DNA of 47,109 nucleotides from an uncultured Verrucomicrobiota bacterium (GTDB lineage: Bacteria; Verrucomicrobiota; Verrucomicrobiia; Limisphaerales; UBA9464): assembly GCA_903842505.1 (NCBI GenBank), contig CAIMMI010000126.1:1-47109 (forward strand), written 5' to 3'. Positions 1 through 47,109 of the stretch are shown here, piece by piece. Positions within the stretch are counted from its first letter, which is position 1. Each line of letters opens with the position of its first letter. Position numbers and translations under genes: made by a program. The notes beneath the pieces were generated by a model. The model made no database searches, had not been told where the DNA came from, and saw only the letters and a list, made by a program, of their open reading frames with translations.

Positions 1-480
1 ATTTCTCATGACTTGGCCTGTTAATACAACGCCCACGAAACCGCGCTCAATGACAGAAGCTGCCGCCAAAATCTTTCCCGCACTATCCAAAAAGGCGAAA
101 TTGTTCAAGACAAGCTGCAGTGGCCACTCTGCCTCATGATGCTGCTTCGCATCAACACACGTTAGCTCTTTCTTTACCTGTTTGTCGAGCTGCTCCATGA
201 AATACACCCGCAGCTCCTTTGCACTTTGGTGAACAATGTGGCCTGCTGGGTTGAATAGCTCGGCATTCTTCCAGACCTGTTCCACATCCCGTGCCACGCG
301 CTCAACCCAGGAATCTGAGTTTTTAGTATCGCGGTAGAATCCGAGCTCCAGCGAACTCAGAATTGTTCTTAGATCTATTGGGTCCGTCACCTGTGTCGTT
401 GATCTTGACGCGTCAGATTGAATACCAGCGGATAAACGGCGGGAAACAAGCTGAGAACTATACCTTTTCGAAGTAATCAT
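1..480 (-). CDS. Partial gene of unknown function, runs off left edge
   Basis: Reading the minus strand from the ATG at 478-480 gives 160 uninterrupted codons to the edge of the window, so the C-terminal part is missing. An in-frame ATG at 496-498 would add six residues, and an in-frame stop lies at 547-549. The product begins MITSKRYSSQLVSRR, is hydrophilic and mixed alpha/beta in character, and contains no motif I recognise. I counted 238 G+C in 480 bases (49.6%), clearly lower than the GC-rich genes that follow, and codon choice is correspondingly AT-tolerant. This suggests foreign origin or a different genomic context. The gene may overlap the end of an upstream reading frame that stops at 458. 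Coding status is likely; function is unknown. Confidence 0.6.
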   Translation of the reverse strand, partial: MITSKRYSSQLVSRRLSAGIQSDASRSTTQVTDPIDLRTILSSLELGFYRDTKNSDSWVERVARDVEQVWKNAELFNPAGHIVHQSAKELRVYFMEQLDKQVKKELTCVDAKQHHEAEWPLQLVLNNFAFLDSAGKILAAASVIERGFVGVVLTGQVMRN

Positions 481-556
481 CGAGCCCGCCACTTTCATCC
501 GCTCTCGGATCCACAGCAGATTCAAAGAAACTTCCGCCCTTTCGCTTAATCAGGTC
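458..556 (-). pseudogene. Possible C-terminal remnant of a truncated upstream gene
   Basis: A minus-strand frame ending at a TAG at 458-460 encodes a coding-like tail of about 31 residues (LIKRKGGSFFESAVDPR, then ...DDYFEKV) with the same low-G+C codon style as the partial gene it overlaps by 23 nt. Upstream of about position 556 the same frame runs into GC-rich, repeat-containing DNA and no longer looks like protein. The simplest reading is an operon in which the first gene has lost everything but its tail, through a rearrangement or an assembly join near 550-560. No start codon can be assigned. The boundary is my estimate. Confidence 0.3.
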
Positions 557-750
557 GCGAAGTCGGCAAGGGTGAGGAAGATCGCGATGGGTGCGCTTTT
601 GGAGGTTGAATGGATTCTGTCGCCCCATCCGGGGTGGGTTGCCTTCAACGTGCGCACCCACGCGATGACGCCGTGGGCTAACGTCTTTCGGTCCTCCGGG
701 CCTTGGGCGTTTTTCGATTCTGATTCCGATACCGACTCTGATGCCGGTGG

Positions 751-822
751 AACGGCTCGACGTCTCGCCCCACCGGAGAGGAAGAAGGAGCGGAATGGCT
801 CGATGGAGGTCTCGCCCCACCG
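751..822 (-). repeat. Two direct copies of the CTCGCCCCACC repeat arm
   Basis: The segments 751-775 and 794-822 both read GGCTCGA...TCTCGCCCCACCG, with short internal differences. Read on the minus strand they are GGTGGGGCGAGAC...TCGAGCC. This matches the left arm of the hairpin elements at 9304, 10487 and 12641. The characteristic right arm (TCGTGAGGACACTCGCCC) is not present nearby, so these look like partial or degenerate copies in the opposite orientation. Confidence 0.6.
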
Positions 823-829
823 CGGTGTC

Positions 830-854
830 TTGAAACTTGAATCTTCAAACTTGG
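830..854. repeat. TTGAAGATTCAAGTTT repeat core, left copy
   Basis: The minus strand here contains TTGAAGATTCAAGTTT, a 16-base string found exactly again at 47051-47066 near the right end of the window. TTGAA-GA-TTCAA can fold into a small hairpin. In both places a GCCCCACC-type arm is close by, which suggests the two belong to one composite repeat family. Confidence 0.55.
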
Positions 855-976
855 CACTCCCTCTCGCCTTTCTTTCCCTCGCCAATCGGGTGGTCCGGGG
901 CCACCTTTCGGTGTCCCCGATTCGGCGTCTGGTGGCGTCGTCCGGGGAGGAACGATCCACACGGGAAGATTGAGCG

Positions 977-3900
977 ATGATACAGTCCCAGAAGCAGGAT
1001 TTCCGGTCGGCGCGGCGCCAGGGGGCGCGCCTGGCGTTTGGCGTGTGGATGGCGGTGCAGGCGGCGCTGGGCGCGGGAGCGCCGGCATCGGACAAGGTCG
1101 ACTTCAACCGGGATGTGCGCCGGGTGCTTTCGGAGAACTGCTTCAGTTGCCATGGGCCGGATTCGAAGCCGCGCAAGGGTGGCGGCAAGGTGATGCGGCT
1201 CGATCTGGCGGAGAGCGCGTACGCCGATCATGGCGGGATGCGTGCGATCGTCCCGGGCAAGCCGGACCAGAGCGAGGCGTTGCGCCGGATGACGACGAAG
1301 GATCCGGACGACCTGATGCCGCCGCCGGACTCGGGAAAGAAGCTGACGGCGGAGGAGATCGCGCTGCTGCGTCGGTGGGTGGAGCAGGGCGCTCCGTATG
1401 CGCGTCACTGGGCTTACGTGAAACCGGTCCGGCCCGTGGTGCCGGAGGTGAAGGACAAGGGGTGGGTGCGGAACCCGGTGGATGCCTTCATCGCGGAACG
1501 GTTGGAGCGCGATGGGCTGAAGCACGAGGTCGAGGTGGATCGGACGGCCTTGATCCGGCGGTTGGCGCTGGACCTGACCGGGTTGCCGCCGACGCCGGCC
1601 GAGCTGGATGCCTTCCTCACCGACCAGGAGCCAGGCGCATACGAGCGGTTGGTGGACCGGTTCCTGAAGAAAGAGGCTTATGGCGAGCATTGGGCGCGGC
1701 TGTGGCTCGACCTCGCGCGCTATGCGGATTCGGCCGGTTACGCCGATGATCCGGGTCGCACGATCTGGGCGTATCGCGACTACGTGATCCGGTCGATCAA
1801 CGCGAACAAGCCCTACGACCGGTTCACGCTGGAGCAGCTGGCGGGGGATCTCCTGCCCGATGCGGGTGACGAGGAGATGGTGGCGACGGCGTTCCATCGG
1901 AACACGCAGACGAACAACGAAGGCGGCACGAGCGACGAGGAATTCCGGAACGTGGCCGTGGTGGATCGGGTGAACACGACGATGGCCGTCTGGATGGGGA
2001 CGACGATGGCCTGCGCGCAGTGTCACACCCACAAGTACGATCCGATCTCGCAGGAGGATTATTTCAAGGTGTTCGCGGTGTTCAACAGCACGGCGGATGC
2101 GGATCGCGGGGATGAATCGCCGGTGCACGCGCTGTACACGCCGGAGCAGAAGCTCCAGCTCAAGCAGTGGAAGGGCGGGATCGCCCGATTGGAGACGACC
2201 CTGCAGACGCCGACGCCGGAGCTCGAACAGGAGCAGGCGGCGTGGGAGAAGTCGCTGGCGACGGATCTCGCGTGGGAGCCGATGCCGCTGTCGGCAGTGA
2301 AGTCCAAGTCGGGTGCGGCGACGCAGAACGACGCCGAGGGATCGGTGCGGATCGAGCGCGGCGGCAAGACGGACACGTACACGCTGGAGGCCCCGACGCG
2401 TTTGCTGGAGTCGGTGACGGCCGTTCGGTTGGAAGTGTTGCCGCAAGACGGACCGCCGGTGCGGGGCGTGGGGCATGCAGATGGGAGCTTTGTGGTGACG
2501 GGCGTTCGCGGAGCGACGGTTCCGCCCGCTTCGGCGTTGCCGGTGGCGCGGTTCGTCCGCGTGGAATTGCCGGGCAAGGAGAAGATCCTGTCGTTGGCCG
2601 AGGTTCAGGTCTTCCGCGGAACCAACAACATCGCGCCGGGCGGCGTGGCGAGCCAGAGCACGACCGACTATGACGCTCAGGCCTCGCGGGCGATCGATGG
2701 CAACACGGACGGCCATTTCGAGAAGACCAAGTCGACGACCCACACGGCGGTCTCGAAGGATGACCCGTGGTGGGAAGTCGATCTCCAGTCGGCGCAGCCG
2801 GTCAGCCGCGTGGTGTTGTGGAATCGGACGGACGGGGCCGGCGAACGGCTCTCCGGTTACCGGTTGGTGCTGCTGGACGAGAACCGCGTGAAGGTCTGGG
2901 AGCAGGCGCCGATCACCAAGGCGCCTTCGCCGAGTTCCGAGTTCCGCACGGACGGAGAACGTTCGATCCGCTTTGCGGCGGCGGTGGCGGACTTCGCCGA
3001 GAAGGGCTTTCCGGCGGCAACGGTCCTCGACAACAAGGATCCGAAGAACCGTGGCTGGGCGGTTGGTCCCAAGTTGGGCGAGCCGCATCAGCTGACGCTG
3101 TTCCCGGAGACTCCGGTGAGCCTTGGGGCGGGGACGAACCTCGTGCTGACGGTCGAACAGGATTCGAAGTTCGAGTACGCGACGATCGGGCGCGTGCGGT
3201 TGTCGAAGTCATCGGATCCCCGCGCGGCGGAGTTCGCGCGGGTGCCGTCGTCGATCCTGGCGTTGCTGCGGATGGATCCGGCGCGTCGGACGGAGGCGGA
3301 CAAGGCGGAGATCCGGCGGCATTTCGTGTCGATTGCGCCGTCGTTGCAACGCGAGCGCGAGCAGTTGGCGCGGCTGAAGAAGAGCGTCGACGAGACAAAG
3401 CCGGTGACGACGGTGCCGGTGTTCCGGGAGTTGGCGAACGAGCAGCGTCGGAAGACTCACATCCAGAGGCGGGGCAACTACCTCGAGCTGGACCGGCAGG
3501 TGAGCGAGGGGTTGCCGGAGACGTTCCACGCGGCCCCGGCGGACGTGCCGGTGGACCGGCTGTTGCTGGCGCAATGGCTGGTGTCGCCGGAGAACCCGCT
3601 CACGGCGCGGGTCGAGGTGAACCGGCTTTGGGAAACGCTCTTTGGCGTCGGGTTGGTGCGGACGGCGGAGGAGTTTGGGTCGCAGGGAGAATTGCCGTCG
3701 CATCCCGAACTGCTCGACTGGCTGGCGGTGGAGTTCATGGAGAAGAAGTGGGATGTGAACCACATGATCCGGCTGATGGTGACCTCGGCGGCGTATCGCC
3801 AGTCGTCGCGGGTGACGCGGGAGTTGGCGGCGATGGATCCGGACAACCGGTTGCTGGCGCGCGGGCCGCGGTTCCGCCTGTCGGCGGAGATGATCCGGGA

Positions 3901-4495
3901 TCAGGCGCTGGCGGTGGCCGGCCTGTTGAGCCCGAAGATGTATGGTCCGCCGGTGCGGCCGCCCCAGCCGAAGCTCGGATTGAGTGCGGCGTTTGGCAGC
4001 GGGACGGACTGGGAGACCAGCGCGGGCGAAGACCGGTATCGTCGGGCGCTCTACACCACGTGGCGGCGGTCGAATCCGTATCCGTCGATGACGACGTTTG
4101 ACGCGCCGAACCGCGAGGTTTGCCAGGTGCGGCGTGAACGTTCGAACACCCCGTTGCAGGCGTTGGTGACCTTGAACGACCCGGTTTACATGGAGGCTGC
4201 GCAGGCCTTGGCGCGGCGACTGGTGGCGGCCGGTGGCAGCACGCCGGCGGAACGGATCCGGTTCGGCTACCGGGTCTGCCTGAGCCGGAATCCATCCGAG
4301 GACGAACTGAATCGTCTGACCGGGTTCCATGCGAAGTCGGTCGAGCGATTCCGGGCAGATCCGGCGAAGGCAAAGGACGTGGCGACCCAACCGTTGGGAG
4401 CGGCCCCGGCCGGGGTCGACATCGCGGAACTCGCCGCGTGGACGATGGTGGGCAACGTGCTGCTCAATCTCGACGAGATGCTGATGAAGCGCTGA
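977..4495 (+). CDS. DUF1549/DUF1553 protein with planctomycete cytochrome c domain and discoidin-like insert
   Basis: This is a 1172-residue secreted protein. After an N-terminal hydrophobic stretch (about residues 14-36) comes a planctomycete-type cytochrome c domain with heme motif CFSCH at about 55-59. The DUF1549 region covers roughly 160-370 and ends with CAQCHTHKYDP at about 346, typical of this family. A middle section has an F5/8 (discoidin)-like module at about 550-665 (YDAQASRAIDGNTDG, WWEVDL). The DUF1553 region occupies about 845-1120. Proteins of this build are expanded in Planctomycetota and Verrucomicrobiota and nearly always precede a DUF1501 gene, as here (16-nt gap). Their biochemical role is unproven; a redox step in extracytoplasmic polysaccharide metabolism is commonly suspected. 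The ATG at 977 is the first start giving a signal-like N-terminus. Confidence 0.93.
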   Translation: MIQSQKQDFRSARRQGARLAFGVWMAVQAALGAGAPASDKVDFNRDVRRVLSENCFSCHGPDSKPRKGGGKVMRLDLAESAYADHGGMRAIVPGKPDQSEALRRMTTKDPDDLMPPPDSGKKLTAEEIALLRRWVEQGAPYARHWAYVKPVRPVVPEVKDKGWVRNPVDAFIAERLERDGLKHEVEVDRTALIRRLALDLTGLPPTPAELDAFLTDQEPGAYERLVDRFLKKEAYGEHWARLWLDLARYADSAGYADDPGRTIWAYRDYVIRSINANKPYDRFTLEQLAGDLLPDAGDEEMVATAFHRNTQTNNEGGTSDEEFRNVAVVDRVNTTMAVWMGTTMACAQCHTHKYDPISQEDYFKVFAVFNSTADADRGDESPVHALYTPEQKLQLKQWKGGIARLETTLQTPTPELEQEQAAWEKSLATDLAWEPMPLSAVKSKSGAATQNDAEGSVRIERGGKTDTYTLEAPTRLLESVTAVRLEVLPQDGPPVRGVGHADGSFVVTGVRGATVPPASALPVARFVRVELPGKEKILSLAEVQVFRGTNNIAPGGVASQSTTDYDAQASRAIDGNTDGHFEKTKSTTHTAVSKDDPWWEVDLQSAQPVSRVVLWNRTDGAGERLSGYRLVLLDENRVKVWEQAPITKAPSPSSEFRTDGERSIRFAAAVADFAEKGFPAATVLDNKDPKNRGWAVGPKLGEPHQLTLFPETPVSLGAGTNLVLTVEQDSKFEYATIGRVRLSKSSDPRAAEFARVPSSILALLRMDPARRTEADKAEIRRHFVSIAPSLQREREQLARLKKSVDETKPVTTVPVFRELANEQRRKTHIQRRGNYLELDRQVSEGLPETFHAAPADVPVDRLLLAQWLVSPENPLTARVEVNRLWETLFGVGLVRTAEEFGSQGELPSHPELLDWLAVEFMEKKWDVNHMIRLMVTSAAYRQSSRVTRELAAMDPDNRLLARGPRFRLSAEMIRDQALAVAGLLSPKMYGPPVRPPQPKLGLSAAFGSGTDWETSAGEDRYRRALYTTWRRSNPYPSMTTFDAPNREVCQVRRERSNTPLQALVTLNDPVYMEAAQALARRLVAAGGSTPAERIRFGYRVCLSRNPSEDELNRLTGFHAKSVERFRADPAKAKDVATQPLGAAPAGVDIAELAAWTMVGNVLLNLDEMLMKR

Positions 4496-4511
4496 GGAAC
4501 GAAGGAACCGA

Positions 4512-5972
4512 ATGAATCCACGACTCGAACAGTTGCAGAACCTCACCCGGCGCCATTTTCTCGGGAAGACGGCGCACGGCATTGGCGCGGTGGCGCTGGC
4601 GTCGATGATGCGAGGTCAGACCTTGGGAGCGGACCTGCCCACGCCGTCGCCGACCGATCCGTTGGCGCCGCGGATGCCGCAGTTCGCGGGCAAGGCGAAG
4701 CGGGTAATCTACCTGCACCTGACTGGTTCGCCGCCGCACCTGGACCTTTACGACTACAAACCCGAGTTGGTGAAGCGGAACGGGCAGGATTGCCCGGATG
4801 CGTTCCTCAAGGGGAAGCGGTTCGCCTTCACGTCGGGTGTTCCCAAGCTTCTCGGAACGCCGCGGAAATTTGCGCAGTACGGGCAGGGCGGGGTGTGGCT
4901 TTCGGATGCCATCCCCCACCTGCATTCAGTGGCGGACGAGTTGTGCGTAATCCGGTCGATGACGACCGACCAGTTCAATCACGCGCCGGCGGAGTTGCTG
5001 GTGTACACGGGATCGCCGCGGCCGGGTCGGCCATCGATCGGTTCGTGGGTGACGTACGGCTTGGGTTCGGAGAACCAGAACCTGCCGGGGTTTGTGGTGT
5101 TGATCTCGAGCGGGGTGCAGCCGAATGGCGGGCGCAATTCGTTCGGCAGCGGTTTCCTGCCATCGGTTTATCAGGGTGTTCAATGCCGTTCGAAGGGCGA
5201 TCCGGTGCTGTACGCGTCCGATCCTCAGGGGATGGATCGTGAGACGCGCCGGATGAGCCTGGACGTGTTGAAGGACCTGAACGAGATGCAGCAGCGCGAG
5301 CTTGGGCATCCCGAGACGGCAACGCGGATCGCCCAGTACGAACTGGCATTCCGCATGCAGGCGTCGGTGCCGGAAGTCATGGATATCGGCCGGGAATCCG
5401 CGGCGACATTGGAGGCCTACGGAGCGAAGCCCGGGGATTCGAGTTTTGCGAACAACTGTCTCCTTGCGCGCCGACTGGTGGAGCAGGGCGTGCGGTATGT
5501 GCAGTTGTTTGATTGGGGCTGGGACTTCCACGGCACGGGTCCGGGCGAGGACATCCGCGATGGCCTGACCAACAAGTGCGCGACGATGGATCGGCCGGTG
5601 GCGGCGTTGCTGAAGGATCTTCGTCAGCGTGGGATGCTCGACGAGACGTTGGTGGTGCTCGGGGGAGAATTTGGGCGCACGCCGTTCCGCGAGGGACGCA
5701 CGGCCAAGGGCGACATCCTCGGCCGGGATCATTTCCCGGACTGCTATTCGATGGTGGTTGCCGGCGGTGGCATCCGGGGCGGCATGATGTACGGCGAGTC
5801 GGATGAACTCGGGTTCAGTCCGGCGGAGAACAAGGTCAACGTCCATGACCTCCAGGCCACGCTGCTGCACGCGCTCGGGTTCAACCACGAGCGGTTGACC
5901 TATCGGTTCCAGGGACGGGACTACCGCCTGACGGACATCCACGGCGAGGTGATCCGGGGCATCCTGACCTAG
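4512..5972 (+). CDS. DUF1501 protein, Tat-exported, sulfatase-like fold
   Basis: This 486-residue protein has a twin-arginine-type signal (LTRRHFLGKTAHGIGAVAL, residues 12-30) and the full length of the DUF1501 family. That family is related to the alkaline phosphatase/sulfatase superfamily. Family landmarks include HLTGSPPHLDLYDYKPEL near the N-terminus, MTTDQFNHAPAE in the middle, LGGEFGRTPF and GRDHFPDCYS towards the C-terminus, and a final HALGFNHERLTYRFQGRDYRLTD. It starts 16 nt after the cytochrome gene, with AAGGAA at about 4503 as a ribosome site, so the two form an operon. The pair probably acts together outside the cytoplasm. The substrate is unknown, and no catalytic activity can be read from the sequence. 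Confidence 0.93.
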   Translation: MNPRLEQLQNLTRRHFLGKTAHGIGAVALASMMRGQTLGADLPTPSPTDPLAPRMPQFAGKAKRVIYLHLTGSPPHLDLYDYKPELVKRNGQDCPDAFLKGKRFAFTSGVPKLLGTPRKFAQYGQGGVWLSDAIPHLHSVADELCVIRSMTTDQFNHAPAELLVYTGSPRPGRPSIGSWVTYGLGSENQNLPGFVVLISSGVQPNGGRNSFGSGFLPSVYQGVQCRSKGDPVLYASDPQGMDRETRRMSLDVLKDLNEMQQRELGHPETATRIAQYELAFRMQASVPEVMDIGRESAATLEAYGAKPGDSSFANNCLLARRLVEQGVRYVQLFDWGWDFHGTGPGEDIRDGLTNKCATMDRPVAALLKDLRQRGMLDETLVVLGGEFGRTPFREGRTAKGDILGRDHFPDCYSMVVAGGGIRGGMMYGESDELGFSPAENKVNVHDLQATLLHALGFNHERLTYRFQGRDYRLTDIHGEVIRGILT

Positions 5973-5980
5973 GCTGGGGA

Positions 5981-6688
5981 TCAGGCGAGGATCTGCTTTC
6001 GTTCGGTGGGCGAGAGTTCGCGCCAGGTACCCGCGGCGAGGTTGCCGAGTGGGAACTGGCCGATGCGGACGCGGAGCAGTCGGAGTGTTGGATGACCGAT
6101 GGCGGCGGTCATGCGTCGGACCTGGCGGTTGCGGCCTTCGATGAGTTCGAGTTCGACCCAGCAGTCGGGGACGTTCTTGCGAAAGCGGATGGGCGGATCG
6201 CGAGGGGCGACGACAGGCTGGGGATCGAGGAGCGAGACTCGGCATGGCCGGGTGCGGTAATCCTGGATGGTGACACCCGCGGCGAGCTTCTGGAGGGATT
6301 CCGGGGTGGGGATCCGTTCGACCTGGGCCCAGTACGTGCGGGGGTGGCCGCGCTCGGGATCGAGCAGGCGGGTATTCAGGCCGGGTTCATCGCTGAGCAG
6401 GAGCAGGCCCTCGGAGTCGGCATCGAGTCGGCCGAGGGCGTAGACGTGGGGTGGAAGACCGAACCCGGCGAGGGGACGGTTGGGCGAACCGTCGGGGGTG
6501 AACTGGCTGAGGACACCGTACGGTTTGTGGAAGGCGACCAGCACGTCGGGAGGAGAGCGGAACAGCAGGGTGGGCGGGAAGCGGGAAGTGTGGCTGTGCG
6601 TCTCATGGGATCCATGAAGGAATTGCGGGTGGCGGACGGGTGCAGAGCCGAGTCGCCGTTTGCCGGGATGGAGAACGCCGGGCAACAT
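5981..6688 (-). CDS. rluE: 23S rRNA pseudouridine synthase, RluE-like
   Basis: This RsuA/RluE-family pseudouridine synthase isomerises a uridine in 23S rRNA (position 2457 in E. coli for RluE). The match runs along the whole protein: [14 protein letters not shown] at the start of the domain, the catalytic-Asp motif [16 protein letters not shown], the RluE-typical [16 protein letters not shown], and [20 protein letters not shown]. There is no N-terminal S4 domain, as in RluE. The frame is open to 6799, but that longer version would cover the adenine deaminase ribosome site and has an unstructured N-terminus. The ATG at 6688 (235 residues) is the best compromise, although the true start could be still closer to the domain. 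It converges with the DUF1501 gene, 8 nt apart. Confidence 0.88.
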
Positions 6689-6724
6689 CGCCCAAACGAC
6701 CGGTTCCGGTCCGGCGACTGATTC

Positions 6725-6730
6725 GGAGGA
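6725..6730 (+). promoter_or_regulatory. Strong Shine-Dalgarno deciding the adenine deaminase start
   Basis: GGAGGA lies 5 nt before the ATG at 6736. Open frame extends upstream to 6640, but this site and the family alignment both favour 6736. It is one of few strong Shine-Dalgarno sequences in the window. Confidence 0.7.
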
Positions 6731-6735
6731 CGCGC

Positions 6736-8541
6736 ATGATTGATCGATTTTCGGTGGCCCCGTTGTGGCAGATGACCCGTCGGTTGGCGGCGGTGGCATC
6801 CGGTCGCGAATGTCCGGATCTGGTGATCACCGGTGCCCGGGTGTTGTCGACCTACACCGAGCGCATTCTGGCTCATCGGGAGGTCTGGATCGTGGGAGGA
6901 CGCATTGCGGCGGTGAAGGCGGCGGGCGAGGCGAAGCGCCTGGGACTTGGAGCGCCCGTCTATGATGCGCAAGGCGGGATCCTGGCACCCGGCTTGGTGG
7001 ATCCGCACGTGCACATCGAGTCGTCGATGATGACGGCTTGTGCGTATGCGGAGGCGGCGCTGCTGAACGGCACGACGACCCTTTTCTGTGACAGCCACGA
7101 GATCGGGAACGTATGTGATGCGGCAGGAATCGAGTGGATGCTCGAGGATGCCCGGCGTGCGCCGTTGAACATCTTTCTCACGGTGCCGAGCACGGTGCCG
7201 GCAACGAATCCGGGCCTGGAGACGGCTGGGGGTGACCTGACGCCGGGGAAGGTCGGGGCCCTGTTTGACCGGTGGCCGGAGGCGGTGGCGTTGGGTGAGA
7301 AGATGGATTTCATCCCGGTGGCATTGGGGGACGAGCGGAGCCACGGGGTGTTGGCGGAGGCGTTGAAGCGAGGGCGTCCGGTCTGTGGTCATGTCTATGG
7401 GCGTGAGTTCGTGGCGGCGTATGCGGCCAGTGGTGTGACCGACACCCACGAGGCGATCGACCGGGATATTGCAGACGACTTCCTTGAGGCAGGCCTGTGG
7501 GTCTTCCTGCGGGGAGGCAATCCGTCGACCCCTTGGCATTCGTTGCCCCAGGCGATCCGGGCGGTGACCGAACTGGGGGCGCATCCCAAACGGGTGTGCG
7601 TCTGCACGGATGACCGGGATGCAGACGACCTTTTCCTGTTTGGATTGGACTGGGTGGTCCGGGAGGCGGTGGTGGCGGGAGTCCGGCCAGCGACGGCGTG
7701 GAGCATGGGGTCATTGCATCCGGCGACGCGCTACGGGATGGATTCGGAGATCGGGGCGTTGGGGCACTCGCGTCGGGCGGATCTGGTGCTTCTGGATGAC
7801 AGCCTGCGGGTCCAGAACACGTGGTATGGTGGGCATTTGATGGTGGAGAACCGACGGGTGACCTCGGCGCTGGGGCGTCAGTTGGAAACGGGTCGGTACG
7901 TGTATCCGCCGGCGGCCTACCAGACGGTGCGCGTTCCAGCCGGGGTTCCGCTGGTGCCGGAGTTGCCGTCGAAGCCGTGCGTGGCCAACGTGATCCGGGT
8001 GGCGTTACCGGGCATCCTGACGTTCCACGAACGGTTGCGACTTCAGGGAGAGGCCACGTGGGAGGCGGTCTTTGCGGGTCGGGACCTGTGCTTTGTGAGC
8101 GTGGTGGAGCGGCATGGCGGCACCGGGCGGGTAGGCCACGGATTGCTGCAGGGATTGGGGCTGCGATCGGGCGCCGTGGGCAGTTCGGTGGGGCACGACG
8201 CGCACAACCTGATCCTGGCGGGAACGAACGAGCGGGACCTCCAGGTCGCGCTGGAGGCGTTGAAGGAAAGCCAGGGCGGGGTGGTGGTGGTGGACGACGG
8301 GCAGATCAAGGCGCACTTGAAGTTGCCGGTGGCGGGCTTGCTGTCGGACCAACCGGCCCAGCGGGTGCGCGAAGAGACGATGGCCTTGAAGCGGGCGTGG
8401 GATGCGACGGGGTGCATCCTGCCTTACATGGGATTCAATCTGATCCCGCTGTCCGTGATCCCGGAGTTGCGGATCACCGATCGGGGACTGGTGCATGTGC
8501 ACCGGATGGAGGTGATCCCGCTGTTTGAGGCAGAGGGGTAA
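6736..8541 (+). CDS. ade: Adenine deaminase
   Basis: This amidohydrolase converts adenine to hypoxanthine and ammonia in purine salvage; it is a cytoplasmic metalloenzyme. The 601-residue length is normal for the family. The metal-binding HxH is in [13 protein letters not shown] (about residues 88-98). Further landmarks are [28 protein letters not shown] and [12 protein letters not shown]. The C-terminal adenine deaminase domain carries [13 protein letters not shown] and [19 protein letters not shown]. The start is fixed by GGAGGA at 6725. It is divergent from the rRNA pseudouridine synthase and convergent with the acyltransferase-like gene, 15 nt away. Nothing is missing from the active site as far as I can see. 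Confidence 0.95.
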
Positions 8542-8556
8542 CGGAAGGCGGGGGAG

Positions 8557-9255
8557 TTACCGGGTGACTTCGCCGCGGATGCGGCGGACGGCTACTTCCT
8601 GGGTGGTGCGGGTCTTGGCGATCATGTTGTCGGGAAGGATGCCGCGCCAGCTGGTGTTGGGATAGACGAGGGCGCGGCGGCCGATGATCGAGCCGGGATT
8701 GAGGACCGAGTTGCAGCCGATCTCGGCGTGGTCGCCGATGAGGGCGCCGAACTTGCGGAGGCCGCTGTCGATGCAACGGCCGTCCATCTCGACCCAGATG
8801 TTCTCGCCGTTGAGCTTGAGATTGGAGAGCACGCAGCCGGCGCCGAGGTGGGCCTTGTGGCCGAGGATCGAGTCGCCGACATAGTTGAAGTGGGGGACCT
8901 GGGAGCCGTTGAAGAGAATCGAATGCTTCACCTCACAGGAGTTCCCAACGACGCAGTCATCGCCAATGATGACGTGTTCGCGGATGTAGGCGTTGTGGCG
9001 GATGCGGCAATTGCGCCCGATGATCGCGGGACCGACGATCATGGCACCATGTTCGACGACAGTGCCCTCCCCGATGAACACATCCACGCCGACATAGGCG
9101 GAGCCCTCCGTGCGGTGGTACTGGGCCGGGCGAAGGTTCTTGGCGAGGTAAGCCTTGAGACGCTTGAGCACGTCCCACGGAAACTCAACGCCCTCGAACA
9201 AGGCGGCGTGTTCGGTCTGGGATAGATCGAACAGATCGGAGGGGGTGTATAGCAT
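8557..9255 (-). CDS. Left-handed beta-helix acyltransferase-like protein
   Basis: This 232-residue protein is built mostly of hexapeptide repeats ([LIV]-G-x-x-x-x), for example VFIGEGTVVEHGAMIVGPAIIG, HVIIGDDCVVGNSC and ALIGDHAEIGCNSVLNPGSIIG (shown here with motif breaks). The whole N-terminal 45 residues precede the helix and resemble proteins annotated as UDP-N-acetylglucosamine pyrophosphorylase-related or GlmU C-terminal-like. There is no N-terminal nucleotidyltransferase domain. The likely role is acetyl or acyl transfer to a sugar nucleotide for envelope synthesis, but the acceptor cannot be inferred. The ATG at 9255 is used. The upstream gap contains the first full hairpin element. 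Confidence 0.75.
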   Translation of the reverse strand: MLYTPSDLFDLSQTEHAALFEGVEFPWDVLKRLKAYLAKNLRPAQYHRTEGSAYVGVDVFIGEGTVVEHGAMIVGPAIIGRNCRIRHNAYIREHVIIGDDCVVGNSCEVKHSILFNGSQVPHFNYVGDSILGHKAHLGAGCVLSNLKLNGENIWVEMDGRCIDSGLRKFGALIGDHAEIGCNSVLNPGSIIGRRALVYPNTSWRGILPDNMIAKTRTTQEVAVRRIRGEVTR

Positions 9256-9303
9256 GGGAAAAGGCTAGGCCGTTGGCAGGTGCGGGCAAGCGGGCAATCG
9301 CCG

Positions 9304-9396
9304 TTGGGCGAGACTCGTCGAGCCGCTCCAGGGTGCGGAGCCTGGATGCCCGGGTTTGAAGGGCGCCATGGGCGGCTCGTGAGGACACTCGCCCTA
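9304..9396 (+). repeat. Intergenic hairpin element, copy 1
   Basis: The left arm GGGCGAGACTCGTCGAGCCG (9306-9325) can pair imperfectly with the right arm ending TCGTGAGGACACTCGCCC (9377-9394). A smaller TCCAGG/CCTGGA hairpin lies inside. The right-arm 18-mer is identical in the copies at 10487 and 12641. The element lies between the acyltransferase-like gene and the protease gene. Confidence 0.75.
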
Positions 9397-9486
9397 CTGC
9401 ATCCGGGTCAGGCATGGGTGGGGTGGGGAAGTTCGTCCAAGTCCGGCGCTTGAGCCGGCGGGTTTCCCGGAATAGGTTTGGGAACG

Positions 9487-10452
9487 ATGAAGTTCGCCCG
9501 AGTGACCGCCCTGATCCTGACGGGTTGGGCCGCAGCGCTGCTGAGTGTGGGAGTGGTCTGTGCCGAGACGATCCAGCTTCGGGACGGGATGTCCGTGACG
9601 GGGCGGATCCTGGCCGAGAAGAAGGATCAGATCGTGGTGGACCTTGGTTTCACGGTGCTGGCGGTGCCTCGGGGCGACGTGGTCAAGGTGGTCAAGGAGG
9701 CGGAATCCGAAAGCAAGGCGGGCAAGGCACCGGCGATCCAGGAGGCGAAGGGTGGGTTGTATGCGGTGGCGACGACGCCGCCGTCGGAAAAGCCGGTTCG
9801 GGAACTCGTGCAATTGCTGGGTGAGTCGGTGGTGCAGGTGCGGGCGCCGAGCGGTTTGGGTTCTGGTTTTTTTGTGACCGAAGATGGCTACCTGATCACC
9901 AATTTCCATGTCATCGAGGGAGAGACGAAGCTTTCGGTGGAGGTCTACCACCAGCGGAATGGCCAGTTGGAGCGGCGGAGCTACAAGGACGTGCGGATCG
10001 TGGCGATGAACAAGTTCGCGGACCTCGCGTTGCTGAAGGTGGATGACAAGGACGCTCCCAAGTTCAAGCGGGTGCTGCTGGGGGATCCAGAGAGTCTTTC
10101 GGTCGGGGAGCGGGTCTTTGCGATCGGGAGTCCACTGGGGTTGGAGCGGACGGTGACCGAGGGAATCCTGAGCACGAAGACGCGGCAGATGGGCGGAGCG
10201 CTTTACTTGCAGACCACGGCGCAGATCAATCCGGGGAATTCGGGTGGACCCTTGTTCAACCTGCGTGGCGAGGTGATCGGGGTGACGAACATGAAGCTGA
10301 CCTTCGGCGAAGGCTTGGGCTTTGCGATCCCCGGGGACGAGTTGAAGTACTTCCTGAATCACCGGGATGCCTTTGCCTACGACAATGACAACCCGAGCAA
10401 TCCGTTCCGGTACCTGGAGCCGCCGAGTCGGATGCGGCCGACGACTCCTTGA
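9487..10452 (+). CDS. Secreted trypsin-like serine protease, HtrA/DegP type without PDZ
   Basis: This is a 321-residue exported protease. A signal peptide (MKFARVTALILTG...VVCA, about 1-26) is followed by a small beta domain (TIQLRDGMSVTGRILAEK). The trypsin-like domain follows, with catalytic residues visible as H141 (NFHVIEG), D179 (ADLALLKV) and S252 (NPGNSGGP). The substrate-binding end reads GLGFAIP. HtrA proteins usually carry one or two PDZ domains after this point, but the protein ends about 30 residues later with a Pro-rich tail, so there is no PDZ. A role in periplasmic protein quality control or specific processing is plausible. An in-frame TTG at 9478 would add three residues; the ATG at 9487 gives the better signal peptide. 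Confidence 0.9.
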   Translation: MKFARVTALILTGWAAALLSVGVVCAETIQLRDGMSVTGRILAEKKDQIVVDLGFTVLAVPRGDVVKVVKEAESESKAGKAPAIQEAKGGLYAVATTPPSEKPVRELVQLLGESVVQVRAPSGLGSGFFVTEDGYLITNFHVIEGETKLSVEVYHQRNGQLERRSYKDVRIVAMNKFADLALLKVDDKDAPKFKRVLLGDPESLSVGERVFAIGSPLGLERTVTEGILSTKTRQMGGALYLQTTAQINPGNSGGPLFNLRGEVIGVTNMKLTFGEGLGFAIPGDELKYFLNHRDAFAYDNDNPSNPFRYLEPPSRMRPTTP

Positions 10453-10486
10453 GGGCGGGTGCATCTGGACACTGTCCCGGGAAAGT

Positions 10487-10549
10487 TGGTGGGGCGAGAC
10501 TCTGGATGTAGCCGGTTCAGCGCCGGCTCGTGAGGACACTCGCCCCACC
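10487..10549 (+). repeat. Intergenic hairpin element, copy 2
   Basis: GGTGGGGCGAGACTC at 10488 pairs imperfectly with CGTGAGGACACTCGCCCC ending at about 10546, then CACC. The centre contains GCCGG-TTCAGC-GCCGGC, another short hairpin. The element shares the 18-base right arm TCGTGAGGACACTCGCCC with copies 1 and 3. It sits 35 nt after the protease stop. Confidence 0.75.
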
Positions 10550-10706
10550 CCTCTGGGCTTGGTGGCAGTGAAAAGCAGTACTCCTTGAGGATCAAACCGG
10601 AGGAAGAGACTTGCCAAGGGTGCGGTCGTCCGCTCCTTTGGCCGGACCCTTTTTGGGCTTCGGCAAGAAATTGAAACGTCGGGGTACCTTTTTGGTTCTT
10701 ACAGCC

Positions 10707-12548
10707 ATGAATCGTTCATTCCTCCGCCTCGCGGCGATGGCGGCTCTCTCGTTGGCCGTTCAGGCCGCCGTTCCACCCGTACCGAAACTGCTGCCGAAGG
10801 ACACGCTGGCAGTCCTGACCATCCCGGACTGGGCCAAGGCCTCCGCGGATCTGGGCGGCAGCCCGGGAGGGAAGCTCTGGGCGGATCCGGCGATGAAGCC
10901 GTTCCGGGACAACTTCGAGAAGAAGTTCCAGTCCGAGGTAATGGGGAAGCTGGAAAAGGATTTGGGCATCAAGGTGGAGGACTACCTGAACCTGGTGCGT
11001 GGACAGCTGTCATTGGCGGTGATCCAGGGTTCGTGGAAGGGTGCTGACGGTACCGAGCCTGGGTTTCTGGTGGTCATCGATGCCAAGGAGAAGTCGGACC
11101 AGCTGAAGAAGCAGTTGGAAGAGGTTCGGAAGAAGCTTTCGGACGCAAAGAAGCCGGTGAAGACCGAAAAGGTCCGGGACGTGGAGTTCTCGTCGATTTC
11201 GATCGATCTGCCGAAGGGTGAGGACGAGGAGGAGGAGCCGGACGCGAAGGATGCGGCGAAGGACAAGGCGAAGGCGGACGGCAACAAGATGACCTTGTTG
11301 TTCGGGCAGGTGGACACGGCGCTGCTGGTGGCGGACTCGGTGGCGACGCTGGAGAAGGTCGTGGCGGGGATGGGAGGCGGGTCGGTGGCGAGCCTTTCCG
11401 AGGAATCTGCCTTTCAGGCCAGCGAGTCAGCGTGGTTCAAGGACGCATTCGCCTACGGCTGGATGCACGTGACGCCGCTCTACAAGATTGCGAGCGACAA
11501 GCTGGGTTCCGAGCCCAACGAAGGCGCGGATGCGATGGGCGTTGATCCGAAGGCGGCGTTGAAGGCGGTGGGTCTGGCAGGGCTGAAGACGGTATCGATG
11601 GCCTGGAACGTCAACACCGAGGGTTCGGGCGGGGTGATCAGCCTCGGAATTCCGGAGGCGCAACGGACGGGCCTCTTCAAGATGCTGTCGGCTGCAACGA
11701 AGGAGTCGGGTCCGACGCCGTTCATTCCTGCGGACGTGATCAAGTTCCAGCGGTGGCGGTTGGACGGCCAGAAGATGTGGTCGACGATGGAAGAGACGTT
11801 GGCTGCGGTTTCCCCACAACTGAACGGCTTCGTCCAGATGATGGTGGCGCAGGCCGGCAAGGAGAAGGATCCGAGTTTCGACCTGAAGAAGAACGTGGTC
11901 GGAAATCTGGGTGATGACATCATCCTGTATTCCAAGGCTCCGAAGGGTTCATCGATCGAGGAACTGTCCAGCCCGCCCTCGCTGACCTTGGTGGGTTCGC
12001 CGAATGCCGAGGGGCTGTCTGCGGGCATGAAGGCGGCGGTGGGAGCGTTTGGTGGCGGTGGCGGCGGTGAGGAAGTGAAGGATCGCGAGTTCAACGGCAA
12101 GAAGGTCCGTGGACTGCGGATGCCGGCAGGTCCCGGGGCGAAGGACAACCGGGTCGAGATGGCTTCGAGCGCCGGCTATCTTGCGGTTGGAACGGCTCCA
12201 GCATTGCTGGAGGAATTCCTGCGATCCTCCGATGGCGGCGGTCGGTCGCTCAAGGAGGACAAGGCCCTGATGGATGCTGCCCAGAAGGTCGGCGGCATGG
12301 GCACGGGCATGTTCGGCTATGAGAACCAGCGGGAATCGATGCGTTCGCAGTGGGAATTCCTCCGGACGGGGGGGCTCGACAAGATGCTGGGAGAATCGGA
12401 CGAGGAGGGTGGATGGCGTGCGATGTTCGATTTCAAGTTGTTGCCCGAGTACAGCAAGGTGCTGAAGTACTTTGGAATCGCGGTCTTCGCGGGCTCAACG
12501 GACGCGCAGGGCATGCACTTCCGATTCTACGGACCGCATACGAAGTAG
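10707..12548 (+). CDS. Secreted protein of unknown function
   Basis: This 613-residue protein has a clear signal peptide (MNRSFLRLAAMAALSLAVQA). The mature protein begins with a segment (LLPKDTLAVLTIPDWAKAS) reminiscent of large secreted proteins in Planctomycetota and Verrucomicrobiota that are annotated only as hypothetical or DUF3352-like. An acidic/lysine-rich low-complexity linker (GEDEEEEPDAKDAAKDKAK) lies at about residues 171-189. A Gly-rich GGGGGGEE segment lies near residue 451. I see no catalytic motif. The frame is open from a TTG at 10611, but the signal peptide fixes the start at the ATG at 10707. A good terminator follows at 12591. It is likely a single-gene unit. Confidence 0.8.
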   Translation: MNRSFLRLAAMAALSLAVQAAVPPVPKLLPKDTLAVLTIPDWAKASADLGGSPGGKLWADPAMKPFRDNFEKKFQSEVMGKLEKDLGIKVEDYLNLVRGQLSLAVIQGSWKGADGTEPGFLVVIDAKEKSDQLKKQLEEVRKKLSDAKKPVKTEKVRDVEFSSISIDLPKGEDEEEEPDAKDAAKDKAKADGNKMTLLFGQVDTALLVADSVATLEKVVAGMGGGSVASLSEESAFQASESAWFKDAFAYGWMHVTPLYKIASDKLGSEPNEGADAMGVDPKAALKAVGLAGLKTVSMAWNVNTEGSGGVISLGIPEAQRTGLFKMLSAATKESGPTPFIPADVIKFQRWRLDGQKMWSTMEETLAAVSPQLNGFVQMMVAQAGKEKDPSFDLKKNVVGNLGDDIILYSKAPKGSSIEELSSPPSLTLVGSPNAEGLSAGMKAAVGAFGGGGGGEEVKDREFNGKKVRGLRMPAGPGAKDNRVEMASSAGYLAVGTAPALLEEFLRSSDGGGRSLKEDKALMDAAQKVGGMGTGMFGYENQRESMRSQWEFLRTGGLDKMLGESDEEGGWRAMFDFKLLPEYSKVLKYFGIAVFAGSTDAQGMHFRFYGPHTK

Positions 12549-12590
12549 TCGGTTGAACCGGGGCCGCCAGGCGGCACTCGGTGGTGAAGG

Positions 12591-12622
12591 ACCCGGGAGG
12601 GCGAAAGCTCCCCGGGTTTTTT
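12591..12622 (+). terminator. Rho-independent terminator of the secreted-protein gene
   Basis: ACCCGGG(A)GGGC, a GAAA tetraloop, then GCTCCCCGGGT and a run of six T. It begins 43 nt after the stop codon at 12548. The GNRA-type loop and the T run make this a strong candidate. Confidence 0.85.
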
Positions 12623-12640
12623 CGTGGGCTGGTCGGGGGG

Positions 12641-12697
12641 TTGGGCGAGACTCCGTCGAGACGGGGCGGGTTGCGGTTCGTGAGGACACTCGCCCCC
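12641..12697 (+). repeat. Intergenic hairpin element, copy 3
   Basis: TTGGGCGAGACTCCGTCGAG at 12641-12660 faces GTTCGTGAGGACACTCGCCC ending at about 12695. This copy is the shortest (about 57 nt) and follows a terminator by 18 nt. The right arm is identical over 18 bases to copies 1 and 2. Confidence 0.75.
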
Positions 12698-12974
12698 TTG
12701 CTCGTTGGGGGAGAACGGGGGTTGGGCCAGAATGAGAAGAGGCCGGGGCCTGCTCCTGTCCGCCCGTGAACCGAGGCGCTATGGGATAGGAATGACTTGA
12801 GCGCGACGCCGTGTCGGTCCAGCAGGTGGCGGAAGGGGTTTGGTGCAGGCCCCGGCCCGTTTAGGGATGACGATGGACACGGAAGCCCTCGGTGTCCGAC
12901 CGTCGATTGGTACCGATTCGCCGAGCTTCCACTCGGGCTCTACAGCGTTGTGCCCGGAAGGTTACCGGGGAATT
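12698..12974. other. Intergenic, nothing recognised
   Basis: GC-rich sequence between the third hairpin element and the end of the prepilin-like gene. The frames present do not look like proteins. A CCCGG/CCGGG pair at about 12955-12971 lacks a T run and is not called a terminator. Confidence 0.4.
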
Positions 12975-13832
12975 TCAGGGAATGGCGCGAAGGGTCCACT
13001 CGGGGTTGTCGGCGGGATTGGCCCAGTGCTGCATGTCCTGGAGCTTGTCCCGATTCAGGGATTCGGCATGGCCGTCGACGAAGGCCGAAACAGCACGGTT
13101 GCCGAAGCGGGGATGAACGTATCCCCAGGCCTCGGGGCCGTCGGCCGGGTTCCAGTCAACGGCCCAGCGGCGGGCGGCGAGGAAGGGGGGTTTCACGTTG
13201 TAGAAGCCGCTGACGATCTTGCCTTCGAAAGGACCGCGGGCGGAGGTGAAGACCATGAGGCCGGAGGGGCGTTGGACCTCGGACTGCTTGAGGACGCAGA
13301 AGGGGCCGAACTTGGCCAGGGCAGCTGAGGACGGCGGGAGTTCGACATCATCGCCGCCGACGAAGACGGAATTGATGCCGAGGGAAGGGAAGACGCTGGC
13401 GGCGTAGATGCCGAGCATGGGGTCTTCCATGCGCTGGAACTGTTCGAGAAGACGCCGGTTCTCGTTGGCGTACATGACGCCGAAGCTTTTGCCGAGGTAG
13501 GGGGCGATGCGCCAGGGATAGCGGGCGTTGATGGGGTGGGGGATCTGGCGGCCCTGCAGGTCGCGGGCTTCCAGACCATACCGGTACCCGGGCAGCACGG
13601 AGTCGTTGTTGTCCGAGCTGTACATCTGCCAGGCGAGCATCAACTGGCGTGCGGAGGAGGTTTCGCTGGCCTGTGCGGCCTTGTAGCGGGCCTTGGCGAG
13701 GGCGGGCAGCAGGAGGCCGGCGAGGATCGCCAGGATGGCGATCACGACCAGCAGTTCCACCAGCGTGAAGCCGCGCTGGGCGGCTTGACGGGGGTTGGCA
13801 CCTGGCTCTTGGTTGGCGCTCACGACGTCCAC
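12975..13832 (-). CDS. Type II secretion prepilin-like protein (N-methylation motif)
   Basis: This 285-residue protein carries a classic prepilin leader: RGFTLVELLVVIAILAILAGLLLPALAKARYKA, with cleavage expected after the Gly of RG|FTLVE (Gly at about residue 21) and Glu+5 present. The C-terminal half contains FVDGHAESLNRD, a motif shared with the H-X9-DG class of pseudopilin-like proteins that is extremely expanded in Verrucomicrobiota and Planctomycetota. Cleavage would be by a PilD-type peptidase, not found in this window. No other type II secretion gene is nearby, so this is an orphan. The start is uncertain: GTG at 13832 or GTG at 13823, no ATG fits. The precise role is unknown. Confidence 0.87.
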   Translation of the reverse strand: MDVVSANQEPGANPRQAAQRGFTLVELLVVIAILAILAGLLLPALAKARYKAAQASETSSARQLMLAWQMYSSDNNDSVLPGYRYGLEARDLQGRQIPHPINARYPWRIAPYLGKSFGVMYANENRRLLEQFQRMEDPMLGIYAASVFPSLGINSVFVGGDDVELPPSSAALAKFGPFCVLKQSEVQRPSGLMVFTSARGPFEGKIVSGFYNVKPPFLAARRWAVDWNPADGPEAWGYVHPRFGNRAVSAFVDGHAESLNRDKLQDMQHWANPADNPEWTLRAIP

Positions 13833-14040
13833 AATAGGTACGCTTACAGGCCTCGCTTACGAGTTGTTCCGGAAGTTTGGCGCTTTATTGCCCGGGCCGC
13901 TAGTCCCGATCTTTTGGGAAGGGGCGACGCCCGGGTACCTGGAGCGGGGGTTGGGCAAAGCGGACTCGTTGCGTTCCGCGTCGCACGGAGCAGGACGGAT
14001 CCTGAGCCGGAAGCAGGCTCACGATTCGATCCTGGGATCT

Positions 14041-15060
14041 TCAAGATGGCGCCGACGGGGGAGAGGGCAGAGGATTGAGCGTGGTTGGTGGGGCCGTGGC
14101 GGTGAAGCGGGGTTCGTTGAAGAAGTCTTCGCCGGGGCGTCGGCAGTTGTGCGGGGCATTGGCCTTGCGGAAGGCCCAGGCGGCGGGGAGACGGCGGAGG
14201 ATGTCCGCCGGGATGGCGGGGTCATCGGAGAGGAAGCGCCAATGGCCAGCGCGGATGTTGTTGAGAATCCCGAGCGGCCATTGCAGGAGGGCGGCGAGCA
14301 GCCAGGGCCAGCTGAAATACTTCACGGCGAGGATGCAGACATTGGCGCGCTGGCCGATGTAGCGACGGCGGCTGGCGGGTTTGCCGGTGGAGGCGAGGAT
14401 GTGGACGTTGGCGGCGCTGACCGCGTGGTAGATCCGGGCTTCGGGGATCACGACGCAACGCCATCCCCGCTGCCAAGCCCGCAGGAAAAGGTCGACGTCC
14501 TCGTGGTCGAGGAAGAAGGACGGATCCCAGCCGCCAAGCTCGCGGTAGACCTCACGGTGGATGAGGAAGGCGCCGGCGCAGGCGAACGGGGTTTCTGCCC
14601 CCGTCGGAAGGGGGGTGAAGAAATCCGCGCTGCGCTGCGGATGGGGTGAGTTGAATTGCCACAGCACCTTGCGGAATCGGGTTGCACCGTGGATCCACTC
14701 GCTGCCGTCGTAGGTCCATTGCCAACCGTCGACCGCACCGATCCGAGCCGGGAGATCAATGGCTCCCGCCAGCCGCTGCAGGCAGTCCGGGTCGAACCAC
14801 ATGTCTTCGTTGCAGAAGAACAGCAGTTCGCCGCGGGCGACGGTGGCCCCCGTGGCGTAGCCGGAGACGAGGCCCGTTTCGGGTCTTTCCGAGAGGACGC
14901 GCACGTCCGGTTGCGAGGCGAGGTATTCGCCGGAGCCGTCGGTGCTGAGCCGGTCCACGATGATGATCTCGGACTCGACGCCCCTTTGGGCGCGGAGCGA
15001 TTCGAGCAGGCGGGGCAGGAATCGGAGACCGTTGAAGTTCGAAACGATGACGGAGATCAT
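14041..15060 (-). CDS. Family 2 glycosyltransferase
   Basis: This is a 339-residue GT-A fold enzyme. MISVIVSNFNGLRFL opens the nucleotide-binding domain. EIIIVDRLSTDGSGEYL (31-47) replaces the usual DNxSxDGS with D-R-L-S. FFCNEDMWFD (81-90) carries the metal-binding acidic site, and FLDHEDVDLFLRAWQRGW holds the ED motif of rhamnosyl-like GT2 enzymes. A hydrophobic patch near 250-270 (FSWPWLLAALLQWPLGIL) suggests membrane association. It transfers a sugar to an envelope glycan; donor and acceptor are unknown. The start overlaps the epimerase stop by four bases (ATGA), so translation is coupled. It is the last gene of the coupled minus-strand cassette. Confidence 0.92.
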   Translation of the reverse strand: MISVIVSNFNGLRFLPRLLESLRAQRGVESEIIIVDRLSTDGSGEYLASQPDVRVLSERPETGLVSGYATGATVARGELLFFCNEDMWFDPDCLQRLAGAIDLPARIGAVDGWQWTYDGSEWIHGATRFRKVLWQFNSPHPQRSADFFTPLPTGAETPFACAGAFLIHREVYRELGGWDPSFFLDHEDVDLFLRAWQRGWRCVVIPEARIYHAVSAANVHILASTGKPASRRRYIGQRANVCILAVKYFSWPWLLAALLQWPLGILNNIRAGHWRFLSDDPAIPADILRRLPAAWAFRKANAPHNCRRPGEDFFNEPRFTATAPPTTLNPLPSPPSAPS

Positions 15061-16070
15061 CTGAGGAGTCCTTCTTTCCAGATGGGCGGCAGCTTTTCCG
15101 GCAGTTCGACGGCTCCGAACCGGGAGGGTTCAACCGGCCCCCGCTTCCGGGCCCAGGCGGCCATCCGAGAGATGCCCTCGCGGAGGGATGTACTGGGGAG
15201 GGGGCCGAAGGCAGCGCGAACCCGCGCGTGGTCGGCGAAGGCGTGTACGACTTCCGGACGCGCTGGGAAATGGGTGATCCTTGGATCCATTCCGAGGGCA
15301 CGGGCGACCTCATGGGCGAGGTCGAGGACGCGGGTGGGTTCGTCCGCGCCGATGTTGAACACCCGGTTGGTGCAAGCAGGGATCCGGGGAGCCTGGGCCA
15401 GGGCCTGGACAATGTCGCCGATGTACGTGAACGCCCTCGTCTGGTGGCCGTCGCCGAGAATGGTCATCGGTTCGCCGCGCAGGCATTCGTTCATGAAGAT
15501 CCCGATCACGTTCCGGTACCGGTCGCCGATGTGCTGGCGTTCGCCATAGACGTTGTGCGGGCGGAAGATCGTGTAAGGCATCCCGAAGACGCGCGACGCC
15601 GCGGCGATATCGAGTTCAATGGCATACTTGGCGATGCCGTAGGGATCTTCCGGTTGCGGTTGCGTCTCTTCGGAAAGCGGGACTTGCCCAGCGCCGTAGA
15701 CTGCGATCGAACTGGCGAACGTGAAGTGACGGGCCTGATGGTGGACTGCGGCGTTGATGAGGCGGGTCGACGCGACGAGGTTGTTCTCGTAATTGAAGCA
15801 CCGGATGTGGTGGGAGAGGCCTTCGGCTGCGTACGCGGCGAAGTGGTAGACGTAGTCGAACGGTCCCGCCTCCGACCAGAGGCGGTCGACGAAATCCTGT
15901 TGGCGCAGGTCGCCCTCGATGAACCGGACCCCATCGCCGACATTGTAGCGGAAGCCGCCGCTGAGATTGTCGACCCCGACCACCTCCATGCCGAGCCCCA
16001 GGCAGGCATCGGCAAGGTGTGATCCGATGAAGCCCGCTGCTCCGGTGACCAAGGCCCGTGGTGGATTCAT
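15057..16070 (-). CDS. NAD-dependent sugar epimerase/dehydratase (extended SDR)
   Basis: This is a 337-residue extended SDR protein. The cofactor motif is TGAAGFIGS (9-17). The catalytic set S120/S121 (FTFASSIAVYG) and Y144-x3-K148 (EDPYGIAKYA) is intact. FRPHNVYGERQHIGDRYRN and GDGHQTRAFTYIGDI match UDP-glucose 4-epimerase-like proteins. The open frame extends to 16250, but the signature starts directly after MNPPRALVTG. The ATG at 16070 also gives an ATGA overlap with the methyltransferase stop. It likely makes the sugar nucleotide used by the neighbouring glycosyltransferase. The exact substrate cannot be told; UDP-GlcNAc or UDP-Glc are guesses. Confidence 0.92.
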   Translation of the reverse strand: MNPPRALVTGAAGFIGSHLADACLGLGMEVVGVDNLSGGFRYNVGDGVRFIEGDLRQQDFVDRLWSEAGPFDYVYHFAAYAAEGLSHHIRCFNYENNLVASTRLINAAVHHQARHFTFASSIAVYGAGQVPLSEETQPQPEDPYGIAKYAIELDIAAASRVFGMPYTIFRPHNVYGERQHIGDRYRNVIGIFMNECLRGEPMTILGDGHQTRAFTYIGDIVQALAQAPRIPACTNRVFNIGADEPTRVLDLAHEVARALGMDPRITHFPARPEVVHAFADHARVRAAFGPLPSTSLREGISRMAAWARKRGPVEPSRFGAVELPEKLPPIWKEGLLR

Positions 16071-16741
16071 GGATGCGGATGTTGGATGTCGGCGTGGGAC
16101 TGTGCTGGAAGGGTAGCCCGGAAAACAAACTGGAAACCGAACAATCCGGGCCGCACTCGGCAGGCGAACTGGTCGAGCGATGGCCGGAGCGGACCCGTCC
16201 AGCGGGTGCCGGGAAAGCCACCGTCGGCCATGGATTCTTCGACCTGCCATCCGCTTCCCGTGATGAGTTGGTGAGCGGAATGCCAGTCGAAGAAGCGCAG
16301 ATGGGTGTCATCCATGAGGCCTCCCTGCGTGTAGCGGAAATGGCCCGCGAGAAAGCGCAGGCGCTGCCGCCAGAAGAGGATGTTGGGGAGGCCGATGACC
16401 AGCCATCCGCCGGGGCGGACGATACGGCGAAGCGATCGGAGCAGGCGTGCGGGGTCTGCGAGGTGCTCCAGAACATGGCTGGCCACGACGCCGTCGTAGA
16501 GGACCGCATCGGTTGGCTCCCAACGATCCAGGTCCGCCTCGATGACCTGATGCAGCCTTGTCCGGGCGAGTTCTGCCTCGGTCCCCTGGATGGTGACGCC
16601 GGTGACCTCACAGGGACCGGATGCCCGAAGCCACGCACCGAAAGATCCGTCGCCGCAACCCAGGTCCAGGAGGCGTCCGGCGCTTGAGGGGATCATCCGG
16701 GCGACGGCCTGATTCACACCGCCATAGACGGCTCGATTCAT
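16067..16741 (-). CDS. Class I SAM-dependent methyltransferase
   Basis: This is a 224-residue Rossmann-fold methyltransferase of the methyltransf_11/methionine-biosynthesis MetW-like group. Motif I is RLLDLGCGDGSFGAW (about 23-37). The post-I acidic residue is in IEADLDRWEP, and YDGVVASHVLEHLADP gives motif IV with the HxLEH signature. RIVRPGGWLVIGLPN is motif VI. HTHLRFFDWHSAHQLI-like sequence (DDTHLRFFDW) is typical of enzymes in polysaccharide loci. The probable substrate is a sugar or glycan intermediate, by context only. It is coupled by ATGA overlaps to the aldolase-like gene upstream and to the epimerase downstream. Confidence 0.9.
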   Translation of the reverse strand: MNRAVYGGVNQAVARMIPSSAGRLLDLGCGDGSFGAWLRASGPCEVTGVTIQGTEAELARTRLHQVIEADLDRWEPTDAVLYDGVVASHVLEHLADPARLLRSLRRIVRPGGWLVIGLPNILFWRQRLRFLAGHFRYTQGGLMDDTHLRFFDWHSAHQLITGSGWQVEESMADGGFPGTRWTGPLRPSLDQFACRVRPGLFGFQFVFRATLPAQSHADIQHPHP

Positions 16742-17706
16742 TTCGATTCTCCACCGATGGGTTCCCGGGAGGACGCGACGAGTTGGTCGAGGCGCTGGGC
16801 GATCGGGGCGAGCAGGTCACGATCGGATTCCGGGCGGCGGGGGTTCCTGGGGTGGGGTTCCGGGCTCCGGATCAGACCGCGAAGGTGGAGGAACTGGGCG
16901 CAGGTGTGCTTGTAGGCGGGGACTGGGGCCCGGAACGCGAGCATGCCGAGGTATTGGAGCCAGTCGTTGATCTCGAAGAACCGGGCATCGCCGGCGGCCC
17001 AGAGCCGATCCCGGGCTGCGAAGGCCTCCACGTGGAAGGCGGAAAGTCCGAGCAGGTAGTCGCTGCCCCACTGGACGAGGTCGATGGCGAGGTCATTGCC
17101 GGTGTAGACCCGGAAGTCGGGACGTTCCGAATCCCGGACGGCGAGCCGTTCCCATTCGGCCTGGCGGGAGAGCGAGCTGTGCTTGGCACCCTTGAGCTGC
17201 GGGATCGAGAGCATCCTTCGGAAGGTGTCCAGGTCCCAGATCCGGCCGAAGGGAACGAACATCTCCCCGAGTTCAAAGCCGAGGAATTCGTCGCACTCCG
17301 AGGCGACGCCGCGGAAGACCTCCACGAGTTCGGTACCGGAGATTTGCTTCACGGCAGAGCAGGGGAAGAGGATCGGGATACCACCGGAGCAGGCGATGGC
17401 ACCGGCTTCGCGACGGTAAAGCCGACCGGGGTCGCCGGATTCACCTTCGATGAAGGCCCCGGCGACGAAGCGGCGTCCGCGGGCGAGGCTGCCAACGAGG
17501 CCCAGGATCTCCAGTCGCTCGGCAGGCGTCAGGAGGTTCGTGTAGCCGGTGTCCATGTTGACCGCTGGCGTCAGGCCGGCCGACCAGGTCCGTTCGACCA
17601 ATTGGCTGAAGGCGCCCAGATCGACCGAGCCATCCGGTGCGAAGGGAAGGAGGACCGCGGAGATGCCGTCAATGATGCGGTTGGGTCGGATTGGCGGGAG
17701 GGTCAT
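16738..17706 (-). CDS. Dihydrodipicolinate synthase/N-acetylneuraminate lyase family protein
   Basis: This is a 322-residue TIM-barrel class I aldolase-like protein. The N-terminus (GISAVLLPFAPDGSVDLGAF) and MDTGYTNLLTPAERLEIL correspond to the family's substrate-binding GTTGE region. The Schiff-base lysine is probably K175 in LKGAKHSSLS. The usual catalytic tyrosine context (YN-P) is not seen; the equivalent place reads FLGFELGEMFVPFG (about 141-154). It is therefore a divergent member and not a safe dapA. Placed in a cassette of sugar epimerase, methyltransferase and glycosyltransferase, it may make or break a keto-acid sugar. It starts 21 nt after the small membrane protein and overlaps the methyltransferase start (ATGA). 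No Shine-Dalgarno is visible. Confidence 0.8.
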   Translation of the reverse strand: MTLPPIRPNRIIDGISAVLLPFAPDGSVDLGAFSQLVERTWSAGLTPAVNMDTGYTNLLTPAERLEILGLVGSLARGRRFVAGAFIEGESGDPGRLYRREAGAIACSGGIPILFPCSAVKQISGTELVEVFRGVASECDEFLGFELGEMFVPFGRIWDLDTFRRMLSIPQLKGAKHSSLSRQAEWERLAVRDSERPDFRVYTGNDLAIDLVQWGSDYLLGLSAFHVEAFAARDRLWAAGDARFFEINDWLQYLGMLAFRAPVPAYKHTCAQFLHLRGLIRSPEPHPRNPRRPESDRDLLAPIAQRLDQLVASSREPIGGESK

Positions 17707-17727
17707 GTGCTGGGGAAGGTTTGGAAG

Positions 17728-17904
17728 CTAGCGGGTGGACTGGGACCAGAACCAGACACCCGCACCCAGACAGGCGAGGAACAGGAAGGCAACCACCACC
17801 TTGATCAGCAGCTTGGCTGCCTTCCACGCCACGACCAGCAGCAGGCAGCCCGCGATGATGCCCAGGATCAGGATTCCCGTCGTTCGCCAGTCAATCTGGT
17901 TCAT
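17728..17904 (-). CDS. Small membrane protein, 58 residues
   Basis: From the ATG at 17902-17904 the minus strand encodes 58 residues ending at TAG (17728-17730). It has two hydrophobic segments, ILILGIIAGCLLLVVAW (about 11-27) and VVVAFLFLACLGAGVWFW (about 36-53). They are joined by a short basic loop (KAAKLLIK), so a two-helix hairpin in the inner membrane is likely. AAGG lies 5 nt before the ATG. The gene sits between the DAHP synthase gene (69 nt upstream) and the aldolase-like gene (21 nt downstream), on the same strand. No family is recognised. The hydrophobic pattern and tight spacing support that it is real. Confidence 0.65.
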   Translation of the reverse strand: MNQIDWRTTGILILGIIAGCLLLVVAWKAAKLLIKVVVAFLFLACLGAGVWFWSQSTR

Positions 17905-17973
17905 GGCTGCCTTCGCGACGGTCTCCGGCCCGGTGGCATCGGGCGCGGCTCAGGTGGAAACGGGGGTGCCGGC

Positions 17974-19023
17974 CTACCGACGGTTCCGGAGCAGTTCGGC
18001 GCCTTGGCGCAGCATCCGTTCAGTCACCTCCCACCCAAGGCAGGCGTCCGTGATGCTGATTCCGTACTGAAGGTTCTTTGGATCCTTCAGGGGCTGGCTT
18101 CCTTCGTGGAGATGACTTTCCAGCATCACGCCGATGATCGCCGTGTTGCCCTCGAGCCGTTGGGCGATGAGGTTCTGCCAGACTTCTTCCTGACGCGAGT
18201 GGAGCTTTCCGGAGTTGGCATGGCTGCAATCCACCATCAACGCAGGGGGAAGACCGGCCTTGGCGAGGGACGCGGCCGCTTCCGCGATCGAGGCGGAATC
18301 GTAGTTTGTCCGCGCTCTGCCGCCCCGGAGTACAACGTGGCCATCCTCGTTTCCGGTCGTCTGGACCACCGAAACCGCCCCCATCTCGTCAATCCCAAGG
18401 AAGTGATGCGGATGGCGTGAGGAGAGCATGGCATCAATCGCAATCTGGAGGGATCCGTCGGTGCCGTTCTTGAAACCCACCGGCATGGACAGGCCGCTGG
18501 CCATCTCACGATGGGTCTGGCTTTCGGTGGTCCGCGCACCAATGGCGGCCCAGCTGACGAGGTCGGCGATGTACTGGGGGACGACGGGATCGAGGAACTC
18601 GGAGGCTGCCGGGAGACCGAGTTCGTTGATGCCCATCAGGAGCCGGCGTGCGGTCCGGAGGCCGGACTCGACGTCATAGGATCCGTCGATATGCGGGTCG
18701 TTGATGAGCCCCTTCCAGCCGATGGTCGTGCGCGGCTTCTCGAAGTAGACGCGCATGACGAGTTCGAGTTGGTCGGATACCTCCGGCGCGAGCGTGGCCA
18801 GCCGGCGGGCATATTCCATCGCGGCGTTGGGATCGTGGATGGAGCAGGGGCCCACGACGACCAGCAGGCGGGGATCCTGACAACGGAGGATCCGTTGCAC
18901 ATCATTTCGGCCCCGGACCACGGTGGCGGCTGCCGACTCGGAAATCGGGAGCGCGTGCTTGAGCTCGCGCGGGGCCAGCAGGGGCCGGTTGGTGATGACC
19001 CGCAGGTCACTGATTCGTTCCAT
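17974..19023 (-). CDS. aroF: 3-deoxy-7-phosphoheptulonate synthase (DAHP synthase, class I)
   Basis: First enzyme of the shikimate pathway: it condenses phosphoenolpyruvate with erythrose 4-phosphate. The 349-residue length is that of the AroF/G/H type. Visible family motifs are [68 protein letters not shown] and the metal-site region [11 protein letters not shown], with EGSQPL and ITDACLGWE near the C-terminus. Which feedback type (Phe, Tyr or Trp) cannot be told, so the symbol is generic. AGGA precedes the ATG closely. It may be the first gene of the minus-strand block down to 14041. The other shikimate gene here, aroB, is 19 kb away. Confidence 0.95.
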
Positions 19024-19121
19024 ATCCTGCGAGGATCCTAACGGGAGTCATCCCCGCGGGAAATGCCGAATCTGAGTCTGTGCTGGCGGGGGTTGCCTCA
19101 CTTCATTGGTTTCAAGAGACG

Positions 19122-19155
19122 AAAAAGGCCGCCACTCCCCGTGGAGTGGCGGCCT
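19122..19155 (-). terminator. Rho-independent terminator of the oxidoreductase gene
   Basis: A perfect 13-bp stem (AGGCCGCCACTCC at 19126-19138 with its complement at 19143-19155), a 4-nt loop and, on the minus strand, a run of five T. It lies 32 nt beyond the oxidoreductase stop codon and separates that gene from DAHP synthase. Confidence 0.92.
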
Positions 19156-19187
19156 CTGGAACTGGGGGATCCGTGCAAGCGTCCGGA

Positions 19188-20594
19188 TCAGGAATTCTTG
19201 TCCCAGCCGTAGTCGAGCGGCTTGATCGGGCGGCCCATGCCGTCGGTGACCTTGCGGGTCTTCTCGTCGAAGTAGCACATGACACCCAGACGGTCGGACG
19301 TCTCCGCGAGGGAGATGACGGTCTGAACCTTGACGGCGAGGTCGATGCCGGCGTTGGGCTGCTTGTTGGCGCGGATCGACTCGTAGAAGTTCTTGTGGTG
19401 GGCCGCGACGCTTTCTCCGGGGAAACCCTCGGAAGTCTGGGGATCAATCTCCTCCGCAAACGGGCGCTCCGGGTTGAGTTGCACCTTGTTTCCGGCCATG
19501 TCGAGCGTGGCCATGTGACCGCGGATCCGCTCCTGGGTGCCCTGCTCATTCACGCTCGAAGACGTGATGTGCATGACGTAGCCGGACGGGAACTCGGCGA
19601 TCAGCTGGATGATCTCGGCGACGTCGCGCTCGTACTTGGTTTCCTGCTCGGGCTTGCGGCCTTCCTTGCGAAGGTCCGTCTTGAAGGCCTTGCTGCCGAC
19701 GGCAGCGACGCGGGTCGGGAACTCCGGGTTGCCGGTGGCGAGCATGTAAGGATGCAGCTTGTGGGGGAAAAGGTCGCCCAGAAGGCCGGAGCAGTACGGG
19801 TGGTACTTGCGCCACCGGAAGAAGTGGTCGGGATCGAATGGACGGCGGGCCTTGATCTGCTTGCCGAGCCAGAGATCCCAGTTGATGTCGTTGGCGGTTG
19901 CCCACGGTTGGAGGGTGTAGTTCCACTCGCCCCAGGGGTTGTTCCGCATGTAGCTGCCCTGAAGCATGGTGATCGGGCCGATCTTTCCAGCCCGGATCCA
20001 CTCGGCAGCCTTGTGCCACTTGCGGTCAGAGCAGCCCTGCGACCCGACGTTCAGGAGCTTGCCGGTCTTCTTGACGGTATCGTAGAGCTCGAAGGCCTCA
20101 CCGAGGTACCGGGTCATGGGCTTCTCGACATAGACGTGCTTGCCGGACTCGAGGGCCGCCTTGGAGACCGGCGTGTGCCAGTGATCGACCGTGGCACAGA
20201 AGATGACGTCGATATCCTTCCGCTCCATCAGCTTGCGGTAGTCCTCGTACCCTTGTACGTCCGCCTTGGTCTTGTCCTTGATCCGCTTGATGTTGTCTGC
20301 CACCCGGTGCTTGGAGACGTCGCAGACCGCGGCGAGCGCGACGTTGTTCTCCTGGTAGTGCTCGAGGTTCTGGCCGACGTGGGCGCCGCCGCCCTGACCG
20401 CCGACGCCGACGAAGCCGAGGACGAGTCGTTCGTTGGCGCCGGTGACGTTGACAGAAGGCGCCTGATTCTGGCCGTAGACCGGCGTCCGGAGGCTGCCGG
20501 CGGCTGCCAGGACACTGGCGGCCGCTGTGGAGCGCTTCAGGAACTGTCGGCGCGTGGTGCTCACGGACCCTGTGGATTGATCGTGGGAGGACAT
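19188..20594 (-). CDS. Gfo/Idh/MocA family oxidoreductase, Tat-exported
   Basis: This 468-residue protein has a twin-arginine signal (TTRRQFLKRSTAAASVLAAA, about 13-32). It has a Rossmann domain: LGFVGVGGQGGGAHVG, AVCDVSK, DIDVIFCATVDHWH and the family's EKP motif in VYVEKPMTRY. The C-terminal Gfo/Idh/MocA domain includes WDLWLG, WRKYHPYCSGLLGDLFPHKLH and later HHKNFYESIR. Exported members of this family are common in Planctomycetota and Verrucomicrobiota and act on sugars or glycosides, using tightly bound NAD(P). The substrate here is unknown. The open frame reaches 20894, but the Tat signal fixes the start at 20594. A strong terminator follows. Confidence 0.93.
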   Translation of the reverse strand: MSSHDQSTGSVSTTRRQFLKRSTAAASVLAAAGSLRTPVYGQNQAPSVNVTGANERLVLGFVGVGGQGGGAHVGQNLEHYQENNVALAAVCDVSKHRVADNIKRIKDKTKADVQGYEDYRKLMERKDIDVIFCATVDHWHTPVSKAALESGKHVYVEKPMTRYLGEAFELYDTVKKTGKLLNVGSQGCSDRKWHKAAEWIRAGKIGPITMLQGSYMRNNPWGEWNYTLQPWATANDINWDLWLGKQIKARRPFDPDHFFRWRKYHPYCSGLLGDLFPHKLHPYMLATGNPEFPTRVAAVGSKAFKTDLRKEGRKPEQETKYERDVAEIIQLIAEFPSGYVMHITSSSVNEQGTQERIRGHMATLDMAGNKVQLNPERPFAEEIDPQTSEGFPGESVAAHHKNFYESIRANKQPNAGIDLAVKVQTVISLAETSDRLGVMCYFDEKTRKVTDGMGRPIKPLDYGWDKNS

Positions 20595-20844
20595 AGGATT
20601 CCTAATCTGTTTTCCGGTGGATGACCGAAGGCTACCCGCCATGTGGGCCGGGTCAACGCGCGATTCCAGCCGGGGTCCGCGATGCGACGCGCCGAATCGA
20701 GGGGGACATTCAATTCCGGTTGGCTGCCGCGGAGGGTTTTGGGCGGGATCCGAGGGAACGGTTTGGAATTCGCGGGGACTGGTTGCACCCTGCCCCCATG
20801 ACGAATGTGAATCTTCGACGCGGGTCCGGCATTGGCCGGGCAGG

Positions 20845-22635
20845 ATGAGACATCGTGGAACGGAGTCGGGTGCCCAGGTCGTTCGCCGCAGCACCTGGGC
20901 TGTTTCCCGCCGGGTGGCAGCCTACCTCCGCCCCTACCCCGGAATGGCCATGGCCACCGTGGGATGCGCCCTCGTGGCCCAGGCGGCCTCCTTTGCCTAC
21001 CCGAAGCTGACCCAGTACATCATCGACGATGTCCTGGGGCAGGGGCGCGCCGACCGTTTGGGCTGGGCGATCGGTGGTCTGGCGGTGGCTTACCTGTTTC
21101 GTGATGCCTTCAACAGCCTTCGGATCCGCCTCAACAACGCGTTCGAACAGGCGGTTATCCTGGATTTGCGCAAGCAGGTCTTCGGACGGTTGCAACGGCT
21201 GCCGGTAGGGTGGTTCGACCAACGGACCAGTGGCGACCTGATGACCCGGGTGATCGAGGATGTGAACGCGATGGAACGTTTGCTCATCGATGGCACCGAA
21301 CAGGGCATCGTGGCCATCGTAGGAATCGGGGGAGTCCTCGGATTCCTGTTCGCGACCAATGCTCCGCTGGCCTGGATTGCGATGGTTCCGATCCCGTTCC
21401 TCATTGGAGGCGCCGTCTGGTACACGTCGACGGCTGGCGAACGGTACCGTGACCGCTCCCGGGCCAGCAGTGCCCTGAACGCCCTGCTGATGGACAACCT
21501 GCAGGGGATCCGCCAGGTGAAGGCCTTCGGTCGTGAGTCCTACGAGGATCGCCGTTTTCATGACCGGGCCGATGCCCTCCGGCGCGGGACGCTTCGGGTG
21601 ATGCGGGCGTGGGCCTGGTACAATCCCGCCATGTCCTGGTGGGCGGCCTTGGGAACAGTCCTGGTGCTGTGGTCGGGAGGGCAACAGGTCCTTGAAGGGC
21701 GCATGACGGCGGGCGAATTGGTCGGGTTCCTCCTGTTCCTGGCCATGTTCTACCAACCGATCAACCAGTTGCATGGACTCAACCAATTGGCGCAGTCCGC
21801 CCGGGCGGCAGGCGAAAGGGTGTTCGACATCCTGGATGCCGATCCGGAGCCGATGATGGGCGTGCCGAGCCGTCCCGGTTGGCGGGCACGCGGCGAGGTT
21901 GAATTCGAGGAGGTTTCTGCCGGATATGGCGGCGGCAGGACCGTGGTTGGCGGCGTCTCCCTGCATGCTCATCCGGGGCAGGTCATCGCCTTGGTGGGGC
22001 CGACTGGCGCGGGAAAAACCACCGTCGCCAACCTGATTCCGCGCTTCCACGAGGTCGATTCCGGCACCGTCCGGGTCGACGGGGAGGATATCCGCGGAAT
22101 ATCCCTGGAGGACCTCCGGAGACAGGTCGCCTTGGTGAGCCAGGAACCGTTCCTCTTCAACGGAACGCTTCGGGAGAACATCCGGTACGGACGACTGGAG
22201 GCCACCGAGGCTGAGCTTCAGGCGGCAGTCGAAGCGGCAGATTGTCTGGGCTTCATCCACAGACTGCCTGCAGGACTCGATACCGAGGTGGGCGAACGAG
22301 GCGTCCGGTTGAGCGTCGGCGAGAAACAACGGGTCAGCATCGCCCGGGCGCTCTTGAAGGATGCGCCCATCCTGATCCTGGACGAAGCGACTGCGAGTGT
22401 GGACACGGCCACCGAGCGGACGATCCAGGCGGCCCTGGACCGATTGATGGAGAACCGGACGAGCTTCGTCATCGCGCACCGCCTCAGCACGATCCGCGAC
22501 GCGGATCAGATCCTGGTGATCCAGGGCGGAAAGATCGTGGAACGGGGGCGGCACGAGGAGCTGGTCCGTCAGGAGGGTCTGTACCAGCGATTGATTTGGG
22601 CTCAGGAAGCAACGAAAGCTTTGGAAGTCGCTTGA
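20845..22635 (+). CDS. ABC exporter, MsbA/lipid exporter-like half transporter
   Basis: This 596-residue fusion combines a six-helix transmembrane domain (about 20-310) with a nucleotide-binding domain (about 345-590). It would work as a homodimer in the inner membrane, flipping lipid, lipid-linked oligosaccharide or drugs. Walker A is GPTGAGKTT (about 385), the Q-loop is SQEPFLFNG, the signature is LSVGEKQR (about 490, with V instead of the usual G in LSGGQ), Walker B is ILILDEATASVD, and the switch His is in IAHRLSTIRDADQIL. The frame is open from 20617, but the ATG at 20845 gives normal MsbA length. It lies just upstream of the polysaccharide-export locus, so it could serve as its flippase, although lipid A export is equally possible. 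Confidence 0.93.
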   Translation: MRHRGTESGAQVVRRSTWAVSRRVAAYLRPYPGMAMATVGCALVAQAASFAYPKLTQYIIDDVLGQGRADRLGWAIGGLAVAYLFRDAFNSLRIRLNNAFEQAVILDLRKQVFGRLQRLPVGWFDQRTSGDLMTRVIEDVNAMERLLIDGTEQGIVAIVGIGGVLGFLFATNAPLAWIAMVPIPFLIGGAVWYTSTAGERYRDRSRASSALNALLMDNLQGIRQVKAFGRESYEDRRFHDRADALRRGTLRVMRAWAWYNPAMSWWAALGTVLVLWSGGQQVLEGRMTAGELVGFLLFLAMFYQPINQLHGLNQLAQSARAAGERVFDILDADPEPMMGVPSRPGWRARGEVEFEEVSAGYGGGRTVVGGVSLHAHPGQVIALVGPTGAGKTTVANLIPRFHEVDSGTVRVDGEDIRGISLEDLRRQVALVSQEPFLFNGTLRENIRYGRLEATEAELQAAVEAADCLGFIHRLPAGLDTEVGERGVRLSVGEKQRVSIARALLKDAPILILDEATASVDTATERTIQAALDRLMENRTSFVIAHRLSTIRDADQILVIQGGKIVERGRHEELVRQEGLYQRLIWAQEATKALEVA

Positions 22636-22696
22636 GTTCTGTTATTTCGAACCCAGCTCGGACGCTCGGAAGATTTCTCAAGTGAGGGATTTGGGT

Positions 22697-22725
22697 TTGA
22701 CAGTATCCGGGTGGGTACCTACAAA
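22697..22725 (+). promoter_or_regulatory. Sigma-70-type promoter of the polysaccharide-export locus
   Basis: TTGACA (22697-22702) and TACAAA (22720-22725) are separated by exactly 17 nt, a near-consensus housekeeping promoter. Transcription would start near 22732, leaving a leader of about 50 nt before the ATG at 22783. Confidence 0.7.
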
Positions 22726-22782
22726 GCGTCAACAATCCATGTTTTGGATCGACCAGGCTGAAGAAGTAACCGCGATTCTCGT

Positions 22783-24006
22783 ATGAAGAAGCTAATCAAG
22801 GCAGCAGGCCTCTTGACGGCAGGCGCCGCAATCTCGACCGCCGCCTTCGCCGAAGGCCCCTACACCCTGAGTGCGGGTCTACGTGGTTTTTACGACGACA
22901 ACATTTTCACCGGCAACAACAAGGTCGACATCGACGGCGACGGGCTCGCTGATCAGCGCAAGCAGTCGAGCTTCGGCTTCGAGGTCACCCCGGGTGTCCG
23001 CTTCTCGGTGCCGTTGGACAACACGACGCTTTCCGCCGGCTACACCTACGGTCTCCGCTACTACGAGGATCGCCCGGGTCGATCCTATGACCAGTTCCAC
23101 CTGGCCGACGTGAAGGTGGACCATGCGTTCAACGAGCGCTACAAGGTCAGCCTGTTCGACAATTTCGCGGTCGCTCAGGAGCCTGAGCAGGTCGGCAGTT
23201 CCCCCGGGGCCCCCAACAGCCAGCTCCTCCGCGCCGAGGGCTCGAACCTCCGCAACACGGCGGGTGTCGACTTCACGGCTGCCCTTGCTTCCCAGTGGAG
23301 CGCCGTGCTGGGCTACCGCAACAGCTACTACGACTACGAGGCTCAGCAGTTCGGTGATTTCCTCGACCGCATCGAGCATCTTCCGTCCCTCGGTCTTCGC
23401 TACCAGTTGGACCCGAAGACGGTGACGTCGCTCAACTACCAGTACGGCGACAACAACTACAAGACGGCCAACGAGCGTGACTCGAGGTCCCACTACTTCT
23501 TCGCCGGTGTGGACCACTCGTTCACGGCCCGGTTGGTCGGTGCGGTCCGCGCTGGTGCGCAGATGATCGAGTGGGATAACGCTCAGGGCGGCCAGCGCGC
23601 TGATGCAACGAACCCGTACATTGATGCCAACCTGACCTACGCTTACAGCGAGGGCAGCACGGCCCAGTTGGGTGTTCGTCACGGCCGCAATGCGACGGAC
23701 CTCGTCGGGGTCCTCGACCAGCAGTCCACCTTGGTTTACGGCTCCATCAACCACCAGATCACGGCCCGCCTGCGTGCGTCGCTCGTCGGCCAGTACCAGA
23801 ACGCTGAGTTCGTCGGTGTGGTCGATGGCGTGGGTGCCGATGGCAGTTCGGAAAACTTCGTGTCTCTCGGGTTCACGCTGAACTACCAGATCAACACTTA
23901 CCTCTCGGCCGAAGCGGCTTACTACTTCGACCGCCTGAGCTCGAAGATCGACTTGCGCGACTACGATCGTAACCGCGTGTTTGTCGGAGTTCGCGCCACC
24001 TACTGA
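22783..24006 (+). CDS. Outer-membrane beta-barrel protein of the polysaccharide-export locus
   Basis: This 407-residue protein has a signal peptide (MKKLIKAAGLLTAGAAISTAAFA, cleaved before EGPYTL). The rest consists of alternating-hydrophobic beta strands rich in Tyr, Asn and Asp, for example SAGYTYGLRYYED, TSLNYQYGDNNY and SAEAAYYFDRLSS, ending in VGVRATY with a terminal aromatic residue, as expected for a BAM-inserted barrel. It resembles barrel proteins found beside Wzz/BY-kinase and Wza-like genes and probably forms the outer-membrane pore for the polymer. It has its own promoter (22697) and terminator (24026). No enzymatic motif is seen. The precise family name is uncertain. Confidence 0.85.
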   Translation: MKKLIKAAGLLTAGAAISTAAFAEGPYTLSAGLRGFYDDNIFTGNNKVDIDGDGLADQRKQSSFGFEVTPGVRFSVPLDNTTLSAGYTYGLRYYEDRPGRSYDQFHLADVKVDHAFNERYKVSLFDNFAVAQEPEQVGSSPGAPNSQLLRAEGSNLRNTAGVDFTAALASQWSAVLGYRNSYYDYEAQQFGDFLDRIEHLPSLGLRYQLDPKTVTSLNYQYGDNNYKTANERDSRSHYFFAGVDHSFTARLVGAVRAGAQMIEWDNAQGGQRADATNPYIDANLTYAYSEGSTAQLGVRHGRNATDLVGVLDQQSTLVYGSINHQITARLRASLVGQYQNAEFVGVVDGVGADGSSENFVSLGFTLNYQINTYLSAEAAYYFDRLSSKIDLRDYDRNRVFVGVRATY

Positions 24007-24025
24007 GCTGAAGTCGGCTCTCGAC

Positions 24026-24058
24026 GGGAGGCTGGAATTTTTTCAGCCTCCCTTTTTT
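24026..24058 (+). terminator. Rho-independent terminator between barrel gene and BY-kinase gene
   Basis: GGGAGGCTG (24026-24034) and CAGCCTCCC (24044-24052) form a perfect 9-bp stem with a 9-nt loop, followed by six T. It ends only 7 nt before the next start codon, so downstream expression depends on read-through or another promoter. Confidence 0.9.
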
Positions 24059-24065
24059 GTATCGA

Positions 24066-26282
24066 ATGGAAGCGACGCATAACCTCGCCCCGGCAGCTTC
24101 GTCGACAGACTCGAAGCTGCATTTCCTCGACTACTGGCGGATCATCCGGCTCAGGAAGGCGATCATCCTGACGGTTCTGTTTCTGGTCGTGGCCACCGTA
24201 ACTGTGGTCACCTACTTCCTGACGCCAATGTACGTGAGTACGGCGGGCATGAAGGTGGAGAAGGATACGCCGGACGTGATGGCCTTCGGTGGTATCGGGA
24301 TGCCGTCACAACCGTTCGATCCCTATTTCTTCAATACGGAGTTCGAGGTTCTCAAGTCGCACAAGATCCTGGACGAGGTCATCACCAAGCTGAACCTGAA
24401 TCAGGTTTATGCCCAGCGGTTGAAGGCTCCGGAGATCACGGTCCAGCAGGCCTACGAGATCGTTTCGCGCAATGTGGAGGTCAAGCAGCGCAAGAACACC
24501 TCGATCATTGAGATCAGTGCGTACGATCAGGACAAGAAGTTGGCTCGCGATATCGCGGACAAGGTGGCGGAGGTTTATGAGACTGAGCGGAATACGCAGC
24601 GCAACCAGCGACTGACCCGGGGGTTGACGACTCTTTCGAACAAGCTGAACGAATTGGAGAATCAGGTCACGATCGCCCAGAAGATGGTCGATGACTTGCG
24701 CAGTTCCGGCGTGGGCGATTCGGATCTGGCCTCAGAGGGCTCTCAATTGGTGAGCATGCGGGGGCAGACGATGGCGCGGTTGGATGCCAACCGGACGCAG
24801 TTACGGACGGAGGTGGTGGCCCAGGAGCAGATTGTTGCCACGGTTCGAGGTATCCAGCAGAAGGATCCGGAGGGGCTGCGCTACTTCCTCGCTTCGTCAG
24901 CGACGCTGACCACCCCGGAGTTGACGACGTTGATCGGCAGCCTGAACCAAGCCGAGCAGCAGCGGGATTCCCTCCTGACAAAGCTTGGGCCTGAGCATCC
25001 GGAGGTGAAGAACGTCCAGACGGTTTTGTCGCGTGTGAACCAGCAGATCAACCGGGAGGTTGCGGGCATCACGGCGGCGTTGGAGAGCAAGCTGCAGGGC
25101 AATCTGCGTGCGGTGGAAGACCTGCAGAAACAGATTCAGGAAGCGCGATCTGATCACGCGCGGGACATTGCCTCGGCCGCGCCTTATAGCCGGGCCAAGC
25201 AGGATCTTGAAACGAAGCAGCGGGTTCGTTCGGCGATGCAGATGGAGCTGAACCAGCAGATGATCAATGGCGAGATTTCGAGAGCCAGCTCGGTCATGAT
25301 CATCGACCACGCCTTGGTGGGACTGAATCCGGTCAAACCGAACAAGCCGGTCTATATCGCAGCGGGCGGCGTGGCTGGCTTGCTGCTGGGTTTCCTCCTC
25401 GCGTTCTTCATCGAGTATCTCGACACGAGCGTGAAGACGATCGACGACGTGGAGCAGGCGCTGGGTGCGCCGGTCCTCGGTGTCATCCCGCAGAATGTCG
25501 GTCCCCTGATCCGGGAAGGTCCGGACAGTCCGCACGCCGAAGCGTACCGGGTCCTCCGGACGAACATCCTGTTTTCGCGCAAGGATCCGAACCAGCGCAC
25601 GATGACGGTGGTTTCGGGCGGCGCCGGCGAGGGCAAGTCGACCACGATCTTCAATCTGGCGACGATCTTTGCGCAGCAGGGATCCCGGGTGCTGATTGTG
25701 GACTCCGACTTGCGGCGTCCCAGCCTGCACAAGATCCTGGAAGTCTCGAACGCGATTGGTCTGACGAACTATCTGCTTCGGCAGATGAAGTTGGACGAGG
25801 TGGTGCAGACGACGCCGCAGCCGGGCTTGGACTTCCTTCCGTCGGGCAAGCTGCCCAGCAGTTCGGTGGGCATCCTGAACTCCCAGCAGATGAAGGAGTT
25901 CATCGAGGAAGTGAAGAGCCGCTACGATTTCGTCTTCTTCGATTCACCTCCGATCATGGGTGTGTCGGACGCCTCGATCCTGGTCAGCGAGGTCGATATG
26001 GCCGTGCTGGTGGTCCAGTATCGCAAGTATCCGCAGCAGATGACGCTCCGGGCCAAGCAGATGGTCGAGAAGATCGGGGGCCCTGGCTGTCTGTTGGGCG
26101 TGGTGTTGAACAACATCAACATCTCCCAGGACAGCTACTACTACTACTACAGCGGCTACTACTACGACTACTACTCGAAGAACGACGAATCGACGCCGGA
26201 CTCCGAGAAGAAGGGTCGCAAGAAGAAGTCGGGCGGATCCTCCGGCGAACCGGACGCGGTGGAAGTGAAGCCGAAGTATTGA
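24066..26282 (+). CDS. Wzz/BY-kinase: polysaccharide co-polymerase fused to tyrosine kinase
   Basis: This 738-residue inner-membrane protein controls exopolysaccharide polymerisation and export. A Wzz domain starts near residue 18, with TM1 AIILTVLFLVVATVTVVTYF (about 32-51). A long periplasmic coiled-coil region follows (LSNKLNELENQVTIAQKMVDDL and neighbouring segments). TM2 is VYIAAGGVAGLLLGFLLAFF (about 425-445). The BY-kinase domain has Walker A GGAGEGKST (about 517-525), Walker A' VLIVDSDLRRP and Walker B FVFFDSPP. The C-terminus has ten Tyr within 16 residues (about 690-706), the usual autophosphorylation cluster, followed by a Lys/Gly tail. ATG 24066 is preferred over an in-frame TTG at 24057 inside the terminator. 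No Shine-Dalgarno is evident. Confidence 0.94.
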   Translation: MEATHNLAPAASSTDSKLHFLDYWRIIRLRKAIILTVLFLVVATVTVVTYFLTPMYVSTAGMKVEKDTPDVMAFGGIGMPSQPFDPYFFNTEFEVLKSHKILDEVITKLNLNQVYAQRLKAPEITVQQAYEIVSRNVEVKQRKNTSIIEISAYDQDKKLARDIADKVAEVYETERNTQRNQRLTRGLTTLSNKLNELENQVTIAQKMVDDLRSSGVGDSDLASEGSQLVSMRGQTMARLDANRTQLRTEVVAQEQIVATVRGIQQKDPEGLRYFLASSATLTTPELTTLIGSLNQAEQQRDSLLTKLGPEHPEVKNVQTVLSRVNQQINREVAGITAALESKLQGNLRAVEDLQKQIQEARSDHARDIASAAPYSRAKQDLETKQRVRSAMQMELNQQMINGEISRASSVMIIDHALVGLNPVKPNKPVYIAAGGVAGLLLGFLLAFFIEYLDTSVKTIDDVEQALGAPVLGVIPQNVGPLIREGPDSPHAEAYRVLRTNILFSRKDPNQRTMTVVSGGAGEGKSTTIFNLATIFAQQGSRVLIVDSDLRRPSLHKILEVSNAIGLTNYLLRQMKLDEVVQTTPQPGLDFLPSGKLPSSSVGILNSQQMKEFIEEVKSRYDFVFFDSPPIMGVSDASILVSEVDMAVLVVQYRKYPQQMTLRAKQMVEKIGGPGCLLGVVLNNINISQDSYYYYYSGYYYDYYSKNDESTPDSEKKGRKKKSGGSSGEPDAVEVKPKY

Positions 26283-26313
26283 ACGGGCGTCCGAGCAGGC
26301 AGACTACGATGGT

Positions 26314-26940
26314 ATGAGATCTTCAATTCGAAGCGGCCTTGGATACTGGTGTTCGGCCTTGGTTGCGATCATCGCAGCCTCCTGCCTCCTGTCGCTGCGT
26401 TGCGCAGCGGAGGACAAGGCTCCTTCCAAGGCCCCTGTGGCAGCGGAGAGGGGCAACGATATCCTCAACGTGGGCGACAAGGTTCGGGTGGTGTTTGACG
26501 TGCCCTTGTCGTCGGCTGGTTCACCACCGACCGAGATGCAGATCCCGGAGAACGGCGAACTCACCTTGCATCTGGGTTACAAGTTCGACTTCAAGGGCAA
26601 GCGCCGGAATGTTCTGGAGCAGGAGATTCGTTCCTTCTACGTGGACAAGGGTCTGTACAAAATCATCAACGTGACGATTGAGGTTCTGCCTCGACCGATC
26701 ACGGTGGGTGGTCAGGTTCGCATCCCGAAGGACTATCCGCATCAGGGACAGTTGACTGTCTTGAAGGCCATTGACATGGCGGGTGGCTTCACGGAGTACG
26801 CGAACACGAAGAAGGTGACCCTCATTCGCGATGGGAAGACGATCATCGTGGACTGCAAGAAGGCGCTTCAGGACCCTGCCAAATATGATGTTCCTGTGTT
26901 TCCCGGGGACAGCATCAACGTGAAGAAGGGCTGGTTCTGA
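26314..26940 (+). CDS. Short polysaccharide export (OPX/Wza-like) protein
   Basis: This 208-residue protein has a hydrophobic signal (YWCSALVAIIAASCLLSLRC). The polysaccharide-export (Poly_export) domain follows (NDILNVGDKVRVVFDVPL, IPENGELTLHLGYKFD). A single SLBB domain comes next (ITVGGQVRIPKDYPHQGQLTVLKAIDMAGGFTEYANTKKVTLIRD), quoted here only by its borders: ITVGGQVRIP to KKVTLIRDGK. The end reads PVFPGDSINVKKGWF. Full-length Wza is about 380 residues and crosses the outer membrane with a C-terminal helix; both extra SLBB domains and that helix are absent. It is therefore of the short class expected to need a partner barrel, plausibly the product of 22783-24006. Cysteines at the signal end could allow lipidation, but the lipobox is poor. 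Confidence 0.9.
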   Translation: MRSSIRSGLGYWCSALVAIIAASCLLSLRCAAEDKAPSKAPVAAERGNDILNVGDKVRVVFDVPLSSAGSPPTEMQIPENGELTLHLGYKFDFKGKRRNVLEQEIRSFYVDKGLYKIINVTIEVLPRPITVGGQVRIPKDYPHQGQLTVLKAIDMAGGFTEYANTKKVTLIRDGKTIIVDCKKALQDPAKYDVPVFPGDSINVKKGWF

Positions 26941-26975
26941 CCGCTTGCGGTCCGGGTAGGAACTGACCGTCCTAC

Positions 26976-27371
26976 ATGATCGAGCTGAAGATCGTCGCCG
27001 GCCCTGATAGTGGGCGACGCTTTGTTTTCGATTCCCTGCCGTTGCGGGTTGGGCGGTCGAAGGAGATGGATCTGGTCGTCGCCGGCCCGGGTGTCTGGGA
27101 TCATCATCTGGACCTTCAAGCCACGTCCCAAGGGCGGATCGGGATACGATCGCAGGGTGGGGCTTCGGTTTTGATCGATGGTGAGGCAGTTACCGAGGGG
27201 CCGCTTCGCAACGGAGCTGTCATCGACTTGGCGGGAGCCCGCATCCGCTTCGCGATTTCGCCGGGTGAGCAGCGTTCATTGGTCGGTCGCGAGCGGCTGT
27301 TTTGGTTGGCCGCTGCGGTTCTGGTTGGTGTGCAGGTGACGCTATTGGTCGCGACGGGACTTCGATCCTGA
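26976..27371 (+). CDS. FHA-domain protein with C-terminal membrane anchor
   Basis: This 131-residue protein begins directly with a forkhead-associated domain: LKIVAGPDSGRRFVF, LRVGRSKEMDLVV (the Gly-Arg-Ser binding loop), VWDHHLDLQ (in place of the usual S-x-x-H) and VLIDGEAVTEGPLRNGAVIDL, over about residues 3-95. It ends with one transmembrane helix (LFWLAAAVLVGVQVTLLVAT, about 108-127). FHA domains bind phosphothreonine peptides. The protein follows the OPX gene by 35 nt on the same strand and may sense phosphorylation at the membrane near the exporter. The substitution in the second binding loop makes phospho-binding uncertain. Confidence 0.85.
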   Translation: MIELKIVAGPDSGRRFVFDSLPLRVGRSKEMDLVVAGPGVWDHHLDLQATSQGRIGIRSQGGASVLIDGEAVTEGPLRNGAVIDLAGARIRFAISPGEQRSLVGRERLFWLAAAVLVGVQVTLLVATGLRS

Positions 27372-27395
27372 TGGGCGGCATCCGTGCTGGGTGGG

Positions 27396-28520
27396 TTAGC
27401 CGTCGGACGGGAGTGTCCGCGAGCCCTGCTCCGTCAGTACGTTGTTCACCAAGTCCAGCCATTGCAGGCTGAGGATCTCGTAGGAGCAGTTCCGCTGCGC
27501 AATCCCGGGCAAGGTTTGCCGGACGTCGAGGGAGGCGGGATTGCTGACCAGATGGCGAATGCGCTCGGCAAGCCGTGTGGGGTAAGCGTCGTCGACCTCT
27601 CCGTCGTAGGGCACGAGCATGGATTCGGGCAGGAGGACCGCAGCATCTCCAACCTGGCTGGCGAGGATGAAGCATCCGGCGGCCATGTATTCCGGGATCT
27701 TGCCGGTGGTGCGGACCTGCCCGGGCAGGTTGTTGGTCTGGGTGGAGAGGGCGACGTCGAGAAGACGCATGTAGGTGGGAACCTCCGCGTAGGGAATCCT
27801 GCCCGTGAAGACGATGCGATCCTGGACTCCCTGACGGCGGGCTTCCTCGTGAAGCCAAGGCTGTCCATTGCCATCCCCGATGAGCACTGCGGTGACCGGG
27901 AGGTCGCGGAGTGCGGTCATGGCTCGGATGAGGTCCCATCCGTAGCAGATCTGGAGTCTGGGGCTCCAGACCTGGGATCCCATGAGTCCGACCACGAACC
28001 GGCCGCCCAGCCCAAGTCGGGTGCGGAGAGCTTCGACCGCGCCTGGAGGCACGGATTGCTGTTCCGCGTAACCATCGAGGATCCGCGCTGCGGGGAGGCC
28101 CTTTTGCTGAAGGTACTCGGCATGGCGGGTTCCCCGGACAACGATCCTGGAGGCGGTTCGCCAGGCGGACTGCTCGATCATCCACAGCAAGGGGAGCCGC
28201 CAACCGGCTCCGATCCCTGAGCGACGGGCCATTTCGAAGATGACGTCCCCGGTGTCCAGGAGGAATGGCAAGCCTGAGAACCGTCGGCGCCAAACCGCCA
28301 TCGGCGCGCCTGGCAGGGCAGTGTTGAGGACGTAGAGAAGGTCGGGATGTCCCGCCTGCAGCGCCTGTTTCCATCGGCGGGCGGTCTCGGAGCGTGAGCC
28401 TTCACGGAACAGGAATTCGACGGAGCCAGAGGGAGCCCGTTGAGTGAGACCGCGAGCGCGAACGGCCTCGATGCTGTTCGGGCTGCCGTGAACGAGAACT
28501 GTGACCTTGGGCAAGCTCAC
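27396..28520 (-). CDS. Glycosyltransferase family 1/4-like protein
   Basis: This is a 374-residue GT-B fold enzyme. The N-terminal domain has VTVLVHGSPNSIEAVRARG and GLPFLLDTGDVIFE. The C-terminal domain has FVVGLMGSQVWSPRLQ, VTAVLIGDGNGQP, DRIVFTGRIPYAEVPTYM and the donor-binding part TTGKIPEYMAAGCFILAS, with the acidic residue of the usual E-x7-E motif partly retained. The start codon is GTG at 28518-28520, whose bases overlap the stop of the upstream glycosyltransferase (GTGA), so the pair is translationally coupled. The role is presumably assembly of the exopolysaccharide or lipopolysaccharide. Sugar specificity is unknown. It converges with the FHA gene, 24 nt apart. Confidence 0.88.
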   Translation of the reverse strand: MSLPKVTVLVHGSPNSIEAVRARGLTQRAPSGSVEFLFREGSRSETARRWKQALQAGHPDLLYVLNTALPGAPMAVWRRRFSGLPFLLDTGDVIFEMARRSGIGAGWRLPLLWMIEQSAWRTASRIVVRGTRHAEYLQQKGLPAARILDGYAEQQSVPPGAVEALRTRLGLGGRFVVGLMGSQVWSPRLQICYGWDLIRAMTALRDLPVTAVLIGDGNGQPWLHEEARRQGVQDRIVFTGRIPYAEVPTYMRLLDVALSTQTNNLPGQVRTTGKIPEYMAAGCFILASQVGDAAVLLPESMLVPYDGEVDDAYPTRLAERIRHLVSNPASLDVRQTLPGIAQRNCSYEILSLQWLDLVNNVLTEQGSRTLPSDG

Positions 28521-29623
28521 TGGGTGGATCGCTCGGCGTGGATGGCCCTGTAGATCTTCAAGACCTCGTCGGCGTTGTGATCCCAGGAGGTGGCAATAGC
28601 CGTCTCGCGGCCTGCCTGTCCCAGCCGGGCAGCCAGCTTCGGGTCGGCGCGCAAACGGGAGAGTTGGGATCGGATCGAGTCCGCTTCCTGCGGCTTGCAG
28701 AGGAGGCCGTTGATCCCGTCCTGGACGAGTTCGGCAACTCCGATCGAGTCGCCGAGCACGACAGGAATGCTGGAGGCCATGGCTTCGGATCCGACCATTC
28801 CGAAAGGGTCGTAATCGCTGGGATACACGAAGACGTCGACAGCCCGGAAGGCGAGTTCCGGGTGAGCTTCATAGCCCCAGAAGGTGATGCGATTGAGGAC
28901 GCCGAGTGAGCGGGCCAGTTCCCGATACTTGGCGGGCTCCGAGCGGGAGATGACTAGGAGGTGGGCTTCCCGGAAGAAGGGCAACTGCTGGATTACCTGG
29001 TTGAGGCCCTTCACGGCTTCGCCAACAAACAGCCAATGCCAATGATTGGCCGGAAGTCGGAACCGGGCCTTGAGCTCAGCGAGCTCGCCGGCGTTGGCGG
29101 GGGGGCGGAACTGGTCCGTGTTGGTCCCGTGATGCAACACCGCGGTGGCCTTGTTCCATCCGTACTCCGCGCGTATTTCCTCCGCGAGACACCTGGAAAT
29201 CGCGATGAGGTGCGAGGCGCGTCGTTGGCGGTAGAACGCCCGTTCCAGAGGCGTGACCATCTGGATGAACCAGCGGGCCCTGTGGCGATGGATTGCCATG
29301 GAGCGGGCGCGGGCCGCGTTGCAGATGTGTCCGGTGATCACATCTGCGCTCCAGCCTGTGAGGCCCTGTGCGTGGATGACGTCCGGTTTGTCCCGGCGCA
29401 GCAGACGTTCGGCGGCAGGCAGGAAGCTGAGGACCGTTGTGAGGACGTTCCAGCGGATGGCGGGGACCTTGACCCAGCGGACGTGCTGGACATCGGGTGC
29501 GTTGAACGTGTTTGCGTAGACGGTGAACTCGCACTTGCCGGCGAGTCGCCTTGCGATCTCGACGCCGTAGCGGCCCTGGCCGAAGTTGGCGTCGAAGTCG
29601 TGGACGACGAAGGCGACTTTCAT
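28517..29623 (-). CDS. Glycosyltransferase family 4 protein
   Basis: This is a 368-residue GT-B enzyme. N-terminal acceptor-domain motifs are VAFVVHDFDANFGQGRYGVEIA and KPDVIHAQGLTGWSADV (each quoted in part). The C-terminal donor domain has HWLFVGEAVKGLNQVI, LLVISRSEPAKYRELA, ITFWGYEAHPELAFRAVDV and the E-x7-E-like site YPSDYDPFGMVGSEAMASS. The frame is open to 29698, but the family fold starts at MKVAFVVHDF, so the ATG at 29623 is chosen. It is the first gene of the coupled glycosyltransferase pair and divergent from glgC, with 159 nt between. Substrate is unknown. Confidence 0.92.
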   Translation of the reverse strand: MKVAFVVHDFDANFGQGRYGVEIARRLAGKCEFTVYANTFNAPDVQHVRWVKVPAIRWNVLTTVLSFLPAAERLLRRDKPDVIHAQGLTGWSADVITGHICNAARARSMAIHRHRARWFIQMVTPLERAFYRQRRASHLIAISRCLAEEIRAEYGWNKATAVLHHGTNTDQFRPPANAGELAELKARFRLPANHWHWLFVGEAVKGLNQVIQQLPFFREAHLLVISRSEPAKYRELARSLGVLNRITFWGYEAHPELAFRAVDVFVYPSDYDPFGMVGSEAMASSIPVVLGDSIGVAELVQDGINGLLCKPQEADSIRSQLSRLRADPKLAARLGQAGRETAIATSWDHNADEVLKIYRAIHAERSTQ

Positions 29624-29782
29624 GGGGTGAAGGGCGGCTGCGATGATCGGCAACGGAGCATTTGGGGCGAGGTTGGGCTTCGGAGGAAGGGGAGGCAATA
29701 GCCACTATTTGGGCGGGAATGGAGGGTCACCGGGCTTGAGTGAAGTTCGACGCTGGCGTAGAAGGAGGGACAAGACCTTTCT

Positions 29783-31078
29783 ATGTCTCCCAATCGTTCA
29801 TCGTATCTGGCGCAGCAGACTCTCGGCATCATCATGGGTGGCGGGCAGGGGACCCGCCTGTTTCCCCTGACGCGGGAACGCTCGAAGCCAGCGACTCCCT
29901 TGGCGGGCAAGTACCGACTGGTCGACATCCCGATTTCGAACTGCATCAACTCGGGCATCACGCGGATGTACCTGTTGACCCAGTTCAACTCTGCGTCGCT
30001 GCATCGCCACATCTCCCAGAGCTTCAAGTTTGACCATTTCAACGGTGGGTTTGTGGAGATCCTGGCTGCGGAGCAGACCTTCTCGAACACGTCCTGGTAC
30101 CAAGGAACGGCAGATGCGGTTCGAAAGAATCTGGTCCACTTCAGGAACAACGATTTCGCGTATGCGCTGATCCTGTCCGGTGACCAACTTTACCAGATGG
30201 ACTTCAGCGACATTGTGCGGGCGCACGTCGAGAAGTCGGCCGACCTGACCATCGCCACGCTGCCTGTTCCGGCTCGGGAGGCAGGAGCGTTGGGGATTCT
30301 TGAAATGAACGGCGAGAACCGCATCACCCGGTTCGTTGAAAAGCCGAAGGAACCGGCGGTCCTGGAATCGCTGCGGTTGGACCGTGGGCAGTACGGGCCG
30401 CTGGGGATTTCGAGTCAGGATGACCTGTATCTGGCTTCGATGGGCATCTACGTCTTCAACCGGGACGTCCTCTTTGAGTTGCTGAACAACAGCCTGACCG
30501 ACTTCGGGAAGCACATCATCCCCGGCGCCATCAGTTCGCACCGGGTGTTTTCCTATGTGTTCCAGGGCTACTGGGAGGACATCGGGACGATCCGGAGCTT
30601 CTTTGACGCGAATCTGGACCAGGCCGCGGACCATCCGAAGTTCAACTTCTTCACACCCCCGGTCTTCACACGTCCCCGCTTCCTGCCGGCGTCCAAGCTG
30701 AACGGTGCGGCCATCGACCATGCGGTGATCGCCGACGGCTGCATCATCAACAATGCCCGGATCCAGCATGCGGTGATTGGGGTTCGCTCGATGCTGCAGG
30801 AAGGCTGCTTCCTGAACCGGGTGGTGATGATGGGGGCGGACTACTTCGATACACCGGCTCGGAGTTCCAAGCCGGAAAACCTCGGGATCCCGGTGGGTGT
30901 CGGGGCCGGCACCCGGATCGAGAACGCGATCATCGACAAGAACGCGCGAATCGGTGAGGCCTGTGTGCTGTCGCCTGCGGGGAAGCCCGAGAACTTTGAC
31001 CACCCCCTCTACTACATCCGGGACGGGATCCTGATCGTCCCGAAGAACGGGGTCATTCCGCCGGGTACGATCGTGTGA
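29783..31078 (+). CDS. glgC: Glucose-1-phosphate adenylyltransferase
   Basis: This enzyme makes ADP-glucose from ATP and glucose 1-phosphate, the committed step of glycogen synthesis. The 431-residue length is standard. The nucleotidyltransferase domain shows IIMGGGQGTRLFPLTRERSKPA, VDIPISNCINSGI, QGTADAVRKNL, LILSGDQLYQMD and EKPKEP (each a known GlgC block, quoted in part). The C-terminal left-handed helix has ADGCIINNARIQHAVIG and AGTRIENAIIDKNARIG, ending NGVIPPGTIV. GGAGGG lies about 14 nt upstream of the ATG. Other glycogen genes are not in the window. It is next to two glycosyltransferases on the opposite strand. Confidence 0.97.
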   Translation: MSPNRSSYLAQQTLGIIMGGGQGTRLFPLTRERSKPATPLAGKYRLVDIPISNCINSGITRMYLLTQFNSASLHRHISQSFKFDHFNGGFVEILAAEQTFSNTSWYQGTADAVRKNLVHFRNNDFAYALILSGDQLYQMDFSDIVRAHVEKSADLTIATLPVPAREAGALGILEMNGENRITRFVEKPKEPAVLESLRLDRGQYGPLGISSQDDLYLASMGIYVFNRDVLFELLNNSLTDFGKHIIPGAISSHRVFSYVFQGYWEDIGTIRSFFDANLDQAADHPKFNFFTPPVFTRPRFLPASKLNGAAIDHAVIADGCIINNARIQHAVIGVRSMLQEGCFLNRVVMMGADYFDTPARSSKPENLGIPVGVGAGTRIENAIIDKNARIGEACVLSPAGKPENFDHPLYYIRDGILIVPKNGVIPPGTIV

Positions 31079-31136
31079 GATCGGCGGTGTTTCCGCTGTT
31101 CTTTTCGCGGGTTGGCCGTTTCCATCGTGGGGTCTG

Positions 31137-32564
31137 ATGCATGCCTTTACGACGTCCCGCGGTGGTCGGAGCCGGAGTTTTCGGGGTCTTGGACTCTTTG
31201 GATTCTCTGCCTGGGTGATGGCGGTGCCCTTGATGGCGCAGCCTGTCATCACGAGTCAGCCCCTGGGGGCTACGCATTATGAAGGTCAGGCGGCGACCTT
31301 CAGCGTTACGGCGACCGGGGCAGCGCCCTTGCGCTACCAGTGGCGACAGTCAGGGGACGGCTTGGAAAACCAGACGAACTCAACGCTGGTCCTGACCAAC
31401 CTGACCCTTCGCCAGAACGGCATCTACTCGGTGGACGTCTCGGATGCTGCCGGAACCACCCGCAGCTCTGGAGCTGTGCTCTCGGTGCTGGCCAAGCCCT
31501 TCCCGACCTTTGGCTTTGGTCCGTACCAGTTGGGTTCCACGCCCGAGGTTCCCATCCAGTACCTCGCCTATGGCGGCGAGACGAACCTCCAGTTTTCGGT
31601 TGGCTACAATACCAACGCGCTCGCCAATCCCCGTTTCATTTCCTCCCTGACCAACCGGGTCGTGCCGGTGGCGGCGGGTCGGTTGGCGGGACCTGCCGGT
31701 GAGGTCGGTGGGACGTCTGCGGAGGTCCAGACGGACGCCTCCAGCAATGGGTTCTTCGGTGTTCGGATTGCCCTCCCTTCCTCGATGGCTCTCGCGCCGG
31801 GCGTCAATCCGCTGGGGCGATTGGTCTTTGACCAGCGTGAGGGTGTCGGTGCCTTCGAGGCAGCGCTCGGATACGTTGGAACTCCGCTGGCACTCCTGGC
31901 GGGTCCCCTGGCCGGAACCAATGCTGCCGCCTTGGCGGGCGCCATCGGGCCGGTCGTTCAGGTGGCCAGCAGTCCGGTCCTGGATCCGCAATCCGGCCTG
32001 TTCCTGCAGCGCGTCCACATCGGTAATCCCGGAGTCAGCACGCAGGCCCAGGTTCGCGTCACTGTGGCTGGGTTGACGAACGATTCGCTTGGCATCCCCA
32101 TCCGGGTCTATAATTCCCTCGGCACGAATTCGTCCGGCGAGGCCATGGTGTTCTCGGCAGACCTCCCGCCTGCCTCGGCGCGGGTATTGGGAATCGAGTA
32201 CTACGTGGCGGACCTGACCACCGTGCCAAAGCCGGTTTTTGCGACCGAGCAGGTGACGACCCTCTCGGTGCCCTCATTGAGCGTGCGCACCCTGGCGGTG
32301 GATCGGGCTTTGTTCTTCACGAACTCGACCTTTCCGGCGGGAGCGTTCCTGATCGAATTCCCCACGGAGTTGGGTCGCAATTATTTCGTCCAGTACACCA
32401 CCTCCCCCGAGCTGTTTGGACAGGGTTCAGCGAATGTCCGTACGGCGCGTCCGGCCATTCCGGGGACGGGTTCACGGGTGCAGTGGATTGACTACGGCGC
32501 CCCGAAGACGGAATCAGCGCCGGGCGCCACCAACCGCTTTTACCGGGTGATTCTTGGACTTTGA
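31137..32564 (+). CDS. Secreted protein with one Ig-like domain
   Basis: This 475-residue protein has a signal peptide (GLFGFSAWVMAVPLMAQ, about 19-35). An Ig-like domain follows (about 35-117) with the typical ITSQPLGATHYEGQAATFSV, YQWRQSGDGL and NGIYSVDVSDAAGTT. The remaining 350 residues are beta-rich and end in a module (FPTELGRNYFVQYTTSPE ... TNRFYRVILGL) seen at the C-termini of many Verrucomicrobiota secreted proteins. No catalytic residues are recognised. It probably acts at the cell surface. It begins 58 nt after glgC and is followed at 51 nt by a barrel protein gene, which suggests a surface-protein operon. Confidence 0.82.
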   Translation: MHAFTTSRGGRSRSFRGLGLFGFSAWVMAVPLMAQPVITSQPLGATHYEGQAATFSVTATGAAPLRYQWRQSGDGLENQTNSTLVLTNLTLRQNGIYSVDVSDAAGTTRSSGAVLSVLAKPFPTFGFGPYQLGSTPEVPIQYLAYGGETNLQFSVGYNTNALANPRFISSLTNRVVPVAAGRLAGPAGEVGGTSAEVQTDASSNGFFGVRIALPSSMALAPGVNPLGRLVFDQREGVGAFEAALGYVGTPLALLAGPLAGTNAAALAGAIGPVVQVASSPVLDPQSGLFLQRVHIGNPGVSTQAQVRVTVAGLTNDSLGIPIRVYNSLGTNSSGEAMVFSADLPPASARVLGIEYYVADLTTVPKPVFATEQVTTLSVPSLSVRTLAVDRALFFTNSTFPAGAFLIEFPTELGRNYFVQYTTSPELFGQGSANVRTARPAIPGTGSRVQWIDYGAPKTESAPGATNRFYRVILGL

Positions 32565-32615
32565 GCGGGGTGGGATGCTGGAGAGTCAGTTTTTCAAACA
32601 AGCGTTTCGATCGAC

Positions 32616-33647
32616 ATGAAGAAGCTCGTTTTGCGGCAAGCGTTGGCGTCCGTTGGACTCACTGCTTTTGCGGTGGTCGCCCAAGGTCAGGAACTCCGAC
32701 CCGCTCCCGGATTCTGGGTTCGGACCGGTGCGGTCATCCGGCACGGTTACAACGTCCAGTTCACGGATTCGTCCGCGCCCTTGCCTGCGGGTGAGGGCAA
32801 CTACGCGAACGGGTTCGTCCGCCCCTCGGTGAGCACGAACTCGCCGTACACATGGAATTGGGGCTACCAAGACGCATCCCAGGTCCAGGGCACGACGGTC
32901 GCCTATGAGCGCTTTGACTCGCGGCCTCGGGTTGGGACGCTGGAATCAGGAACGCAGTCTGCGTTTGGCGGCGAGTTGAGGGCGGGATTTGAGGCCTTCC
33001 GCTTCGAGGTTTTCGAGCGTGATGTCCGGTTCGGACTTGAGGCGGGCTATTCCTTCTCGAGCCTTTCTGCATCGGCTTCGGGAAATGTGACGGGCAGTGC
33101 CTCCCACACCCGCGGCGTCTACTCGCTGGTCGGACCGGGTGGCACGCCCATCATCCCCCCGACCGCGCCCTATCAGGGAACGTTCAACGGCCCTGGGCCG
33201 GTGATCCAGCTGGCGCCGGCCAGCATGAACACGCTCACCGGGGTGGGAACCTCCACGGCCCAGTTCGGCCTCGATGCGGACATCCACACCTTCAAGTTCG
33301 GTCCCTATTTCGAGCTCCCGCTTTCCCGTCGGTGGGTGGTCGGACTGAGCTTCGGGTACTGCACGGTCCTTCCGGATTCCGAGTTCACCATCGATGAGGT
33401 GACCTCGTATCCCGGCACGGGCATCCCCGGTTCGACCTTGAAGAGGACGATCCGGCGTTCGGACTGGCAACCCGGCGGCTACGTCGAATTGCGGGCGAAC
33501 TTCGAGATCAATCGCCGCCTGGGCGTCTACGTTGCCGGCGAGCTCCAGTACAACGAAGCCCTCGAGTTCGGCGGCGAAGGGCGGACGGCCCGCGTCGATC
33601 TCGGTGGCATCTACGGAGCGTCGGCCGGTGTCCGGCTCAACTTCTGA
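32616..33647 (+). CDS. Predicted outer-membrane beta-barrel protein
   Basis: This 343-residue protein has a signal peptide (MKKLVLRQALASVGLTAFAVVAQG). The body alternates beta strands (FGGELRAGFEAFRFEVFERDVRFGLEAGYSFSSL, in parts; TFKFGPYFELPLSRRWVVGL; GGYVELRANFEINRRLGVYV) and ends in GVRLNF. The terminal Phe is the usual barrel-assembly signal. It is unlike the Tyr-rich barrel at 22783. Function is unknown. The lipoprotein gene follows after only 4 nt, so the two are probably co-translated and may work together in the outer membrane. Confidence 0.78.
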   Translation: MKKLVLRQALASVGLTAFAVVAQGQELRPAPGFWVRTGAVIRHGYNVQFTDSSAPLPAGEGNYANGFVRPSVSTNSPYTWNWGYQDASQVQGTTVAYERFDSRPRVGTLESGTQSAFGGELRAGFEAFRFEVFERDVRFGLEAGYSFSSLSASASGNVTGSASHTRGVYSLVGPGGTPIIPPTAPYQGTFNGPGPVIQLAPASMNTLTGVGTSTAQFGLDADIHTFKFGPYFELPLSRRWVVGLSFGYCTVLPDSEFTIDEVTSYPGTGIPGSTLKRTIRRSDWQPGGYVELRANFEINRRLGVYVAGELQYNEALEFGGEGRTARVDLGGIYGASAGVRLNF

Positions 33648-33651
33648 GCCG

Positions 33652-34044
33652 ATGTCCTCCGCGATCTGGAGGAATGTTCGAGGCTTGGGCTGGGTGGTTT
33701 TGTGGGTGGGTATCCTGGGCGGTTGTGCCGCCAGCGGTTCCCGTAAGCCGGGTGCGGATGGCGGAACCAACGCGGTTGACGTGATCCGTCCCATGGATGG
33801 GTCGGTCGGTCGGATCGTCCGGGTGCAGGCGCCCTTGAAGTTCGTGGTCGTGGACTACCGGTTGAACCAGCCTCCGGCGCCCGAACAGCGATTGGTTGTC
33901 CTTCGTGACGGTGAACGGGTCGCCGAACTCAAGGCGGGGTACATCCGTCGCGAGACCACGGTTTCCGCTGATATCCTGTCGGGCGAACCCCGCGATGGGG
34001 ATGAAGTGCGGATCGACGAAGGGGCTGCGCCGGTCGCGCGTTGA
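33652..34044 (+). CDS. Small lipoprotein with FlgT-C-like beta domain
   Basis: This 130-residue protein has a type II signal and lipobox (LWVGILGGC, with the Cys at about residue 24). The mature part has a compact beta domain: GSVGRIVRVQAPLKFVVVDY, RLVVLRDGERVAELKAG and VSADILSGEPRDGDEVRID. This pattern resembles a domain, widespread in Verrucomicrobiota, that is related to the C-terminal domain of FlgT; that match is from memory of the pattern, not a search. The frame is open from 33532, but the lipoprotein signal fixes the ATG at 33652, 4 nt after the barrel gene's stop. It converges with the DUF1552 gene. Confidence 0.75.
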   Translation: MSSAIWRNVRGLGWVVLWVGILGGCAASGSRKPGADGGTNAVDVIRPMDGSVGRIVRVQAPLKFVVVDYRLNQPPAPEQRLVVLRDGERVAELKAGYIRRETTVSADILSGEPRDGDEVRIDEGAAPVAR

Positions 34045-34068
34045 ACCCCAACCGGCAGACGCCGTGGA

Positions 34069-35484
34069 TCAGCTCAGGTTGGGCAGGGGACCCGTGCTAT
34101 CGGCGAACTTCTTCATGTCGACCCCGGTCCGCTGGAGGAGCGACAAGTGGAGGTTGGCCATCGGGGTCTTCCGAGCGTAGGTGAGGTGTCGACCCGGGGA
34201 GATCGTGCCGCCGCCCCGGCCGGCCAGGATGAGCGGCAGGTTTTCCGGGTTGTGCGAGTTGCCATCGCGCATGCCCGCACCGCACAGGATCATCGAATGG
34301 TCCAGCAACGTGCCCTCGCCTTCGCGGATGGACTTCAATCGGGACAGCAGATACGCGAACTGCTCCTGATGCCATCGGTTGATCCGCCGGTACATCTCGA
34401 GCTTGGTTTCGTCGCCTTGGTGGTGGCTGTTCTCGTGGAATCCCCCCTTCACGCCGTCCAGGAAGGTGAAGTCACGTCCGGAAACTGCGTTGCCAAACAT
34501 GAAGGTGCTGACCCGGGTCGAGTCGGTCCAGAACGCCAGCGTCAGGATGTCGAGCATCAGTCGGACATGTTCGGTGTGCGTCACACCGCGTTCCGAAACC
34601 TTGCCCGGATCCCGGAACGGATTGAAGGAATCCACTTTCTGTCCGAGCCGCTCGATCTCCTTCCGGGCCAGCGGATCGACGAGGATCTGCTCCCGTTGCC
34701 GACGCGTCTCGAACTCGATGCGCTTTTCGACCGATCGGACCGACTCAAAGTACTCGTTCAACTTCTGGCGATCCGCGCCGCCCAGCTCGCGTTGGAGCCG
34801 GCGTGCATCTTCCGCGACCAGATCGAGCACGCTTTGATCGTGTCCGAGTCCACCCTTCCGGGCGGATGGGTTCGACCGGAACAGCCGGTCAAAGGCCAGC
34901 TTCGGGTGGACTTCCTTCGGCAGGGGATTGGTCGGGGTCGACCAGGAGATGTGGGCGCCGTAGAGCTGGGTGAAACCGACGTTGGTGTCGACGCCTGTGG
35001 CGGGCGGTTCGATTCCGAGTTCCAGTGATGCGACCGGTGTGAAGTTCCCATGGCGGGCAGCGATCAGCTGGTCCATCGAGGTATTCCCTGCGCACAGGTT
35101 GTTGCCGGTCGTACGGGTGATGGTCGTGCTGGTGAGCCAGCCGCCGGTCTTTACGTAGTGGCCGTCGCCGGTGTTCGTCGCGGCGTTCCAGAGGTGGGTC
35201 AGGACGAGGATGTCGGACTTGTGCGGAGCCAAGGGCTCGAGGATGGAAGAGAGCTCGAAGTTGGCCCCATCGCCCTTCGGGGTCCAATGATGGGCGTTGA
35301 CGCCGTTGGGCATGTAGAGGGCTGCGAAGCGGATGGGATGCTTCGAACCCTTTTCGGCGCGGTTGCTTGTCTCAGGCTCGCTGCCCAATCCCTTCAGGGG
35401 TCGCAGTGACTCCAGCAGCGGCAGGCTCATCAGGACCCCGGCGCCCCGCAGCATCCGACGACGTGTGACTTTCCCGGCGAACAT
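34069..35484 (-). CDS. DUF1552 protein, Tat-exported
   Basis: This 471-residue protein has a twin-arginine signal (VTRRRMLRGAGVLMSLPLLE, about 6-25). It shows the complete DUF1552 pattern: RFAALYMPNGVNAHHW, SSILEPLAPHKSDILVL, GGWLTSTTI, SMDQLIAARHG, GGFHENSHH, WHQEQFAYLLSRLKSI, LLDHSMILCGAGMRDGNSHN and DLPLILAGRGGG-like LPLILAGRGGG. The family is restricted mainly to PVC bacteria and myxobacteria and is related in outline to DUF1501. DUF1552 genes normally sit beside a DUF1592/DUF1588 cytochrome protein gene; none is adjacent here, which is unusual. Function is unknown. Confidence 0.93.
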   Translation of the reverse strand: MFAGKVTRRRMLRGAGVLMSLPLLESLRPLKGLGSEPETSNRAEKGSKHPIRFAALYMPNGVNAHHWTPKGDGANFELSSILEPLAPHKSDILVLTHLWNAATNTGDGHYVKTGGWLTSTTITRTTGNNLCAGNTSMDQLIAARHGNFTPVASLELGIEPPATGVDTNVGFTQLYGAHISWSTPTNPLPKEVHPKLAFDRLFRSNPSARKGGLGHDQSVLDLVAEDARRLQRELGGADRQKLNEYFESVRSVEKRIEFETRRQREQILVDPLARKEIERLGQKVDSFNPFRDPGKVSERGVTHTEHVRLMLDILTLAFWTDSTRVSTFMFGNAVSGRDFTFLDGVKGGFHENSHHQGDETKLEMYRRINRWHQEQFAYLLSRLKSIREGEGTLLDHSMILCGAGMRDGNSHNPENLPLILAGRGGGTISPGRHLTYARKTPMANLHLSLLQRTGVDMKKFADSTGPLPNLS

Positions 35485-35544
35485 CCCAGACCCTTACCAC
35501 AGGCTGTATCCGGGGCAAGGAATGGAACCGGCCCGCAGGCAAGC

Positions 35545-35583
35545 AAAAGGGCTGGACCGATGCCTTGGCAACGATCCAGCCCT
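35545..35583 (-). terminator. Rho-independent terminator of the repeat-protein gene
   Basis: A 9-bp perfect stem (AGGGCTGGA at 35548-35556 and TCCAGCCCT at 35575-35583) has an 18-nt loop that can fold further (TGCC/GGCA). On the minus strand it is followed by TTTTG. It lies 35 nt after the stop at 35619 and before the DUF1552 start. Confidence 0.8.
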
Positions 35584-35618
35584 GTCCATCGCAGCCCGAC
35601 ACGCGGGCCGCTGCTCCA

Positions 35619-37415
35619 TCAGGGAGCCATGAAGGTGCCGTTGTCGGTGTCCTTCAGGAGGGACTTGTCATACTCGCGCCGGACGAAGGAGCCCTTGGTG
35701 GCGGCGGTGAAGGTGAGGTCGTACTCGTCCCACTTGTCGGCCTTGAAGCGGACGGTGAGGCGAGCGGTGGCAGCGCCGGTCTTCTCGTAGGTGTAGGTGA
35801 AGGGGCTGGGATCGCTGTCACCGGTTTCCGTGCCGGCCGTAGCCGAGCTGAAGGTGAGGACGTCCGGGGTCTCGCCGTTGGCGAAGGTGTAGCGGACGCC
35901 TTCGAGGGAAGGACCGGCGGGAACTCCATCGACCGTACCGCCGGTGTTGCCGCCGGTGTTGCCGCCCGTACCACCGGTGTTGCCACCCGTGCCGCCGCCG
36001 TTGCCGTTGTCAGGCGTGACCGCAGCCGAGGTGAAGGTGCCGTTGTCGGTGTCCTTCAGGAGGGACTTGTCATACTCGCGCCGGACGAAGGAGCCCTGGG
36101 TGGCGGCGGTGAAGGTGAGGTCGTACTCGTCCCACTTGTCGGCCTTGAAGCGGACCGTCAGGCGAGCGGTGGCAGCACCGGTCTTCTCGTAGGTGTAGGT
36201 GAAGGGGCTGGGATCGCTGTCACCAGTTTCCGTGCCGGCCGCGGCCGAGCTGAAGGTGAGGATGTCCGGGGTCTCACCGGTGGCGAAGGTGTAGCGGACG
36301 CCTTCGAGGGAAGGCCCAGCGGGAACTCCATCGACCGTACCACCCGTGTTGCCGCCGGTGTTGCCGCCCGTACCACCGCCGTTGCCGTTGTCGTTGCCAG
36401 GGTTGTTCCCCAGAACGCTGAAAGCGCCGTTATCCGTATCCTTGAGGCGACCATCGCGGAACTCGCGGCGGATGAAGGACCCGCGACCCGCGGTAGCAAA
36501 GGTCAGTTCGTATTCGTTGGTGCGACCGGGTTTGAAGGTCAAGACGACCTTGGCGCTGTTGGTGCCGGTGGTGGTGTACGAATAGCTGAAGAGGTTCGGC
36601 TCGTCGTCGTCGCCGTCATCACCCAGTTCGACGCCGGAGCTGGCCGTCTTGAATTCGAGCCGGTCCGGGTTTTCGCCGCTTTGGAACTGATAGGTCAGGC
36701 CAGCCAGCGAGGTGGGCGGTTCAGCCGGGGCGTTCGGGGTGCCGGGATCGACCGGGGGCGGGGGAGGAGTGGTCGGATCAGGAACAACGGCGGGGATCGT
36801 GTTGGACACCACGCTGAAGACCCCGAGATCGCGGTCCTTGAGGCGTTCCTTCCGGTATTCCTCGCGGATCCAGGTGCCACGGGCCTGGGTGGTGAAGGTG
36901 AACGTGAGGACGTCCTTCTTGCCGTTGCCGTAATCGACGTCGGTGCGGACGGTATCTGCATCCACCCGGGTAAAAACGTAAGTGAAGGGGTCAGGCGCGA
37001 CGCCGAGATCCAGACCCTTGGAGGCGTCGGTGAACTGGATCAGGTCCTGACCCGGGGTGTCATCGAGGCTGAGGGTAGCCCCGGCAAGGGACCACGGGGC
37101 GAGGCCGTTGGCTGGAGCGGCCTCTTCCTGAAGGCGGTAGGAACCGAAGACGACCTCGCCGCCGTTGCGGGTGGAAAACACCTGGTTGATGTCGCGTCCG
37201 ACGCCGAAGACCGGGGCGCCGATACTGACCCAGTCGACCAGGTTGGAAGAACCCTGCAGCTGGTAAACTTTACCGGACAGGGTGCCGAACTCGACTTCCA
37301 CGGCGGTAAAGATTTTGAGGGGGGCGGGTGCTTGGGCGAAGGACGCCGAAGCGGGGATGAGCGTGGTGAGGATCACGCTCGCTAGGAAGCACTTGGCTTT
37401 ATTCATATCTCTCAT
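35619..37415 (-). CDS. Large secreted protein with four beta-rich repeats
   Basis: This 598-residue protein has a signal peptide (CFLASVILTTLIPASASFAQ). An N-terminal segment (VEVEFGTLSGKVYQLQGSSN...DW) is of a type common in Verrucomicrobiota surface proteins. Four repeats of about 95 residues start near residues 109, 236, 369 and 503, each opening SL(A/E)G and closing LKD(T/R)D(N/L)G-F. Repeats 3 and 4 are nearly identical; 1 and 2 are diverged. Linkers change from Pro-rich (PPPPPVDPG) to Gly/Asn/Thr-rich (GGTGGNTGGNTGG). No catalytic motif is seen; adhesion or a surface layer role is a guess. The start may be ATG 37415 or ATG 37406. Confidence 0.82.
   Translation of the reverse strand: MRDMNKAKCFLASVILTTLIPASASFAQAPAPLKIFTAVEVEFGTLSGKVYQLQGSSNLVDWVSIGAPVFGVGRDINQVFSTRNGGEVVFGSYRLQEEAAPANGLAPWSLAGATLSLDDTPGQDLIQFTDASKGLDLGVAPDPFTYVFTRVDADTVRTDVDYGNGKKDVLTFTFTTQARGTWIREEYRKERLKDRDLGVFSVVSNTIPAVVPDPTTPPPPPVDPGTPNAPAEPPTSLAGLTYQFQSGENPDRLEFKTASSGVELGDDGDDDEPNLFSYSYTTTGTNSAKVVLTFKPGRTNEYELTFATAGRGSFIRREFRDGRLKDTDNGAFSVLGNNPGNDNGNGGGTGGNTGGNTGGTVDGVPAGPSLEGVRYTFATGETPDILTFSSAAAGTETGDSDPSPFTYTYEKTGAATARLTVRFKADKWDEYDLTFTAATQGSFVRREYDKSLLKDTDNGTFTSAAVTPDNGNGGGTGGNTGGTGGNTGGNTGGTVDGVPAGPSLEGVRYTFANGETPDVLTFSSATAGTETGDSDPSPFTYTYEKTGAATARLTVRFKADKWDEYDLTFTAATKGSFVRREYDKSLLKDTDNGTFMAP
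35631..36395 (-). repeat. 402-bp near-identical tandem duplication inside the repeat protein
   Basis: The segment starting at 35631 recurs from 36033 with a period of 402 bp (134 codons). Over the 96-residue domain only a handful of bases differ, many of them silent. The second copy has a shorter Gly/Asn linker. Less similar copies lie around 36418 and 36811. The pattern points to recent duplication. Confidence 0.85.
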
Positions 37416-37440
37416 GAAACAAGGTTAGAACTCATGGGTC

Positions 37441-37459
37441 GGATGAACCGGGTTCATCC
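37441..37459. promoter_or_regulatory. 19-bp palindrome, possible operator
   Basis: GGATGAACCGGGTTCATCC has perfect 9-bp arms around a single central base. It lies 25 nt upstream of the repeat-protein start, in the gap shared with aroB. The size and symmetry are those of a dimeric repressor site. No T run follows, so it is not a terminator. There is no direct evidence for the regulator. Confidence 0.4.
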
Positions 37460-37680
37460 AACACTGAAACTCCTATGGCAGGAGGCGTGCCAAGATGGGG
37501 TCTGGGCTGGTCTGTGGGTCCCCGGACGGACGGGTTCCCGGCCGGAAGCGTTAGGAAAAAAGGTTTCCAACCACCTCATTTTCAACATTTAACGCTGGAT
37601 CAAGGAGGAGTCCCTGAAATTTCCTGCCTGATCGTCAAAGGGTGCGGGTCGTCTTCCAAAGGGTTGTCTGGTCCGTTTTC

Positions 37681-37713
37681 TGGTCCGCCATCGTGGTCCG
37701 CCATCGTGGTCCG
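37681..37713 (+). repeat. 13-bp tandem repeat upstream of aroB
   Basis: TGGTCCGCCATCG is repeated twice in tandem with a further half copy (TGGTCCG), and a related TGGTCCGTTTTC precedes it at 37669. It ends about 58 nt before the aroB start. It may be a small variable-number repeat. No function is evident. Confidence 0.65.
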
Positions 37714-37771
37714 GATCCGGGGGGCGGATTCAACCTTGTCCGATTTGAGGCTGGCAGGGGAGGGTCGGGGG

Positions 37772-38863
37772 ATGCGCACGGTTCAGGTATCGTTGGCGGA
37801 GAGGTCGTATCGGATCCTGGTGGGCGGCGGCTTGCTGTCCCGTCTGGGGAAGGAGTGTGCGCGTCTGAAGCTGGGGCGGCGTTGCGCGGTGGTGACGGAC
37901 GAGAAGGTTGCTCCGTTGCACGCGGCAGCGGTTCTCGAATCGCTGAAAGGGGCGGGGTTCGAGCCGCTGCTGGTGACTGTTCCATCGGGTGAAACGGCGA
38001 AGTCCCTGAAGGTGGTGGCGCAGTGCTACGACGCGTTTGCGAAGGCGCGATTGGAGCGGAAGTCGTTCGTGGTGGCGTTGGGCGGCGGCGTGGTGGGGGA
38101 TCTGGCGGGGTTCGTGGCCGCCACCTACTTGCGGGGCGTGGCCTTCGTTCAGGTGCCGACCACGTTGCTGGCGCAGGTGGATAGTTCGGTTGGAGGCAAG
38201 GTGGGCGTCAACCTGCCTGCCGGGAAGAACCTTGTGGGTGCCTTCCATCAACCGCGGTTGGTGCTGTGTGATCTCGACGTCTTGAAGACCCTTCCCGACC
38301 GGGAATTCCGCGCGGGCCTCGGCGAGGTCATCAAGTACGGCATCATCTACGACGCCCCCTTCTTCCGGCGGTTGGAGAAGTCGCTGGATCGGATCCTGGC
38401 GCGTGATCCGGCCGAGTTGTCCGCCGTGGTGGCCCGATGCTGCGCGATCAAGGCGGATGTCGTCGGCCAGGACGAGACCGAGTCGGGCCTGCGGGCGGTC
38501 CTCAACTACGGCCACACGATTGGGCATGGCCTGGAGGCGATTTCGGCTTACGGGAAGTACCTGCACGGCGAAGCCATCAGCATTGGACAGGTGGCGGCAT
38601 CGCACCTCAGCGCGGCCTTGTTGGGGATGCCTGCGCAGGATGTGGAGCGGGTACGCGAGTTGTTCTTCCGGGCTGGTCTACCTGTCTGCGTGAAGTTGAG
38701 CCCGGCTCAGCGGAAGGCCTTGTTCGACGCCATGCGTCTCGACAAGAAGGTCAGCGCCGGCGAGATCAAGTTTGTCCTCGCCCGCGCCATCGGGCAGGTC
38801 GAGTTCGGGCAGTCTGTTCCGGACGACCTGGTGAACTGGGTCCTCGACCGGATCGAGGGTTGA
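37772..38863 (+). CDS. aroB: 3-dehydroquinate synthase
   Basis: Second shikimate-pathway enzyme: it converts DAHP to 3-dehydroquinate using NAD and a divalent metal, in the cytoplasm. The 363-residue length is normal. Visible motifs are VPSGETAKSL, VALGGGVVGDLAGFVAATYLRG, QVPTTLLAQVDSSVGGKVGVN, GLGEVIKYG, the metal-site Glu region and the His ligands in LNYGHTIGHGLE and YLHGEAISIG. Residues KKVSAGEIKFVL near the C-terminus are also typical. The frame is open from 37475, but the family starts at MRTVQVSLAERSYRI. The 356-nt gap before it holds a palindrome and a short tandem repeat. Confidence 0.97.
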   Translation: MRTVQVSLAERSYRILVGGGLLSRLGKECARLKLGRRCAVVTDEKVAPLHAAAVLESLKGAGFEPLLVTVPSGETAKSLKVVAQCYDAFAKARLERKSFVVALGGGVVGDLAGFVAATYLRGVAFVQVPTTLLAQVDSSVGGKVGVNLPAGKNLVGAFHQPRLVLCDLDVLKTLPDREFRAGLGEVIKYGIIYDAPFFRRLEKSLDRILARDPAELSAVVARCCAIKADVVGQDETESGLRAVLNYGHTIGHGLEAISAYGKYLHGEAISIGQVAASHLSAALLGMPAQDVERVRELFFRAGLPVCVKLSPAQRKALFDAMRLDKKVSAGEIKFVLARAIGQVEFGQSVPDDLVNWVLDRIEG

Positions 38864-38877
38864 ACCTGGGTCGAGCG

Positions 38878-40023
38878 CTACCGCGGGCCTTTTGCCCGGC
38901 GATCCAGGTCGGCCATGTCGAGTCGGAGGCAGACGACGTAAGGCGGTTCGCCTTTCGTCCAGTGGCCGTAGGTGACGGTGACCACGGTACCGTCCGGCAG
39001 CACCTCGACGCCGGGATAGGCGCAGTCGAAGGCGTCGTGGTTGTCCATCAGGCGGACGCGGTACTGGCCTTCGTGTCCACGGACGATGTCCTCGTAGCGG
39101 CCGACCCAGGCGATCCAATCGCCCTTCGTCGGGGATTCGCGGGTGGTGTCGCGGAATGAAATGAACAACCGACCATCGCGGAGGTAGCGGGCGGTGTGAC
39201 GATCGCCGGTCAAGGCGGCGGGCAATTCACGCGGAGCCGTCCAGGTCTGCCCCTCGTCCCGCGACGTGATCAGCCACGAGTTCCTGCGGCGGGAATTCTC
39301 GCGGAGGAGCACCGCCATCTCGCGTCCGTCGGGCGAGCGGACCAGTCCCGGTTCGCAGAGGTGGATGTCCGAGCGCGCGACGATCGTGTCGGGATAGGAC
39401 CAGGTGAGTCCGCCATCGGACGAACGGGTCTGGAGGAGGGCGAACGTGGGTGGGCGGGTGGCAATCGACTTGGGGAACTGGTACCGGCCGTCATCGTGGA
39501 ACAACGCCAGATAATGGCCCGGCTTGCCGCGGATGGCCTCGACACTGCCCATGGCCACGATGCCACCCCAGTTCCCGGCCGGGATGAGTTCGGTCCAGTG
39601 CTCGCCGTCGTCCTCGGAGGTTGCGGTGCGGACGGGATGCAGGCCCGAGAACACAATCAAGCGTCGCTTCCCGGACGCATCCACGACGCGGTGGATTGTC
39701 GGTGTTTCCAGGGACGTCGCCCAATTCCCCGGGACGGGCAGGTTCTTCGACCAGGACCGGCCGCCATCCGTGCTTCGGCGCAGTCGGATCGGGCCCTTGC
39801 CGTGACCTTCGGGGTACACGCAAAGGATCGTCCTGCCGTCTTCGAGCAGGACAGTGGTCGGATGCCCGATGTACTTGCCGGGTTCGCGATCCACGACGAT
39901 GACGCGCTCCGGTTCCTGAGCGAGATCGACGAGTGGGATGGTATAGGACGGTGGGAGCGGCGCGGGTTCGGCGGCGCGGGCCAGTCCACCGCACAAGGCC
40001 GCGAGGAGCAGGAGTCGATTCAC
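38878..40023 (-). CDS. Secreted sialidase-like BNR/Asp-box protein
   Basis: This 381-residue protein is a predicted six-bladed propeller of the sialidase superfamily. A signal peptide (NRLLLLAALCGGLARA) follows a GTG start at 40023. Four Asp boxes (S-x-D-x-G-x-x-W) are visible: STDGGRSW, SEDDGEHW, SSDGGLTW and SRDEGQTW. Catalytic-type residues include an early Arg-rich segment (IRLRRSTD), an E in LLREN and an Arg near LFISFRDT. The family hydrolyses sialic acid or related sugars outside the cell, but many members act on other glycans, so specificity is open. The frame is open upstream to 40272, overlapping the aldose epimerase gene; the signal peptide argues for 40023. It is probably co-transcribed with that gene (32-nt gap). 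Confidence 0.85.
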   Translation of the reverse strand: MNRLLLLAALCGGLARAAEPAPLPPSYTIPLVDLAQEPERVIVVDREPGKYIGHPTTVLLEDGRTILCVYPEGHGKGPIRLRRSTDGGRSWSKNLPVPGNWATSLETPTIHRVVDASGKRRLIVFSGLHPVRTATSEDDGEHWTELIPAGNWGGIVAMGSVEAIRGKPGHYLALFHDDGRYQFPKSIATRPPTFALLQTRSSDGGLTWSYPDTIVARSDIHLCEPGLVRSPDGREMAVLLRENSRRRNSWLITSRDEGQTWTAPRELPAALTGDRHTARYLRDGRLFISFRDTTRESPTKGDWIAWVGRYEDIVRGHEGQYRVRLMDNHDAFDCAYPGVEVLPDGTVVTVTYGHWTKGEPPYVVCLRLDMADLDRRAKGPR

Positions 40024-40055
40024 AAGGCTTGGGGATGGCGGCGCAGGATTGAAGC

Positions 40056-41198
40056 CTACCGGACCGTCGAGAAACGGAACGTGGTGATCGAATGGAATTT
40101 CTGTCCCGGGCGCAGGACCGTGGAGGGGAACTCCGGGTGGTTCGGGGCATCGGGTGGATGCTGGGTTTCGAGGCAGAACGCCGGGTGCTTGCCCCAGGTG
40201 GCGGGGTCTGAACGGCGGCCGCCGAAGTGGTTGGCCGTGTAGAGTTGGACGCCGGGTTCCGTGGTCAGGCACTCCATGACCCGGCCCGACGCCGGATCCG
40301 AGACGCGGGCGGCGAGACGCAGCTTCCCGGCCGGTTCGCGCAGGACGAAGTTGTGGTCGTAGCCGTTCGGGCCGTTCCGGTACTGCTCGATCCGTTCGCC
40401 GATGGCGTGGGGTTGGCGGAAGTCGAGGCCTGTTCCTTCGACCGGGGCCTCAGGGCCCGTCGGGATCAGCAACCGATCGGCCACCGTGTAGCGATCGGCG
40501 AGGACCTGCAATTGGTGGGACAGGACGTCGCCGGTGCCGGCGAGGTTGAAGTAGGCGTGATTGGTCAGGTTCACCACGGTTGCGCCGTCGGTCGTGGCTT
40601 CGTAGTCGAGCCGGACCTCACCCGAGTCGGTGAGGGTATAGGTGACGCTCACATCCAGGTTGCCCGGAAATCCCTCCTCGCCATCGGGACTCCGCCGATG
40701 GAACCGGACAAAGGCTGAATGGTGGCTGGAACCGGTGGTCGCGGACCAGACCTTGGATGCGAATCCCTCGCGCCCGCCATGGATGTGGTGTTCACCCATG
40801 TTGGCCGTGACCCGCACCTCGCGTCCGTCGAGGGGGAACCGCGCATTTCGGATCCGGTTGGCGACGCGGCCAATGACGGAAGCGGAACCGGCGAACCCCT
40901 TCCGGTAATCGTCAAAGGACTGGCTGCCGAGCAGGATGTTGGTGAGTTGGCCATTGCGGTCCGGTGCGAGGATCTCCGTCACCGTCGCGCCCAGATCCAT
41001 GACTCGGACCTGCATGCCCGAGCGGTTTCGCAGGGTGTGGATCCGGACTTCCTGTCCGTCCGGCATGCGGCCGAATGACTCCGAGCGGACGCGGTCGGGC
41101 GCTTTCGCGGAATGGGGGGTCGAACAGCTCGTCACGAGGAGGCTCGCGAGGAGCACGAGGAACGCCGGGACGGCGCCGAGGCTTCGGGCGGGGAACAT
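40056..41198 (-). CDS. galM: Aldose 1-epimerase, predicted lipoprotein
   Basis: This 380-residue mutarotase interconverts alpha and beta anomers of hexoses such as galactose. Family blocks are MDLGATVTEILAPDRNG, GRVANRIRNARFPLDG, EHHIHGGREGF (with a catalytic-type His), TNHAYFNLAGTGD, GYDHNFVL and LYTANHFGG, and the C-terminal FCLETQHPPDAPNHPEFPS carries the catalytic Glu region. The N-terminus is a lipoprotein signal (PAFLVLLASLLVTSC), so it is placed outside the cytoplasm, unlike the E. coli enzyme. The frame is open to 41324; the ATG at 41198 gives the signal. It lies upstream of the sialidase-like gene on the same strand, suggesting joint processing of external sugars. Confidence 0.94.
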   Translation of the reverse strand: MFPARSLGAVPAFLVLLASLLVTSCSTPHSAKAPDRVRSESFGRMPDGQEVRIHTLRNRSGMQVRVMDLGATVTEILAPDRNGQLTNILLGSQSFDDYRKGFAGSASVIGRVANRIRNARFPLDGREVRVTANMGEHHIHGGREGFASKVWSATTGSSHHSAFVRFHRRSPDGEEGFPGNLDVSVTYTLTDSGEVRLDYEATTDGATVVNLTNHAYFNLAGTGDVLSHQLQVLADRYTVADRLLIPTGPEAPVEGTGLDFRQPHAIGERIEQYRNGPNGYDHNFVLREPAGKLRLAARVSDPASGRVMECLTTEPGVQLYTANHFGGRRSDPATWGKHPAFCLETQHPPDAPNHPEFPSTVLRPGQKFHSITTFRFSTVR

Positions 41199-41395
41199 GC
41201 GGACAGGATGGGACCGGGATCTGGAAGGATTCAAGTCCCTGACCAAGCTGCCCTCCGGGATCCTTTCCCACGGCAACGAGGATGTTGCGGCCCCGATCCT
41301 GTTCCCAGGCGGGAGCCGTCTCAAGATGTGCCCTGTTCAAGTGCCGACGCGCCCGCAGCGTTGACCCGTGGGTTTCAAACTGGTCGCCTTGGCGG

Positions 41396-41728
41396 ATGGC
41401 AAATGCTGAATTGAAGATCGAAGTCCTCCAGGCCGGCCAAGGCGCCGCACCGAAGAAGGGTTCGACCGTGAGTGTCCACTATACGGGCTGGCTCACGGAT
41501 GGGACCAAGTTCGACAGCTCCGTCGACCGCAAGGAGCCGTTTGAGTTCACGCTGGGTATCGGTCAGGTCATCGCCGGCTGGGATCAGGGCGTGGCGACCA
41601 TGAAGGTCGGGGACAAGGTCAAGCTGACGATCCCGTACCAGCTCGCCTACGGGGAGCGCGGGTATCCCGGGGCGATCCCGGCTCGGGCCACGCTCATCTT
41701 CGAGGTCGAGTTGCTCGCCGTCCGCTGA
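41396..41728 (+). CDS. FKBP-type peptidyl-prolyl cis-trans isomerase
   Basis: This is a 110-residue single-domain FKBP that catalyses proline isomerisation during protein folding. Motifs are [50 protein letters not shown] and [23 protein letters not shown] (each quoted in part where long). These include the aromatic pocket residues Y, F, D, W and the AYGERG loop. No signal peptide is seen from the ATG at 41396, so it is cytoplasmic. The longer open frame from 41282 is not FKBP-like in its first 38 residues. It is divergent from the aldose epimerase gene and convergent with the heme-protein gene, 30 nt apart. Confidence 0.96.
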
Positions 41729-41758
41729 TCCGCCTCTCACCGCACGGCGGCATCCCGC

Positions 41759-44077
41759 CTAGCGGATCGACTGCACGTAGCGGACGAGATCGGTGAGTTG
41801 ACCTTCGGTCAGGGCGTCGGTCAGTCCCTCGGGCATGACCGAGGATCCGTCGATGTAGCCCGCCGACTGGATTTCCTTCACGGGAATGACCTTTTGCGCA
41901 CCGCCGGCGAACCTCAGCGTGAGGGCGTCGGCGGTTTCGTCTCCGAAGAAGCCGTCGTGCGTCTCGCCGTCGCGGGTCTGGATGTGATAGACCCGGAACA
42001 CTCCTTCGACGGCCTGCGCCGGGTCGAGGACCGCGGTCAGGATCGCTTCGGTGGAACGGTTCTTTGAACCGGCAAGGGACGGTGCGAAGCCCGTTCCCTC
42101 GCGACCGGTGGAATGGCACACCGCGCAGGTCGCTTCGAAAGTCGCCTTGCCGCGGGCGGGATCGGATGTGGGCGCGGCGTCCACGACACCGGTGAGTCGC
42201 TGGATCCGGGTGTGGATGCGGGCGCGTTCTTCCGGAGAGCGAGGTGGGTTCTTTCCGACGGAACCCATCCAACGGCTGGACACGGGAGTCGGCGGTTTCA
42301 CGCGACCTTTTTCCTCCGCCATCTGGATGAGCAGATTCTGGAACACAGCCTCGTAGGTTCCACCCGGCGCGAGGTACTCGCGGTCCCAGCCCTTGACCTT
42401 CCGTGTGAGGTCCGGCGAAGTCCGCCAGCGCTGGAGCCAGTCCAGTTGTTCGGTGCCGAGCGGCTCAGGACAATCGCGCAGGTAGCGGACAACCTCATTC
42501 CGGACCCGGAAGGTGGGTTCGGTGGCGAGGGGTTGGATCAGGTCAAAGGCGGTTGCCAGCGGCGGGCGAACGGTGGACAGCGCACGGACGGCTTCGTGGC
42601 GGAGGTTGGTATGGGTGCTCGCGATCAGCGTCCGCCAGAGCTTCGCATCGAAATGCCCGAGTCCCTCAATGGACCAGAGTGCGAGGATCCGCCGGTGTTC
42701 TGGCGCCTTGGGATTGGAAGCCAACTTCACGAGCTTCGGCAGCAGGGCCCGGGCATTCCGTTCGACGATCTGATGCCACGCTGCGCGCGATTCCCACACG
42801 CGGGGTGACTCGAGGTGACGGACGAGGTCGGATGTCCGGGCGGCGGCGATGTTGGGGACCTTGCGGGTGGACTGCGTCTGGTGCCGCACGCGCCAGATGC
42901 GGCCGCGCGTCTTGTCGCGTGCCGGGTGATCCCGCGCGATCTCGTTATGGGAGATGATGCGGTTGTACCAGTCGACGATGTAGAGGCAGCCGTCGGGGCC
43001 GAACCGGATGGCGACGGGGCGGAAGAACTCGTCGTCCGTCGAGACGAGGTCGGGAAGTTGGGTGAATTGGTGGACGCCATCGGGACCGAGGGTGGCGCGG
43101 ACGGTGTTGATTTTCCTCGTGATCGGGTTCGCGACAAAGAACACGGGGCGCCACGGGTCCGGATACGATCCCTGGTCATCCTCGCAATACGCCAGGCCGG
43201 AGAATCCGGTACCGCCAAGGTTGAGGTTCGGCGTGGTCGGTGGGTGATAAGGGGAATCCGGATGGACGAGCCGCTTGATGAAGCTGGGATAGGAGGTGTC
43301 GCGTTCGAATGGAACGACGGCGTATCCGAAGTCATTCGCCTCATGGAAGAACACGCGGCCGCTCCGGTCCTGGACCCACGACCAGATATTGTTGAGGCCT
43401 GCCCCGATCACCTCGAGTTCGGAGCCGTCGGGCCGCATGCGGGCGATCACCGTCTTGTCGAAGTTGACCTGTTTGCCGGTGGTGGTGATGGCCGTGCCGT
43501 TGTTCAGGACGCCCTGCGAGAAGACGATCCAGTTGCCGGGGAAGTGTTCAAGTTGGTGGGGAAGCGTGTGGGTGTCCTGCACCCCGAAGCCCCGGATCAG
43601 CACCTTCCGCGTGTCGGCCTTGCCGTCGCCGTTGGTGTCGTCGAGGAACAGGATCTCGGGTCCCTGCGCCACGATCACGCCGGTGCGGTGGGGCAGCACA
43701 CTCATCGGAAGAACCATCCCGTCGGCGAAGGTCCGTGCCAGGTGCGGACCGGCTCCGAGGGGCTTGTCGATCACTACGATCCGGTCGCGGCCGGGCTTCT
43801 TCCAGACGTTGGGATCCTGGTCGCGGGGGTATTCGGTGGCCGTCATGGACCAAAGCCGGCCGGCGTCGTCGAAGGCGATGGAGACCGGTTTGGGAAGGCC
43901 GGTTTCCTCGCTGGCGACGAGTTCCATCGTGAAACCCTCAGGCAACTGGAACGAACGCAACTGCTCTGACGGTGTGCGCGGTTGGGCCGCGGCGTTGTTG
44001 CCCTTCTTGAGTTCCTCGGCGCAGGCGAGGCTGGAAACGAAGGGCAGCAGGACCAGGATCCGGCGGAAGCTTTTCAT
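41759..44077 (-). CDS. PVC-type CxxCH heme protein with membrane-bound-dehydrogenase-like propeller
   Basis: This 772-residue exported protein has a signal peptide (FRRILVLLPFVSSLACA). A beta-propeller of the sorbosone/glucose dehydrogenase-like type follows (SFQLPEGFTMELVASEETGL, VSIAFDDAGRLWSMTATEYP, FLDDTNGDGKADTRKVL, and ITRKINTVRATLGPDGVHQF in parts). A HEAT-like helical region lies at about 430-600 (LPKLVKLASNPKAPEHRRI). The C-terminal cytochrome c domain has the heme motif CAVCH (651-655) and a distal Met probably in VMPEGLTDALT. The architecture is typical of Planctomycetota and Verrucomicrobiota. It likely oxidises a sugar or other substrate in the periplasm and passes electrons to the heme; the substrate is unknown. 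Confidence 0.92.
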   Translation of the reverse strand: MKSFRRILVLLPFVSSLACAEELKKGNNAAAQPRTPSEQLRSFQLPEGFTMELVASEETGLPKPVSIAFDDAGRLWSMTATEYPRDQDPNVWKKPGRDRIVVIDKPLGAGPHLARTFADGMVLPMSVLPHRTGVIVAQGPEILFLDDTNGDGKADTRKVLIRGFGVQDTHTLPHQLEHFPGNWIVFSQGVLNNGTAITTTGKQVNFDKTVIARMRPDGSELEVIGAGLNNIWSWVQDRSGRVFFHEANDFGYAVVPFERDTSYPSFIKRLVHPDSPYHPPTTPNLNLGGTGFSGLAYCEDDQGSYPDPWRPVFFVANPITRKINTVRATLGPDGVHQFTQLPDLVSTDDEFFRPVAIRFGPDGCLYIVDWYNRIISHNEIARDHPARDKTRGRIWRVRHQTQSTRKVPNIAAARTSDLVRHLESPRVWESRAAWHQIVERNARALLPKLVKLASNPKAPEHRRILALWSIEGLGHFDAKLWRTLIASTHTNLRHEAVRALSTVRPPLATAFDLIQPLATEPTFRVRNEVVRYLRDCPEPLGTEQLDWLQRWRTSPDLTRKVKGWDREYLAPGGTYEAVFQNLLIQMAEEKGRVKPPTPVSSRWMGSVGKNPPRSPEERARIHTRIQRLTGVVDAAPTSDPARGKATFEATCAVCHSTGREGTGFAPSLAGSKNRSTEAILTAVLDPAQAVEGVFRVYHIQTRDGETHDGFFGDETADALTLRFAGGAQKVIPVKEIQSAGYIDGSSVMPEGLTDALTEGQLTDLVRYVQSIR

Positions 44078-44234
44078 CGGGGTGCGTTGGCCTCAGGTTG
44101 ACCAGGACAACGGTGCGGTTCGAGCCCATCCTTCTGGCTCGGTCTTGATTCCCCGCAGAACGCGCTGCCCGTGTACCGGGCGGTCGAGGTGCCTTGAAGG
44201 GGATGGGGGTGGGACGAGCCGATGTGTCCTGTTC

Positions 44235-44298
44235 TGTAGGCTGCGTGCCCCCACGCGGCGGTTCCCGATCTACCCCAGGTGAGGGCACCCGGCCTACA
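44235..44298 (+). repeat. Imperfect intergenic inverted repeat (TGTAGG... type)
   Basis: TGTAGGCTGCGTGCCCCCAC (44235-44254) faces GTGAGGGCACCCGGCCTACA (44279-44298). The arms pair at most positions across about 24 nt of loop. It resembles the CTCGCCC elements in size and placement but has different arms. It lies in the 307-nt gap before the metalloprotease gene; nothing else is recognised in that gap. Confidence 0.6.
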
Positions 44299-44384
44299 AT
44301 CGAGGAATCTGGCAACTCTCCCCCGGGCCTCCGGGCCTCCGGCGTTGCTGGAGGTGGAAGTCGGGGGTATTGCTTGGTCCACAG

Positions 44385-47030
44385 ATGAATCTGTTGCCAA
44401 TTCTGCGTCGGACGGGGTTCTGGGCGATCCTGTCGACTGCGCTGCTTGGGTCGGGAACCGTGAACGCCCAGAACACAACCAAGGCACCGGCCCTGGAACT
44501 GAAGGTGGGGACCAACTACATGGTGGTCATCCCGAAGAAGGCCCTCGGAAAAGAGCACCTGCTCTCGGCCTCGATCATCCCGCAGCAGACGTCGCCCACG
44601 AGCACGGGTCTGGCAGGGAAGATCGTCCGGTTCGAGATCTTCCACGACGGCGTGGACCTGTACGAGTCGACGAAGGGGTTGGTGGTGACGGAGGATCTTC
44701 CGGCGCGTCGTCTGTTGACGACGTTTCCGATCGTTTCGCAGACCGACACCGAGGTGGTCATCGATTTCAATCGCGGCATGCGCCGGGTGTTCACAGATAT
44801 CTGGTACGGGAGCGGGAACCGGGACCGGGTGATGGAAGTGCCGCAGAGCCGTGTGTTCGCGGCCGAAGTCCGCGACAACATCCTGGCGTTGCGGCAGAGC
44901 GTTCAGGCGCGGGACCTGGAGAATGGTGCCAGCGTCGAGTCGCGCTACGAGGTGCGCTACTTCCTCTCGACCTACGAAGAACCCGTGGGTCGGGGACGGG
45001 AACAGTCCGGCGTCGAGACCCGCTATGCGCGGTTCTTCGAGACGGCGCCGGTGCTCGAGACGACGACCGGTCGCAGTTCAACGCGGATGGCGCGGTTCGA
45101 TCTGTCGAAGCCGATCACGTTCCACTACAGCGCGAACACGCCTGAGCCGTACGTGGAGGCGATCCGCAACGGCATCCTCTATTGGAACCGGGCCTTCGGG
45201 ACGAACGTCATCCGGGCGGAGAAGGCCCCGGAGGGCGTCACGGCCCCGGATCCGCGCTACAACATCGTGCAGTGGGTTCCGTGGGACGGGGCCGGGTCGG
45301 CCTACGCCGACATCCTGGTGGATCCGCGGACGGGGGATTCGCGGCATGGCCAGGCCTACATGACGTCGGTGTTCGCGGTGAGCGGGCGGGCCCGGGCCCG
45401 GGCAGCGTTGCGGTCGATGCGCGACTTGCTGGAGGCGAAGAAGGATTCGAAGGACGGCAAGGGCGACGGCAAGATGATGTGGCCGCAGATGGGCCTGCCG
45501 ATCATGGAATCGGCGACGGCCTGTCAGGTGAATCTGGTGGCCTTCGCGCAGCAGTATGCGGCGGGCCTGGAGGAGTTGCTGGCGAGCGACTCGCTGACGG
45601 ATGCCGCGGCGTTGCGCGCCTCGCAGGACTACGTGTGCGAGGTGGTGGCGCATGAGGTCGGGCACGTGCTCGGACTGCGCCACAACTTCGGTGGGAGCCT
45701 TGCGGCCACGATGACGCCGAAGGAACTCGACGAGTGGTTCCAGGCCTACGTGGCCGGCAAGGGACTCGAGTCCTGGACCAACCGGATCGTGAGTTCCTCG
45801 ATGATGGAATACAGCGTCTTCAAGGCCGGCGCGTTCATCGGTTGGATGGTCCGGACGTCGGATCGCGTGCTGCCCCATGACAAGGCGGCGATCCAGTGGG
45901 GTTACTTCGACAACAAGTCCGCGCAGGAAGAGAAGCTTCTGTTTGCGACCGACCAGGATGCCGCCCGATACGGCGACGTGCGGACGTTTGACTACGGTTC
46001 CCGCCCGATCATCGCTGGTTACAACGAGATCTCGTCGACCCTGCGCGGCCTGCCGCATTCGTTGATCGAACGGTTCATCGCCGCCCGGGCGCCGCACGAT
46101 CCGCGCGACCGCATTCCGCTGGAGCAGGTGAATCTCTCGGTGACTGCGACCGCATCGTCGGTTGCCGGTGACATGGCGTCGATCGCGCAGTGGTTCCAGT
46201 CGGGGGCGCGTTCGCTCGCGGTGGAGAACCAGTTCGACTTCATCGGGGAGTTGAACCGCAAGGAGCGGGTGACGGCGCATTGGAAGGCGTTGTCCGAGCA
46301 GTTGGAAAAGCTCGGCGGTGTGGACCGGGTGCTGTTCGGGGTGTTGCCGGCGGACCTGAAGCTGGAGTTGAAGAAGGAACCCGAGGGCGTCGAACCCGCG
46401 CCGAAGATCGATGCGGCGCAGTTGACCGCGCGATTCGAGAAGATCCTGGCGTCGCCGGCCTACACGAACTTCATGGGCCTGGATGAGAAGCGCTACAGCT
46501 TCACGGATGCAGAGAAGAAGGTGATCACCGAGCGGTCCCGTCGGTTCTTCAAGGAGTTGGAGGAAGCCGTGCTGAAGCAGGTGCTCATCCGCCTTGAAAA
46601 CGCACCCCGCGATATCGCGCGGGAGGCGAACGATGTCATCACCGAGGACGACCTGGTGGCGCAGTTCGAACGTCGCATCATCGAACTGTCGCGGTTCGTG
46701 CTGCTCGCCAAGGACGAGACCCAGCAGATCAAGGGCAAGCTGGACAAGGCCCGCGTCGAGGTCGTGGATTTCAAGTACGACCACGACACCCGCATGGCGG
46801 CCGCCAAGGCACTGAATGACAAGACCGGCTCGTACCGCGGTTGGTCGACGGACGCCAAGGGCGATCTCAACAAGGCGCTCAAGGACGAGGTCGATGCCGC
46901 GTTGAACATTCCGAACCTGAAGGAATTCCGGGATTCGCAGCTGAGCCGTTCGCTGCGCGAATGGTACCTGCGTCAGCAGGACATCCTTGGGCTTCTGCCG
47001 CCGCGCCCCCCGGGTCCGGCACCGCGCTGA
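44385..47030 (+). CDS. Secreted zinc metalloprotease, DUF5117/DUF4953 type
   Basis: This is an 881-residue exported peptidase. A signal peptide (FWAILSTALLGSGTVNA) precedes a DUF5117-like N-terminal region (KEHLLSASIIPQQTSP, RRVFTDIWYG, SVESRYEVRYFLSTYEEP). The catalytic region has the extended metzincin zinc motif HEVGHVLGLRH (H423, E424, H427, H433) and a probable Met-turn in SSSMMEYSVF. Before it lies YNIVQWVPWDGAGSAYADI, and after it ALQW-like AAIQWGYFD. The C-terminal 300 residues are helical and charged. Substrate is unknown. An in-frame TTG at 44370 exists; the ATG at 44385 gives the better signal. A hairpin repeat directly follows the stop. Confidence 0.93.
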   Translation: MNLLPILRRTGFWAILSTALLGSGTVNAQNTTKAPALELKVGTNYMVVIPKKALGKEHLLSASIIPQQTSPTSTGLAGKIVRFEIFHDGVDLYESTKGLVVTEDLPARRLLTTFPIVSQTDTEVVIDFNRGMRRVFTDIWYGSGNRDRVMEVPQSRVFAAEVRDNILALRQSVQARDLENGASVESRYEVRYFLSTYEEPVGRGREQSGVETRYARFFETAPVLETTTGRSSTRMARFDLSKPITFHYSANTPEPYVEAIRNGILYWNRAFGTNVIRAEKAPEGVTAPDPRYNIVQWVPWDGAGSAYADILVDPRTGDSRHGQAYMTSVFAVSGRARARAALRSMRDLLEAKKDSKDGKGDGKMMWPQMGLPIMESATACQVNLVAFAQQYAAGLEELLASDSLTDAAALRASQDYVCEVVAHEVGHVLGLRHNFGGSLAATMTPKELDEWFQAYVAGKGLESWTNRIVSSSMMEYSVFKAGAFIGWMVRTSDRVLPHDKAAIQWGYFDNKSAQEEKLLFATDQDAARYGDVRTFDYGSRPIIAGYNEISSTLRGLPHSLIERFIAARAPHDPRDRIPLEQVNLSVTATASSVAGDMASIAQWFQSGARSLAVENQFDFIGELNRKERVTAHWKALSEQLEKLGGVDRVLFGVLPADLKLELKKEPEGVEPAPKIDAAQLTARFEKILASPAYTNFMGLDEKRYSFTDAEKKVITERSRRFFKELEEAVLKQVLIRLENAPRDIAREANDVITEDDLVAQFERRIIELSRFVLLAKDETQQIKGKLDKARVEVVDFKYDHDTRMAAAKALNDKTGSYRGWSTDAKGDLNKALKDEVDAALNIPNLKEFRDSQLSRSLREWYLRQQDILGLLPPRPPGPAPR

Positions 47031-47091
47031 GGTGGGGCGGAGTTTCAAGGTTGAAGATTCAAGTTTGAAGTTGGGTGCGAATCGCCCCACC
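47031..47091 (+). repeat. Composite hairpin repeat after the metalloprotease gene
   Basis: GGTGGGGCG (47031-47039) and CGCCCCACC (47083-47091) are perfect 9-bp inverted arms. The 43 nt between them contain TTGAAGATTCAAGTTT, shared exactly with the left copy at 830-854 on the other strand. It begins immediately after the stop codon and could also act in transcript stability or termination. Confidence 0.65.
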
Positions 47092-47109
47092 CCTTGGGAG
47101 ATCCCAAGG
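47092..47109. repeat. 18-bp palindrome at the right edge
   Basis: CCTTGGGAGATCCCAAGG has perfect 8-bp arms with GA in the middle, and the window ends exactly at its last base. It may be a natural hairpin or a sign that the sequence stops at a repeat. Confidence 0.5.

Follow-up and report, generated by a model that had tools for sequence, protein, structure and literature searches.

The four consecutive genes for an outer-membrane beta-barrel, a Wzc-like PCP fused to a BY-kinase, a short OPX protein and an FHA-like protein, found in an uncultured Verrucomicrobiota bacterium (the window, the whole stretch of 47,109 nucleotides analysed here), probably encode the export machinery for an exopolysaccharide, of the OPX/beta-barrel ('third') type, together with a putative FHA scaffold or regulator and a putative attenuator. 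The evidence supported an exporter of an already published kind, not one new in kind. The OPX/beta-barrel composite translocon is a published exporter type (Schwabe 2022; Saidi 2022; PMC9601211, PMC9603273), and the published OPX survey figure already takes in the PVC superphylum (PMC9601211, PMC9603273). The analysis adds to the known type the order-wide arrangement of the four genes, the co-occurrence of barrel and OPX across the phylum, also when they lie apart, the loss of a serine in the FHA motif and a hairpin between the barrel and PCP genes. A literature search of titles and abstract openings found neither a description of the system in Verrucomicrobiota nor an FHA partner for such an exporter.

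All four genes are located on the + strand. The barrel gene (22783..24006, 407 aa), encoding the proposed export channel, is followed by the genes for the PCP (24066..26282), the OPX protein (26314..26940, 208 aa) and the FHA-like protein (26976..27371, 131 aa), in agreement with the earlier note, which had described a 407-residue barrel in the OPX locus and the four genes as adjoining. Among 70 homologous loci from the same taxonomic order, 61 were complete, meaning that all four genes were found, and all 61 shared the barrel-PCP-OPX-FHA order and strand, so the arrangement is not a product of chance. A second, overlapping set gave all four genes in 71 of 80 loci, all 71 colinear; the named-locus and relative-locus sets have contigs in common.

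The OPX protein matched the Pfam model SLBB with 38 bits (cut-off 27) and Poly_export with 22.5 bits, under the cut-off of 28. The SLBB_2 match extended to residue 203 of 208, leaving no room for a Wza-type helix. The best-aligned stretch of the family profile corresponded to residues 66-230 of Wza (2j58), which we take to be D1-D2, and the profile aligned over its full length with a solved OPX protein of 186 aa (9n9a). Judged by its domain matches, the protein is composed only of D1 (Poly_export) and D2 (SLBB), and its 208 residues lie within the limit of 280 aa for such proteins. Wza_C (PF18412) gave no match in the genome assembly (95.6% complete), with a positive E. coli control. The proposal that this OPX protein lacks the outer-membrane helix was upheld, and the full-length Wza elsewhere that would have spoken against reliance on a partner barrel was not found in the assembly. 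A putative lipobox cysteine was conserved in 57 of 66 sequences, the sites being judged by eye, and the protein is likely a lipoprotein in most homologues. In the OPX protein of the window, S23-C24 forms a lipobox less typical than those of most homologues, and an alternative SPI-like site was seen by eye.

The barrel matched the Pfam family BBP2_2 (PF10082) with 58.1 bits (cut-off 23.7). The composite translocon calls for a barrel of at least 16 strands within five genes of the OPX gene; this one, two genes upstream, was predicted by AF2 to have 18 strands (pLDDT 87.7, pTM 0.84); the narrow closed barrel named beforehand as contrary evidence was not borne out by the model. In the structure search with VIA-align, AlgE was the top match (Z 19.8; rmsd 5.2 across 309 residues), in a tie with porins of the OprD/Occ type. 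The predicted fold alone does not decide between polymer export and uptake of the OprD kind, and the tie would suit an ordinary diffusion or uptake porin standing beside an export cluster, the short OPX protein then having another partner. The genomic distribution made this explanation improbable. In a phylum sample of 194 genomes, in which a barrel of at least 60 bits was regarded as strong and an OPX match was required to reach 100 bits, 51 of the 52 genomes with a strong barrel also had OPX, which answered the call of the earlier note for a check of phylogenetic co-occurrence. Of 65 OPX matches at this level, 48 were located 2.2-3.1 kb from a barrel match on the same strand. All OPX matches of at least 100 bits were counted and only part of those below 100 bits were entered; three barrels that were split in two (G222, G242 and G257) were entered with their first piece only. 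Six of the 65 OPX genomes had no barrel match, which fits the porin explanation, as does the hairpin parting the barrel gene from PCP-OPX-FHA, which would suit an abundant porin. Against it, the linkage of barrel and PCP was kept where OPX had moved away. Eleven genomes had OPX and barrel apart, and in the ten that were fetched both were retained and PCP still followed the barrel in nine; in one genome (G157) the distance was only about 13 kb. In the eleventh (G225) the OPX gene lies at a contig end, and the separation may be an assembly effect. Elsewhere in the genome of the window, a BBP2_2 barrel occurs once more alongside a short OPX protein and a PCP, and this second set also argues against a porin. 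At the level of parts and genomics, the AlgE-like 18-stranded model, the D1D2 OPX protein and the co-occurrence even when apart support the proposal that the short OPX protein, like those of myxobacteria, depends on a partner barrel. Since a barrel-type match was detected in 71 of the 78 genomes searched, own genome included, the OPX/barrel route looks near-universal in this mostly uncultured order.

The PCP contains the domains Wzz, GNVR and AAA_31, and scored 167.8 bits with the BY-kinase model TIGR01007 (cut-off 108). Its conserved start is the ATG at 24066, as M4 of the listed ORF, which begins at TTG 24057, was conserved in 66/66 sequences including that of the window; the Walker A lysine and the C-terminal tyrosines were likewise conserved in 66/66. 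The AF2 model, with a low pTM of 0.44, contained helices of 57 and 93 residues, which may be the long periplasmic helices of a PCP. None of the 96 distinct PCP leaders carried a Shine-Dalgarno core. This was rejected as a peculiarity of PCP, as OPX (13/117, shuffled 13.5) and FHA (16/105, shuffled 11.1) were also near chance.

The FHA-like protein matched Pfam FHA with 27.6 bits (cut-off 20.7). The serine of its S-x-x-H motif, which contacts the phosphate in phosphothreonine-binding FHA domains, was replaced by tryptophan in 58 of 61 sequences, at the position aligned with the serine of GVSRRH in TB39.8. The rest of the motif was kept (G26 in 61/61, R27 in 56/61 and H44 in 61/61). By eye, the protein has a C-terminal hydrophobic stretch, which is probably a membrane segment. 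Linkage of the protein to the set was found only within this order, in the sample studied and among the matches listed. Such a membrane-bound protein would probably dock on the cytoplasmic side of the kinase as a scaffold or regulator, not as a reader of phosphothreonine. The earlier reading of the locus had overlooked this unusual protein and the conserved RNA hairpin.

The hairpin (24026..24058, + strand), with conserved sequence and covariation, was present in 114 of 115 distinct gaps between the barrel and PCP genes, and has the G+C-rich stem followed by a U-tract that characterizes intrinsic terminators and attenuators. The alignment A7 (77 sequences) comprised the window and 76 of the 80 named loci, leaving out L126, L152 and L185, which had no PCP start, and L173, a duplicate of L166; the windows of L148 and L175 were moved upstream by hand. 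As A7 was built from named loci, which share contigs with the relative loci, the search of the relative loci with the hairpin model R1 was not an independent test. Scanned for promoters and terminators, the region overall gave no more than expected by chance, with four terminator-like sites against 4.3 in shuffles and no promoter-like site, and it is therefore the comparison between loci that supports the hairpin. Outside the barrel-PCP junction, no match with E <= 0.1 was found in 1.29 Mb of the named and 0.82 Mb of the relative loci, and a generic terminator repeated in these genomes was rejected within the sequence searched. The pieces of the own genome contained one look-alike (L107:15400-15454, 23 bits, E 0.011). 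A known Rfam family was also rejected, with four matches up to E 10 and none at gathering score. A DNA operator was disfavoured because one helix pair was G-U in 48/77 sequences and another U-G in 20, with a U-tract after the helix.

These features suggest that the hairpin attenuates transcription after the barrel gene, and barrel mRNA would then probably exceed that of PCP-OPX-FHA. Such an excess of barrel over OPX would be puzzling, since a single barrel for each OPX octamer requires the reverse. A stem-loop attenuator is known after wzc in the colanic acid operon of E. coli (PMC2516531), and one is predicted in a Klebsiella cps cluster (PMC3438125). The present hairpin resembles them as a terminator-like stem-loop inside a polysaccharide export or synthesis cluster, and differs in its location between barrel and PCP and in its order-wide sequence conservation. 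The literature on attenuators and NusG paralogs offered analogues only. A more elaborate, regulated module is conceivable in this order, if doubtful, in which a sequence-specific RNA attenuator, possibly factor-bound, sets barrel output against PCP-OPX-FHA, and the membrane FHA protein, its Trp-containing pocket repurposed, links the BY-kinase ring with a partner in the inner membrane, as an SctD-like scaffold and not a reader of phosphothreonine.

As stated in the earlier note, the window appears to lack Wzx, Wzy and a priming transferase, for which no Pfam match was obtained among the 30 window ORFs scanned, a part of all; an exosortase was not found in the window either. Elsewhere in the own genome, an exosortase, an EpsI-like protein and a priming transferase occur together and Wzy-like proteins are also present; Wzx (PF01943) gave no match with E <= 0.001. 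An exosortase was detected in at least 74 of 78 genomes; in G211 (L216) an exosortase relative lies about 3.3 kb from OPX, and G057 has a PF09721 match at about 7 kb from its barrel. Single-sequence queries with the own exosortase, EpsI-like protein and transferases located none near the set in 150 loci, and missed the G057 exosortase, inside L073.

The barrel, OPX protein and PCP resemble EpsL, EpsE and EpsF plus EpsG, respectively, of XrtB/PEP-CTERM exopolysaccharide clusters, from which the window differs in having no match for an exosortase or priming transferase. Among the NCBIfam models, EpsL (TIGR03014) scored highest with the barrel, at 42.1 bits against a curated cut-off of 275, and the others were also far under their cut-offs (EpsE, TIGR03028, 28 vs 263; EpsF, TIGR03017, 102 vs 423; EpsG, TIGR03029, 99 vs 314). 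That barrel and OPX serve another envelope polymer or exosortase/PEP-CTERM protein-glycan anchoring instead of bulk exopolysaccharide is less probable still: the weak matches of EpsL and other PEP-CTERM-associated barrel models, the frequency of exosortases and the joint presence of exosortase, EpsI-like protein and priming transferase in the own genome speak for it; against it, the very name of the EpsL model refers to polysaccharide biosynthesis, and the queries placed no such gene near the set apart from the G057 exosortase they missed; the exosortase proximity in G057 and G211 leaves the odds as they were, since it fits this explanation and bulk exopolysaccharide export alike.

The closest counterparts are EpsX/EpsY/EpsV of Myxococcus and VpsM/VpsN of Vibrio (PMC9601211), which share an 18-stranded AlgE-like barrel, an OPX protein of D1 and D2 only, a PCP partner and gene linkage. 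In contrast to that translocon, the Verrucomicrobiota set adds the FHA-like protein and the conserved intergenic hairpin, has the PCP between barrel and OPX, and is unlinked from the synthesis genes in this genome; its barrel belongs to BBP2_2, and its likeness to EpsX/VpsM is one of predicted fold. Class 3 OPX proteins with Wzp porins (PMC9603273) are similar in having Poly_export and SLBB, no Wza_C and a linked 18-stranded porin, and homologues of MXAN_7418/3226/1916 are reported there only in myxobacterial genomes. Class 1 OPX (Wza) differs from the present protein in possessing Wza_C.

In the export pathway favoured here, the Wzz/BY-kinase PCP would cross the inner membrane and project into the periplasm; beneath the outer membrane, the short OPX protein would make a two-tier ring, and the 18-stranded barrel would be the outer-membrane channel in place of the Wza helices. 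The polymer would be synthesized by the exosortase, EpsI-like, priming transferase and Wzy-like genes encoded elsewhere. The points counted against this pathway were the OPX genomes without a barrel match, the OprD tie, the direction of the terminator and the unlinked synthesis genes, and further the OPX score under the Poly_export cut-off, the atypical lipobox and the low pTM of the PCP model.

The recently described OPX/barrel route would thereby be extended to a large order whose members are mostly uncultured, and more than 100 orthologous loci are now available for co-folding and coevolution tests. The FHA protein without its phosphothreonine site and the conserved hairpin, linked to the set only in this order so far, may provide handles on the balance between barrel and ring and on its control.

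The four adjacent genes described in the earlier note were all recovered as forward-strand ORFs: a barrel (22783-24006), a PCP/BY-kinase (24066-26282), an OPX protein (26314-26940) and an FHA protein (26976-27371). Pfam and NCBIfam searches assigned the first ORF to the BBP2_2 family (58.1 bits against a cut-off of 23.7), the second to BY-kinases with Wzz, GNVR and AAA domains, and the fourth to FHA proteins. The OPX ORF matched SLBB above the cut-off (38 bits) and Poly_export below it (22.5 bits against 28). The absence of a Wza-type helix from the OPX protein was borne out, the SLBB_2 match reaching residue 203 of 208. Wza_C, the model of the outer-membrane helix domain of full-length Wza, gave no match in the genome assembly (95.6% complete) and was positive in the E. 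coli control; a full-length Wza elsewhere, which the earlier note had named as evidence against its proposal, was thus not found by this model. A profile of 39 OPX sequences aligned best with residues 66-230 of solved Wza (2j58), which we take to be D1-D2, and along its whole length with 9n9a, a solved 186-residue OPX protein. A further Wza domain gave a weak extra match in 9xgv (6.6 bits).

The AlphaFold2 model of the barrel, based on 77 sequences, showed 18 strands (pLDDT 87.7, pTM 0.84), with residues 1-22 and 134-148 poorly modelled. Foldseek ranked OccAB4 first and AlgE fourth, and VIA-align ranked AlgE first (Z 19.8, rmsd 5.2, 309 residues), in a tie with OprD-type porins. The modelled channel class thus fits AlgE, but direction and substrate do not follow from the fold alone. 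The PCP, whose start common to homologues is the ATG at 24066, matched solved Wzc (7nhr) with an E value of 2.3e-33. Walker A K527 and the tyrosine cluster Y695-698 (numbered on the listed 741-aa ORF) were kept in all 66 PCPs, including that of the window. The PCP model contained helices of 57 and 93 residues (pLDDT 80.9, pTM 0.44); these would be compatible with, without establishing, the long reach into the periplasm that PMC9601211 proposes for PCP partners of D1D2 OPX proteins. The final Lys and Tyr of the PCP (26274-26279) were kept in 60/66 and 56/66 sequences, for no evident reason.

Of the 78 genomes searched, the own genome among them, 71 had a barrel-type match, representing 38 of 40 genera. 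One locus from each barrel-bearing genome except the own gave 70 relative loci, and all four genes were found in 61, every time in the same order and on a single strand, with neighbours overlapping or a short gap apart. Contig ends truncate five of the nine incomplete loci (L045, L082, L099, L101, L102), and the barrel match of genome G059 (L104) is of the type of a second set described below. No FHA match was found 3' of OPX in L053, L054 and L066 (little sequence remaining in L054), so some genera seem able to do without the FHA protein. The titles of the 80 named loci, which overlap with the relative loci, read Verrucomicrobia, Pedosphaera or Limisphaerales in almost all cases and Omnitrophota in one. 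All four genes occurred in 71 of them, always colinear; L174 had no FHA despite ample sequence, and the other eight incomplete loci reach, or come close to, the locus end.

Across 194 genomes of the phylum, OPX matches were found in at least 143 and barrel matches in 76. An OPX match of at least 100 bits occurred in 65 genomes; the barrel was matched in 59 of these and not in six, and a same-strand barrel lay 2.2-3.1 kb from OPX in 48. The co-occurrence of the barrel family with short OPX proteins, proposed earlier as a check, was observed in 51 of the 52 genomes with a barrel of at least 60 bits (OPX again at least 100 bits), counts that carry no p-value because related genomes are not independent. 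The exception, G255, had an 83-bit OPX match approximately 2.4 kb from the barrel. The barrel was separated from OPX (≥100 bits) in eleven genomes; among the ten such genomes extracted, the PCP followed the barrel in nine, and the separated OPX was without barrel or PCP in the extracted stretch in all ten.

The alignment of 61 FHA proteins (window plus 60 others) showed invariant G26, G39, H44 and G80, with R27 in 56. The Ser of the S-x-x-H motif was replaced by Trp in 58/61, and this Trp in the FHA profile aligned to the Ser of GVSRRH in solved TB39.8. Yop-YscD_cpl scored higher on the fourth ORF (31.9 bits, below its cut-off of 33.2) than FHA (27.6 bits), which together with a hydrophobic C-terminal stretch, judged by eye, suggests that the protein may be a membrane scaffold. 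FHA-profile matches, mostly generic, occurred in at least 129 of the 194 genomes. Among the matches listed, none outside the order directly followed OPX, and three lay near a set: a 171-aa frame approximately 0.9 kb before the barrel (G172) and a 581-aa frame approximately 3.9 kb before it (G124), both on the opposite strand, and a 515-aa frame approximately 7 kb past OPX (G254). As the 20 loci outside the order (L203-L222) also gave no FHA match at E ≤ 1e-4, the linked FHA looks, short of proof, order-restricted.

In the barrel-PCP gap, the terminator scan detected a hairpin (24026-24052; folding z = -4.57) with a 12-bp stem and U6. The scan of the region overall was at chance (4 terminator-like sites vs 4.3 in shuffles), and no promoter-like site was found in it. 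A hairpin of ≤ -8 kcal/mol upstream of a T-tract was present in 114 of 115 distinct barrel-PCP gaps; in mononucleotide shuffles the average was 10 gaps and the highest number 17. In a 60-nt test, hairpins were found in 111/114 cases before PCP vs 6/119 before OPX, with 19/107 before FHA, 7/116 before the barrel and 5/107 after FHA. In 77 aligned hairpins, 94.5% of cells pair and 8 of 11 pairs vary on both sides, with two-sided changes in 47 cells vs 7.9 in shuffles. Pairwise identity was 87% in the 5' arm, 77% in the 3' arm, 28% in the upstream flank and 31% in the loop. A covariance model matched 77/80 named loci (missing L141, L152, L185) and 67/70 relative loci (missing L093, L096, L104), always at the barrel-PCP junction; two of the matches read the same palindrome on the reverse strand. 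The model gave no match in the 20 loci from outside the order, of which nine have a barrel-PCP junction. Matches to Rfam all stayed below the gathering scores of their families. We read the hairpin as a putative attenuator whose 5' arm appears also to be sequence-constrained. A stem-loop attenuator has been reported 3' of wzc in the E. coli colanic acid operon (PMC2516531) and predicted in a Klebsiella cps cluster (PMC3438125). A tension remains in stoichiometry: termination after the barrel would give more barrel than OPX, but a ratio of one barrel to each OPX octamer calls for an excess of OPX.

Consistent with the earlier note, no Wzx, Wzy or priming transferase family matched any of the 30 window ORFs scanned. 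Elsewhere in the genome, contig C226 carries an exosortase, an EpsI-like DUF3485 gene, a priming transferase and a sugar epimerase in a row (L107, 4346-8612), contig C316 a second priming transferase, and three Wzy_C matches exceeded the cut-off; these synthesis genes may make the exported polymer. Exosortases occurred in at least 74 and priming transferases in at least 76 of the 78 genomes, own included. By eye, and uncounted, many listed genomes had exosortase and transferase near each other on the same contig. The own exosortase, EpsI-like gene and two transferases, used as single-sequence queries, had no match in the flanks of the 150 named and relative loci, a non-exhaustive search that missed the exosortase of G057 inside L073. 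That PF09721 exosortase (about 260-1010) lies approximately 7 kb from the barrel, and in G211 an exosortase relative lies approximately 3.3 kb from OPX (L216, 9496-11430), a hint of past or occasional linkage between the export set and exosortase. Directly upstream of the barrel (20617-22635) is an MsbA-like ABC exporter, which occupies the same place in 13/70 relative loci (>700 bits). Because no PF01943 flippase was found in the genome, it is a possible candidate for the lipid-linked sugar flippase. Two convergent GT4 glycosyltransferases and glgC lie 3' of the set (27396-31078), kept in 6/8 same-genus loci.

The second set, identified by Pfam matches on contig C345 (L034, 8586-12808), has the order barrel-OPX-PCP. 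Its barrel matched BBP2_2 at 30.3 bits, and its PCP, of 717 aa, has Wzz and AAA domains. At 69.4 bits, its OPX protein (207 aa from the chosen start, open frame 301) was the genome's sole match to Poly_export at E ≤ 0.001. DUF1501/PSCyt genes and mutS flank the set, and no FHA gene was found among the ORFs scanned around it.

'Verrucomicrob' is absent from the main texts of PMC9601211 and PMC9603273, figures and supplements apart, and a figure legend of the former names PVC. PMC9601211 describes 18-stranded barrels nearest AlgE, D1D2 OPX proteins and their coupling in 10 phyla, and Class 3 OPX proteins are defined in PMC9603273. The 18-stranded AlgE-like barrel and the D1D2 OPX protein are common to that system and the window set, and because these features and Class 3 OPX match, the barrel/OPX core belongs to a type already described there. 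The additions of the window set to that type are the FHA protein and the intergenic hairpin, through which it counts as a variant.
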